Source of the DNA: a virus
Reading direction: 5' to 3' (one strand)
IMG/VR virus record: IMGVR_UViG_3300037575_000058
Span: 1-34,971 of that record
DNA length: 34,971 bases
Shown here: positions 1-34,971 of the stretch, one piece after another
Numbering within the stretch: position 1 is the first letter of the stretch
How the letters are laid out: each line of letters opens with the position of its first letter
Made by a program: the position numbers and the translations under genes
Notes under the pieces: generated by a model
The model's database searches: none
The model's input: the letters and a program-made list of their open reading frames with translations, nothing else
What the model was told of the DNA's origin: nothing

Positions 1-99
1 TGGTTGGATCCTCTCCACCCATTGCAATAGGAGCACCTGCTACGTTATTTACCATAACTACTGCTTTTGCGCCTGCAACTTGAGCTTTTTTCACTTTCG
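1..99 (-). pseudogene. Host PA-domain protein, downstream fragment, interrupted by the prophage
   Basis: Read on the minus strand this short flank encodes KVKKAQVAGAKAVVMVNN and then a GAPIAMGGEDP-like stretch, the second half of a protease-associated (PA) domain. Its first half is at the other end of the window (34863..34971). Joining the two through one copy of TTCG gives an uninterrupted frame across ...CDFVT-KVKKAQ.... PA domains are typical of secreted peptidases; in Bacteroidota they are common in M36 and S8 type proteases, but the family cannot be decided from these roughly 70 residues. The host gene is split by the insertion and presumably inactive in the lysogen. Confidence 0.85.
96..99. 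repeat. Target site duplication, left copy (TTCG)
   Basis: TTCG directly abuts the left terminal repeat and recurs at 34863..34866 directly outside the right terminal repeat. Keeping one copy restores the host reading frame, so the duplication is exactly 4 bp here. Mu itself makes 5-bp duplications. Confidence 0.85.
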
Positions 100-125
100 C
101 TTAATCGGCAAAACCAAATGTAAAG
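100..125 (+). repeat. Left terminal inverted repeat (transposase end site)
   Basis: Starts CTTAATCGGCAA and ends in the core ACCAAATGTAAAG (113..125). It matches the right end (34837..34862, read inward on the minus strand) at 23 of 26 positions. The element end is CTTAA rather than the TG usual for Mu family ends. The core is presumably bound by the transposase. Confidence 0.9.
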
Positions 126-300
126 AATTTTTGCGCTATGACCACCTTTTTACGCTGGACGATTTTATTAAAAAATAAAGCCGTTAGCATGAATTTTGGG
201 GTGCTCCAAAACTTAACTTAATTCCCATACCTCTTTGTTGTAATATAAACAGAAAGCCCTCAACTAGGAGGCTCTCTTATGCAAGATCATGTCTGTATAG
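126..300. other. Non-coding left end segment with terminator for the TS-like gene
   Basis: No convincing gene is seen between the left terminal repeat and the thymidylate synthase-like gene. On the minus strand a hairpin with an AGAGCCTC arm and a GAGGGCTTT arm (251..277), followed by a T-rich run, is a plausible intrinsic terminator for that gene. The rest is A+T-rich and may hold subterminal transposase sites, but no clear second copy of the terminal core was found in it. Confidence 0.5.
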
Positions 301-935
301 TTAGACATTCAAATTAAAGCTCAATCGATTCCCTTTTAGCAACTCCTTGGTTGCCTCTATATTATTCTCATAGATGTGTACATTGCCTAAGAATAACGTT
401 ATAGACTTCAATGGTAGATTGATTTGCCATGATATCAGATACAAATGTAAATGTCAGCTGGAAGCCCTAAACTAGCGTCACTAGAACGCTGATAAGCTGA
501 CACAACCAACTTTCCACGCTCAATCTGAAACTGAATCAAACTTAAACACGGCTGTTGGTTGCTTTCCACATCCGTACGACCTAAAAACAACACATAGTTC
601 TTACTATTGCGCTTTTCTTTGTTGATCTTTTTAATAAGATCAGGCAGCTGCTCAAAGTACGTTGGATAGCTATTGACCAAAATAGGACCGCAATAATCCC
701 ACCAGTCAATACCAGCGGAACGATATGCTTCAGTTGAGCGTTCGCCTTTCTGGAACAATTCAAGCTCTGATTTTAGCTTATTCCGAGCCATTCCGTGACC
801 TTCAAATATATCCAGCAAATCGCCGGGATTCATTCTCAGCTTTTGATCTGTTAAATACTTGATACTCCCTTTCTTGTTTGTTTGAACTTTTCCGTCGTTC
901 AAAATCTTACTTAAAATTTGATGATACTTATTCAT
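301..935 (-). pseudogene. Thymidylate synthase/dCMP hydroxymethylase-like protein, frameshifted
   Basis: The start is the ATG at 935 (MNKYHQILSKIL), not the upstream one. The frame carries a TS-like PCLSLIQF segment with the candidate catalytic Cys and the nucleotide-binding RSSDASLGLPADIY motif, then stops at 435. The expected C-terminus (HLYLISWQINLPLKS, then LFLGNVHIYENNIEA and so on to FNLNV) continues in the -1 frame to a TAA at 301. Restoring one base near 445..447 (TTTACATTTG to TTTACCATTTG on the minus strand) gives about 211 residues, shorter than cellular ThyA. Family members methylate dUMP or hydroxymethylate dCMP, and phages use them for nucleotide supply or DNA modification. This may be a recent pseudogene, a sequencing error, or less likely recoding. 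The gene sits apart from the late operon, between two terminators, like a moron. Confidence 0.75.
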
Positions 936-950
936 AATTGTATATTTGCA

Positions 951-1042
951 CTTCTCACGGATTAGGTAAAACAACAAAGCCAACATAGAAGATTTTTAGT
1001 CCTCCAATGTTGGCTTTGGGCTATTTTAAAATCCGTGAGAAG
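951..1042. terminator. Nested inverted repeats; terminator at the end of the left late operon
   Basis: A 13-bp outer repeat (CTTCTCACGGATT at 951..963 against 1030..1042) encloses an 11-bp inner repeat (AAAGCCAACAT at 976..986 against 1007..1017). On the minus strand the inner stem is followed by TTGTTGTTTT, an intrinsic terminator for the operon ending with the spanin-like gene. The outer stem may insulate the TS-like gene. Confidence 0.7.
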
Positions 1043-1065
1043 TTTTTAATTTGTTGGAGAACTTT

Positions 1066-1644
1066 TTAAAACCTCCTTTTAAAAGTGTTTAAAAGTAATT
1101 TTAATCGACGTTTAAACATGGCTAACAGAAGCCAAAACAACCCCAAAAGAGCTGCAACAATGTACACTCCTGCTGGAACTCCAATCGCCTTTTTATCAAC
1201 CTCTTTTGATTTCTCAAGCTGTTTGAATTTACTTTCTGTTGTTTCTTTATATTCTGACAAAGCAGTCAAAACACTGTCGTATTTCGTTTGATATTCTTCT
1301 TGCCATCTACTTACTTCGAATTTAGAGTTCGTTTCAGCACTTGCAGATCCAACGCCGGTTGCTATCATTTCAAAACCGTTTTCTGTCTGATCTATTTTTA
1401 ACCTGAATTCATCCGATGGATTTTGACCTACAAATTGCCAATTGAGAAAACTGGCCGCTTGCGTAAATTCGGAAATGCCAAAGCCTTTAAAATCAGACTG
1501 AACACTTAAGTTTACTTTGGTATCTTCTGAATTTTCAACCTTCTGACTGGCTTCGACCTCCGTTTTCTTAACGTCAACCACCTTCTTTTTGGCAACACAG
1601 CCAAAAAGAAGGAATATCGATAATACAATTACTTTCCAATCCAT
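1066..1644 (-). CDS. Spanin-like lipoprotein with C-terminal membrane anchor
   Basis: 192 residues. The N-terminus is a lipoprotein signal peptide ending in a lipobox-like LLFGC (Cys16). The middle is polar and partly coiled. The C-terminus has one strong membrane segment (about 156..176) followed by a very basic tail. An outer-membrane lipid anchor plus an inner-membrane anchor in one chain is the design of unimolecular spanins, which fuse the two membranes in the last step of Gram-negative lysis. It overlaps the muramidase gene by 16 nt and is the last gene of the left late operon, as expected for a lysis gene. The call rests on topology and context, not sequence similarity. Confidence 0.6.
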   Translation of the reverse strand: MDWKVIVLSIFLLFGCVAKKKVVDVKKTEVEASQKVENSEDTKVNLSVQSDFKGFGISEFTQAASFLNWQFVGQNPSDEFRLKIDQTENGFEMIATGVGSASAETNSKFEVSRWQEEYQTKYDSVLTALSEYKETTESKFKQLEKSKEVDKKAIGVPAGVYIVAALLGLFWLLLAMFKRRLKLLLNTFKRRF

Positions 1645-2207
1645 TTCTTTGCCTCTTTTTCTAATGATATATCATACCGTTCGCGCCCCCATTTCCTTGC
1701 CATTTCAACGAATTTCGCACCGTTGTAGATGTACGCTATTCTATACCAATCTCTATTTTTGACTGCCTGTAAAAGCTTTGCATCCGTTAAGATAAATCTT
1801 ACCAATGCACAAAGCTGTTGGTATTCGCCTTTTTTGAAATCATCCCACATAGCCCCAACACTTGCATAGCCTAAACGCTTCCAATGAAACCCCATAATCT
1901 GAGGCATTCCAATGCTTGTACTTTCCATTGCTGCATTGGCATTTTTCGCAAAAGCATCATTGAATGCAATCCATTCTTTGGACTGAACATCCACCTTATT
2001 TACAGACCATTTTCCAGATGGTGCAAAGGGCGCTTTTTTACGGAACCAGGAAGGCTCAAACTGTATAAGCAACTTGCCTGTTTTCGAGTCAAAACCATGG
2101 CCCGGTGTTTCTACTTTTACGATGGCCATCATTACGTCAAATGGCAACTTATTGACCTTTGACAGGTCTCTAATGTGTTTTATATTTTCTGTTTTCATAT
2201 TTTTCAT
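1629..2207 (-). CDS. N-acetylmuramidase endolysin (DUF3380 type)
   Basis: 192 residues. The segment VKVETPGHGF with a candidate catalytic Glu (E33), followed by LLIQFEPSWF and the later STSIGMPQIMGFHW and YNG motifs, is characteristic of the phage muramidase family PF11860 (DUF3380), which cleaves the glycan backbone of peptidoglycan. There is no signal peptide, so it needs a holin to reach the wall. The membrane protein at 7040..7411 is a candidate. The gene lies between the fibre genes and the spanin-like gene and overlaps the latter. Confidence 0.88.
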   Translation of the reverse strand: MKNMKTENIKHIRDLSKVNKLPFDVMMAIVKVETPGHGFDSKTGKLLIQFEPSWFRKKAPFAPSGKWSVNKVDVQSKEWIAFNDAFAKNANAAMESTSIGMPQIMGFHWKRLGYASVGAMWDDFKKGEYQQLCALVRFILTDAKLLQAVKNRDWYRIAYIYNGAKFVEMARKWGRERYDISLEKEAKKWIGK

Positions 2208-2211
2208 TTTA

Positions 2212-2844
2212 TTACCAAAAAATTAAACTTGCATTTGCTGGAATTGTAATTGTTCTTCCTTTATTTCCTCCTCTAAGAAAAATTCCTGAAGAGGTTACTC
2301 CTAATTCTAAAGCTTTCAGCACACTTCCCCCATCCCAACTATACTCACTCTTCAAAGAACGGTACACACTTCCGGCAAACCATGTAATATCCCAATTACC
2401 ATATGACTTTAAATGTACTGATTCATTGAAATTCCAACCGTTTATATTTGTTTCTATATTTATACTATAAATAGCCCCCGATGCTAGCGTTACGGCTGAA
2501 TTGAATGGGTATATTCGTTTCCAACCTAATTCAGTTATATTTTGGGTTGTACCATTCAAGGGTACTACTTTTAAAATAGATTGGTTGAAATTCATTTGTT
2601 CTAAATCCTGTAAGTCTAACATAAAGGATTTATTATTATGTGTTACGTACAAACCCGTAGTCCCTCCTGCTATTGGCGGTAATTTTCTCAATGTTAGTTT
2701 GAGTTGTGTGGAATCGCTTAAAGGACTTCCCCCATAATCCGTTAAAGTAATCGCTTTGCTGAATGTCTTATCTCCACCTATATATTGATCTGTAGCAATA
2801 TCCACCAACCCCTCCGTTTGTTTTGCCTTTATTTTTTTCGCCAT
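2212..2844 (-). CDS. Putative tail fibre/receptor-binding protein
   Basis: 210 residues. The first residues (MAKKIKAKQTEGLVDIA) resemble the start of the next protein upstream (MAKKIKQAQIEGQIV), suggesting a shared attachment peptide. The rest is rich in Gly, Ser, Thr and Asn with beta-like spacing and ends in PANASLIFW. It has no recognised catalytic motif. Position between the other fibre genes and the lysis genes supports a host-recognition role. The exact receptor cannot be inferred. Confidence 0.6.
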   Translation of the reverse strand: MAKKIKAKQTEGLVDIATDQYIGGDKTFSKAITLTDYGGSPLSDSTQLKLTLRKLPPIAGGTTGLYVTHNNKSFMLDLQDLEQMNFNQSILKVVPLNGTTQNITELGWKRIYPFNSAVTLASGAIYSINIETNINGWNFNESVHLKSYGNWDITWFAGSVYRSLKSEYSWDGGSVLKALELGVTSSGIFLRGGNKGRTITIPANASLIFW

Positions 2845-2853
2845 AAGTATGTA

Positions 2854-3837
2854 TTAGTATTGATAGAAAACTTCGATTTCATCGCTCACCTCTATGGGCG
2901 TTGCAAGTAATGATTGAGTGATCTGAAGAGCCATTCCAGTAATCGTAAATGATGAGTTCAATACTTTGACTCCGTTAACAAAGACGGAAATAGCATTAAC
3001 AGGCGTTTCTGATAGCATTAGATTCACCTTACCACTTACTATATTACCAGCCAAAACCCCAAAGAAATCATTTTTGTTTTTTAATAAATTTGCTGTTGTC
3101 AAGAAATTTTTACCACTTAACCAATCCGACAAGTCTTTTGCGCGCCAAAGCCTTCCTGCAGTGTCTGTACCTGTATTTAAATGCGATAAAGTACCCAAGG
3201 TATAGGTTGTGTCTATATCGGTAAATTGAGCCGTCTTGGTGGTGTTATTATTTAGCGTAACGGTTATAGTTTTAGTCCCTGTTCCAGTTACTGCTATACT
3301 TTTCAATCCCGTTGGATCCACCTCTTCTGTTAAAAACATAGAAGTGTCAATGGTGCCTGATAGCACGTCCCAATCTGCACCGTTCCAACACACATTGTCA
3401 CCTGCCTTCACTTCTTTCGTAGGATAAGCATTTACTATATTCCAAGTGTCACCCGTTTTATTTCCAGAGGCTGGAAGTTCCGTGTAATTGGTTTTTTGTC
3501 CTTTGTAGGTCATTACACTGGAAAGTCGTGAGTTAAGATAATCTACCAAAACCTTTGCGGAGATTACTTTCTTGGTGGTGTCTGTTCCTACAGAAAGTTG
3601 ACTTTCGGTAATAAGATCATATTCTGTGTTTAAATCTGTGAATTGACCACTGACTGATGTGCTATCAGAAAAGTTGATTTTTACCGTCTTGGTGGTGGTT
3701 CCTGTTATCTCAACAGAAACTATGGTCGGCGTATGATTGATGATTGGATTCTTTGGATCCGTATTGTCAACGCCCGTACCGACTACTGAATTTACGATTT
3801 GCCCTTCAATCTGGGCTTGTTTAATTTTTTTTGCCAT
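2854..3837 (-). CDS. Tail fibre protein with internal duplication
   Basis: 327 residues. Two adjacent modules share the pattern VEITGT..TKT....F.D.T...GQFTDL.TEY...LS..GTDT, roughly residues 40..110 and 175..245. This is an internal tandem duplication of a beta-rich fibre repeat. The N-terminal MAKKIK peptide is shared with the neighbouring fibre gene. The C-terminus (ISVFVNGVKVLNSSFT...DEIEVFYQY) resembles ends found on many phage fibres. Likely forms a trimeric fibre attached to the baseplate. Confidence 0.7.
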   Translation of the reverse strand: MAKKIKQAQIEGQIVNSVVGTGVDNTDPKNPIINHTPTIVSVEITGTTTKTVKINFSDSTSVSGQFTDLNTEYDLITESQLSVGTDTTKKVISAKVLVDYLNSRLSSVMTYKGQKTNYTELPASGNKTGDTWNIVNAYPTKEVKAGDNVCWNGADWDVLSGTIDTSMFLTEEVDPTGLKSIAVTGTGTKTITVTLNNNTTKTAQFTDIDTTYTLGTLSHLNTGTDTAGRLWRAKDLSDWLSGKNFLTTANLLKNKNDFFGVLAGNIVSGKVNLMLSETPVNAISVFVNGVKVLNSSFTITGMALQITQSLLATPIEVSDEIEVFYQY

Positions 3838-3842
3838 TGTAT

Positions 3843-4568
3843 CTAATTTTTATAGTAAATGATGTCAACCAAATCACCTGAATTGATTGCATAATCAACC
3901 AATGTGGAGTCAATTGTAATTGTATTATTTAGGACAGAATAGCAGTTTCTACCCACATAAAGTCCACGCACGTATAGCAATAGCATTGCGCTTGTATTGA
4001 CGGAATTCGGTAACACTATTTCTATGCTATTTGTTTTAATGTCACTTTCCGTGATTGTATGTTGATGGTTTTCAGGGACTGGATTACTTCCAACGGAAAT
4101 CGGAACATATTCAACCTCAAATTCTTCATCTTCGTCTAAAGAAACTCTTATCATATAGTCACCTACAATATCATCTGGAGCTCGTAATTTAGTAGCTAGA
4201 CTTTCTCGGAGCGCTTGAATTTTGTCATTGACAGATAAATTGAAATCAGATTGCTTTTGTGTGGCGTTAGTTCCTATTTCAGCATATTCTTGGGTTAATT
4301 CAACGCCACTGTCTTTGGGCTCTGTCAAATCTAAAACTTCCAACCATTCTTCTCTGTGGATATTGGACGCATCTGTAGCGGCATACTCATCATGGCTATG
4401 GTTAGAATTTGCTTTGTTGTCTAATGCGGTTTGAAGATTTTCTACATCGTTAATCGCAATGGGATCATCTTTGTGCCAAAAGCTATCAAATACATTCCAA
4501 AATTTATTCTCATCGGGCTTCATTCCATTTCGGAACCAGTTTTTCATGGTTGATAAGGATACTTTCAT
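3843..4568 (-). CDS. Putative tail fibre protein
   Basis: 241 residues. The N-terminal region (MKVSLSTMKNWFRNGMKPDE...FWNVFDSFWHKDD) is followed by NHSHDEYA, a pattern frequent in phage fibre shafts, and by a second HQHTITESDIK. The C-terminus (LYVRGLYVGRNCYSV...GDLVDIIYYKN) resembles that of the 327-residue fibre. Close spacing (4 to 5 bp) to both neighbours indicates one operon. It probably forms part of the adsorption apparatus; no receptor can be assigned. Confidence 0.65.
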   Translation of the reverse strand: MKVSLSTMKNWFRNGMKPDENKFWNVFDSFWHKDDPIAINDVENLQTALDNKANSNHSHDEYAATDASNIHREEWLEVLDLTEPKDSGVELTQEYAEIGTNATQKQSDFNLSVNDKIQALRESLATKLRAPDDIVGDYMIRVSLDEDEEFEVEYVPISVGSNPVPENHQHTITESDIKTNSIEIVLPNSVNTSAMLLLYVRGLYVGRNCYSVLNNTITIDSTLVDYAINSGDLVDIIYYKN

Positions 4569-4571
4569 CTT

Positions 4572-5423
4572 TTAATCTATTATAGGTTTAATGAATAATA
4601 CAATTCGATAAGGATTAACCACAGAAAATGGAACTCCCAAACCTGAGGCGTTAATACTTAAAGTATGTGAGTGCGCTCCTGAAGTGGATGTTGATACTGT
4701 GCTACCATTCCAGAATTCAAAACTTCCATTATCCTTACCACTACGACCATAGGGCACACCTTTTATATAAGTGTGAGAATGCTGACCTGCACTTTGTGCT
4801 GTTCCGGAATGGAAGTGCGGCCCGTTGTTTGCTTCAGTTAATGAAACTGATTTTACGCCGCCTGTCTTCCCAACTGCATCGAAATCTGAGTCTGATTCTT
4901 TAAAACCTATCGGTAATCGCCCTTGAAATTCAGTAGCCTCTTTCCAACCTGTAGGAATTTCACTTGCAGGACGGTTCCATAAAACGTAACTTCCTCCATG
5001 GGTGAATGGCTTACAGTATTTTTCTAACTTTTCAACACGCGCTAAAAGTCCGCTTAAAACGGCATTTGTAGTCACTCTTACAAAGTTTGACCAGGCTATG
5101 GAACCATGTCCACTTCCAAATTTTGCAAATCGTTTTTTATAAACAATTTTTTCTTCTCCATTTTCGAAGAATCGAGTTTCTTGCGTTTCTAAAACAACGA
5201 CACGCTCTTGTTTTACGCCTCCTTCAAATGGAAGTACTTCTCCATTTATAAATACAGTGCCATTAGTTACCCCAGAACCTGACTCATGACATCCTGTAAG
5301 AATGGTCATATTACCTGCAATAAACCCCAAAGAATTTAGTAATGAGTAACTATTTTGGAGGAAGTCTAGTGTGTCTGTTTCAAGTGGAAAACCGCCCGAT
5401 TGTTGTACGTCTATTCTATCCAT
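4572..5423 (-). CDS. Tail collar-domain fibre protein
   Basis: 283 residues. After an N-terminal segment (GGFPLETDTLDFLQNSYSLL), the C-terminal half has the tail collar signature: GWKEATEFQGRLPIGF, FDAVGKTGG, a row of His-containing loops (GPHFHSG, GQHSHTY, GAHSHTL) and the end NPYRIVLFIKPI. His loops of this type bind metal in trimeric phage fibres. The gene overlaps the upstream tail gene by 8 nt and precedes the other fibre genes. Confidence 0.8.
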   Translation of the reverse strand: MDRIDVQQSGGFPLETDTLDFLQNSYSLLNSLGFIAGNMTILTGCHESGSGVTNGTVFINGEVLPFEGGVKQERVVVLETQETRFFENGEEKIVYKKRFAKFGSGHGSIAWSNFVRVTTNAVLSGLLARVEKLEKYCKPFTHGGSYVLWNRPASEIPTGWKEATEFQGRLPIGFKESDSDFDAVGKTGGVKSVSLTEANNGPHFHSGTAQSAGQHSHTYIKGVPYGRSGKDNGSFEFWNGSTVSTSTSGAHSHTLSINASGLGVPFSVVNPYRIVLFIKPIID

Positions 5424-5925
5424 TTTGATTTGATATTAAATTGTAATTATTAATGATCTTATACCTTGTCCCAAATAATTTATAAAAGTCTACCAGTGAA
5501 CGAATATCAAAAACATCAGCTTTTGCTTGGTTCATATTGACAATAAAATCCACATTAGAAGTATAGGATGCAGACGGATAAAGATATTTCACACCCAAAT
5601 ATTTGGGAATCTGTTCACCCGAAGTGTAGATGTAATTTGAATCTACAATCATATCCTCTTCTACTCTTATTCGTCTTTCCTGTGGATCAAACTCATCGTT
5701 CAAAGCAGTTTCTAAATAACATTTCTGAAAGTTGTGATTCACACGGTAAATATTGTAGTCTCTGTTTTTGACAAAATGGTAATGCATTTGTTGCAAGGGA
5801 CTCATTAATGCTTGAATGTATGCAACTGTTTTGGGTTTACGCCATGCAATAGGTAAAAGCAAAATAACCAATTTGGATATGCTTAACTTCCACCATCCTG
5901 TTGTACTTTCTAAACTAAATCCCAT
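5416..5925 (-). CDS. Tail/baseplate protein downstream of baseplate J
   Basis: About 169 residues if started at the internal ATG at 5925 (MGFSLESTTGWW); the longest frame starts at 5940 and overlaps the baseplate J gene by 26 nt. No motif is recognised. In Mu the gene after gp47 (baseplate J) is gp48, a tail protein that links baseplate to fibres, and this gene holds that place. Near its C-terminus ADVFDIRSLVDFYKLFG is a likely structured segment. Assigned by position only. Confidence 0.6.
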   Translation of the reverse strand: MGFSLESTTGWWKLSISKLVILLLPIAWRKPKTVAYIQALMSPLQQMHYHFVKNRDYNIYRVNHNFQKCYLETALNDEFDPQERRIRVEEDMIVDSNYIYTSGEQIPKYLGVKYLYPSASYTSNVDFIVNMNQAKADVFDIRSLVDFYKLFGTRYKIINNYNLISNQNG

Positions 5926-6751
5926 AACTAATTCCATCAAAGTTTTCTAATTCAAAATAGCCGCTCTCTGGAATTTTCCGAACATCAATTTCTACATAGT
6001 TTCCATAGTTATTTGTCGCTGGATCAATCCAACAACTTTGTGCACTGTCTATTTGAACTAAACTAACGCCCTCAGCCTGCTCGAGCTTATTGGCAAGCTC
6101 TTGTAAACGAAGTTCTCCATTGAATGGAAGCTCCTTCATAAACTCTTTTAACGCTTCTTTTACGGGTTCTTTCCCGGTAATCCGATGAACACCGTTCTGA
6201 TCTAACAACAGAGGATTTCGGAATATGCGAAGCTGAAGCAGTAATAAATCAGGCTTGTAATTTATAATTGTGTAAGGAATTCCAGTAGCTTTAATCTGTG
6301 AAAGCCATTCAGCTATTGCTTCTATATGCGTTGCCGTGAGTGGCTGTAATTTTTCACCTTCTTCGGTCGCAATTTTACAAATAACTCTTTTTTCGTCTAC
6401 GCTTTCTGTTACAGCGGCGTACTTAATAATCTTTGAAGCTTCTACTTCATCGGGTGTGGCATTTCCATTTTTCCACACATCTGTCCCCGGAATTAATGTA
6501 TAGCCATATTGAAAGTTCAATAATTGATTACGTATCCAAATCCCATTGTGAAGCTTTTTGGAAGCAATTAATGTGTCTATTTCCTTTTTGTGCGTCTCAA
6601 ACATCTGTCGAAGCAAATCGATAACAAAAGCCACAATCCAAATCATATTGCCCCACACGGAGACCTTGCTGTCTGTAGTCAACTCTGCTAATTCAGGTTT
6701 TGATTCTTTGGCCTGATGGATTGCTCCTAGTATTTCTTCAAAGTTTTTCAT
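5915..6751 (-). CDS. Baseplate J-like protein (Mu gp47-like)
   Basis: 278 residues. The N-terminal region has a helical segment (SVWGNMIWIVAFVIDLLRQMFETHKKEID) and WIRNQLLNFQYGY, followed by VICKIATEEGEKLQPLTATHIEAIAEWLSQIKATGIPYTIINYKPD, the order seen in Bacteroidota baseplate J/gp47 homologues. The C-terminus has a wedge-like beta portion ending in NYGNYVEIDVRKIPESGYFEL. It lies between the LysM tail protein and the fibre genes, as expected for a contractile-tail baseplate wedge. Confidence 0.8.
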   Translation of the reverse strand: MKNFEEILGAIHQAKESKPELAELTTDSKVSVWGNMIWIVAFVIDLLRQMFETHKKEIDTLIASKKLHNGIWIRNQLLNFQYGYTLIPGTDVWKNGNATPDEVEASKIIKYAAVTESVDEKRVICKIATEEGEKLQPLTATHIEAIAEWLSQIKATGIPYTIINYKPDLLLLQLRIFRNPLLLDQNGVHRITGKEPVKEALKEFMKELPFNGELRLQELANKLEQAEGVSLVQIDSAQSCWIDPATNNYGNYVEIDVRKIPESGYFELENFDGISYGI

Positions 6752-6756
6752 CTTAA

Positions 6757-7062
6757 TTATTCAGCTGCTGTTATTTTAAAATCTATTCCAATAGCCCAAT
6801 AGGATATTCCTTCTGGTTGGGGTTGGATTACACTGCTTTCTAAATCCCAAGCTGTGGCTGGTTGGTGTTTTCTGTTTTCAAAGTAATTAGCCACGTCTTT
6901 TCCCTCTTTCCAATTCGGTATATTTAGAGTTTGTCCAGGCTTCAATTCAGCCGTTACTTGTAGCTGGTTTAATTTTGCTATTTCAAATGAGGCTAAAGCA
7001 GAACCGCAATACTGGATCGCGATATCAAAAACAGACTGATTATTTAATACCGTTACTTCCAT
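6757..7062 (-). CDS. LysM-like tail protein (tail protein X type)
   Basis: 101 residues. It opens with a LysM-like fold pattern: SVFDIAIQYCGSALASFEIAKLNQL...LKPGQTLNIPN. Small proteins of this kind sit at the baseplate or tube initiator of contractile tails and help organise hub and spike. It overlaps the upstream membrane/coiled-coil gene by 23 nt, suggesting translational coupling, and is followed 5 bp later by the baseplate J gene. Confidence 0.8.
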   Translation of the reverse strand: MEVTVLNNQSVFDIAIQYCGSALASFEIAKLNQLQVTAELKPGQTLNIPNWKEGKDVANYFENRKHQPATAWDLESSVIQPQPEGISYWAIGIDFKITAAE

Positions 7063-7411
7063 TTTTCAATAAAGTTTTAATTTGATTTTCACGGTCTTTT
7101 AATTCCGTCTTTAAACCCCGAACTTGACGTCGTAATAGTGAAATTTCATCTTTTAAAATCTTAATTTTATTACTCATCATTTGCTCGTATTCTAAAAAAC
7201 GAGCGTCATAACGAAGCTTCAAATCGTCTAAAATCTCTTTGTAATGGTGTGAGAGTCTTATGTCATTATCGATTCGGTCAGCTTTTACACTTTCTAATGC
7301 TTTTTCAACCTCAGCATTAAATTTCTTGCGCTCCAAAAACCAGAACAAAAGTCCACCCGCACCGAATACATAGCCAATAATTGTGACAATTAAATTTTGC
7401 ACCTCCTCCAT
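7040..7411 (-). CDS. Membrane and coiled-coil protein, possible holin
   Basis: 123 residues. One membrane segment near the N-terminus (VTIIGYVFGAGGLLFWFLE, about 9..27) is followed by a long charged helix with heptad-like spacing to the end. This topology fits either a holin of the single-membrane-segment type or a membrane-linked phage protein. It lies within the baseplate genes rather than beside the muramidase, which makes a holin role uncertain. No other small membrane protein is present in the late operons, which favours it by elimination. Confidence 0.5.
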   Translation of the reverse strand: MEEVQNLIVTIIGYVFGAGGLLFWFLERKKFNAEVEKALESVKADRIDNDIRLSHHYKEILDDLKLRYDARFLEYEQMMSNKIKILKDEISLLRRQVRGLKTELKDRENQIKTLLKNGSNGIK

Positions 7412-7412
7412 T

Positions 7413-7697
7413 TTATACGTTTATTTTAATTTGTTCATACCCATCCTTCAGGTCAATATTTGCATTTCGGTACCCATCGTACTCCAGTTGGATTTTTAAA
7501 TCCCTTTTGAATTTGTAGTGATTTGTGTTTTTCTTCAGTTGATTAACAGCTCCAAACCCAATCATAGGTGTACTCTTAAATTCACCTGCCAAAGAAATTA
7601 CCACATCTTCGACGTGCTGCGTGTCTGAGTGGGTAATTACAAAATCTCCGTTTCGTATGGCCAAATCGCCTTGAATATGTTGAATATCTTTTCTCAT
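7413..7697 (-). CDS. GP46/GpW-like baseplate protein
   Basis: 94 residues from the ATG at 7697 (MRKDIQHIQGDLAIRNGDF). An upstream ATG at 7751 in the same frame lies inside the preceding gene and is less likely. The sequence matches the gp25/GP46 style: early D.A..NGDF, then AVNQLKKNT...KRDLKIQLEYDGYRNANIDL. Such proteins join the baseplate wedge. It starts 5 bp after the 64-residue gene and ends 1 bp before the membrane/coiled-coil gene. Confidence 0.7.
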   Translation of the reverse strand: MRKDIQHIQGDLAIRNGDFVITHSDTQHVEDVVISLAGEFKSTPMIGFGAVNQLKKNTNHYKFKRDLKIQLEYDGYRNANIDLKDGYEQIKINV

Positions 7698-7701
7698 TCC
7701 A

Positions 7702-7896
7702 CTAAACCAAACTTCCTTGTATAGGCCCTCCTTGACTATCAACACCCACAACTTGTGCAGTTTTCACATAGGCATCAACTGCATCGCTCAACTTTGTTGC
7801 ATATCTTTCAATAGCAGTTCCCTGATCCAAATCATCTTTAAGCTCAATCAACATTGCTTTGATTTCTGTTTTTAGTGCGGTTTTGTTTAAAGCCAT
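7702..7896 (-). CDS. Small tail-region protein of unknown function
   Basis: 64 residues. The N-terminal two thirds is predicted helical (LKTEIKAMLIELKDDLDQGTAIERYATKLSDAVDAYVKTA), with a Gly-rich end (GVDSQGGPIQGSLV). Small proteins with this layout are common in Bacteroidota Mu-like phages between the spike and the GP46-like protein. Their role is unknown. It is 8 bp downstream of the spike gene and clearly co-transcribed. Confidence 0.6.
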   Translation of the reverse strand: MALNKTALKTEIKAMLIELKDDLDQGTAIERYATKLSDAVDAYVKTAQVVGVDSQGGPIQGSLV

Positions 7897-7904
7897 CTTA
7901 AATC

Positions 7905-8396
7905 CTATTTAAATAAATCTCCAACTGAAGATTTTAATTCATCAAATTTCATTTTGTCAGGTGCAGAAAAACTCCCTGGTCCCGACGGTGTTTGTATGAT
8001 TGCACTCTTCAACTGTGTGAAGGTGTCTTTTAATATTTTCTTCAAATCTGCAGTGTTGTTTTTCAACTCTACTTTCCCTCCAGATAGTTCTAATTTTGCG
8101 CCTCCAATTGTTATCAGCACTTTTTCTATTTCAGTGTATTTAACTATGCATGATTCTTCGGGTGCATTTTCAACCTGCAGTACCAGAACCTCACTACCCA
8201 CTTTTGGAAATACGATAAAAACATCTTCAAAATCCCCACTAACTGCATTCAATCTTACATCTTCCAAGTCAGGCAATCCTTTGCGCTCAAGCGTACATGT
8301 ATCTCCAGAGATGTTCTTTACCTTTCCTACTACGGTTGTCCGGGATCTACTGCCTTTTCTTATTATTGCGTCCAGTGCTTCCTCAAAAACTTCCAT
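7905..8396 (-). CDS. Baseplate spike protein (gpV/Mu gp45-like)
   Basis: 163 residues. An N-terminal OB-fold-like part (TTVVGKVKNISGDTCTLE...VFIVFPKVGSEVLVLQVEN) is followed by a short repetitive beta region (KVLITIGGAKLELSGGKVELKNN) and a helical C-terminus. This is the build of the membrane-piercing spike of contractile tails. It follows the hub (gene D-like) as in P2 and Mu. The short triple-beta segment suggests a compact spike. Confidence 0.8.
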   Translation of the reverse strand: MEVFEEALDAIIRKGSRSRTTVVGKVKNISGDTCTLERKGLPDLEDVRLNAVSGDFEDVFIVFPKVGSEVLVLQVENAPEESCIVKYTEIEKVLITIGGAKLELSGGKVELKNNTADLKKILKDTFTQLKSAIIQTPSGPGSFSAPDKMKFDELKSSVGDLFK

Positions 8397-8407
8397 CCAT
8401 TCTATTT

Positions 8408-9460
8408 TTAAAATTGTCCTGTTACAGCAACGCTCCCAAAGTGATCTCCTTCATTTTCAGATTTGATTTTAAATGAAATCTTGTTTTGTCTTAAAAACCC
8501 ATTTGTACTATCAATAGTTGTGGAAACGCCTTCTATAAAATAGTGCCCATCTCTATGGCCATCTGGATAGTTTGGATCGGTAATAGATGCTGAGAATCCA
8601 ACTTCCGTTCTCGGTTCACCCCAACTGTCAATACTGCCTTCATAGCCATCAAATACTTTACTTGCCAAATACTTTTCACACCACTCTTTTAAAGCTGTTT
8701 TCGATAAGTTAACAGGTGCGTGAAGTGTGATTTCAGATTCTCCTGGAGTTCCAAACTCATAATTAACTTTTCCACCTCCTTTTTGCATAGATTCCGCCTT
8801 TATATAGAGCTGTCTTCTTTCTTTTGATTTGTAAATTAAGTCTGAGCTCGAGCGAATGTTCCGAGTAAAGTTGAATTCATGTTTTGTTCCTGGGTTAAAG
8901 TCTATCAAAAGTCCGGCGTATAGTTTCTTCCCTTTGAAAAAAGTTCTAATTCCGTAATCGGACTTTAATCTCTCTAACACTTTATAGGCAGTTGCTTGCT
9001 CTATTGTGATTTTCCCTAAATCCAAATCCACCGCTTCAACCTCGTAATCTGGAGCTATAAAATTCAACAACGTTTGTAGTTTTACGGACGAAAACGTGTG
9101 GTTTATTAACTTTGATTTTCGAAGTTTATACATTTCGTCTTCACAAATCAGTACAGTTGGAACTTCAGCTCCAACTTCTGTGATATATCCCTCAAACTCT
9201 GTATTCAACTCACCATTATAGCCCGCTTCTATTTTTACTGTATCGCCGGGTTTCATAAATTCTAATAAGGGCTTCTGCTCAAGCGAAATTGAATCGCCAC
9301 CTTGAACAGCATTTTTAAACTCTCTAGGTAAATGTAGTTCTGCAGTGTCAGACAGCTTTTCAATAGTGCTTTCAATTTTTATGGAATTAACCACTCCAAA
9401 CTGCAGCTTATCTCCAATTGTAATTCGAACATCGATATTGTAGTACAGATATGGCATCAA
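8408..9460 (-). CDS. Baseplate hub, phage late control gene D family
   Basis: 350 residues. Features of the gpD/gp27-like hub family are visible: FGVVNSIKIESTIEKLSDTAELHLP, FEGYITEV, LKSDYGIRTFF, and a C-terminal DPNYPDGHRDGHYFIEGVST. The hub sits at the tail tip and joins tube to spike. It overlaps the upstream gene by 4 nt and precedes the spike gene by 11 bp. Despite the family name it is structural, not regulatory. Confidence 0.85.
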   Translation of the reverse strand: MMPYLYYNIDVRITIGDKLQFGVVNSIKIESTIEKLSDTAELHLPREFKNAVQGGDSISLEQKPLLEFMKPGDTVKIEAGYNGELNTEFEGYITEVGAEVPTVLICEDEMYKLRKSKLINHTFSSVKLQTLLNFIAPDYEVEAVDLDLGKITIEQATAYKVLERLKSDYGIRTFFKGKKLYAGLLIDFNPGTKHEFNFTRNIRSSSDLIYKSKERRQLYIKAESMQKGGGKVNYEFGTPGESEITLHAPVNLSKTALKEWCEKYLASKVFDGYEGSIDSWGEPRTEVGFSASITDPNYPDGHRDGHYFIEGVSTTIDSTNGFLRQNKISFKIKSENEGDHFGSVAVTGQF

Positions 9461-10056
9461 TCATTGGGTTTTAATAGAGTGTAAAACACTTCCTTAATTG
9501 ACTTCATGGTTAAAGAAACTTGTACAGTATCTGAAAAACCATCAATTGGCTTGATGTCAATGTCCTCAAAATACACACTGTCAATATCCTTTTCCTCAAA
9601 TTGAGCACCTTCAACTCGAACCACTCCATTGTGCTCAAAAATCCGAGATATTTCTCGTATACGATCGCTTGGATATTGCTTATTTTCAATGTCAATAAGC
9701 AGAATAGTTACGTTAATTGTCCAGGGCTTTGTTCCCCATCGTTCTATTACTTCACTATCGGATCCACTCACCTCAGTTATAATTAAGTTTTTCTCTCTAC
9801 TGAAAGACATTATTGGAGGTGGAGCAAAAAAAGCGCTCCCTTCATTCATCAACATATTGTTGAATTCCAGTATCGTATTCTCATACTCAAACTTGACGTT
9901 TTCAACGTTAGAGTCGAACTCAGGGTATAAATCCACACTATACTTATTGTCCTCATTGACAACCACGGCGTTTCGGTACGATTTCTCACTAAGAGCCATC
10001 GCACCGAAAACAGCCGCATAGCGAGCCGCCAAATCAATCACATACGTATTAGTCAT
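9457..10056 (-). CDS. Tail protein, DUF6046-like
   Basis: 199 residues. It has no catalytic motif. The pattern FAPPPIMSFSREKNLIITEVSGSDSEVIERWG..PW.I...G resembles the family of baseplate/tail proteins (DUF6046) that lies beside the hub in Bacteroidota Mu-like phages. In Mu the equivalent place is taken by the DNA circulation protein gp43. Its start codon overlaps the end of the frameshifted chaperone extension by 8 nt. Confidence 0.65.
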   Translation of the reverse strand: MTNTYVIDLAARYAAVFGAMALSEKSYRNAVVVNEDNKYSVDLYPEFDSNVENVKFEYENTILEFNNMLMNEGSAFFAPPPIMSFSREKNLIITEVSGSDSEVIERWGTKPWTINVTILLIDIENKQYPSDRIREISRIFEHNGVVRVEGAQFEEKDIDSVYFEDIDIKPIDGFSDTVQVSLTMKSIKEVFYTLLKPND

Positions 10057-10566
10057 GAATATTTTTGTTTTTTATACCTAGTATTCCTTTTTCGTTTAGC
10101 CAATTAATTTGAGCCCATTTCCTGCTCCACGTCTCATCATCTAAATCTTCTGGAAAAGGAATGTGTAAAAAATGTGAAATGAGTGCATCTGCCTTAAAAA
10201 TAAGGTCTCCGGAATCTTTATAGTTTAGCCCCGACCACGACTCTAAACTTTCCCAAACTTTCCCGTGCGAATCGGAATAAGTTCAACCAGTAAGGTTGCT
10301 GCTGCATAAAACAAAGCATCATCGTTCAAAACGGTTTCTTTGTCCGTTAACACACAGTTTTTTACTAGGATCTCTTGACCTTTTTTGGGATCAGTAGACA
10401 TAAATTTCATCGATTGCCCTACAACGCTTCGTGTTGGTATGATTGCCAACACTTCCAGTTCGTTTATGCCATTGTCATCGAGCGGCAAGATTAAGGAGCG
10501 TAGTTTCTCACCATGCTCCTTTTTTAGGGTTTCTTTTACTTCTTTGGTTACTTCTTTAACTGCCAT
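10049..10566 (-). CDS. Tail assembly chaperone, -1 frameshifted long form (G-GT like)
   Basis: In frame 0 this gene ends after 107 residues (TAG at 10243). An open frame without its own start continues in -1 and stops at 10049 (VWESLESWSGLNYKD...NKNIHD). The slippery heptamer GGGAAAG at 10264..10258 (minus strand) is in the correct phase, G GGA AAG, as in lambda G-GT. Slippage there yields a 172-residue fusion. A second GGGAAAG follows 10 nt later but out of phase. In lambda the G and GT proteins chaperone the tape measure; here the tape measure gene is in the opposite operon. Confidence 0.8.
10243..10566 (-). CDS. Tail assembly chaperone, short form
   Basis: 107 residues, starting MAVKEVTKEVKETLKKEHG. 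This is the unshifted product. The compact alpha/beta pattern and place directly after the tail tube gene match the first of the two tail assembly chaperones found in most tailed phages. Fold and length fit that role better than a structural one. The end RTGKFGKV is encoded by the repeated GGGAAAGTTT tract that forms the frameshift signal. Confidence 0.75.
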   Translation of the reverse strand: MAVKEVTKEVKETLKKEHGEKLRSLILPLDDNGINELEVLAIIPTRSVVGQSMKFMSTDPKKGQEILVKNCVLTDKETVLNDDALFYAAATLLVELIPIRTGKFGKV

Positions 10567-10584
10567 TTAAATGGTTTTTAATGA

Positions 10585-11007
10585 TTAATTATTTCCTGCT
10601 ACATTTAGCTTCACAGACAACGCAAATAAGTCATATTGCTTCTCAAGCCCCATGTCTCCAGTCACATCTCGACCTTCATCTTTGAACTTAGCTATAACTT
10701 TATCAACCACAATTACATTGAATTCGTTGACAAATTCCACCGTTACAGTAAAAGGCTTTATGGACATAATACTGCCATTAGACGCGAGTTCTAACGGTAC
10801 AACATCTGCCATAGCCAAAGTCATGGAAGCTGATGGTGTGATTTTTCCCGTTGACCAACTTGTTGCATTTGCACCCAGCGAATGATTCAACTGGTGCTCC
10901 TGCTCGTTGCTATACGTAATTGATTTCACTTCAATCGGCACGCCGTTGATTTGAACCTTTACATCTGCACTATCGTAGGCTTTTGAATTTCTGATAATTT
11001 CGCCCAT
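10585..11007 (-). CDS. Tail tube protein
   Basis: 140 residues from the ATG at 11007 (MGEIIRNSKAYDSADVKV). The longer frame from 11061 would overlap the sheath gene by 53 nt and is less likely. The sequence is beta-rich with VQINGVPIEVKSITYSNEQEH early and GITPS-like ASMTLAMADV in the middle, the style of Mu gpM-like inner tube proteins. Order sheath, tube, chaperone, hub is the classical contractile tail order. Confidence 0.8.
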   Translation of the reverse strand: MGEIIRNSKAYDSADVKVQINGVPIEVKSITYSNEQEHQLNHSLGANATSWSTGKITPSASMTLAMADVVPLELASNGSIMSIKPFTVTVEFVNEFNVIVVDKVIAKFKDEGRDVTGDMGLEKQYDLFALSVKLNVAGNN

Positions 11008-11008
11008 T

Positions 11009-12256
11009 TTACAATTGAGTTTTAAGGTTAATGAATCCGGTGATTTCTCCAATAGAACCACGAGGAACTATTTTATACGATACTTTCAGTATCTTTTCTA
11101 CGATCAAATCGCTCGCTGGATCAACCCAAGTTTCACCTGCAGTGATTTCACCTCTTTTCAGCATATCGGCCAAAACTTGATTGCCAATGGCCTCCAATGC
11201 TACAATGGTTCCTGGAGATAATTTCCCTGTTTTCTCATCCACTGTCCAGTTGGTTTTTACTTTAGGCAAATAAGCTCTTCTAAGTTCTCTACGTGCTTTT
11301 TTACCCACACGGCCGTAAGCAATTGTATGTTCGTTGATGCTGTTGTCAGAGTCTAATACAATGGGTGAACAAACGTGATCGTTGTTTAATCGAACGCCTG
11401 CCATTCCAGCATAAGTAACTCCAAAAATGTAGCCTTTGTCTTCCAAGGTCTGCAAGTCGTCAAACTTTGCTTTGATGGTTTCAAAAGAGGAAAGACCTGC
11501 ACTTATCAACTCTTTTTTCGCTCCATTCGTAAGGTTTTTCGTTTCGTTTTCACCTATGTTTTGCTGAACAAAACAAGAAGCTGTAACTCCTAGCGCAGTT
11601 CCAACAAAGGCGTAATTTCTAGCATGAGTGTCAGCTAATTTTGATTTAGCCACCTCATAATCTTGACCGATAACTACAGAAACCCCTTCAGCTGACAAGC
11701 TTTCAATCGCTCTTAAATCTATTGCTGAAGCTGCGTTTCCACTAAAGTGATGCCCTTCGAGAAATACGCTAACAGGCATAAAGTTTTCTTCTGACCATAG
11801 CTCTAATGCCTTCGCCGTAGAAATCGCATCAATTACATCTACTGGCAATCCGTCAAGGCTGGTAACAACCGCTTCACTGTCTAAATTGACTGCCACTGCT
11901 AATTGCTTGATTTTCCCATCCGAATTCAACAGCAATGCCTTAGCATGCTCTGACAAGCAATCTGACATGGACTCTGTTTGTTCCACAATCATTAGATGAA
12001 GCTCCGTGCCAGCTCCTGCTAGCCTAAAGAATTCCTTCAAATGTTGCCAAACGTGTACGTTTTGATTTTCATCAAAATCCTTTGTGATCCCAAAGTCTTC
12101 AACATCGGTCATATTGTACACAACCACGGGTGTGTCAAATTCAAGGTTCGAAACCACCGGTGAGGTGATGATGATGCCTGAAATAGCATCATCATTCCCT
12201 ACACGGTTAGCACCCAAACGACCTCTTTGTATATTTACTCCTTTCAAATTTCCCAT
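11009..12256 (-). CDS. Tail sheath protein (DUF2586 type)
   Basis: 415 residues. The N-terminus GVNIQRGRLGANRVGNDDAISGIIITSP and the C-terminus DLIVEKILKVSYKIVPRGSIGEITGFINL fit the DUF2586 sheath family of Bacteroidota Mu-like phages. The C-terminal domain forms the conserved sheath core handshake strands in contractile systems. It establishes a myovirus morphology. It lies directly upstream of the tube gene, with 1 bp between them. Confidence 0.85.
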   Translation of the reverse strand: MGNLKGVNIQRGRLGANRVGNDDAISGIIITSPVVSNLEFDTPVVVYNMTDVEDFGITKDFDENQNVHVWQHLKEFFRLAGAGTELHLMIVEQTESMSDCLSEHAKALLLNSDGKIKQLAVAVNLDSEAVVTSLDGLPVDVIDAISTAKALELWSEENFMPVSVFLEGHHFSGNAASAIDLRAIESLSAEGVSVVIGQDYEVAKSKLADTHARNYAFVGTALGVTASCFVQQNIGENETKNLTNGAKKELISAGLSSFETIKAKFDDLQTLEDKGYIFGVTYAGMAGVRLNNDHVCSPIVLDSDNSINEHTIAYGRVGKKARRELRRAYLPKVKTNWTVDEKTGKLSPGTIVALEAIGNQVLADMLKRGEITAGETWVDPASDLIVEKILKVSYKIVPRGSIGEITGFINLKTQL

Positions 12257-12258
12257 GT

Positions 12259-12531
12259 CTATTCGTCTTCCTTTTTAGGTTTCTCCGAATCACTGTTCGG
12301 CTCTTTTTCCTCCTTATCAACAGACTTTACGTCCCCCTTATCTATGGACTCTAAGCGTCCAAGTTTTTGAAGTTTCCCTTTTAGTTTACCATCTTTGGTT
12401 CGAGGCAAGCTATTGGTAGCGTAAGACTCATCTGTAAAGAATTCGCCTTTCGGGTTCAAATACAAAACATCATATTTTGGGTTTTTTGCTAAATAGTCTT
12501 CAGCAAATGCCTTTTGTTCTTTTGTTGCCAT
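12259..12531 (-). CDS. Small acidic protein between capsid and sheath
   Basis: 90 residues. The first 60 are mixed (YLAKNPKYDVLYLNPKGEFFTDESYA) and the last 30 are almost entirely charged (KEEKEPNSDSEKPKKEDE). The position between major capsid and sheath genes is that of small head decoration or head-tail joining proteins in other Mu-like phages. No motif supports one choice. The low-complexity tail is probably disordered. Confidence 0.6.
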   Translation of the reverse strand: MATKEQKAFAEDYLAKNPKYDVLYLNPKGEFFTDESYATNSLPRTKDGKLKGKLQKLGRLESIDKGDVKSVDKEEKEPNSDSEKPKKEDE

Positions 12532-12542
12532 AGCGATTTAAA

Positions 12543-13457
12543 TTAAGCGTTCGCAGAAATGATCGCACCGAAACCATGTTCTTGCTTTTTGTCGCATAGA
12601 CCATAGGTATGTAATCTGAATTCAGATTGTGGATCCTTGTTTCTGGTATCCGTCATCATATCCTTGTAAAGGACTTTCACGCTCTCAAGGTGATACACTG
12701 TGTTTGGCGCATACAAAAAGATAGAGGCTTTTTGATCGTTTGCACCCGGTGTACTTCCTAAAGATTTCAACTTTGAATCCGCTCCATAGTATGGAGTGTC
12801 ATTGTTTTCAAAGAAACGAAGTTTGAAGAATCTACTTACTTCACCTGTTTCTCTGTTAATCTCCACGTCACGATAATGGTTTGTGCTTGCACGATCAGCC
12901 ATCAGGTCTGTACGGTGGTCATCAGACAGCACCATGTGCCAAGCCGTTTTGTCATTCAAATTCAGTTTTGTCAGTCGGTTATAGAACCCTAACAAATCTT
13001 CATAGGTCAATCTTTTTCTTCCATCAACCTCTGCACCCGTCGTTCGAATTACGGGCATTCCTGCTTTATTTTCAGAGGGTGCCAATTTATTCAAAACATA
13101 GTCTCGAACCCCAATTTTAAAGGTGTTGGTATGTTCCACACGAATGGCTGCTTCTTTGTCAAAGGCCATCCCTCTCAATTCTTTATCCGTACATAAGGTG
13201 GGAGTTGTATCCAGCTTATCCCATAAAGTCAAACCTTTTTTTCCTGTCATTGGAACAGGTGTAAAATCAGTGTTTGCGTTCACTTTAAAGTCAACGTTGT
13301 TAATCAATTTGTTGAAAAGGATTCCGTCCTCACCGATTGCGGCGGGATTTGGTCCTTTCAAAACACCCATGAAATCATCGCGGTAATTTCTAAAGTCTTC
13401 TAATAATTGGGGCTCCAGATACTGGATCGCCCACAATCCGTTTTCTAATTCTGGCAT
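12543..13457 (-). CDS. Major capsid protein
   Basis: 304 residues, similar in length to Mu gpT (about 305). The segment QYLEPQLLEDFRNYRDDFMGVLKGP at the N-terminus, and TAWHMVLSDDHRTDLMADR followed by FFKLRFFENNDTPYYG in the middle, match the pattern of Bacteroidota Mu-like capsid proteins. It starts at the stop of the protease-scaffold gene, as in Mu where I/Z precede T. An HK97-type fold is expected. Confidence 0.85.
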   Translation of the reverse strand: MPELENGLWAIQYLEPQLLEDFRNYRDDFMGVLKGPNPAAIGEDGILFNKLINNVDFKVNANTDFTPVPMTGKKGLTLWDKLDTTPTLCTDKELRGMAFDKEAAIRVEHTNTFKIGVRDYVLNKLAPSENKAGMPVIRTTGAEVDGRKRLTYEDLLGFYNRLTKLNLNDKTAWHMVLSDDHRTDLMADRASTNHYRDVEINRETGEVSRFFKLRFFENNDTPYYGADSKLKSLGSTPGANDQKASIFLYAPNTVYHLESVKVLYKDMMTDTRNKDPQSEFRLHTYGLCDKKQEHGFGAIISANA

Positions 13458-13939
13458 TATTTGTTGTATTTGTTGTTAAACAATTCTTTGAAAGCCGCTG
13501 GATCCTCTACGGACAGTTTTTCCAATCCTTTAGGATCTTCTTTTTGCCACTGATCAAACGCCCATGATTCACGTCCAGCTGAAGCTTGACCTGCACCAAT
13601 TTTCCCAGACAAATTCGGGGCGGTTGGTTTTGAAATAGCTCCTAAAACATGTGCTAAGGCTTCGACACCTGAATTAAGCCCAATGTTTTCATACATCTTT
13701 TGCTCTTCGTCTGAGAAGCTTTTAGATGATGCCTTTGCAGTTGCTTCAATCATCGATTTGATTTGTTGACCTTGAAATTCAGCCAATTTCGATTCAGCTT
13801 TTGCCTTCAAATCTTTTTCACTATCCAGTGAACTTTGCAAGTCGTTAAACTTGGCTTCGACCGCTTCTAAGACAGCAGTGTCTGAACTCATAGCAGTCAC
13901 TGATGCTAGAGCCAATAATGTAATTAATTGTTGTTTCAT
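13457..13939 (-). CDS. Nested scaffold protein from an internal start (Mu Z-like)
   Basis: Inferred product of about 160 residues starting at Met214 of the protease frame (MKQQLITLLALASVTAMSSD). The remainder is a coiled-coil-like segment (LESKFNDLQSSL-like, DLKAKAESKLAEFQ) with a C-terminal region DQWQKEDPKGLEKLSVEDPAAFKELF, a usual ending for scaffold domains. Nested scaffolds are known for Mu and lambda. The internal start is a proposal from the sequence, not proven. Confidence 0.5.
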   Translation of the reverse strand: MKQQLITLLALASVTAMSSDTAVLEAVEAKFNDLQSSLDSEKDLKAKAESKLAEFQGQQIKSMIEATAKASSKSFSDEEQKMYENIGLNSGVEALAHVLGAISKPTAPNLSGKIGAGQASAGRESWAFDQWQKEDPKGLEKLSVEDPAAFKELFNNKYNK

Positions 13940-14578
13940 TTTCTGATTATTTAAATTTGGTGTTTGTTCTACAGTTGCACTAGGAGGTGTAAGCAATGCG
14001 TATGCATATCTATTATACATTTCAATTTCTCCCATTTCTACAGGTTCCGAATCCATTTCTAAGGGAGTGATTTTTGAGGGAATTACCTTACTTACTAATT
14101 TTAGATCCAAGGCCTCTTGAGCAGAAAACCATGTGTCTTTTGAAAGCCACTCTTTAACTACCTTTAAGGATTTCCCGGTTCGACTCATCAATTTTTTCTC
14201 AAAATTCGACTCAATTAGTCGGAGTAATTTAGCTTCACCCTCAAGGACATTCGCATTTCCGTACGCCCCGCTTGACGGATTGTGAAGCATTATATAGCCA
14301 TTTTCAACGATTTGCGAATTATCTCTAGAAAGAAGTAGAATAGCGCCCATACTTGCAGCAACACCATCTACCTTTAAACATATATTTGCTCTGGAGTTTT
14401 CAATTGCATTCATCATTAAGTTACCTTCGAAGACAGACCCACCATAGGTGTGTATATGTACATCAATATCAGCATATTCATCTTCCAAAGCAGATAGTTC
14501 ACGAATAAACCCCAAACCATCACCATCCCAGATGCTGCCATACGCTGTTAACTTATTTCCCTTTCTTCTGTAAATCAT
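13457..14578 (-). CDS. ClpP-like prohead protease with C-terminal scaffold
   Basis: 373 residues. Residues 1..170 are a ClpP/S14 fold: YGGSVFEGNLMMNAI, catalytic Ser76 in DGVAASMGA, His99 in GYIMLHNPSSG, and Asp148 in DTWFSAQEALDLKLV. Residues 214..373 are a helical, Lys/Glu-rich scaffold. An ATG at 13939 (Met214) is preceded by an A-rich leader and could direct a separate scaffold of about 160 residues, as with Mu I and Z. The protease would mature the capsid and digest the scaffold. First gene of the leftward late operon. Confidence 0.87.
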   Translation of the reverse strand: MIYRRKGNKLTAYGSIWDGDGLGFIRELSALEDEYADIDVHIHTYGGSVFEGNLMMNAIENSRANICLKVDGVAASMGAILLLSRDNSQIVENGYIMLHNPSSGAYGNANVLEGEAKLLRLIESNFEKKLMSRTGKSLKVVKEWLSKDTWFSAQEALDLKLVSKVIPSKITPLEMDSEPVEMGEIEMYNRYAYALLTPPSATVEQTPNLNNQKMKQQLITLLALASVTAMSSDTAVLEAVEAKFNDLQSSLDSEKDLKAKAESKLAEFQGQQIKSMIEATAKASSKSFSDEEQKMYENIGLNSGVEALAHVLGAISKPTAPNLSGKIGAGQASAGRESWAFDQWQKEDPKGLEKLSVEDPAAFKELFNNKYNK

Positions 14579-14717
14579 TATTCGCTCTTTTGCGCTTGTT
14601 TATCAAAAGCAAACTTATTACTTGATTTTTCACATTTATAATATGTGTGAATGGGTTGCAGTTTTTGGCGAATGGATGGGTATTTTTTCCAAATTTTGTC
14701 TAAAAAGCAGAATATAA
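14579..14717. promoter_or_regulatory. Divergent late promoter region with dyad
   Basis: These 139 bp separate the two late operons. On the minus strand TAAGTTTG (14617..14610) fits the Bacteroidota -7 element TAnnTTTG but has no TTG at the -33 spacing. In its place lies an imperfect palindrome (14629..14651) with arms TTCACA and TGTGAA. This is what an activator-dependent promoter would look like, in the role of Mu C at Mu late promoters. A plus-strand -7 box is only weakly visible (AAATTTTG near 14691). Confidence 0.55.
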
Positions 14718-15161
14718 ATGGCAAAGCGAGTGAACAATGAAGCTATTCGAGCTTTAGCTGAACGTATGTATGTAGAAGAAGGTATGACGGCAAAAGCTAT
14801 CGCTGAGGCACTTGACACTACTCCACAAACAATCGGGAGATGGAAGCAAGGAATCCAAGGGGGCAGAGATTGGGATGAATTGCGAACGGAATTCCTTTCC
14901 GCTCCTAACAATGTGAAAAAGGTGTTAATGGATGAGCTTACAAAGCTATCAAAGGGACACGAGAGTACCTTGGATATTAAAGCCATTAAAGAGTGCGTAT
15001 TGCTTATTGGCACTTTATCCGAAAAAGTATCTGCTCAAATGGTAATGACTGTCTTTAGAGAATTCGACACCTGGGTAGCTACGCAAGATCCGGAAATAGC
15101 AATATCATTTTTAGAATGGCACAAGACATTTCTGCTCTATAAAGCACAACAAGAAGTATAA
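14718..15161 (+). CDS. Small terminase subunit-like protein with helix-turn-helix
   Basis: 147 residues. The N-terminal HTH (EGMTAKAIAEALDTTPQTIGRWKQG, about 14..38) is followed by a helical oligomerisation region. DNA-binding HTH plus helices and position just before the large terminase fit a small terminase (Mu gp27/DUF1804-like), which recognises phage DNA ends for packaging. Its last base overlaps the first base of the terminase ATG (TAATG). First gene of the rightward late operon. Confidence 0.8.
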   Translation: MAKRVNNEAIRALAERMYVEEGMTAKAIAEALDTTPQTIGRWKQGIQGGRDWDELRTEFLSAPNNVKKVLMDELTKLSKGHESTLDIKAIKECVLLIGTLSEKVSAQMVMTVFREFDTWVATQDPEIAISFLEWHKTFLLYKAQQEV

Positions 15162-16753
15162 TGAATCAAGGGTTTAAACTTTCAAAATCATATGAAAAAA
15201 TGCTTATCGCTTATGATGAGCACTGTAAGGGTATTGAACAAAGTACGGGTAGTGGATTAAATCCAAGCCAAACTCCGATCCAACGTAAAAAACAAAGAGA
15301 AGCGTGGGAAAAGGATTACATCACATGGTTTGAAGAATTCTTCCCACATTATGCAAAAGTTAAATCGGCTTGGTATCATAAAAAACTAGCCAAACTAATC
15401 ATTGAAAACCCCGTTTGTGATGTCCTTGCAGAGATATATAGATCCGGAGCAAAATCTGTGCATATTGACTTAGGTATTCCTATGTATCTTTATGTGACGG
15501 GTGAGCTGAAATTTATGCTACTCTTTGGCCAAACTGACACAAAGGCAAAGAAGTTAATCTCTGACATCCAATCAGAAATGACCTACAACCAAAAAATCAT
15601 TCACTTCTACGGAAAGAAATTCAAATTTGGTGACTGGTCAGATGGTGACTTTACAACCACCGATGGAGCCAAATTCATGACCTCTACACCGGGGCAATCT
15701 CCAAGAGGTTTGAGAGAAGGAACGGAACGCCCGGATTACATCGTTTTTGATGACGTTGACACCAAGCAAAGAGTCAATAATGATTTATTGAGCAAACGTC
15801 TCTTTGACTTTGCGTGGGAAGATGCCAAAGGAACATTTGACGAAGGTTCTAAATTCCGACGGTTTGTTGTAGCGAATAACAATTTCCACAAGAACACACT
15901 GATCAATCTTCTTAAAGAAGAATTCAATGCGATAAATAGAAAGCTAAAACAAGAAGGTCTTAAATCTACCTTCTTTGTATTGACCGTTCCAGCAGTTAAA
16001 AACATGACCACGTTTGAGCCTAACTGGCCAGAAAAAACAAGTGCAAAGTACTGGAAAAACAAGTTCATAACTACACCTTACAGGTCGTTTATGCGTGAAT
16101 ATATGCACTTGCATATTGTAGAAGGATCTATTTTTAAAAACGAACAAATTCAATTCAAAGCGCGAAGCAAATTCGCCAGCTATGACGCACTCGTTTTTTA
16201 TGGTGATTTGAGCTACAAAGATTCTGGAGACTACAAAGCGATGGTTTTAGTCGGCAAACAAGGAAGAGAATTCCATGTTTTGACAGCTTATGTACGTCAA
16301 ACATCACGATATAATACAGCGAAATGGCTGTATGAGTATGTAGAACAAAACAATTTGTTGAAATACAATGTGCAGTATTTTATTGAAGGTCTTTTTGCTC
16401 AGGACGAATTTGTAAGCGATTTTGATGCTGTGGGTGATGAAGAAGGTTGGTACGTTCCTGTGGTGGCTGACCAGAAAACAAAAGCTGGAAAATTTGATCG
16501 GGTGGAAAGTATGCAAGGTTATTTCCAACGAGGAAACATTTGGTTCAATCTTGCAGAAAAAGATTCCACCGACTTTAAAGAACTCATAGACCAACTTCTT
16601 GCCTTCTCCAAAGGAAGCGGTGCAAATGATGACGGACCTGATGCTCTACAAAGTGCTATAAGCAAAGCAAACGTTTCAGCATTAACGAATCAAACCCCAA
16701 TGACAACTACCTCAAGAAAAGAGTTGATTTCAAAACAAAAAAACAGATACTAA
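15161..16753 (+). CDS. Large terminase subunit (Mu gp28-like)
   Basis: 530 residues. A deviant Walker A, RSGAKSVH (R94..S99), and Walker B, YIVFDD (193..198), mark the packaging ATPase. The C-terminal nuclease domain begins at FYGDLSYKDSGDYKAMVLVG, with acidic residues in RNase H-like spacing, and ends with DGPDALQSA, a conserved metal-ligand motif of terminases. It pumps DNA into proheads and cuts host DNA beyond the phage end in headful fashion in Mu relatives. Confidence 0.88.
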   Translation: MNQGFKLSKSYEKMLIAYDEHCKGIEQSTGSGLNPSQTPIQRKKQREAWEKDYITWFEEFFPHYAKVKSAWYHKKLAKLIIENPVCDVLAEIYRSGAKSVHIDLGIPMYLYVTGELKFMLLFGQTDTKAKKLISDIQSEMTYNQKIIHFYGKKFKFGDWSDGDFTTTDGAKFMTSTPGQSPRGLREGTERPDYIVFDDVDTKQRVNNDLLSKRLFDFAWEDAKGTFDEGSKFRRFVVANNNFHKNTLINLLKEEFNAINRKLKQEGLKSTFFVLTVPAVKNMTTFEPNWPEKTSAKYWKNKFITTPYRSFMREYMHLHIVEGSIFKNEQIQFKARSKFASYDALVFYGDLSYKDSGDYKAMVLVGKQGREFHVLTAYVRQTSRYNTAKWLYEYVEQNNLLKYNVQYFIEGLFAQDEFVSDFDAVGDEEGWYVPVVADQKTKAGKFDRVESMQGYFQRGNIWFNLAEKDSTDFKELIDQLLAFSKGSGANDDGPDALQSAISKANVSALTNQTPMTTTSRKELISKQKNRY

Positions 16754-16754
16754 T

Positions 16755-17180
16755 ATGGCATTTTTGACAGACGACGATTACAGCGTTTTAGTGAGAAACG
16801 AGATAAAAGAGATTTTAGTAGAGGACTATTCCGAAACAAAATTACAAGCAGCCCAACAAATGGCAATTGCTCAGGTGAAGAATTATTTATCTGGAAAGTA
16901 CGACGTAGTAGATATTTTTGGGCAAAACGGACCCACAAGGAATAGTCACATTGTTATGATTGTTCTGGACTGTACACTTTATCACCTCTACACGTCAACC
17001 GTACCCAAAAGAATGCCTGAGATTCGATCCTTGCGCTACCAAGACGCAATCGATTGGCTCAAGCTAGTTGCAAGTGGACAAGCAACTGCTGATTTATCCT
17101 TGAAAAAGGATTTAGAAGGAAAGGAGTTTGATGAGATCAAATTCAGTTCCAAATATAAAGCAAGTAATAACAGGTGGTGA
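16755..17180 (+). CDS. DUF1320 head-tail protein (Mu gp36-like)
   Basis: 141 residues. The sequence MAFLTDDDYSVLVRNEIKEIL, then AQQMAIAQVKNYLSGKYDV and RYQDAIDWLKLVASGQ, follows the DUF1320 pattern. Family members are small head completion or connector proteins found in Mu-like phages near the portal. It starts 1 bp after the terminase stop. About 56 bp lie between it and the portal gene. Confidence 0.8.
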   Translation: MAFLTDDDYSVLVRNEIKEILVEDYSETKLQAAQQMAIAQVKNYLSGKYDVVDIFGQNGPTRNSHIVMIVLDCTLYHLYTSTVPKRMPEIRSLRYQDAIDWLKLVASGQATADLSLKKDLEGKEFDEIKFSSKYKASNNRW

Positions 17181-17236
17181 CAATACCATTTAAACACCGT
17201 TTAAACTCAAAAATAAGACACTTAAATTAAATTGAT

Positions 17237-19792
17237 ATGGAAATACTCGGTTTTGATATTTCAGTTAAAAATAAAGGCGGTTTTGCGCTTTTCAAAAATG
17301 ACAACAAAACGGCACGGAAAAATCCGAATATAATTAAACTGGCAGATTCATTTAAAGATAATTCGAGAAAGGATATCGACAAATGGAGAAAGGCTTTACG
17401 AGCAACTACATTTGTAGATCAGCCTCGCTTTAATTTTTACCACGATTTGATTGAAGACTTACTGACCGATGGTCACCTGCAGTCTCAAATTCAATTGCGA
17501 AAACTTTCCACGCTCAATACAGATTATAGGGTAATCAATGTCAATAGCGGTGAGGAAAATCAAGAATTAGACTATATTCTGAACCAACAATGGTTTTTTG
17601 AGTTTTTAGAAAAGTGCTTGGATTCGGTATTGTTTGGAACAACTCTTATAGAATTTCTAGAATTCAACCATGAGAGAGTGGTGTTTAATACATTGCCAAG
17701 ACGAAACATTGTACCAAGTAAAGGATGGATTTTGCCCGACCTAACAAGTGATAAACACATTGACTATCGGGTAGATGAATTCAAACCGTGGTTGATTCAA
17801 ATTGGAGGTGATTACGATCTGGGAGTTCTAAACAACATCGTGCCAAATTTAATTTGGAAGCGGAACGTAGCGCAATCCTGGGCTGAATTCTGCGAAAAGT
17901 TTGGAATGCCACTCATTACAGCGACTACAAATACCACCGATGCAAAAGTAATTGATAACGTGCATAATATGTTGATTACGCTAGGAGAATCGGCTTTGGG
18001 TACATTCCCACCAGGTACGGATATTAAATTCCAAGAAGCCAATAGAACGGATGCTTTTAATGTTTACAAACAGTTTCTACAAACCAATACAGACGAAATA
18101 AGCAAACAACTGGTTGGATCCACCATGTTAAGTGACATGGGTTCTAACCGGTCTCAAACAGAAGTTCACGAACGTTCACTGGACAACAAAATTGCACAGG
18201 CTGACAAACGACTCATCCAGTTCATTGTGAATGATCAGTTGTTTCCACTGCTTAGAATGCACGGGTACAAAATTGACGACAATGACCATTTTGAATTCAA
18301 AACAGCGGAACAAGAAATGGAATTGCCAGCACTCTGGAATATTACAAATGGATTAATAACCAATGGCTATGAGGTACAGCAAGAATGGATCAGTAAAACC
18401 TTTAATATACCCATTGAAGGAAAAAAAAAAGTTCATGGACTGATTAGAGAAAGCGTAATAATCCCTAACAGCAATGCAAAGGCTATGTTCTTTCCAAGCC
18501 AAAGAAATGCGAGATATGACTTTTCGTGTAATTGTGGCAATCATGTTCAGGCTGTAGGCAAGCCAACGCAAGCAGAAATTGACAAGTTCTCTGATCAGCT
18601 TGTTGAATATATTTTTGAAGGAAAAGACACTTTGGGCATTGAGGCCGGACTTATCAGCAGTGAGGCCAATTTACTTTTACAAGCACTAAGGGACAATTTT
18701 AAAACCTTTAATGCTTGGGAAGGTGAAGATCATCTTATGCTTCAAATGATGGAGTATAATTTATTTGAATTCGCTGCGGGTAAAACAGAATCTCGTTTGG
18801 CAGCAATGACAGATTTGCTCTTTGATGAAAACAAAGAAATAAGAAGCTTTTCTTCATTTCGTGCGGAATGCGATAGAATAATGGAAGACTACAACCACAA
18901 TTGGTTAGAAACGGAATACAATCTTTCCATTGCGGTGGGTCAAAACTCAGCGCGTTATGTAGAATTCATGAGCGAAAAGGACACCGTCACTTCTTTTGTG
19001 AAGTACCAAACTGCAGGCGATGATCGAGTAAGGACAGCTCACCAAGCCTTGGATGGAAAAGTATTCAATCTAAATGATCCAGCCGCCATGGACCTATGGC
19101 CACCCAATGGTTTTGGATGCAGATGTGAAATGGTTCAATATTTAGGTGATAAAACAGAAGCTATGAGTGGAGAAAAAGCCAAAAACCTCATGTACTCATC
19201 CGATCCGAAATTTCAAGATTCTCAATTTGAAATCAACCGGGGGAATTTAAAGCAAGTGTTTACCAATGAGCAGTTTTATGCAGACAATAAGAAGATGACC
19301 CATAAGATCAATGACATGACTTTTGATAAATACATGGACTTTAACGGTGACCAATTGCTAAAGCCCTGGGCTGATTTTAAAGAGAATTTAAAGGATATAA
19401 AGCTTGACAAAACCATCACCGGTGAAAACGTGAAAGAACTGTTTAAAAAGGTCAAAGGAAAAGACTATATGGGATTTGAAGATTATGCTGGTAGAAAGAT
19501 GACTATGAGTGAAGATGTCTTTAAGAAGCATACCACAAAGAAATACTTAACTAAAGATCAAAATAGGCAGAAATTATTCCCACACATTAAAGACATATTA
19601 AAAGCTCCAGACGAAGTTTGGTACAATGAACACAAAGTCGGAAAATTTCAAAGTAAGTATTTAAAATTTTATAAAGATAAAGTAATAGTGATTGATTGTG
19701 AATTAAATGAGAAACAAGGATTAAAAATAAACACTTGGTATGAATTAAAGATTGATGAAAAGAATATTAGAAAAGGATTTAGAGTCAAATAA
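17237..19792 (+). CDS. Portal (DUF935) + MuF minor head + C-terminal nuclease-like (PBECR-type) fusion
   Basis: 851 residues. About 1..425 is a DUF935 portal: QPRFNFYHDLIEDLLTDGHL, LGTFPPGTDIKFQEAN, SDMGSNRSQTEVHERS. A short CxC segment (SCNCGNH, about 431) leads to a Mu F-like minor head domain with VRTAHQALDGKVF and PPNGFGCRCEMV (about 597..628). The last hundred residues (about 748..851: DYAGRKMTMSEDVFKKH, LFPHIKDILKAPDEVWY, KYLKFYKDKVIVIDCEL, ending IRKGFRVK) look like the PBECR nuclease domains known to be fused to MuF proteins. If so, the tail may be an effector injected with phage DNA. Portal and F are separate genes in Mu. Confidence 0.82.
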   Translation: MEILGFDISVKNKGGFALFKNDNKTARKNPNIIKLADSFKDNSRKDIDKWRKALRATTFVDQPRFNFYHDLIEDLLTDGHLQSQIQLRKLSTLNTDYRVINVNSGEENQELDYILNQQWFFEFLEKCLDSVLFGTTLIEFLEFNHERVVFNTLPRRNIVPSKGWILPDLTSDKHIDYRVDEFKPWLIQIGGDYDLGVLNNIVPNLIWKRNVAQSWAEFCEKFGMPLITATTNTTDAKVIDNVHNMLITLGESALGTFPPGTDIKFQEANRTDAFNVYKQFLQTNTDEISKQLVGSTMLSDMGSNRSQTEVHERSLDNKIAQADKRLIQFIVNDQLFPLLRMHGYKIDDNDHFEFKTAEQEMELPALWNITNGLITNGYEVQQEWISKTFNIPIEGKKKVHGLIRESVIIPNSNAKAMFFPSQRNARYDFSCNCGNHVQAVGKPTQAEIDKFSDQLVEYIFEGKDTLGIEAGLISSEANLLLQALRDNFKTFNAWEGEDHLMLQMMEYNLFEFAAGKTESRLAAMTDLLFDENKEIRSFSSFRAECDRIMEDYNHNWLETEYNLSIAVGQNSARYVEFMSEKDTVTSFVKYQTAGDDRVRTAHQALDGKVFNLNDPAAMDLWPPNGFGCRCEMVQYLGDKTEAMSGEKAKNLMYSSDPKFQDSQFEINRGNLKQVFTNEQFYADNKKMTHKINDMTFDKYMDFNGDQLLKPWADFKENLKDIKLDKTITGENVKELFKKVKGKDYMGFEDYAGRKMTMSEDVFKKHTTKKYLTKDQNRQKLFPHIKDILKAPDEVWYNEHKVGKFQSKYLKFYKDKVIVIDCELNEKQGLKINTWYELKIDEKNIRKGFRVK

Positions 19793-19918
19793 AAAAGTTT
19801 TGAAACTTAGGCCGTCTAAACCTGTTAATGCAAGCCGCCTCTATTCCTGACTACTTAATTTCATCATTATTAATGCAAGTTTCAAAACTTAACCACAAAT
19901 ATACAAAAACATAATAAT
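19793..19918. repeat. Inverted and direct repeats between MuF-toxin gene and tape measure
   Basis: A perfect 14-bp inverted repeat (AAGTTTTGAAACTT at 19795..19808 against 19877..19890) encloses 68 bp. Within and beside it TTAATGCAAG occurs twice (19825..19834 and 19870..19879). It may be an attenuating hairpin inside the late operon, or scar sequence from exchange of cargo behind the MuF tail. No gene is seen here. Confidence 0.6.
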
Positions 19919-21856
19919 ATGGCAAGCACCAAGCTAACTATGCTGATAGACATGAGCACCAAGCTTTTCAACAACAAGTTGGGGCAAATGCAAAACAAAT
20001 GGTCAAAATCCATTGACACCATGGATTCTAAATTTGGTAATTTTATGAATAAAGTTCCCAGATTAGGGGGTATGATGGACAAACTACGCACGCCTATTAC
20101 TGCTTTGGGAATAGCCGCTGTAGGTCTGTTTGGAACTATGGCCGTCAAAGGAATGGATTCTGCAAGGCAATTTGATGAATCATTTACGCCCATTCGAAAC
20201 CTAAATTTGGAAAAGCCTAAATCTGAATTGGATTCATATAGGAACAAAATCAGGGATGTAGCTTTTGAAGTTGGAACAAACTTAAAAGAGTCCACAGAAG
20301 CCATATTCGATCTTCAAAGTGCAACCGGGATATTTGGGGATGATGCCATCGCCATTTTTAGAAAAGTGGGTATCTACTCTTTGGCCACTGGTGCAAATTT
20401 AAGTGACGCAATGAACTCTACGACCAAAGCAATGAAGGCGTTTGGTTTAGGCGTGGACGATATAGACAAACTCTTAGAATCCAATGCAAAAGCCGCCGCA
20501 GTGGGAATTACCACTTTTGATGATTTGGCAAAGGTGCAAACTGTATTTGCGGGTTCTGCTAGTGCTGCAGGTCAAGAAGTAGATACTGCAAATAAAGTTT
20601 TTGCCATGTTTACATCAATCGCTAAAAACTCCGAAATCGCCTCACAAATGACTAAAACGTTCTTTCAAGGTTTAGGTATGCAGGCTGAAAACTTTAAAGA
20701 AACTTTGAAAATAGATGTTTTTGATAAAAACGGAATGATGCGTCAAGCGGATGATATTTTGAAAGAAATAGGCGGTCGATTTAAAAACATGAATGACAAA
20801 GAAATCACTGAAGCAATCAATAAAATTGGGGGACCTGAAGGTTTACGAGGGGCTTTGGCTAAAGTAAGTACTGGGGCTGAAGATATGATTAGCGTTTTTG
20901 AGTCATTTGACAGCATGAGTTTTAGCATGTCAGATGCTATGAAAAACGCTGAGGGTGATATCAATATAATGAAAAAAATATTCCACGATCGTTTGGAAAC
21001 CTTGCTTTCAAAATTTGGTGAAAAGTTTTTTCCCATGATTGCAAAGGTATTTGACAAATTAACTCCAGTTTTACAATGGTTGTATGAGAATTTTGATGCT
21101 GTGGCCATTGGAGTAGGAGCATTAGCGTCTGTTTTTGGGGTTTTAACTGTTGCGGTTTGGGCAAACAATATAGCGTTGCTAGCCAATCCAATTGGGATTA
21201 TTGTGGCGGCTATTATTTTGTTAATTGGATGGGTAACTATAGCTGTGAAGAAATATGACGAGTTTGGAGCTGGCATGTTAGCGCTTCTTGGCCCTGTTGG
21301 TTACCTCATTTCTTTTATAAAAACACTATACGACCATTGGGAAAGTGTGAAAAAAGCTTTTGAAACCGAAGGTATGATAGCTGGTTTAAAAAGATTAGGA
21401 CAAGTCATTCTTGGCAGTCTTTTGCATCCGCTCGAACAGCTTTTAGAACTGCTTTCAAAGCTCCCTGAATCTATGGGTGGTGCCAAATTTGCAACAGCCG
21501 CTCAAAACATACACACTCTCAGAGAGAAAATGAATGTAGTCACACCTCCCAAAACAGAAGATGAGAAATCCAATGATGAAAAGAAAAGCCTTTACGATCC
21601 TGAATCTGTGTTTGGCGATGGAGCTACTGGAAAAGGAACGGGAACTAAATCGGGTAAAGAAAAGTTAAAAAACGAAGTCAACAAAGTAACCGGTGATGCA
21701 CGTCAATCTAAAAACATCACAATCACCATTGATGCACTGAATAAAGGAGGTATCAATATGAACGGAAGCAGCACGCAGGGAATGAGTCTTCAAGATGTGG
21801 AAAACTGGTTTAATGAGGCCATGATGCGAATCATGCGAAATGCTGAACTCTCATAA
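19919..21856 (+). CDS. Tail tape measure protein (TP901-type)
   Basis: 645 residues. It has the TP901 tape measure core (AVKGMDSARQFDESFTPI, FEVGTNLKESTEAIFDLQSATGI, SLATGANLSDAMNSTTKAMKAFGL), hydrophobic segments in the middle (VAIGVGALASVFGVLTVAVW, PIGIIVAAIILLIGWVTIAV) and a charged C-terminus. It sets tail length and is led through the tail by the assembly chaperones. In most phages it directly follows those chaperones, but here the chaperone gene is about 9 kb away on the other strand. Confidence 0.88.
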   Translation: MASTKLTMLIDMSTKLFNNKLGQMQNKWSKSIDTMDSKFGNFMNKVPRLGGMMDKLRTPITALGIAAVGLFGTMAVKGMDSARQFDESFTPIRNLNLEKPKSELDSYRNKIRDVAFEVGTNLKESTEAIFDLQSATGIFGDDAIAIFRKVGIYSLATGANLSDAMNSTTKAMKAFGLGVDDIDKLLESNAKAAAVGITTFDDLAKVQTVFAGSASAAGQEVDTANKVFAMFTSIAKNSEIASQMTKTFFQGLGMQAENFKETLKIDVFDKNGMMRQADDILKEIGGRFKNMNDKEITEAINKIGGPEGLRGALAKVSTGAEDMISVFESFDSMSFSMSDAMKNAEGDINIMKKIFHDRLETLLSKFGEKFFPMIAKVFDKLTPVLQWLYENFDAVAIGVGALASVFGVLTVAVWANNIALLANPIGIIVAAIILLIGWVTIAVKKYDEFGAGMLALLGPVGYLISFIKTLYDHWESVKKAFETEGMIAGLKRLGQVILGSLLHPLEQLLELLSKLPESMGGAKFATAAQNIHTLREKMNVVTPPKTEDEKSNDEKKSLYDPESVFGDGATGKGTGTKSGKEKLKNEVNKVTGDARQSKNITITIDALNKGGINMNGSSTQGMSLQDVENWFNEAMMRIMRNAELS

Positions 21857-21857
21857 A

Positions 21858-22397
21858 ATGGAACACATAGTAATTGATAATGACGTTTTCAAGAAAATGC
21901 ACAAAGCTTTAGGTACAGGCTGGACAAATAGAATGTCCAGTGAATTTGGGATTGTAGCCGTCAATTTCTCCAAAGAAAGATTCCGGAGAAAAGATTGGCA
22001 AAACCAAGTGCATGAACCTTGGAAACCAAGAAAGCGAAAAGATCGGGGTTCTTTGATGGTTCGAACAGGGAGGCTGAAACGATCGATAAAGAAGATCTCA
22101 AGCGGCACAGGCTATGTAATCATTGGTACTGATGTTCCGTATGCTAAGATTCACAATGAGGGCGGAAAAACCACCAAAACAGTGTATGTGAAAAAGCACA
22201 CCCGCCAAAGAGGAGGCAGAAATTCCAAATCCCAAGGCAAATCAATGATTGAGGTGAAGTCACATAGTAGAAAAATGAATTTGAGTCTTCCACAGAGAAG
22301 GTTTATGGGCAAGTCCCGGGCCTTGGAATTAAAACTCCAGCTCCACTTGAAAAAGAATGTAAAAAACGTATTGAACAAAAATTTTAACCCCTCATGA
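21858..22397 (+). CDS. Virion morphogenesis protein (Mu gpG-like)
   Basis: 179 residues from the ATG at 21858, directly after the tape measure stop; the frame extends upstream to 21840. Basic protein with FSKERFRRKDWQNQVHEPWKPRKRK, LMVRTGRLKRSIKKISSG and VIIGTDVPYAKIHNEGG, the typical signature of phage virion morphogenesis/tail completion proteins (Pfam Phage_tail_S family). A role in head-tail or tail completion is expected. Overlaps the next gene by 4 nt. Confidence 0.85.
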   Translation: MEHIVIDNDVFKKMHKALGTGWTNRMSSEFGIVAVNFSKERFRRKDWQNQVHEPWKPRKRKDRGSLMVRTGRLKRSIKKISSGTGYVIIGTDVPYAKIHNEGGKTTKTVYVKKHTRQRGGRNSKSQGKSMIEVKSHSRKMNLSLPQRRFMGKSRALELKLQLHLKKNVKNVLNKNFNPS

Positions 22398-22900
22398 AAA
22401 CACTTTATTTAAAATTAATCGACACTTTTACAAAAGATGAAACCATAAAAGAGCTATACACCGAGCGAAATATAGATCCTGTTAGGCATGTGGATCTGTA
22501 CAGCGGTCAAGATGTAAATCCTGAGTATTTTGAGTTGACTATTTATCCCGCTCTTTTTGTAAGCTTTTCAATAGATCACATTCAAAATATAGCCACCTTG
22601 ACATTCAGGCTGTGTTATGAGCAATTAAGGGACACCAGCAGTATGTCTATCACTACGCAAGAGTCCTTGAAATTCTTTGACTTCATAGATTTGACGGACA
22701 CTATTTTACAGAAAATGGAATCTGAACGGTTTGGAAAACTCGTTCCGGTAAGCACAGAACAGCAAATAGAAGAAACGGTAACCGATGAGTTTATATTGAC
22801 TTACCAAGCTTCTTATACAAAAAATACCGACACTGAGAACAGTACCGGTACATTTGAGGATATTGAAATAAAAGGGGGACTCTACACGAACCTTCTTTAA
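22394..22900 (+). CDS. Putative tail completion protein (Mu gp37-like position)
   Basis: 168 residues. No catalytic motif. The pattern ELTIYPALFVSFSIDHIQNIATLTFRLCYEQLRDTSS, followed by TDEFILTYQASYTKN, resembles small minor tail proteins that follow gpG in Mu-like phages. It is the last gene of the rightward late operon and converges on the secreted-protein gene with only 7 bp between stops. Confidence 0.65.
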   Translation: MKTLYLKLIDTFTKDETIKELYTERNIDPVRHVDLYSGQDVNPEYFELTIYPALFVSFSIDHIQNIATLTFRLCYEQLRDTSSMSITTQESLKFFDFIDLTDTILQKMESERFGKLVPVSTEQQIEETVTDEFILTYQASYTKNTDTENSTGTFEDIEIKGGLYTNLL

Positions 22901-22907
22901 AGAGTGT

Positions 22908-23240
22908 TTAAAGCTTCAAATAAGTAGGGTTCCGAGAAGGGATGTAAATATAATCTCCATCGGAACGACGTATTATTTCAATGCTTTGTTTTCCCATTTT
23001 CTTGAATTCTTTGTAGGTTGTGGCGTCAAAAAACTGGATGAGTTTTTTCTCCAGAGTGCGGTTCAAACAAGGGTTTTTCCGTTCAAAATTAACACCATAC
23101 GCAGTTCGGTTAACCTCTACTGTGAACCGCCCCTCTTCTGTGTATAGATTCTTAGAACCGGATTGACACGGTGCATACAAGGACTGAGATTGTGAAACGG
23201 TTGCTGTAAGTAGTAAAAGTGTGAATATTAGGTTTCTCAT
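22908..23240 (-). CDS. Secreted protein of unknown function (accessory gene)
   Basis: 110 residues from the ATG at 23240 (MRNLIFTLLLLTATVSQSQS). This is a clear signal peptide with likely cleavage after SQS; the longer frame from 23267 would bury it. The mature part has two Cys and ends YIYIPSRNPTYLKL. It is not recognised as a phage structural protein. It is transcribed against the late operon, in a two-gene accessory unit that looks like a lysogenic-conversion gene acting in the envelope. Confidence 0.65.
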   Translation of the reverse strand: MRNLIFTLLLLTATVSQSQSLYAPCQSGSKNLYTEEGRFTVEVNRTAYGVNFERKNPCLNRTLEKKLIQFFDATTYKEFKKMGKQSIEIIRRSDGDYIYIPSRNPTYLKL

Positions 23241-23281
23241 GCGATTAATATTTGATAAATATAGCAAGTTTATTCATAAAC

Positions 23282-23298
23282 CCGCTCGACGGGAGCGG
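23282..23298. terminator. Hairpin terminator between the two accessory genes
   Basis: A 6-bp G+C stem (CCGCTC...GAGCGG) with a 5-nt loop lies just behind the DUF2441-like gene and is followed on the minus strand by GTTTATG. On the plus strand it is followed by CTTTT. It may terminate transcription in both directions and separate the two accessory genes into independent units. Confidence 0.6.
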
Positions 23299-23315
23299 CT
23301 TTTGGGTGTTTAGAT

Positions 23316-23810
23316 TTATAAAACCCGGTCTAAAATCTTTATTTTATGAGGCGTGAGTATTTCTAGTGGACTATCATTGTGATTCATGTAATCTCTTCTA
23401 TCTTCTTGCCAATAATCGTGCACACTATGTTCCATGGCAGTTTTCCAATCGTTTCGCTCAGTCCATTTGTTGTCATACCGCTCCCAGTCCGCAAAGTGCG
23501 CATTACTGAAGTCTCCTAAAACTTCCACTCTATACCCAAACTGAAATTGCCGATTGCTGAAAGCAACAAACTTTTTTAGATTCTCTAAAGTATGGCATAC
23601 AAATACACAGTCAAAACGACTAGGCTTATGCGGCACGTGTCGTTGGCGATACGCTTCTAATTTTTCTTCATAGTAAAGAAACTGAGGGTTACCCAGATTA
23701 CTGTGCTCATTGGTTCCATACACGTTCTGTACTATATGACCAAAAGAACCGGGAAGTATAATGGATCCCTTTTCCAATAAAGCGCCACAAAGATGATAAG
23801 CTATATTCAT
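23316..23810 (-). CDS. DUF2441-like protein, possible ADP-ribosyltransferase fold
   Basis: 164 residues. The layout matches what I know of DUF2441: an early YHLCG...GSIILPGSFG, then KLEAYRQRHVPHKPSRFDCVFVC, later a DYW segment, and a closing LEILTPHKIKIL. This family has been linked to ADP-ribosyltransferase-like folds, but catalytic residues cannot be fixed here. A -7-like box (TAAATTTG, 23822..23815) lies only 4 nt before the ATG, so the mRNA may be leaderless. Between the early terminator and the late operon it is a probable moron, for example a modifier of host proteins or a defence gene. Confidence 0.6.
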   Translation of the reverse strand: MNIAYHLCGALLEKGSIILPGSFGHIVQNVYGTNEHSNLGNPQFLYYEEKLEAYRQRHVPHKPSRFDCVFVCHTLENLKKFVAFSNRQFQFGYRVEVLGDFSNAHFADWERYDNKWTERNDWKTAMEHSVHDYWQEDRRDYMNHNDSPLEILTPHKIKILDRVL

Positions 23811-23864
23811 GGATCAAATTTACTAAATATATACCATTTTGCTGACATCAGTAAAATGATACAA

Positions 23865-23916
23865 AACAAAAGAGGGGGCAAAGGGGGCAATTGCCCTCTT
23901 TGCCCCCTCTTTTGTT
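23865..23916. terminator. 52-bp near-perfect palindrome at the end of the early operon
   Basis: Two 26-bp arms meet at 23890/23891 with a single mismatch. The arm pattern is AACAAAAG, a G-run, CAAAG, then GGGCAA. With virtually no loop and A/T tracts at both feet it should terminate in both directions. It separates the early operon (last stop at 23935) from the accessory gene at 23810. Confidence 0.8.
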
Positions 23917-23934
23917 GCAATTTTAATAGTGCAA

Positions 23935-24060
23935 TTATTTCTTACACTTTCTACATTTCCAACCGAAATCCCGAGCATCCCACACCTCACCGCACTTTTC
24001 ACATTTGCGCCAAATTTCATGATTGGAAAAGGGTTCAAATAGTTTTTCAGTTAGTTTCAT
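23935..24060 (-). CDS. Small zinc-ribbon protein
   Basis: 41 residues (MKLTEKLFEPFSNHEIWRKC...). Two CxxC pairs, CEKC near residue 20..23 and CRKC near 36..39, with a tryptophan-containing spacer, make a zinc ribbon. The start ATG overlaps the stop of the upstream gene (ATGA). It is the last gene of the early operon. Tiny zinc-ribbon proteins of this type often bind nucleic acid or proteins; the role is unknown. Confidence 0.65.
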   Translation of the reverse strand: MKLTEKLFEPFSNHEIWRKCEKCGEVWDARDFGWKCRKCKK

Positions 24061-24485
24061 ACCTCCCAATACTTTTGATTCAAATACGTGCTGGGATAAG
24101 GCATTGCCGTTCCGTCGGCTCGTTTGGTTCTGCGTAGCTTTTCGATGTAGAGAAGCGCAGCGATCTTGTCTTTCTGTGGCAATTTGTTCCAGGCATTTTC
24201 GGTCATTTTCTTTTTCCCCACCTTTTGGCCATATTCTGTCCAAAATCGGTGAAAAGACAAATCCACTGGTACTTCATCAATTTTGAAGTTGCCAGCTTTC
24301 TTTTTATAGTCTTCAATCTTATCTAAAGAAGTGGGTAGATTTGCCCATATCCAGTCAAATAAGGGTTTGGTCAATCCGCCAACGCCTTCAAGGCTTGCGC
24401 GTCTTAAAAAGCCTTTTAAATTGTACTCAAATACGATTTCACCTTTGAAGTGACTGCTGGTCAATATGTATTTCTTTCCGTTCAT
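24057..24485 (-). CDS. Early protein with C-terminal phage replication-type domain
   Basis: 142 residues. The C-terminal half (FHRFWTEYGQKVGKKK, AWNKLPQKDKIAALLYIEK, MPYPSTYLNQKYWE) is a module often found at the end of phage replication initiator or helper proteins in Bacteroidota. The N-terminal half (MNGKKYILTSSHFKGEIVFEY) is a compact beta domain. There is no ATPase or polymerase motif, so it is more likely an accessory DNA-binding factor. Overlaps both neighbours by 4 nt. Confidence 0.6.
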   Translation of the reverse strand: MNGKKYILTSSHFKGEIVFEYNLKGFLRRASLEGVGGLTKPLFDWIWANLPTSLDKIEDYKKKAGNFKIDEVPVDLSFHRFWTEYGQKVGKKKMTENAWNKLPQKDKIAALLYIEKLRRTKRADGTAMPYPSTYLNQKYWEV

Positions 24486-24784
24486 TTTCTTGCGTTAATT
24501 ATAGAGATTCCAAGATGTTCGGCTAATTCTTTTTCTATCTGTGCGCCTTTACTTTTCGACCAATCTGAAAGAAGACAAAGCACATCGCACTTTACCAAGG
24601 CAGCTATGCACTTGCGCATTGCGGTCTCCCAATCGGTGTTCCAGTCGCCAACCACTTCAATAGGATTGACCACCTCATAACCTTGTTTTTCCAACTCTTT
24701 TTTCGCCGTTGCGAATTTCAATGCACAACTGTGTTTCGGCTCACCCGTCACTTTTCCTGCGATGTATACTTTAGGTTTTTTCAT
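24482..24784 (-). CDS. DUF4406/nucleoside 2-deoxyribosyltransferase-like protein
   Basis: 100 residues from the ATG at 24784 (MKKPKVYIAGKVTGEP); the longer frame to 24907 lies over the upstream gene and is rejected. VYIAGKVTG at the start, GYEVVNPIEV, AALVKCDVLCLLSDWSKSKGAQIEKELAEHLG at the end are the hallmarks of the DUF4406 branch of the deoxyribosyltransferase-like Rossmann fold. Phages often carry it; it may act on nucleotides or sense nucleotide-derived signals. Confidence 0.8.
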   Translation of the reverse strand: MKKPKVYIAGKVTGEPKHSCALKFATAKKELEKQGYEVVNPIEVVGDWNTDWETAMRKCIAALVKCDVLCLLSDWSKSKGAQIEKELAEHLGISIINARK

Positions 24785-24794
24785 TTTTTGGTTT

Positions 24795-25109
24795 TTAAAA
24801 TTGTTGATGAATTTGATTAGCGACATCCAAAGCCACGTGAGTGGTGTAGCATTGATAAAAGTTCGCGTAAACCATTCGGCAATGCTTTTCAAGTGCAAAT
24901 GCTTCATGGTACTTGAAAGACATCTTGAATTTCTTTGTCGTATGTCTTTTACTGATTTCCTTCTTTTCCAATTGCAAAGACAAGTCAGCGATGATCGACA
25001 TGATAACCTTTTGTTCTTGCGAAAAAATGCCTTGAAAGCTCCCTTCGTTAAACGTTTCGCAAAGCACTTCCAGCGCTACGTGATTTATTTTGATGGTTAT
25101 TTTTTCCAT
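24795..25109 (-). CDS. Early protein of unknown function
   Basis: 104 residues from the ATG at 25109 (MEKITIKINHVALEVL). The upstream part of the frame (to 25151) runs through a recombination-site-like sequence and is unlikely to be coding. The protein is helical, with QKVIMSIIADLSLQLEKKEISKR and KFKMSFKYHEAFALEKHCR. No family is recognised. It seems to belong to the phage core, while the genes directly upstream look like inserted cassettes. Confidence 0.55.
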   Translation of the reverse strand: MEKITIKINHVALEVLCETFNEGSFQGIFSQEQKVIMSIIADLSLQLEKKEISKRHTTKKFKMSFKYHEAFALEKHCRMVYANFYQCYTTHVALDVANQIHQQF

Positions 25110-25142
25110 TATTCGATATTTTGAGGTTGCGTATATCCGGAT

Positions 25143-25149
25143 GTTAGGC
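25143..25149. repeat. Cassette core site GTTAGGC (half attC-like site)
   Basis: On the minus strand GCCTAAC follows the stop of the 80-residue gene by 5 bp and is then followed by ATCCGGATATACGC with no second arm. It has the R-type core pattern of an integron attC site, matching GCCTAAC and GTTAGGC of the next site, but the site appears truncated at the cassette/phage junction. Confidence 0.4.
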
Positions 25150-25154
25150 ACAAT

Positions 25155-25397
25155 TTAACTTAATCGTTCTAAAACTAACTGAAGTGCCTTAATATATTCA
25201 TATTTATCTTTACTTATTTCATCTTCGAGATCAACAGAATGACAACCAGCACTTTCTTCGTGAACGTGTAAGTATCTACCATCTTTTTCTATTATCCAGT
25301 TACGGTACGTGTTCCCAATCTCTTTTTCAATTAGTTTTTGAATCACCTGCTTAGGTTCTACGTCAACTTCTTGACTAAATGTCGCATATATTTTCAT
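25155..25397 (-). CDS. Small cassette-borne protein of unknown function
   Basis: 80 residues from the ATG at 25397 (MKIYATFSQEVDVEP); the frame to 25442 crosses the attC-like site and is rejected. Predicted alpha/beta: FSQEVDVEPKQVIQKLIEKEIG, then RYLHVHEESAG and YIKALQLVLERLS. Not recognised. The gene fills almost the whole space between two recombination-site-like repeats, with 9 bp before its start, the compact packing of an integron gene cassette. Confidence 0.55.
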   Translation of the reverse strand: MKIYATFSQEVDVEPKQVIQKLIEKEIGNTYRNWIIEKDGRYLHVHEESAGCHSVDLEDEISKDKYEYIKALQLVLERLS

Positions 25398-25406
25398 AAA
25401 AACTGT

Positions 25407-25529
25407 GCCTAACAAGGTGTATAAGCAATAGCCGTTAGGCATTTGAACTATTGCAGTTGTTAATAATTACGTTTCTACTTCTAATCAAAATTTATGTTCG
25501 GCTACTGCTCATACACTCGACCGTTATGC
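25407..25529. repeat. attC-like long inverted repeat 1
   Basis: Bounded by GCCTAAC (25407..25413) and GTTATGC (25523..25529), with imperfect arms GTGTATAAGCAATAGCCG (25417..25434) and CGGCTACTGCTCATACAC (25499..25516) that pair at 16 of 18 positions. Inside, an additional GTTAGGC lies at 25434..25440. Core-type ends, long imperfect arms and a variable middle are the build of integron attC sites. No integrase is present in the window. Confidence 0.55.
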
Positions 25530-25530
25530 G

Positions 25531-25956
25531 TCAGCTGAAATCCGTGCGTCTCAAACAAGTTAAAGGAATGAAGTTTGTATTTAGTATCGGCTCTCCAATA
25601 GGTTCATATCCTCTCCATCTTTCAGATGCCCAGGTATATCTTACGTTTTTCGCTATTCCAAATACAAGTCTGCCATCATAATCAACACCACACCAATCAA
25701 CTTCTGGTGGACATTGAAAAAATACACCTTGATTTAATGGCACTGGTTTCTCTTTTACATTTGGGTCGGTCTCTATAAACATTTGTTTAGCAAATCCTAT
25801 TTGTTGAGCCCAAACTTCACTTACCAAATGCTGTTTAGTGTTCTCACATATTTTTAAAAGTTTACCTAATCCCATTCGTAGATTGGCGTTTTTGTTCTGG
25901 AGCTCAATGATAATTTCAGAAGCTCTCTTGTCGCTTGATGTCGTGTCGTTTTTCAT
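25531..25956 (-). CDS. Cassette-borne protein of unknown function
   Basis: 141 residues. The N-terminal half is helical (RASEIIIELQNKNANLRMGLGKLLKICENTKQ) and the C-terminal half has VDWCGVDYDGRLVFGIAKNVRYTWASERW. No family is recognised. The gene sits between two attC-like inverted repeats, with its stop about 1 bp from one of them. Its neighbours on both sides have the same arrangement, so it probably arrived as a cassette and not as a phage core gene. Confidence 0.6.
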   Translation of the reverse strand: MKNDTTSSDKRASEIIIELQNKNANLRMGLGKLLKICENTKQHLVSEVWAQQIGFAKQMFIETDPNVKEKPVPLNQGVFFQCPPEVDWCGVDYDGRLVFGIAKNVRYTWASERWRGYEPIGEPILNTNFIPLTCLRRTDFS

Positions 25957-26001
25957 TTTACAAAAATTTAATTATTAATATTTCATTGTTAAAAGCCGAA
26001 C

Positions 26002-26099
26002 GCATAACACGGCATATAGTTAATGCGCCAAGTTAAGTTAGTGCTTTAGTTTAAGTTTCGGAATGGGCGCACTAACCATATACCCATTCCGTTGTAGGC
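26002..26099. repeat. attC-like long inverted repeat 2
   Basis: Bounded by GCATAAC (26002..26008) and GTTGTAGGC (26091..26099). Arms GGCATATAGTTAATGCGCC (26011..26029) and GGGCGCACTAACCATATACCC (26065..26085) pair imperfectly with a spacer rich in AGTTTAAG-like sequence. The ends match those of repeat 1 in type, not in full sequence, as attC sites do. The 158 bp between the two genes hold nothing else. Confidence 0.55.
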
Positions 26100-26114
26100 A
26101 ATGCAAGAATTAAG

Positions 26115-26375
26115 TTAGTACATATCACCACACTTTTTGCATACATTCCAGCCTGTTCCTGTTCCGTCAGAGTAGTCATGGTCGCACTGTTCGCTTTGCC
26201 CTACAACAGCAGGTATAGAGCAGTTTTTTACTATCTCAAGTAGTAATTTTGCCTCGTTTACTGTAATCAAAATACCTTCTTGGTAATTCCAACTTGCAGC
26301 GTCTAAATCTTCTTCGTTATCTAAGGCAAAATCTATACTGCCTTGTAGTCTTTTTGTAAGTTTTTCTATACTCAT
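26115..26375 (-). CDS. Small protein with C-terminal zinc-ribbon-like end
   Basis: 86 residues. The N-terminal part is helical (MSIEKLTKRLQGSIDFALDNEEDLDAAS) and ends in CDHDYSDGTGTGWNVCKKCGDMY, where Cys, His and the CKKC pair can bind zinc. No family is recognised. It is the outermost of three small genes linked to attC-like repeats. Upstream, CGCTAACGTGATG (26433..26421, minus) looks like another degenerate core site. Confidence 0.55.
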   Translation of the reverse strand: MSIEKLTKRLQGSIDFALDNEEDLDAASWNYQEGILITVNEAKLLLEIVKNCSIPAVVGQSEQCDHDYSDGTGTGWNVCKKCGDMY

Positions 26376-26445
26376 AATTTATCGTTATTTAATCCGTAAA
26401 AAACCGACTCCATACCTGCATCACGTTAGCGAAATTTTAAGTTTC

Positions 26446-26622
26446 CTATTCTATAATTAATTGAATTGCATATCCGTAAACACTTCTAAGACGATGAGCA
26501 TATTTATCAATTTGATCATGCTTCGATGCTGGTAGGTAGATTGTTTTTTTTTTAGCGCAAAGCTTACCCGTGCGCAAACGCCTGTGGCAATAGTATTTGT
26601 TATTTTTATTTATTGTCTTCAT
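26446..26622 (-). CDS. 58-residue basic protein behind a tRNA-like leader
   Basis: The ATG at 26622 gives MKTINKNNKYYCHRRLRTGK and ends AIQLIIE. It is very basic with RRLRTGK and a KKK run encoded by a ten-A tract. The start lies 19 nt behind a hairpin (26642..26657) that is nearly identical to the one before the transposase gene. The small size and basic charge suggest an RNA- or DNA-binding peptide. The coding call rests on open frame length and the conserved leader layout. Confidence 0.5.
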   Translation of the reverse strand: MKTINKNNKYYCHRRLRTGKLCAKKKTIYLPASKHDQIDKYAHRLRSVYGYAIQLIIE

Positions 26623-26640
26623 TTATTGTAGGATTATAAA

Positions 26641-26662
26641 AGCTCGTCTTTCCGAGCTGTCA
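26641..26662 (-). promoter_or_regulatory. Conserved hairpin before the 58-residue gene
   Basis: On the minus strand AGCTCG-GAAAGA-CGAGCT is followed by TTTTATAA, a terminator-like hairpin ending 19 nt before the ATG. The same sequence stands before the transposase ATG with two base changes that preserve pairing (C-G to T-A). Such compensation indicates selection on RNA structure, for example an attenuator. Confidence 0.65.
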
Positions 26663-26725
26663 GGGAAGGTGAAACCCAAATTAACACATGAAAAAATTTA
26701 TTACTAACTCACCTTTTTTTTTTGT

Positions 26726-26797
26726 TCCCGAGGCAGGATTCGAACCTGCATTCCAGTCCTTATATTTCTTTGCTATTACCAATTATACGACTCGGGA
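26726..26797 (-). ncRNA. tRNA-like element 1 (degenerate anticodon arm)
   Basis: 72 nt on the minus strand with a perfect 7-bp acceptor stem (TCCCGAG/CTCGGGA) and a perfect 5-bp T stem (GCAGG/CCTGC) with TTCGAAT loop. T8, A14, G18, G19 and A21 are in place, with a 3-bp D stem, and ACA follows the acceptor. Positions 27..43 form no anticodon stem and U33 is absent, so it is probably not a decoding tRNA. It could be a tRNA mimic, an RNase P/Z target or a decayed tRNA. It lies 7 bp behind an early gene and about 100 nt before the next. Confidence 0.6.
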
Positions 26798-26803
26798 TCC
26801 ACC

Positions 26804-26983
26804 TTACGATTTCCAACCGTTCGGATCTCTAACCAACCTCCACCCCTTATGACAAGGCGTGTATTTTGCACCTGCTTTTAATTGCTTTTGTTCTATTTGC
26901 TTTGCTTTGGCTAAGGTCAGTTCCGCGCCTGTTCTCTCTTCGATTTTGGCGGTTATAATGTCTATATTTGATTGATTCTTCAT
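26804..26983 (-). CDS. 59-residue early protein
   Basis: MKNQSNIDIITAKIEERTG followed by a helical AELTLAKAKQIEQKQLKAG and a C-terminal YTPCHKGWRLVRDPNGWKS. The ATG overlaps the preceding stop (TAATG), which supports translation. No family is recognised. Its stop is followed after 6 bp by the tRNA-like element. Confidence 0.55.
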   Translation of the reverse strand: MKNQSNIDIITAKIEERTGAELTLAKAKQIEQKQLKAGAKYTPCHKGWRLVRDPNGWKS

Positions 26984-27162
26984 TAGTTCTTTCGATTTTC
27001 AAAGTTCAACTCTAATGCGTTTACATAATTATAAAATGCGCGTTCTTCGTTCGGTGTCAGGTCTAAGGATGGACAAACCCATTGGTTTTCCATGTTGCGA
27101 AACATCAATTTTCCGTTTACTGTATATCTGTTATCAGATACTTTTTTGATTTCTACTGCCAT
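26983..27162 (-). CDS. 59-residue early protein
   Basis: MAVEIKKVSDNRYTVNGKLM followed by FRNMENQWVCPSLDLTPNEE and a helical AFYNYVNALELN. The gene starts 2 bp after the HTH gene and overlaps the next by TAATG. The small beta-then-helix layout is typical of phage early micro-proteins but gives no function. Confidence 0.55.
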   Translation of the reverse strand: MAVEIKKVSDNRYTVNGKLMFRNMENQWVCPSLDLTPNEERAFYNYVNALELNFENRKN

Positions 27163-27164
27163 GA

Positions 27165-27398
27165 TTAAATGTCTAATTTGTATTGATCGTTGTTAAAATT
27201 CTCCTTCAATTTATTCAGTTCTCTAGCGGCTGGTATGCCTAACCAATAATAAAAAGTACGTTTAGAAATATGGAATTCGGGTTCTATAAACTGGTAATAG
27301 ATTTCCTTTTGCGTGAGTCCGTTTTTCCATTTTTCTCTTTTTACTATTTCCTGTACTTTGACAATTCTTGTGAAATAATTCTTCTTATTATAAGCCAT
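27165..27398 (-). CDS. Small helix-turn-helix protein
   Basis: 77 residues. GLTQKEIYYQFIEPEFHISKRTFYYWLGIPA (about 27..57) reads as a helix-turn-helix with recognition helix SKRTFYYWL. Such proteins are frequent in the early operon of Bacteroidota Mu-like phages and could be regulators, for instance of late genes, though it is shorter than Mu Mor or C. The leader forms a long hairpin that pairs the start codon (27394..27455). Confidence 0.65.
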   Translation of the reverse strand: MAYNKKNYFTRIVKVQEIVKREKWKNGLTQKEIYYQFIEPEFHISKRTFYYWLGIPAARELNKLKENFNNDQYKLDI

Positions 27399-27455
27399 AC
27401 CGATTCTTTGATTATCTTTGAAGCTGCTACGTTCAAAGCTCGGTGTCGGTATGGC
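27394..27455 (-). promoter_or_regulatory. Leader hairpin sequestering the start of the HTH gene
   Basis: On the minus strand GCCATACCGA (27455..27446) pairs perfectly with TCGGTATGGC (27403..27394), and the ATG lies in the second arm. Inside it a 7-bp hairpin pairs CTTTGAA with TTCAAAG (27438..27432 and 27422..27416). Such a structure would hide the start codon until opened by a protein, a ribosome or a small RNA. On the plus strand GGCTCGGGCTTTTTTTT overlaps the outer arm. Confidence 0.6.
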
Positions 27456-27470
27456 TCGGGCTTTTTTTTA

Positions 27471-27920
27471 TTAGTTTTTACTCGGAATAGGCAAATCGTT
27501 TTTCTGGTACCAGGCTTTGTTTCCCATCTTTACTGCAGATTTGCTGAAATTCCTTTCCAATGCTCTAAATTGCTTGTGCAATAGCCCTAATTCTTCCAAA
27601 GAATACCGGTTTAAATCTTTTTTCAACACAGAGCTTTGTCTCATCCATCGATTGAACTCTACCCAGCTGTTTGGCTTTTTGATTCCGGTTCGAGTGGCAA
27701 TGGTTAGAATTGTGCTTCTTGCGTTTCTGAGGGCAATTTCCCTTTCACTATATTCAATCGGTGATTGGGTAGGGAAAAACAGGGCGTAAATACCCTCAAT
27801 CTCTGTGTCTGTCAACTCATCTATTACCGTTGTTCTATGTGTGTGAAGCCACACGGTTTGAGACAAACTAAATGAGTCAAATCTTGCCATTAAACGCTTT
27901 TTCATTACTTCTGTTTTCAT
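27471..27920 (-). CDS. Early protein, possibly GemA-like
   Basis: 149 residues. The middle has RNARSTILTIATRTGIKKPNSWVEFNRWMRQSSVL, with helices spaced like the C-terminal part of the Mu gp16/GemA family. The N-terminus has ELTDTEIEGIYALFF. GemA modulates host supercoiling and gene expression in Mu and lies in the same part of the early operon. The similarity is suggestive only, and the protein could be another DNA-binding early factor. Confidence 0.5.
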   Translation of the reverse strand: MKTEVMKKRLMARFDSFSLSQTVWLHTHRTTVIDELTDTEIEGIYALFFPTQSPIEYSEREIALRNARSTILTIATRTGIKKPNSWVEFNRWMRQSSVLKKDLNRYSLEELGLLHKQFRALERNFSKSAVKMGNKAWYQKNDLPIPSKN

Positions 27921-27921
27921 A

Positions 27922-28017
27922 CTAAAAGTGGTTTTGATTTGATAAATAAATGAAGTACAGTAAGACTCCCAAGCAAAATCCTACTGCTAATACGCCTATT
28001 GTTTCTAAGATGCTCAC
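27922..28017 (-). CDS. 31-residue membrane micro-protein
   Basis: GTG start at 28017, overlapping the DUF3164 gene stop as GTGA. The product is MSILETIGVLAVGFCLGVLL and a short end, a single membrane helix with a short polar tail. The 4-nt overlap upstream and 1-bp gap downstream support a real gene in the operon. Membrane micro-proteins in early phage operons can block superinfection or alter host membrane enzymes; no specific role is known. Confidence 0.5.
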   Translation of the reverse strand: MSILETIGVLAVGFCLGVLLYFIYLSNQNHF

Positions 28018-28649
28018 AACGATGAAAAGTTAAGTTCTACAGCTTGGTATTCTCCAGCATCATCTTTGAACCATACTCTGTAATATGTCTTAGAATCCGG
28101 GCGTGAAATGGACTGATCGATTAGGCTCATCGCTTTCTCGTATTTTTCTCGCATATCTTTTGTTTTTATGCGCTCTGTGTGCTTTTTAAGTCCTAAAATC
28201 TTACGTGTGTCAAGTTTACCTCTTGAGGTTTGAAATGCATCCTCAACAATGGAAAGAATAAAATCATCGCCCTGAATGTTGTTTCGCACCAAGTCTAAAA
28301 GAACTTCTTTTGCAGATTCCAGAGCAACATCATCAAATCGGATCAATTCGCTAACGCTTACTTCTACTTTCAAACTTCTGTCAAAATTGAAAAAGGTAAA
28401 ATTACCTTTGCCATTTAACTTCACCTCATTTGCCTCTCTGGAAGCTTCAAGGATTTCTTCAATGATGGTTTCGATCTCATGTTTAAAGCTGATAAGGCTC
28501 TCATTTATCTTCTGTGACTTCTGGAACAAGGTGAAAATCTTACGCTCTCTCAATCTTTCCAGCGGTGTGGTTCTGTTATACGGAATCTTGGTTCCGGACT
28601 CGTCGATCCAAAATTCATCTTTGGACACTTGCTTGTAATTCTTACTCAT
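28014..28649 (-). CDS. DUF3164 family protein
   Basis: 211 residues. KDEFWIDESGTKIPYNRTTPLE at the N-terminus, a helical middle and NFDRSLKVEVSVSELIRFDD, then YYRVWFKDDAGEYQAVELNFS at the end, follow the DUF3164 pattern, a family nearly confined to Mu-like phages and located downstream of MuB. Function is unknown; co-occurrence suggests a role in transposition or its control. Overlaps neighbours on both sides. Confidence 0.82.
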   Translation of the reverse strand: MSKNYKQVSKDEFWIDESGTKIPYNRTTPLERLRERKIFTLFQKSQKINESLISFKHEIETIIEEILEASREANEVKLNGKGNFTFFNFDRSLKVEVSVSELIRFDDVALESAKEVLLDLVRNNIQGDDFILSIVEDAFQTSRGKLDTRKILGLKKHTERIKTKDMREKYEKAMSLIDQSISRPDSKTYYRVWFKDDAGEYQAVELNFSSL

Positions 28650-28980
28650 TTTCAGTGATTTTTGAAGTTAATATTTGGGTTTTAAAGGATTTGTTTTTAA
28701 GCTCATAGACAGCTCCATCTTCATTTTTTATCACACAGTCAAAGTGTTCAGGCAAAAGCCTTTTAAAGGTGGTTATTTCAGCGCCGCTTAGAACTCTAGA
28801 CTTTGTTTTATAGTCTCTGATTGTTGATTTGTATAGGCGAATTCCTTTGCATTTTGATACTTCTGAAAGGGGTACTATTACTTCCCACTCTTCATTTTGC
28901 ATCATTTTAGCTTTGGTTAAGTAGTTGTAATACTGAACTACAGCAAAGTTCACATGGTTTTTTATCAGTTTTTGTATCAT
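28642..28980 (-). CDS. Early protein of unknown function
   Basis: 112 residues. Helical start (MIQKLIKNHVNFAVVQYYNYLTK), then EEWEVIVPLSEVSKCKGI and KRLLPEHFDCVIKNEDGAVY. No known family. The stop overlaps the DUF3164 start by 8 nt, and the ATG is 1 bp from the preceding stop, so translation is likely coupled. Confidence 0.6.
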   Translation of the reverse strand: MIQKLIKNHVNFAVVQYYNYLTKAKMMQNEEWEVIVPLSEVSKCKGIRLYKSTIRDYKTKSRVLSGAEITTFKRLLPEHFDCVIKNEDGAVYELKNKSFKTQILTSKITENE

Positions 28981-28981
28981 G

Positions 28982-29227
28982 TTATTTTTCTTGATTGATT
29001 ATCTTATCTAGCTTCATAAATTGCTCATAACTCAAATGAGAGAGTTCTTTTTCATCTGCATCTAGGTGAATATCCACCACCTTGTGTGAGTCACATACCG
29101 TTACTTCCAAAACTCCTTTTTTGTACACTGAATAATTCAGGTATTCTTCTTTGATTTCTTCGTGTTCATACTGGAACTCAAAGCCCGCCAAAAGCAGTTT
29201 GTTGTGTAGATTTTTTGTGTACTTCAT
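28982..29227 (-). CDS. Early protein of unknown function
   Basis: 81 residues: MKYTKNLHNKLLLAGFEFQ, then EVTVCDSHKVVDIHLDADEK and a helical SYEQFMKLDKIINQEK. Strongly acidic. No family is recognised. It is tightly packed in the operon, 1 bp from both neighbours. Confidence 0.6.
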   Translation of the reverse strand: MKYTKNLHNKLLLAGFEFQYEHEEIKEEYLNYSVYKKGVLEVTVCDSHKVVDIHLDADEKELSHLSYEQFMKLDKIINQEK

Positions 29228-29228
29228 T

Positions 29229-29402
29229 TCAAGTTTTTATGATCGTTAAACCAAGCTCTTCCAATTCTATGAGACGCGTTACGTAGTAATCTCTGTCTCT
29301 TTTCTTCAATGCGTATTCTGGGCTAATGGTAGCCTCAGCAGACTGTAGCCAGTCATTGAGTTCCTTTATTTTGTTTTCTAGCCATGCTTTATCTACTGTC
29401 AT
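29229..29402 (-). CDS. 57-residue helical early protein
   Basis: MTVDKAWLENKIKELNDWLQ, then SPEYALKKRDRDYYVTRLIE and a short end. Nearly all helical with heptad-like Leu spacing, a possible small coiled-coil dimer. The ATG directly follows the TAA of the 44-residue gene. No family is recognised. Confidence 0.55.
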   Translation of the reverse strand: MTVDKAWLENKIKELNDWLQSAEATISPEYALKKRDRDYYVTRLIELEELGLTIIKT

Positions 29403-29537
29403 TTAATTAAGATTAAAAGGGTTAAACAATTCCTGGAACTTGACAAGTGCAATGCGTCCAGAATAAACTTTTTGAATCTTGCCTGCCTTGTTCCTCAAGA
29501 CAAGCATTTTCTGACCGTTATATGTGTAGAATTCCAT
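29403..29537 (-). CDS. 44-residue early protein
   Basis: MEFYTYNGQKMLVLRNKAGK, then IQKVYSGRIALVKFQELFNP and a short end. It fits exactly between MuB and the 57-residue gene: 1 bp after the MuB stop and no gap before the next ATG. Small beta-rich product of unknown role. Confidence 0.55.
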   Translation of the reverse strand: MEFYTYNGQKMLVLRNKAGKIQKVYSGRIALVKFQELFNPFNLN

Positions 29538-29538
29538 C

Positions 29539-30468
29539 TTACTGTAGTTTTATCTTTTCTCTAATTATCACTCGTTTTAATCGACGTAAATCATCAATTA
29601 CCTTCACACTGGTAACTTCTTTGGGTCCTACTGGAATGTCTTTGTAGACAGGCTTTAAACTCTCAAAGATTTCTTTCTGGAGTGTCGTGTCCAAAACTCC
29701 ATTGATAGCGCAAATTTTGCGGACACAATCCATGGTAGCACCCATCAATCCAATGTAAGCCCGACCAAATCGACTCTCTAATTCATCAAATCCTAACCGT
29801 CGTAATCGAACGCCTCGGATTATTTTTTGCTCCAAGTGTGGCGTTCCTGCTATGATGAGACTCATTTCATCTTCACACTCATTGAATAAGTGAATAAACC
29901 AGCGCAAAGAAGATTCTTTGAGCTTGTCAGCCTCATCAATTATCAATAAGGGTTTTTGAGTGCTTCTCTTTTTGAAAAAATTCACGACTTTCATTCCTAA
30001 CTGATCTACTTTTGTGTAGCTTTTACCCGTATCTATGCCCAATGTGGTGCATAACTCCAATAGAAAGTCACGCTTTGCCCACTCTCTACTGCATATATAG
30101 AACACAGATTCGTTGGAATGTTCCTGGGCAAAGGTTTTCAAACTTGCGCTTTTCCCAATCCCCGCCTTGTCCGCTATAATCATAAATAAACTGTGGGCTT
30201 TAGCATCTGTACAGATGTTTGCTACTTTACGGTAATTGATGGTTTCAGCTATCTGCCAGCTTGCAGAACTGTACCCAAGCGCGTGTCCTACTTTTAGCCA
30301 CATTTCACCCGTAATTAACGTCCAATTCCCTTTTACCATTTGCGTAATGGTGGCTCCGGATACATCTGCCTTGGTTGCAACCTTGGCGTAACTGCCTAGC
30401 CTCTTTTTTTCTGTATGAATGTGCTGGACAATGGTTTGTTTTTGTAAATTTGTCATATCTAAAATCAT
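29539..30468 (-). CDS. MuB-like transposition target ATPase
   Basis: 309 residues. N-terminal HTH (YAKVATKADVSGATITQMVKG, about 27..47), Walker A DKAGIGKS (100..107), Walker B LLIIDEAD (174..181) and a sensor-like IIAGTP (205..210). This is the AAA+ MuB family, which coats target DNA, stimulates MuA and gives target immunity. It is 2 bp downstream of the transposase gene. The start could also be Met5 (30456). Confidence 0.9.
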   Translation of the reverse strand: MILDMTNLQKQTIVQHIHTEKKRLGSYAKVATKADVSGATITQMVKGNWTLITGEMWLKVGHALGYSSASWQIAETINYRKVANICTDAKAHSLFMIIADKAGIGKSASLKTFAQEHSNESVFYICSREWAKRDFLLELCTTLGIDTGKSYTKVDQLGMKVVNFFKKRSTQKPLLIIDEADKLKESSLRWFIHLFNECEDEMSLIIAGTPHLEQKIIRGVRLRRLGFDELESRFGRAYIGLMGATMDCVRKICAINGVLDTTLQKEIFESLKPVYKDIPVGPKEVTSVKVIDDLRRLKRVIIREKIKLQ

Positions 30469-30470
30469 TT

Positions 30471-32567
30471 TTAAAATTCGTTGTGAATATTGTTTAAGAC
30501 AGCGTTCGCAATGTCATCCGGGGTATAGTCTGCTCCGGATGCTTTTTTAAGTGGAATTTGAGCCGTCTCATTCATGTAATTTTCTTCAAATTGATTGGCT
30601 TCTTTCTTTTGGGTAAAAGGTCCCATCAGTAAAGACTCTTCGCCTATCATTTCCTCTAGTTTGTTTTCTTTATGAACTTTGATTTCCAAGGCTCGTTTTT
30701 TAGCCTCTGCCATTTTTCCGTACTCTTTATTGGGTCCTGAAAGTTGTGGACGATCAAACAATTGCGCGCTGCATAGAAATGACAGTAATTGGTCGTGTTT
30801 TTTCCATAAAAACACTTCTGATAAGTCATCCAAATTATAGCTTACAACTACTTTTTGGTTGAATTGATTGGCAATGATCCCAAAGTATTCGGACGGAACC
30901 ATGTAATCAAAAGGAACGCCTACAATCTCAGTAGTAAATTGACCATCATTTCGAAGCGTTAGTTCTTTTTTCAAGTCAAACAGCATGGAAATACGCTGTT
31001 TATCTGCCCATATTACATTTGGCTTTTCGCTTTCCTCATGCAATTGAGCAGGCGTTTTATCTATTTTACTATGCTTTCTTGAGTACCAGTTAAGCGGTGT
31101 AGTTCTATACTTCTCTATGGTAATGCTCGCTGATTCTACGGCTTTCTCTAAATTCCAACCTTCCTTTTTGGCTTCTTTTCTGACTCTTGCTAAATACTCT
31201 GCACTACGGTGAGCGTATGAGGATCTGGATTTAATTCCTTCACCATAGAAATATTTGGTTTCCATCATGAATACGGATTGAAGGGTGCGGAACCAACGCT
31301 CTAACTTTGCTTTTTGGTTTGCGTTATGGCTAAAATCTACACGAACTCCTAACGTTTCCATTCGTGTAAATAAATCTTTCAATTGGGGCGTATTGTGTCC
31401 CGGGAATCTATCAGTAATCAGTTCGTACGGTAAATAACCTGCATTTTCAACGGCCATTTTCATCGCTTGATGATACACAGCATGGTTTTCTGAATAGTCA
31501 AAACTATAACCCAATACATCTCCACTGTGAACGTCACGTATAGCGACTACAAATAGATGACGATCTTTCCCATCTTCTGCAGTATGTGCAATGACATTGT
31601 ACCGAGTGGCATCCATTTCCCAACAGTCACCTGCTGAAATTGCATTTGCCGTGGGTATATATCCTTTGAACATCTGTGATTTACTGTTACCTGATCCATA
31701 TCGTTTCTCACCGGTTAAATACTGCGTGATCGGTTGCTCAAAAATAGAAGTGCCAAACCATCTTCTTGACGGGGTTTTCTTGCCTGTTAATTGACACATT
31801 TCTTTGACTTTGCGAATGATAAATTCGTTGCTAAAGTTTGCGTCCATACTGCGCAACTGCATAGCCCAACTAAACACCTCAAAATCTGTATAGAGTTCTG
31901 CGTTTGCATTGCCTACTCTGGGTAGGTAAATTAAACCTACAATGCTGTTGCCCGGTTTTTCTAACTCCACCATCTTTTCTTTTAATCGAATAGGGTGATG
32001 GGGTATATATTGCATGTCCATTTTCTTTAAAATTGGACTTAGATCGTTATAAATTTGATTGGCCGTTCCTGGATAGTCGTCTTTTTCATCCAAAATAAAA
32101 TCTAGTACTGCACACGCTTTTGCAAGTGCTATTTGCTGCGGTGGAAGTGTCTCTGAATAGAAAGAGAGATAGTTCTTATAAACCTTGTTTAAATGCTGTT
32201 TAAACCGCTGCTCTATTTGAGTCTCTTCTAAATTTCTACACACATATTGCCAGTGCTCTATTAGTGCAGCTTCGTCACCAAAACGGCTACGGTATCTAGT
32301 AGGTGCCTTGTCAGGAATATTCGCAAGACAGTAATAATATTCGGACTGGATCCGAGCCCACCGCCAACTTTTGCCACTGTCTGGCATATAGTCCTTGGCT
32401 TTGGCTAAATCACATTCGCGAATTGATTTTTTGTATAATGGACGTGCCTTTTTCCATAAATAAGATTCAGTAACTCCACACAGCTCTACCAGTAGCCTCT
32501 GGGCTATCCAAGTGGACTCTACGCCGTTGGCTTTTCTGATGATTATGTCTGTGGGTTGTAAATTCAT
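30471..32567 (-). CDS. MuA-like DDE transposase
   Basis: 698 residues from the ATG at 32567 (MNLQPTDIIIRK). A GTG at 32627 would add 20 residues read through a conserved hairpin, so the ATG is preferred. An N-terminal DNA-binding part (about 1..230) precedes the RNase H core with Asp319 in DCWEMDATRYN, Asp386 in YELITDRFPGHN and Glu423 in NQKAKLERWFRTLQ. The C-terminus is charged and helical, as expected for contacts with MuB. It cuts and joins the element ends, both for integration and for replicative transposition. Confidence 0.93.
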   Translation of the reverse strand: MNLQPTDIIIRKANGVESTWIAQRLLVELCGVTESYLWKKARPLYKKSIRECDLAKAKDYMPDSGKSWRWARIQSEYYYCLANIPDKAPTRYRSRFGDEAALIEHWQYVCRNLEETQIEQRFKQHLNKVYKNYLSFYSETLPPQQIALAKACAVLDFILDEKDDYPGTANQIYNDLSPILKKMDMQYIPHHPIRLKEKMVELEKPGNSIVGLIYLPRVGNANAELYTDFEVFSWAMQLRSMDANFSNEFIIRKVKEMCQLTGKKTPSRRWFGTSIFEQPITQYLTGEKRYGSGNSKSQMFKGYIPTANAISAGDCWEMDATRYNVIAHTAEDGKDRHLFVVAIRDVHSGDVLGYSFDYSENHAVYHQAMKMAVENAGYLPYELITDRFPGHNTPQLKDLFTRMETLGVRVDFSHNANQKAKLERWFRTLQSVFMMETKYFYGEGIKSRSSYAHRSAEYLARVRKEAKKEGWNLEKAVESASITIEKYRTTPLNWYSRKHSKIDKTPAQLHEESEKPNVIWADKQRISMLFDLKKELTLRNDGQFTTEIVGVPFDYMVPSEYFGIIANQFNQKVVVSYNLDDLSEVFLWKKHDQLLSFLCSAQLFDRPQLSGPNKEYGKMAEAKKRALEIKVHKENKLEEMIGEESLLMGPFTQKKEANQFEENYMNETAQIPLKKASGADYTPDDIANAVLNNIHNEF

Positions 32568-32587
32568 TTTTCCTATTTTATAAAAAT

Positions 32588-32608
32588 GCTTGTCTTTCCA
32601 AGCTGTCA
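32588..32608 (-). promoter_or_regulatory. Conserved hairpin before the transposase gene
   Basis: Minus strand GCTTG-GAAAGA-CAAGC followed by ATTTTTATAAAA, ending 20 nt before the transposase ATG, with TGACA just upstream. It matches the hairpin at 26642..26662 with two paired changes. It resembles an intrinsic terminator and may attenuate transposase expression. Confidence 0.65.
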
Positions 32609-32642
32609 AGCGGGCGTTATCCTTCACGCTGTGCCATCTTTG

Positions 32643-32690
32643 TTGTTCCGCTCCGGGAATCGAACCCGGACTAAAACCGTTGCGGAGAAA
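32643..32690 (-). ncRNA. tRNA-like element 2 (48-bp repeat, copy A)
   Basis: Identical over 48 bp to 33080..33127. On the minus strand it carries a T arm CCGGG-TTCGATT-CCCGG, an acceptor-like strand AGCGGAA followed by CAA, and TCTCCGC upstream that can close a 5-bp TCCGC/GCGGA stem. No D or anticodon arm is formed in the repeat itself. Upstream an inverted pair CCATATA (32692..32698) and TATATGG (32720..32726) flanks TTTTTAGCAAAACAAATAT, which resembles the middle of tRNA-like element 1. It lies about 75 nt before the transposase ATG. Confidence 0.6.
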
Positions 32691-32840
32691 TCCATATATT
32701 TGTTTTGCTAAAAATTATGTATATGGACTTTAATCATTTCAATTCTTGGACTTTGGAAGCTTATTCTTTTGACTGCTTTGCCAATCCTTTATTTAGTCAA
32801 TCGCTTTATCATTCGTTTGAATCATTCAAAACGAGTACAA

Positions 32841-33065
32841 TCAATGGCGTTCCTTTACTGATATTTCATCAGGAGAACCTTTATCATGTGTTTTTGCAGC
32901 ATTATGCACGGCACTTAAGACTGCTGATAAACACGATTCCGTCGCCTGACTCAATTGTTTCTCTAAATGTTCATGGTGTAAATTTGAATGACTACCATTT
33001 GCACAAGGAGGAGTTGCTATCTCAACTTTCCCTATTAACTGTTTGATGTTGATTACTGTTTTCAT
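32841..33065 (-). CDS. Small early protein between the tRNA-like repeats
   Basis: 74 residues: MKTVINIKQLIGKVEIATPP, then a helical EHLEKQLSQATESCLSAVLSA. The ATG is 14 nt behind the 48-bp repeat. It is on the operon strand, while an overlapping 109-residue plus-strand frame (32717..33046) rich in Phe, Leu, His and Ser looks like its antisense shadow. The choice of strand is not certain. No family is recognised. Confidence 0.45.
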   Translation of the reverse strand: MKTVINIKQLIGKVEIATPPCANGSHSNLHHEHLEKQLSQATESCLSAVLSAVHNAAKTHDKGSPDEISVKERH

Positions 33066-33079
33066 AATTCATTTAAATT

Positions 33080-33127
33080 TTGTTCCGCTCCGGGAATCGA
33101 ACCCGGACTAAAACCGTTGCGGAGAAA
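33080..33127 (-). ncRNA. tRNA-like element 3 (48-bp repeat, copy B)
   Basis: Second exact copy of the 48-bp tRNA-like repeat, in the same orientation, 389 bp from the first. Upstream on the minus strand an inverted pair ACACTA (33128..33133) and TAGTGT (33160..33165) has a different sequence from that at copy A but the same position, so the stem is kept while its bases differ. No conserved hairpin follows this copy. Confidence 0.6.
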
Positions 33128-33166
33128 ACACTACATTTGAAGTTCCAATTAAAAAATTATAGTGTT

Positions 33167-33352
33167 ATGGATAAATTTGAACTTATCGTTTTTGCTATGT
33201 CAGCAAAATTATCAGCGTTAAAAAAGACTCTGACAGAAGAGCAATTGAAGGCTTACGATGATCAAATGAAAAAGGCTAAACAATCTTTTTTAGAATCTCA
33301 TCCATCCTTAAATCAAGAGCTTCTTGATTTTGCCGAGCAATTGTTTTCTTAA
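33167..33352 (+). CDS. Possible plus-strand small protein
   Basis: 61 residues: MDKFELIVFAMSAKLSALKK, then TLTEEQLKAYDDQMKKAKQS and a helical, acidic end. The composition is that of a real soluble protein rather than a shadow. It lies against the early operon, 27 nt behind TACATTTG (33132..33139), a -7-like box that directly follows the 48-bp repeat. It overlaps the minus-strand 47-residue gene by 77 nt; both may exist, or only one. Confidence 0.45.
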   Translation: MDKFELIVFAMSAKLSALKKTLTEEQLKAYDDQMKKAKQSFLESHPSLNQELLDFAEQLFS

Positions 33353-33419
33353 GCTCGTCATCTTCTTTGATTAGTTCTCGTACAATAGGTGCGAGAACTT
33401 TTTTTATCAATTTTCTCAT
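33276..33419 (-). CDS. 47-residue early helical protein
   Basis: MRKLIKKVLAPIVRELIKED, then ELKKTIARQNQEALDLRMDE and a short end: a basic amphipathic helix and an acidic helix. It starts 8 nt after the previous gene in the operon with a purine-rich AAGTGAG upstream. It is partly antisense to the plus-strand frame ending at 33352. No family is recognised. Confidence 0.45.
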   Translation of the reverse strand: MRKLIKKVLAPIVRELIKEDDELKKTIARQNQEALDLRMDEILKKIV

Positions 33420-33427
33420 AAGCTCAC

Positions 33428-33580
33428 TTAAATCATAGTTACACACTCGTAGTATTCTTTTTTAGGATAGTTGTAAATTTTTCGTTTTACGATTACCCCT
33501 AAAAATCTCCATGTCTTATCCGTTCTTGATATTCCACCTGGAAAAGAATCATCTAAAAAATGTTTAATCTCTATTTTCAT
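33428..33580 (-). CDS. 50-residue early protein
   Basis: MKIEIKHFLDDSFPGGISRT, then DKTWRFLGVIVKRKIYNYPK and a short end. The ATG overlaps the upstream stop as ATGA. The small beta-rich fold is unknown. It belongs to the string of micro-genes between the Ner-like gene and the transposase. Confidence 0.55.
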   Translation of the reverse strand: MKIEIKHFLDDSFPGGISRTDKTWRFLGVIVKRKIYNYPKKEYYECVTMI

Positions 33581-33660
33581 AATTCTTTATTTACTTGATC
33601 TACAATTTTATCTAACCAGGACTCTATGTCCTGCTGTAAATTGGGTTTATTCGGTGCCAT
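33577..33660 (-). CDS. 27-residue micro-gene overlapping the Ner-like gene
   Basis: MAPNKPNLQQDIESWLDKIV and seven more residues. It starts inside the end of the Ner-like gene (14-nt overlap) and ends in an ATGA overlap with the next gene. The overlaps on both sides support coupled translation, but at this size the frame alone is weak evidence. Confidence 0.4.
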   Translation of the reverse strand: MAPNKPNLQQDIESWLDKIVDQVNKEL

Positions 33661-33835
33661 CATTTTCCTTGATTTTTTTAAGTTCCTGAAGTATTAAAAA
33701 ACCTTTGCCCCGGGTGGGTGTGCGCCTTCCATTGTTGATCTCACCCACATAGCTCTCTATGGTATTGTATTTTTGAGCCAATCGCTGATAAAGCGTGTGG
33801 TGCCTCTTTACTAGTTTTTTTTGCTGATGCTCCAT
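33647..33835 (-). CDS. Ner/Cro-like regulator
   Basis: 62 residues. RLAQKYNTIESYVGEINNGRRTPTRGKG (about 18..45) is a Cro-like helix-turn-helix with recognition helix ESYVGEINNG, common in Bacteroidota regulators. It is the first gene of the early operon, facing the repressor gene, which is the place of Mu ner. Ner represses both early and repressor promoters after the early phase. Confidence 0.75.
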   Translation of the reverse strand: MEHQQKKLVKRHHTLYQRLAQKYNTIESYVGEINNGRRTPTRGKGFLILQELKKIKENDGTE

Positions 33836-33867
33836 TTTTATTATACTTTTGTTGTTGTTAATTAAGG

Positions 33868-33897
33868 CAAAGATATAAACAATTGTCTAATCAGCAA
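33868..33897 (-). promoter_or_regulatory. Early promoter with operator (Pe)
   Basis: On the minus strand TTG (33897..33895), 19 nt, then TATCTTTG (33875..33868) fits the Bacteroidota consensus TTG-N19-TAnnTTTG. ATTAGACAATTGTTTA (33891..33876), containing the palindrome ACAATTGT, fills the spacer, where a bound repressor would block polymerase. The first early ATG is 33 nt downstream of the box. Confidence 0.8.
33876..33891 (-). repeat. Operator candidate O1
   Basis: ATTAGACAATTGTTTA on the minus strand, identical over 16 bp to 34076..34091 on the plus strand. It lies between the -33 and -7 elements of the early promoter and so is a good candidate for the site bound by the S24 repressor or the Ner-like protein. 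Confidence 0.7.
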
Positions 33898-33926
33898 AAA
33901 TAAATTAAACTTTTTTCTATTAAAAT

Positions 33927-34721
33927 ATGAAAGCAATTGACAGAGTGAAGAAATACATTGAATACAAAGGCTTTAACAATAGTTCATTTGAGAAAATAAA
34001 TGACTTGTCTAATGGCTACATAGGCACTCAGCTTAAAAGAAATGCTGATTTAGGAGAAAGTGTTTTAATAAAAATATTAGACAATTGTTTAGATTTAAAT
34101 GCTGAATGGTTATTGACTGGAAATGGAGAGATGCTTAAAACCAAATGTAAAGAAAATGCCACCATTAAAAACGGTGGCGCAAATGGTGGCATAAATGGTG
34201 ACAAACCAAATGTAAAGAAAACCTTACCCATGGAATCGGTTGGGCGGGGTCATTTGATTCCTTTATATGATGGTGTGGTAACAGCAGGGACCTATTCCAT
34301 AGCCGATCTAAGCCCACAACATGAGGCCGTGGAGTATGTAGATGCTGGTGACTGGTTCCGAGACGCAACCGCCGCCATGCGTGTGCATGATGACTCTATG
34401 CACCCAGAGTATAAAAGTGGGAGTATTGTGGCTTTAAGGCTAGTTAATGACCGTACCCTTATAGTATATGGGCAAGACTACGTAATAGAAACAAATGAAT
34501 TTCGAGTTTTGAAAAGATTACAGCGGTCAGAAAAAGAGGACCACTGGTTATTAGCGTCGGTTAATATGGATGTATGGCAATTAGGCCCTTTGTCCGGGCG
34601 GTTGATCCATGAGCCTTTTGAGATTAAAATAAAGTCCACAAGTCGTTTATTCAGGGTTTTAGGCAATATAAAAAGGAATGAGAGCAGTCGAATAGTCTTT
34701 AATAAAAGTAAAGATCAATAA
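33927..34721 (+). CDS. LexA/CI-type phage repressor with S24 peptidase domain
   Basis: 264 residues. N-terminal HTH (about 1..70, SSFEKINDLSNGYIGTQLKR, then AEWLLTGNGEML, typical of Bacteroidota CI-like repressors). A Gly/Asn linker (about 71..100) follows, then an S24 peptidase with cleavage site Ala120-Gly121, Ser157 in HDDSMHPEY and Lys196 in FRVLKRL. RecA-stimulated self-cleavage would release lysogeny. It is transcribed away from the early operon, with operator O1 between the two genes. The linker-coding DNA holds two copies of the terminal repeat core. Confidence 0.92.
   Translation: MKAIDRVKKYIEYKGFNNSSFEKINDLSNGYIGTQLKRNADLGESVLIKILDNCLDLNAEWLLTGNGEMLKTKCKENATIKNGGANGGINGDKPNVKKTLPMESVGRGHLIPLYDGVVTAGTYSIADLSPQHEAVEYVDAGDWFRDATAAMRVHDDSMHPEYKSGSIVALRLVNDRTLIVYGQDYVIETNEFRVLKRLQRSEKEDHWLLASVNMDVWQLGPLSGRLIHEPFEIKIKSTSRLFRVLGNIKRNESSRIVFNKSKDQ
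34076..34091 (+). repeat. Operator candidate O2 inside the repressor gene
   Basis: Exact 16-bp copy (inverted relative to O1) of ATTAGACAATTGTTTA, about 200 bp from O1 and within codons for the repressor HTH domain (KILDNCLD). A repressor bridging O1 and O2 could loop the DNA or block elongation. Confidence 0.65.
34140..34152 (+). repeat. Internal transposase-site copy 1 (ACCAAATGTAAAG)
   Basis: Exact copy of the 13-bp core of both terminal repeats, within the repressor linker coding sequence. It is read in the phase acc-aaa-tgt-aaa-g (T-K-C-K). It may act like the Mu internal activation sequence that binds transposase. Confidence 0.75.
34205..34217 (+). repeat. Internal transposase-site copy 2 (ACCAAATGTAAAG)
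   Basis: Second exact copy, 65 bp from the first and same orientation, but read in a different phase, cca-aat-gta-aag (P-N-V-K). The match is thus at DNA level and not a protein repeat. With its flank it also shares AAACCAAATGTAAAGAA with the left end. Confidence 0.75.
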
Positions 34722-34836
34722 TCAAATAATGAACATATTTCGGCAAAAAATAAAGGGATCCATTCTTCTATGTTAATTTATATCGGCAAAAATGAACATA
34801 GAATTGTTATGTATTAATGTATTTCGCTCTGTAAGC
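34722..34836. promoter_or_regulatory. Right end subterminal region with repeated TCGGCAAAA and hairpin
   Basis: No gene is seen. TCGGCAAAA, present in the left terminal repeat, occurs twice (near 34740..34748 and 34783..34791). A 9-bp inverted repeat TTCTATGTT/AACATAGAA (34766..34774 and 34795..34803) encloses the second copy and may terminate the repressor transcript. The region probably holds secondary transposase-binding sites. Confidence 0.5.
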
Positions 34837-34862
34837 CTTTACATTTGGTATTGCCCTTTAAG
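34837..34862 (-). repeat. Right terminal inverted repeat (transposase end site)
   Basis: Read inward on the minus strand it starts CTTAAAGGGCAAT and ends ACCAAATGTAAAG, matching the left end at 23 of 26 positions (differences at positions 6, 7 and 13). Immediately outside is TTCG. Confidence 0.9.
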
Positions 34863-34866
34863 TTCG
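34863..34866. repeat. Target site duplication, right copy (TTCG)
   Basis: Second copy of the 4-bp target duplication, directly outside the right terminal repeat. It belongs to the host PA-domain gene (codons around Val-Thr-Lys). Confidence 0.85.
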
Positions 34867-34971
34867 TAACAAAGTCACAATCTCCTCTTCGTATTAAAAC
34901 AATTTTCCCATTCAGTTCGGCTGTGTTTGTAATATTATCACAACCGTCGTTTGCATCCGTTCCACCATTTG
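34863..34971 (-). pseudogene. Host PA-domain protein, upstream fragment
   Basis: On the minus strand this encodes NGGTDANDGCDNITNTAELN, then GKIVLIRRGDCDFVT, the first half of a PA domain (GKIVLIRRG and CDF are conserved). After the prophage boundary the frame would enter the right terminal repeat and stop within about 20 codons. Together with 1..99 it forms one interrupted host gene, probably for a secreted protease. Confidence 0.88.

Follow-up and report, generated by a model that had tools for sequence, protein, structure and literature searches.

Classical Xer proteins recombine dif sites and are not known to serve cassette arrays. Among the closest described counterparts of the arrays reported here are the IntI/attC integrons, in which small genes are arrayed between imperfect hairpins with RYYYAAC/GTTRRRY ends, the boxes belonging to one gene are complementary, and a tyrosine recombinase stands at one end together with a boundary site. 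Classical integrons are reported to recombine mainly the bottom strand (PMC9892861). Phage CALINs are already in print (Qi et al. 2023, PMC9892861); according to the accessible text of that report, they hold attC-like sites and cassettes without an integrase, include methyltransferase cassettes and a Polaribacter phage, and had been detected by means of IntI-type attC models; of six sites tested, IntI1 could use five. By the IntegronFinder definition, a CALIN has at least two attC sites recognised by the published attC model and lacks a nearby integrase. In Treponema integrons, as far as the accessible account goes (PMC3607928), the integrase and the cassette genes are co-directional, intI reading toward attI with the cassettes after it.

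The phage arrays that we describe share the listed features of IntI/attC integrons, the boundary site being a candidate one, but their recombinase lacks the IntI insertion and belongs to another clade, their sites lie ahead of the genes they accompany, their genes read toward the recombinase, it is the coding strand that stays foldable, G.T wobbles mostly stand in place of fixed bulges, and the carriers are large phages. The published phage CALINs have methyltransferase cassettes in common with them and resemble the window patch in lacking an integrase, whereas the recombinase of the present phage family is not described in the accessible text of that report (PMC9892861). Compared with Treponema, the phage arrays have the reverse order, with cassettes first and the recombinase last. 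The nearest recombinases are the XerA proteins of Bacteroidota plasmids (NF040815), which are 40-49% identical to the phage protein, and two of these plasmids have the same upstream site layout; the phage proteins nevertheless score 174-195 bits, below the family cut-off of 220. In the literature searched, with preprints and most subscription journals outside its scope, we came across no account of large phages with a cassette system that is linked to a recombinase other than IntI.

The window, meaning the whole stretch of DNA analysed, is an IMG/VR virus record of 34,971 bases. Its early operon includes genes for a DDE transposase and for an AAA transposition protein, as expected of a Mu-like carrier (Table 1). 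Since the rve match of the transposase falls below the Pfam cut-off, this placement depends on the AAA neighbour and on relatives in 17 viral loci. Distant ones occur in Flavobacterium and Porphyromonas phages. The cassette patch sits within the early operon and consists of three small genes, three long hairpin sites and one boundary half site, all on the minus strand. No recombinase is encoded in the window, a TIGR02249 search included. Just upstream of the patch lies a tRNA (26725-26797, minus strand; 34.7 bits with Rfam, without an ARAGORN match), which is the only Rfam match in the window.

Table 1. Features of the cassette patch and of the carrier phage in the window
Feature	Position	Strand	Remarks
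Mu-like transposase	30471-32627	-	Pfam rve match weak, below cut-off
AAA transposition protein	29539-30468	-	Pfam AAA_22
Site 3	26205..26427	-	223 nt; AAC at 26427, GTT ending 26205; read from sequence
Cassette 3 gene	26115..26375	-	86 aa
Site 2	25997..26101 (AAC-GTT 26006-26093; with boxes 26002-26099)	-	Covariance model 55 bits, E 5.3e-9
Cassette 2 gene	25531..25956	-	141 aa; relatives in 10 viral loci
Site 1	25402..25533 (AAC-GTT 25411-25525; with boxes 25407-25529)	-	Covariance model 71.1 bits, E 3.7e-12
Cassette 1 gene	25155..25397	-	80 aa; flanks GTTAGGCACAGTTT and AAATTGTGCCTAAC
Array boundary	25129..25149	-	GCCTAAC-ATCCGGATATACGC; GCCTAAC at 25149-25143, after gene 1
Phage operon gene beyond the far side of the array	24795..25110	-	Distant homologues in 5/17 related Mu-like phage loci

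The original prediction, made from the letters alone, was of an attC array without integrase, composed of two full inverted repeats, two half sites and three tightly packed genes on one strand inside a transposable phage. Its physical elements held up well. Sites 1 and 2 lie where the repeats had been placed, both on the minus strand, and they are above chance: a covariance model built without the window recovered both (Table 1), and the next match in the window reached 16 bits (E 0.25). The half site at 25143-25149 is real; it flanks gene 1 together with 25400-25414 in a 15-nt inverted repeat that is 93% complementary, and the half site at 26421-26433 (AACGTGATGCAGGTATGGAG) turned out to be the 5' arm of a third site. 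The 3' arm of this site (CTCTATACCTGCTGTT, reading CTCTATACCTGC-TGTT) lies within gene 3, and the start codon of gene 3 is thus found in the hairpin loop. The covariance model did not recover site 3 as a whole in the window; its box GTTGTAGG matches CCTACAAC at the end of the same cassette. Site 2 (structural scan score 32) has the deviant box CTACAAC in an array whose hairpins otherwise end in the RYYYAAC/GTTRRRY form. All three genes are on the minus strand and take up the intervals between the sites.

The window cassette genes gave no useful family match in Pfam or PHROGs. A single, weak relative of gene 1 was seen in viral contigs. The two halves of the cassette 2 protein each match a separate small phage protein, and no relative of this gene was found in the plasmid or phage collections. 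At two loci (L002 7924-7977, L003 6419-6472) the 5' half of the site-1 repeat stands ahead of relatives of its C-terminal half, with no 3' half seen. Gene 3 has relatives in three viral loci, and that in phage locus L011 lies between covariance-model matches at 499-622 and 833-892. The prediction was to be abandoned if covariance models rejected the repeats and the genes always accompanied phage core genes; instead, the repeats fit the model, and relatives of the genes or sites occur outside the window phage.

The repeats are members of a phage family whose carriers are large and partly T4-like. A degenerate pattern of the site 1 3' arm was present in 33 viral contigs and one genome contig, with a chance expectation, estimated from pattern length, of far less than one in either collection. 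Site 1 is itself a member of this family (profile 117 bits); the repeats are near-identical over about 120 bp, unlike the preceding gene, and are followed by an ATG within about 10-17 nt. A tyrosine recombinase (TIGR02249 E 1e-27 to 1e-30) is also encoded in six of the 33 viral records; in five it follows the repeat in the same orientation at a distance of up to about 2 kb, and in the sixth, G013, it lies about 23 kb off. The latter record also has an N-terminal recombinase fragment (G013:C1:16788-16907, profile 2-41) about 1 kb from the repeat at 17950-18069 and far from the intact copy, which looks like a decayed array end. The repeat-bearing phages include T4-like ones, one with thymidylate synthase and several with gp23. 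The sole genome contig (L069 1433-1499; RFNS01000306.1) is short, comes from a metagenome bin labelled Alphaproteobacteria, and may be a stray phage contig.

Sites of this kind occur in arrays linked to a recombinase. A search with five recombinases yielded 82 viral loci, 80 of which were taken in, and these were scanned for AACG, a stem and TGTT up to 5 kb upstream of the recombinase. The scan found 301 sites upstream on the same strand. The opposite strand gave 4, the downstream side 3 and 0, and shuffled upstream sequence 1. At least one upstream site was present in 68 of the 80 loci; among the remaining 12, six had less than 250 nt upstream and four had 431-1215 nt, while L103 had 5 kb and L162, which is only 23% identical, 4.9 kb. 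Removal of seven duplicate loci and L162 left 296 unique sites in 62 of 72 loci. Because the scan required AACG...TGTT, those letters are assumed rather than discovered in the 296 sites, as well as in the 72 sites of the covariance model. The cassette genes are oriented toward the recombinase gene, which comes last, and the longest ORF runs along the array direction in 198 of 217 units. Ahead of the recombinase leader lies a boundary, AAC-TATNATATAT, a candidate for the attI position (AACTATNATATAT) that is exact in 34 of the 77 phage loci with enough sequence, with variants in most others by eye; the window shows resemblance only.

The covariance model, R1, was built from 72 recombinase-linked phage sites of similar length, with the window sites left out. 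Two sites of the window fit it, and the third agrees by sequence only. Moreover, R1 matched four Bacteroidota plasmids (L167, L168, L178, L181), phage L011, and 42 of 43 large records (43 of the 80 recombinase loci, taken as whole records), with a maximum of 29 matches per record; a gp23 match was present in 19 of these 43 (16 above cut-off). There was no R1 match at E <=1 in 21 loci of related phages and neighbours, and L179 and L180, both of them IntI integron loci, gave none either. An early, rough attC scan that was strict on the boxes had picked up site 1 but not site 2, and neither the surroundings of cassette-gene relatives nor the related phages yielded a convincing match. In view of the phage repeat family, the recombinase linkage and the model matches, we discarded the idea that the patch consists of ordinary phage genes and repeats that arose by chance. 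Our results strongly favor the interpretation that the patch is an array of three cassettes, without a recombinase, from an integron-like system at home in large phages. Judging from nearest relatives, the home phages are probably those of Bacteroidota. The predicted cassette array without recombinase in a Mu-like phage stands, with related cassettes moving between phages. That it is of the IntI type is not supported; its sites fit a family of phage sites on which a XerA-type enzyme would act.

A less likely alternative, in our judgement, is that the large-phage system is real but that the window copy, acquired through homologous or illegitimate recombination, no longer functions. Such a copy would fit a window without a recombinase, the mixed site types, and the absence of sites from the related phage loci examined. 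It fits less well with the boundary after cassette 1, which by eye is similar to AAC-TACTGGATATCC, the boundary next to the recombinase in an array on a Bacteroidota plasmid, or with the finding that both outer ends of the patch fall at AAC.

The phage recombinase, of about 262-269 aa, has SAM-like and catalytic domains, and its best family fit is NF040815 (XerA/integron integrase). TIGR02249 gave 146-158 bits versus a cut-off of 265, and IntI4 aligned in two pieces around a gap of about 48 residues, a region of about 81 residues in IntI4 and about 33 in the phage protein. In a tree with some long branches, rooted for drawing only, the phage proteins group with Bacteroidota phage and plasmid recombinases, and IntI forms a separate clade. 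The predicted structure (pLDDT 87) has XerA as its closest neighbour (Z 21.2), followed by XerH (18.5), XerA-like 4a8e (18.2) and IntI4 (17.5). Taken from profiles, phylogeny and a predicted fold, the enzyme is best regarded as a XerA-type tyrosine recombinase, not IntI. In cultured phage and plasmid records (for plasmids, among the matches listed), none had a recombinase more than 60% identical to the phage family.

On the plasmid of Flagellimonas marinaquae (L168 2770-5678; NZ_CP092416.1), one of the two with the same site layout, sites lie upstream of a xerA 49% identical to the phage recombinase. Beside these sites stand erm(F) and, in the opposite orientation, a gene similar to those for dihydrofolate reductase, and resistance genes may therefore ride in such cassettes in Bacteroidota. 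An Acinetobacter plasmid (L175 2555-3220; NZ_CP104735.1) encodes a recombinase 48% identical to the phage family beside tet(X3); the structural scan saw no site at this locus.

The cassettes are exchanged as units bounded by AAC. We compared blocks of at least 200 nt shared between different loci (55 in total, locus pairs sharing more than 3 kb dropped, pairs not independent), since at a looser threshold of about 60% identity the noise obscured where blocks end. Of the untruncated block starts 28 of 53, and of the untruncated ends 8 of 53, lay no more than 8 nt from an AAC, where about 1% would be expected; at GTT there were no starts and one end. The exchanged blocks span the AAC ahead of a site to the next AAC. 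One 419-nt cassette is 100% identical between L063 and L108, and others are shared by L053/L060 (95%) and L084/L136 (83%). In a sample of 26 matches chosen by loop alone, one of which gave no R', the R' box was GTTAGGC in 22 of 25 and the leader was of few types, whereas R'' varied. From the AAC block boundaries, together with constant R' and varied R'', it follows that the site travels with the gene behind it. By this linkage rule, site 2 would be part of cassette 2. These results should be read beside two other comparisons: a first linkage test was weak (among 406 similar-stem pairs the right flank was alike in 41 and the left in 12, with mean identities nearly equal), and a gene-homology test offered only five pairs, one of which, L116/L130, has the gene in common but neither site. 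The boxes flanking one gene, after site n and before site n+1, are complementary at 5.77 of 8 positions (n=219; 48% with >=7), whereas the two boxes of a single site agree at 3.22 and randomly paired boxes at 3.06; for the last gene and the boundary site the value is 5.85 of 8 (n=54). With AAC cassette boundaries and complementary gene-flanking boxes, the system appears to work like an integron.

The original prediction had each gene followed by its attC, and this layout was dropped on the shared cassettes, the AAC block boundaries and the R'/R'' pattern: a cassette's site precedes its gene. Neither an integrase with the catalytic-domain insertion (the window has none, and the phage recombinase is short of it) nor the order of gene and then its attC is found here. 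Since the patch thus lacks two defining properties of IntI integrons, we file it as a variant distinct from them. We regard it as improbable that the patch is a classical CALIN, i.e. bacterial IntI-type cassettes in a phage, with attC behind the gene and bottom-strand recombination. The R boxes do have the classical RYYYAAC/GTTRRRY form, and published phage CALINs with IntI1-active sites would provide a precedent (PMC9892861), but the recombinase of the family is not IntI by score, gap and clade, the site moves with the following gene, and R1 misses both IntI integron loci.

The fold is conserved in a strand-specific manner. Single-strand folding of the window repeats, which the prediction had proposed, gave weak evidence (z -1.9 and -2.1). 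Across the 72 sites of similar length, 16 of 17 stem pairs show compensatory changes on both sides. Under a scoring that treats transitions alike, 520 G.T versus 92 A.C pairs were counted on the coding strand of the 296 unique sites, with G.T peaks at +12 (25%) and at +17/+18 (43% and 35%) and almost no A.C there; a minority of sites have a bulged T at +13 to +17, and G.T wobbles predominate. This excess indicates that the coding strand is kept foldable, with two soft spots at a fixed distance from AAC. An ORF starts in the loop of 114 of the 296 sites and continues across the 3' arm and GTT over some 20 codons at least, compared with 12 in the antisense control; 82 of these 114 ORFs have GTT in frame. 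A start codon in the loop ties the site to the following gene, and cassette 3 of the window has this form. Recurrent N-termini, e.g. MSKEMREHIDNF...LNISDV, stand ahead of unrelated protein bodies. Hairpin-encoded leader families ending in LNISDV, LHISDV and LGIGAV were seen at L083-L160. That the repeats are RNA hairpins for processing, stability or translation control, spread by ordinary phage mosaicism, is very improbable, for although an RNA function would also require a foldable sense strand, and would suit start codons in loops and sites between genes of one direction, it leaves the recombinase at array ends, the gene-end complementarity and the AAC exchange boundaries unexplained. The hairpins could have a second role as RNA besides recombination.

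As for cargo, 150 of 269 cassette ORFs were scanned. Pfam matched 11 of the 150, including six DNA methyltransferases and one Lar restriction alleviation protein, and PADLOC and PHROGs also point to methyltransferases. The recognisable cassettes are thus mostly DNA methyltransferases. We infer that the cassette genes probably benefit the phage at an early stage of infection.

According to the mechanism that we propose, the unit in gene direction would be C|G-stem-loop-stem-T-GTTRNNY-leader-gene-RNYYAA|C. The coding strand of the site of ~120 nt would fold into a presumed single-strand substrate, and the XerA-type phage tyrosine recombinase would cut AA|C at the 5' base of the site. The cut end would then be joined to another site or to the boundary AAC beside the recombinase gene, so that a gene would enter or leave together with the site ahead of it, and the cassettes would be read from the phage's own operon. 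Since the window phage is without a recombinase, its cassettes were most likely captured in trans; their source would be a large phage infecting the same cell or an element of the host, and their point of entry an AAC boundary within the early operon. No empty site was found in relatives of the window phage (whose transposases are about 50-60% alike and in which the region differs), and capture in trans is thus a guess.

In conclusion, we think it likely that a second kind of integron exists without IntI, in which a XerA-type recombinase of large phages shuffles units of site and gene via a folded coding strand, the hairpin often providing the start codon and a mobile N-terminal leader, and that transposable phages and Bacteroidota plasmids, some with resistance genes, use the same pool. 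If so, the integron principle, site-specific cassette shuffling via folded DNA, works in phages with another recombinase and a reversed gene orientation, and it would either have arisen twice or be older than IntI. It would provide a concrete mechanism for the swapping of small early genes among phages, including methyltransferases that can blunt restriction, and makes testable a cassette route among large phages, transposable phages and resistance-bearing Bacteroidota plasmids. Viruses thus appear to run an integron-like gene-swapping platform from different parts.

Follow-up and report, generated by a model that had tools for sequence, protein, structure and literature searches.

The window, the whole 34,971-nt stretch of viral DNA analyzed here, is a Mu-like prophage set in host DNA. 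As in Mu-like transposable phages, genes for a Mu-type transposase (30471..32627, minus strand; 718 amino acids as listed, with a conserved start, Met21, at 32567) and a MuB-like AAA ATPase (29539..30468, minus strand; PF13401, E 4.8e-17) lie downstream of a divergent repressor gene, and inverted end cores mark the S, or late-gene, end (113..125, plus strand) and the c, or repressor, end (34837..34849, minus strand), with host DNA outside. The transposase matched the putative DDE transposase of phage fF4 (E 1e-26), the two aligning over half the length at about 25% identity, and gave no match in a Pfam search. The repressor gene (33927..34721, plus strand) encodes an N-terminal helix-turn-helix (HTH), a linker that hosts the array described below, and a Peptidase_S24-like C terminus (PF00717, E 4.3e-10).

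By eye, the flanks (1-100 and 34850-34971) appear to be two parts of one host gene, putatively PA domain-like, and its reading frame does not close across them. A thymidylate synthase-like gene (435-986; PF00303, E 2.1e-13) adjoins the late end of the prophage. Near the c-end, phages of clade 1 carry repeated ATGTTMATT boxes (34720-34836 in the window), and the c-ends of clade 2 carry CCGTTATT/CCGATATT boxes; both are possible extra transposase end sites.

Copies of the end core within the repressor gene

A sequence-only reading of this DNA had pointed out that ACCAAATGTAAAG, the core of both element ends, recurs twice in the repressor linker. This was confirmed: the window contains exactly four exact copies, two at the ends and two in the linker, with no further exact or one-mismatch copy in the window, and the mean count in 100 dinucleotide shuffles was 0.00. 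The first linker copy (CORE1, 34140..34152, plus strand) lies in codon phase 0 at a position conserved in relatives; the second (CORE2, 34205..34217, plus strand) lies in codon phase 2 at a core-to-core distance of 65 bp, which is not divisible by three. The copies are translated as T-K-C-K and P-N-V-K, and the two reading frames originally described are thus borne out. When the repressor linkers of relatives were checked, the same core pair was present, which strongly supports the suggestion that the repressor hinge may have been tuned to host the sites. A lack of the core in relatives with matching ends, named in that reading as a refuting outcome, was thus not observed.

A fixed-geometry array between the core copies

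The two linker cores are the flanks of a larger element of fixed geometry, CORE-N6'-9-N6-6-N6-6-N6-CORE-N6', with a period of 65 bp, in which N6 is GGTGGC in the window. Three direct copies lie at 12-bp steps (GGTGGC at 34173..34178 and 34185..34190, and GGTGAC at 34197..34202, all on the plus strand), preceded by an inverted copy, N6', at 34158..34163 (GCCACC, that is, GGTGGC on the minus strand). The second N6' position (34223..34228, minus strand) is degenerate in the window (CTTACC, equivalent to GGTAAG) and agrees with N6 in most relatives. A fixed-geometry scan of the whole window ranked this array first (score 26 versus 24 for the next match), and its four-copy score of 23 compares with a maximum of 21 in 20 shuffles. 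Like the Mu enhancer (the internal activation sequence, or IAS, at operators O1-O2), the array is an internal cis element, distinct from the ends and less than about 1 kb from the repressor-side end; in the window, 683 bp separate it from the c-end core.

A transposase search of viral contigs yielded 17 relatives (47-61% identity), and this set was enlarged with Weeksellaceae genomes and more viral contigs; a viral search with the repressor as query found no relatives. The same layout was present in about 38 related Bacteroidetes Mu-like phages (CORE-about 5-N6'-9-N6-6-N6-6-N6-about 3-CORE-about 5-N6'), with identical spacing of 9, 6, 6, and about 20. The repressors of these phages fall into different C-terminal classes and bear N-terminal HTH domains of several kinds, with this one common DNA layout between. 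A detector given the geometry alone, without N6 sequence, ranked the array, on the repressor strand, first or close to first in most phages whose repressor end is intact, with scores often reaching 28-30 of 30 compared to shuffle maxima of 25-28. The distance from array to c-end core was 650-685 bp in the main clade, 630-815 bp in other phages, and about 303 bp where the array is non-coding. No array was found in the repressor region of L195, one of the Porphyromonas phages (transposase about 25% identical), or in the distant N-domain carriers L045, L047, L048, L025, L244, L252, L259, and L261-L263, several of whose contigs are incomplete.

N6 varies between phages, and its copies agree inside each phage. 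Variants comprise GGTGGC (window), GGTAAC/AGTAAC, GGTAAG, GATAAC, GATAAG, TATAAC, TGTAAG, TGTAAC, GTTAGT, GAGGAC, GGTGAC, AGTCAC, TATCAC, GACCAC, GATGAC, and others. The choice of N6 was not blind throughout, as L109, L114, and L014 carry two arrays each: the array common to L109 and L114 was taken, the other array of L114 scoring one point higher, and the linker array served as the N6 source in L014. The arrays of L249 and L112 are weak, and their N6 was read by eye.

In L023, L024, and L106, the whole element is non-coding and immediately follows the repressor stop codon; where it is coding, N6 occupies codon phases 0, 1, and 2. Because it is non-coding in three phages and occupies three codon phases elsewhere, the array is a DNA-level element, and the idea that it is constrained at that level is strongly supported. 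Its original placement within the repressor coding region holds for the window and most relatives and fails for these three phages. A protein-level or chance origin would have a low-complexity Asn/Gly/Lys-rich linker simply happening to hold the end core, and the linkers do look like protein repeats (NGGANGGINGD, KENGKENGK), because a 12-bp step spans four codons. The 65-bp offset that puts the cores in two frames, the inverted copies, three codon phases, non-coding copies, and the covariation of N6 with the transposase (see below) all speak against such an origin. It was rejected as having next to no probability; the sequence-only reading had likewise dismissed a protein repeat as the cause, and the two frames together with the non-coding copies rule it out.

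A hairpin in the repressor transcript, with N6' pairing with N6, would account for the complementarity of N6 and N6' in nearly every phage, and the hairpin of the window is more stable than those of shuffled sequences (z −2.2 to −2.5), a comparison that leaves out L104, whose folded stretch lay off the array. AT-rich versions of the array, however, do not fold (L009, z −0.1), an Rfam search of the array gave no match, three direct copies at a fixed 12 bp would not be needed, and covariation with a transposase recognition helix would not be expected. Based on the folding and Rfam results, the hairpin was rejected as extremely improbable.

Covariation of N6 with a transposase recognition helix

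AlphaFold2 predicts with confidence (mean pLDDT 92.7) that the N-terminal domain of the transposase (32238..32567, minus strand), the proposed binder of the array, is a winged helix-turn-helix. Residues 34-47, the second HTH helix of the model, hold the segment YLWKKARPLYK (32430..32462, minus strand), which covaries with N6. Across 25 phages, N6 distance tracked the distance in these 11 helix residues and not that in the rest of the domain. With 38 phages, the correlation of N6 and helix distances was 0.53, and the partial Mantel correlation given the rest of the domain was also 0.53 (0/10,000 permutations, which ignore ancestry), while the rest of the domain, given the helix, showed a partial correlation of −0.06. 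The best 11-column windows lay on the helix (0.54), compared to 0.18 for the best elsewhere.

Two rules describe this relationship. In 31 of the 32 phages without a one-residue insertion, G at base 6 and Trp at residue 37 are either both present or both absent (p 1.7e-7), with L196 as an exception (Glu with G); the same holds for G at base 2 and Lys or Arg at residue 39 in 37/38 phages (p 1e-9). Ancestry was addressed by counting changes on a tree built without the helix, in which base and helix-residue changes, about 9-10 independent ones each, were nearly always coupled. The rules were written before further phages were added, and these additions, found by array DNA alone or through the N-domain protein, with the array then located blindly, obeyed the base-2 rule in 13/13 cases and the base-6 rule in 9/10; the added set includes L249 (same contig as L050), which was known before the prediction, and L243, which is close to L113. 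Together, the rules suggest a readable recognition code in which Trp versus Lys/Arg at one helix position would set base 6 and Lys/Arg at another would set base 2, such that the enhancer sequence could be predicted from the transposase sequence and the reverse.

The covariation strongly supports binding of the N6 array by the transposase N-domain. As in the Mu enhancer, the site would be read by the transposase's own N-terminal DNA-binding domain, and the proposal of a transposase-linked internal enhancer thereby gains strong support. One part of that proposal requires revision: the enhancer sites had been equated with the end sequence, and the specific sites appear instead to be the N6 repeats between the cores, with the core copies as flanks. 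Outside clade 2, the flanking core is the phage's own end variant in 12/15 cases, a weak covariation (p 0.09). The flanking core ACGAAAACTCC of L254/L255 was not found at their contig ends, so the identity of core and end is not universal. Given the 12/15 figure and this mismatch, the interpretation is least certain about what the core copies do.

Phage operators commonly lie near the repressor, a position that would suit the array as an operator bound by a Ner-like regulator or by the phage repressor itself. The Mu enhancer, moreover, overlaps operators (PMC3820752). N6, however, does not vary with the N-domain of the repressor (r 0.14; partial −0.04 once the transposase helix is accounted for), one HTH type occurs with GATAAC, GGTAAG, or GTTAGT arrays while different HTH types occur with GGTAAC, and a better operator candidate, AGACAATTGTTT, is located at 33873 and 34076. 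Since N6 does not track the repressor, this explanation was rejected and is considered very unlikely. The candidate sites themselves (33873-33891 and 34076-34094) form a 19-nt inverted pair around ACAATTGT that is 95% complementary, one copy lying upstream of the repressor and the other inside its coding sequence; judging from this arrangement, they are likely the repressor's own operators, one of them in coding DNA.

A natural swap of helix and array

Flavobacterium phage fF4 is inducible (PMC7761591). By gene order, it and the fF4-like transposable prophages of Bacteroidetes belong to one phage group with the window's phage, and they share a related N-domain and the same linker element; the main text of the fF4 paper (PMC7761591) never uses the word "enhancer". 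From repressor to transposase, the DNA of fF4 and that of the L196 prophage are for the most part 95-100% identical; the two differ in the repressor N-domain plus array, one non-homologous intergenic stretch, and one 60-bp patch of the transposase gene. Their transposases show 19 differences in 747 amino acids, 11 of which fall in residues 28-46, the recognition-helix region, and the arrays read GATAAG in fF4 versus GATGAG/AATGAG in L196. The fF4 helix (YFWIARNRYK, compared to YLESVRNVYK in L196) matches that of L108 (YFWIARHRYK), and N6 is the same in fF4 and L108. From these alignments, fF4 and L196 are a natural swap of helix and array together. As the repressor N-domain was exchanged too, this pair alone cannot separate repressor from transposase.

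The transposases of Mu and D108 act on similar ends and differ in N-terminal domain and enhancer preference. fF4 and L196 resemble them in these respects and differ in that little more than one helix is replaced in a near-identical transposase; unlike in Mu and D108, many specificities occur within one family here.

Comparison with the Mu enhancer

In MuA, the N-terminal winged HTH subdomain Ialpha binds the enhancer and other domains bind the ends (PMC3362531), and the Mu enhancer is found next to the repressor gene, close to the left end (PMC5977238). The domain described here, which would read its array as indicated by covariation, is similarly an N-terminal winged helix-turn-helix separate from the end-binding part, and it has the same position and winged-helix secondary structure as Ialpha. 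Sequence and fold searches for homology to Ialpha were nonetheless negative: hhalign detected none between the N-domain and MuA residues 1-76 (probability 0.6), and Foldseek returned no significant fold match for the N-domain model in the PDB. A Pfam search with the N-domain also gave no match.

The array differs from the Mu enhancer in several ways. It lies inside the repressor reading frame, or behind the stop codon in three phages, unlike the intergenic operator region of Mu; it is built from short monomer sites, some of them inverted, together with two end-core copies at its flanks; and its N6 differs among phages in step with the recognition helix, not with the repressor. Overlap with repressor operators, as found in the Mu enhancer, was not detected, as judged by the covariation test alone. 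Because N6 does not track the repressor DNA-binding domain, a coupling of the decision through operator/enhancer overlap of the Mu type is not seen. By location, a link of the array to lysogeny control is plausible. The array would work like the Mu enhancer; with operator overlap and an intergenic location not found and homology to Ialpha undetected, it is a putative member of that class.

The Mu-type transposases of Leptospira prophages, also from a non-enterobacterial group, are missing the enhancer-binding domain, which "so far appears specific to Mu" (PMC8705779). In contrast, the phage family of the window, and the Bacteroidetes phage group as a whole, appears to have a functional counterpart of this Mu domain, with a site that overlaps a protein-coding gene. 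None of the papers searched describes such a repressor-embedded array.

Proposed function of the array

By analogy with Mu, we infer an enhancer function for the array. It is quite probable that the array represents a transpositional enhancer (internal activation sequence) located in repressor linker DNA, bracketed by end-core copies, whose N6 is read by the transposase N-domain. The winged-helix domain would insert its recognition helix into N6, which is offered three times in direct orientation, at 12-bp steps, and also in inverted form, and the flanking end-core copies would probably be contacted by the end-binding part of the transposase. The array may in this way load and orient the transposase, and protomers assembled there would be handed to the two element ends. 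Many of these phages have nearly identical ends and different N6, so the array would make the reaction phage-specific.

The same coevolution of N6 and helix would be expected if the N-domain, bound to the array, controlled transcription instead, acting as a roadblock in the repressor gene that lowers repressor levels once transposase is made, and in almost every phage the repressor transcript does include the array, either within the gene or immediately after it. With the arrays of L023, L024, and L106 behind the stop codon, however, the protein would not be cut short; the end-core copies and the rigid 12-bp and 65-bp spacing would not be needed; and in L149 and L260 a matching array lies far from the transposase. 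We therefore regard a roadblock as unlikely and favor the enhancer.

That array and helix change together suggests a switch site licensing each virus to jump. A possibility that we hold with somewhat more doubt than confidence is that the array and the helix form a rapidly diversifying pair that serves as a phage-private key: with shared ends, and N6 array and helix switching together, a transposase would activate its own genome alone among co-resident relatives, and the placement of the key beside the immunity domain would cause immunity and transposition specificity to be exchanged together. Small swaps would allow direct tests of how specific the enhancer is, how that specificity evolves, and how it relates to superinfection among related prophages.

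Additional arrays and N-domain contexts

The linkers of L109 and L114 contain two complete arrays with different N6 (TATAAC plus GTTGAC or GTTAGT), and L014 has two as well (GTTAGT plus AGTAAC); in each phage, the present transposase helix seems to suit one of the two arrays alone, and the other may be a relic, a decoy, or a second specificity. L149 (7890-7922) and L260 carry a GGTAAC array that is well formed and has core-like flanks; it lies about 9 kb downstream of a helix-matching transposase, adjoins a host-like RNase Z gene, and is apparently near the other end of the element. Finally, L110-L114 and L194 (fF4) carry the same winged-helix N-domain before strongly diverged transposase bodies, as if this domain were exchanged as a module between transposases.
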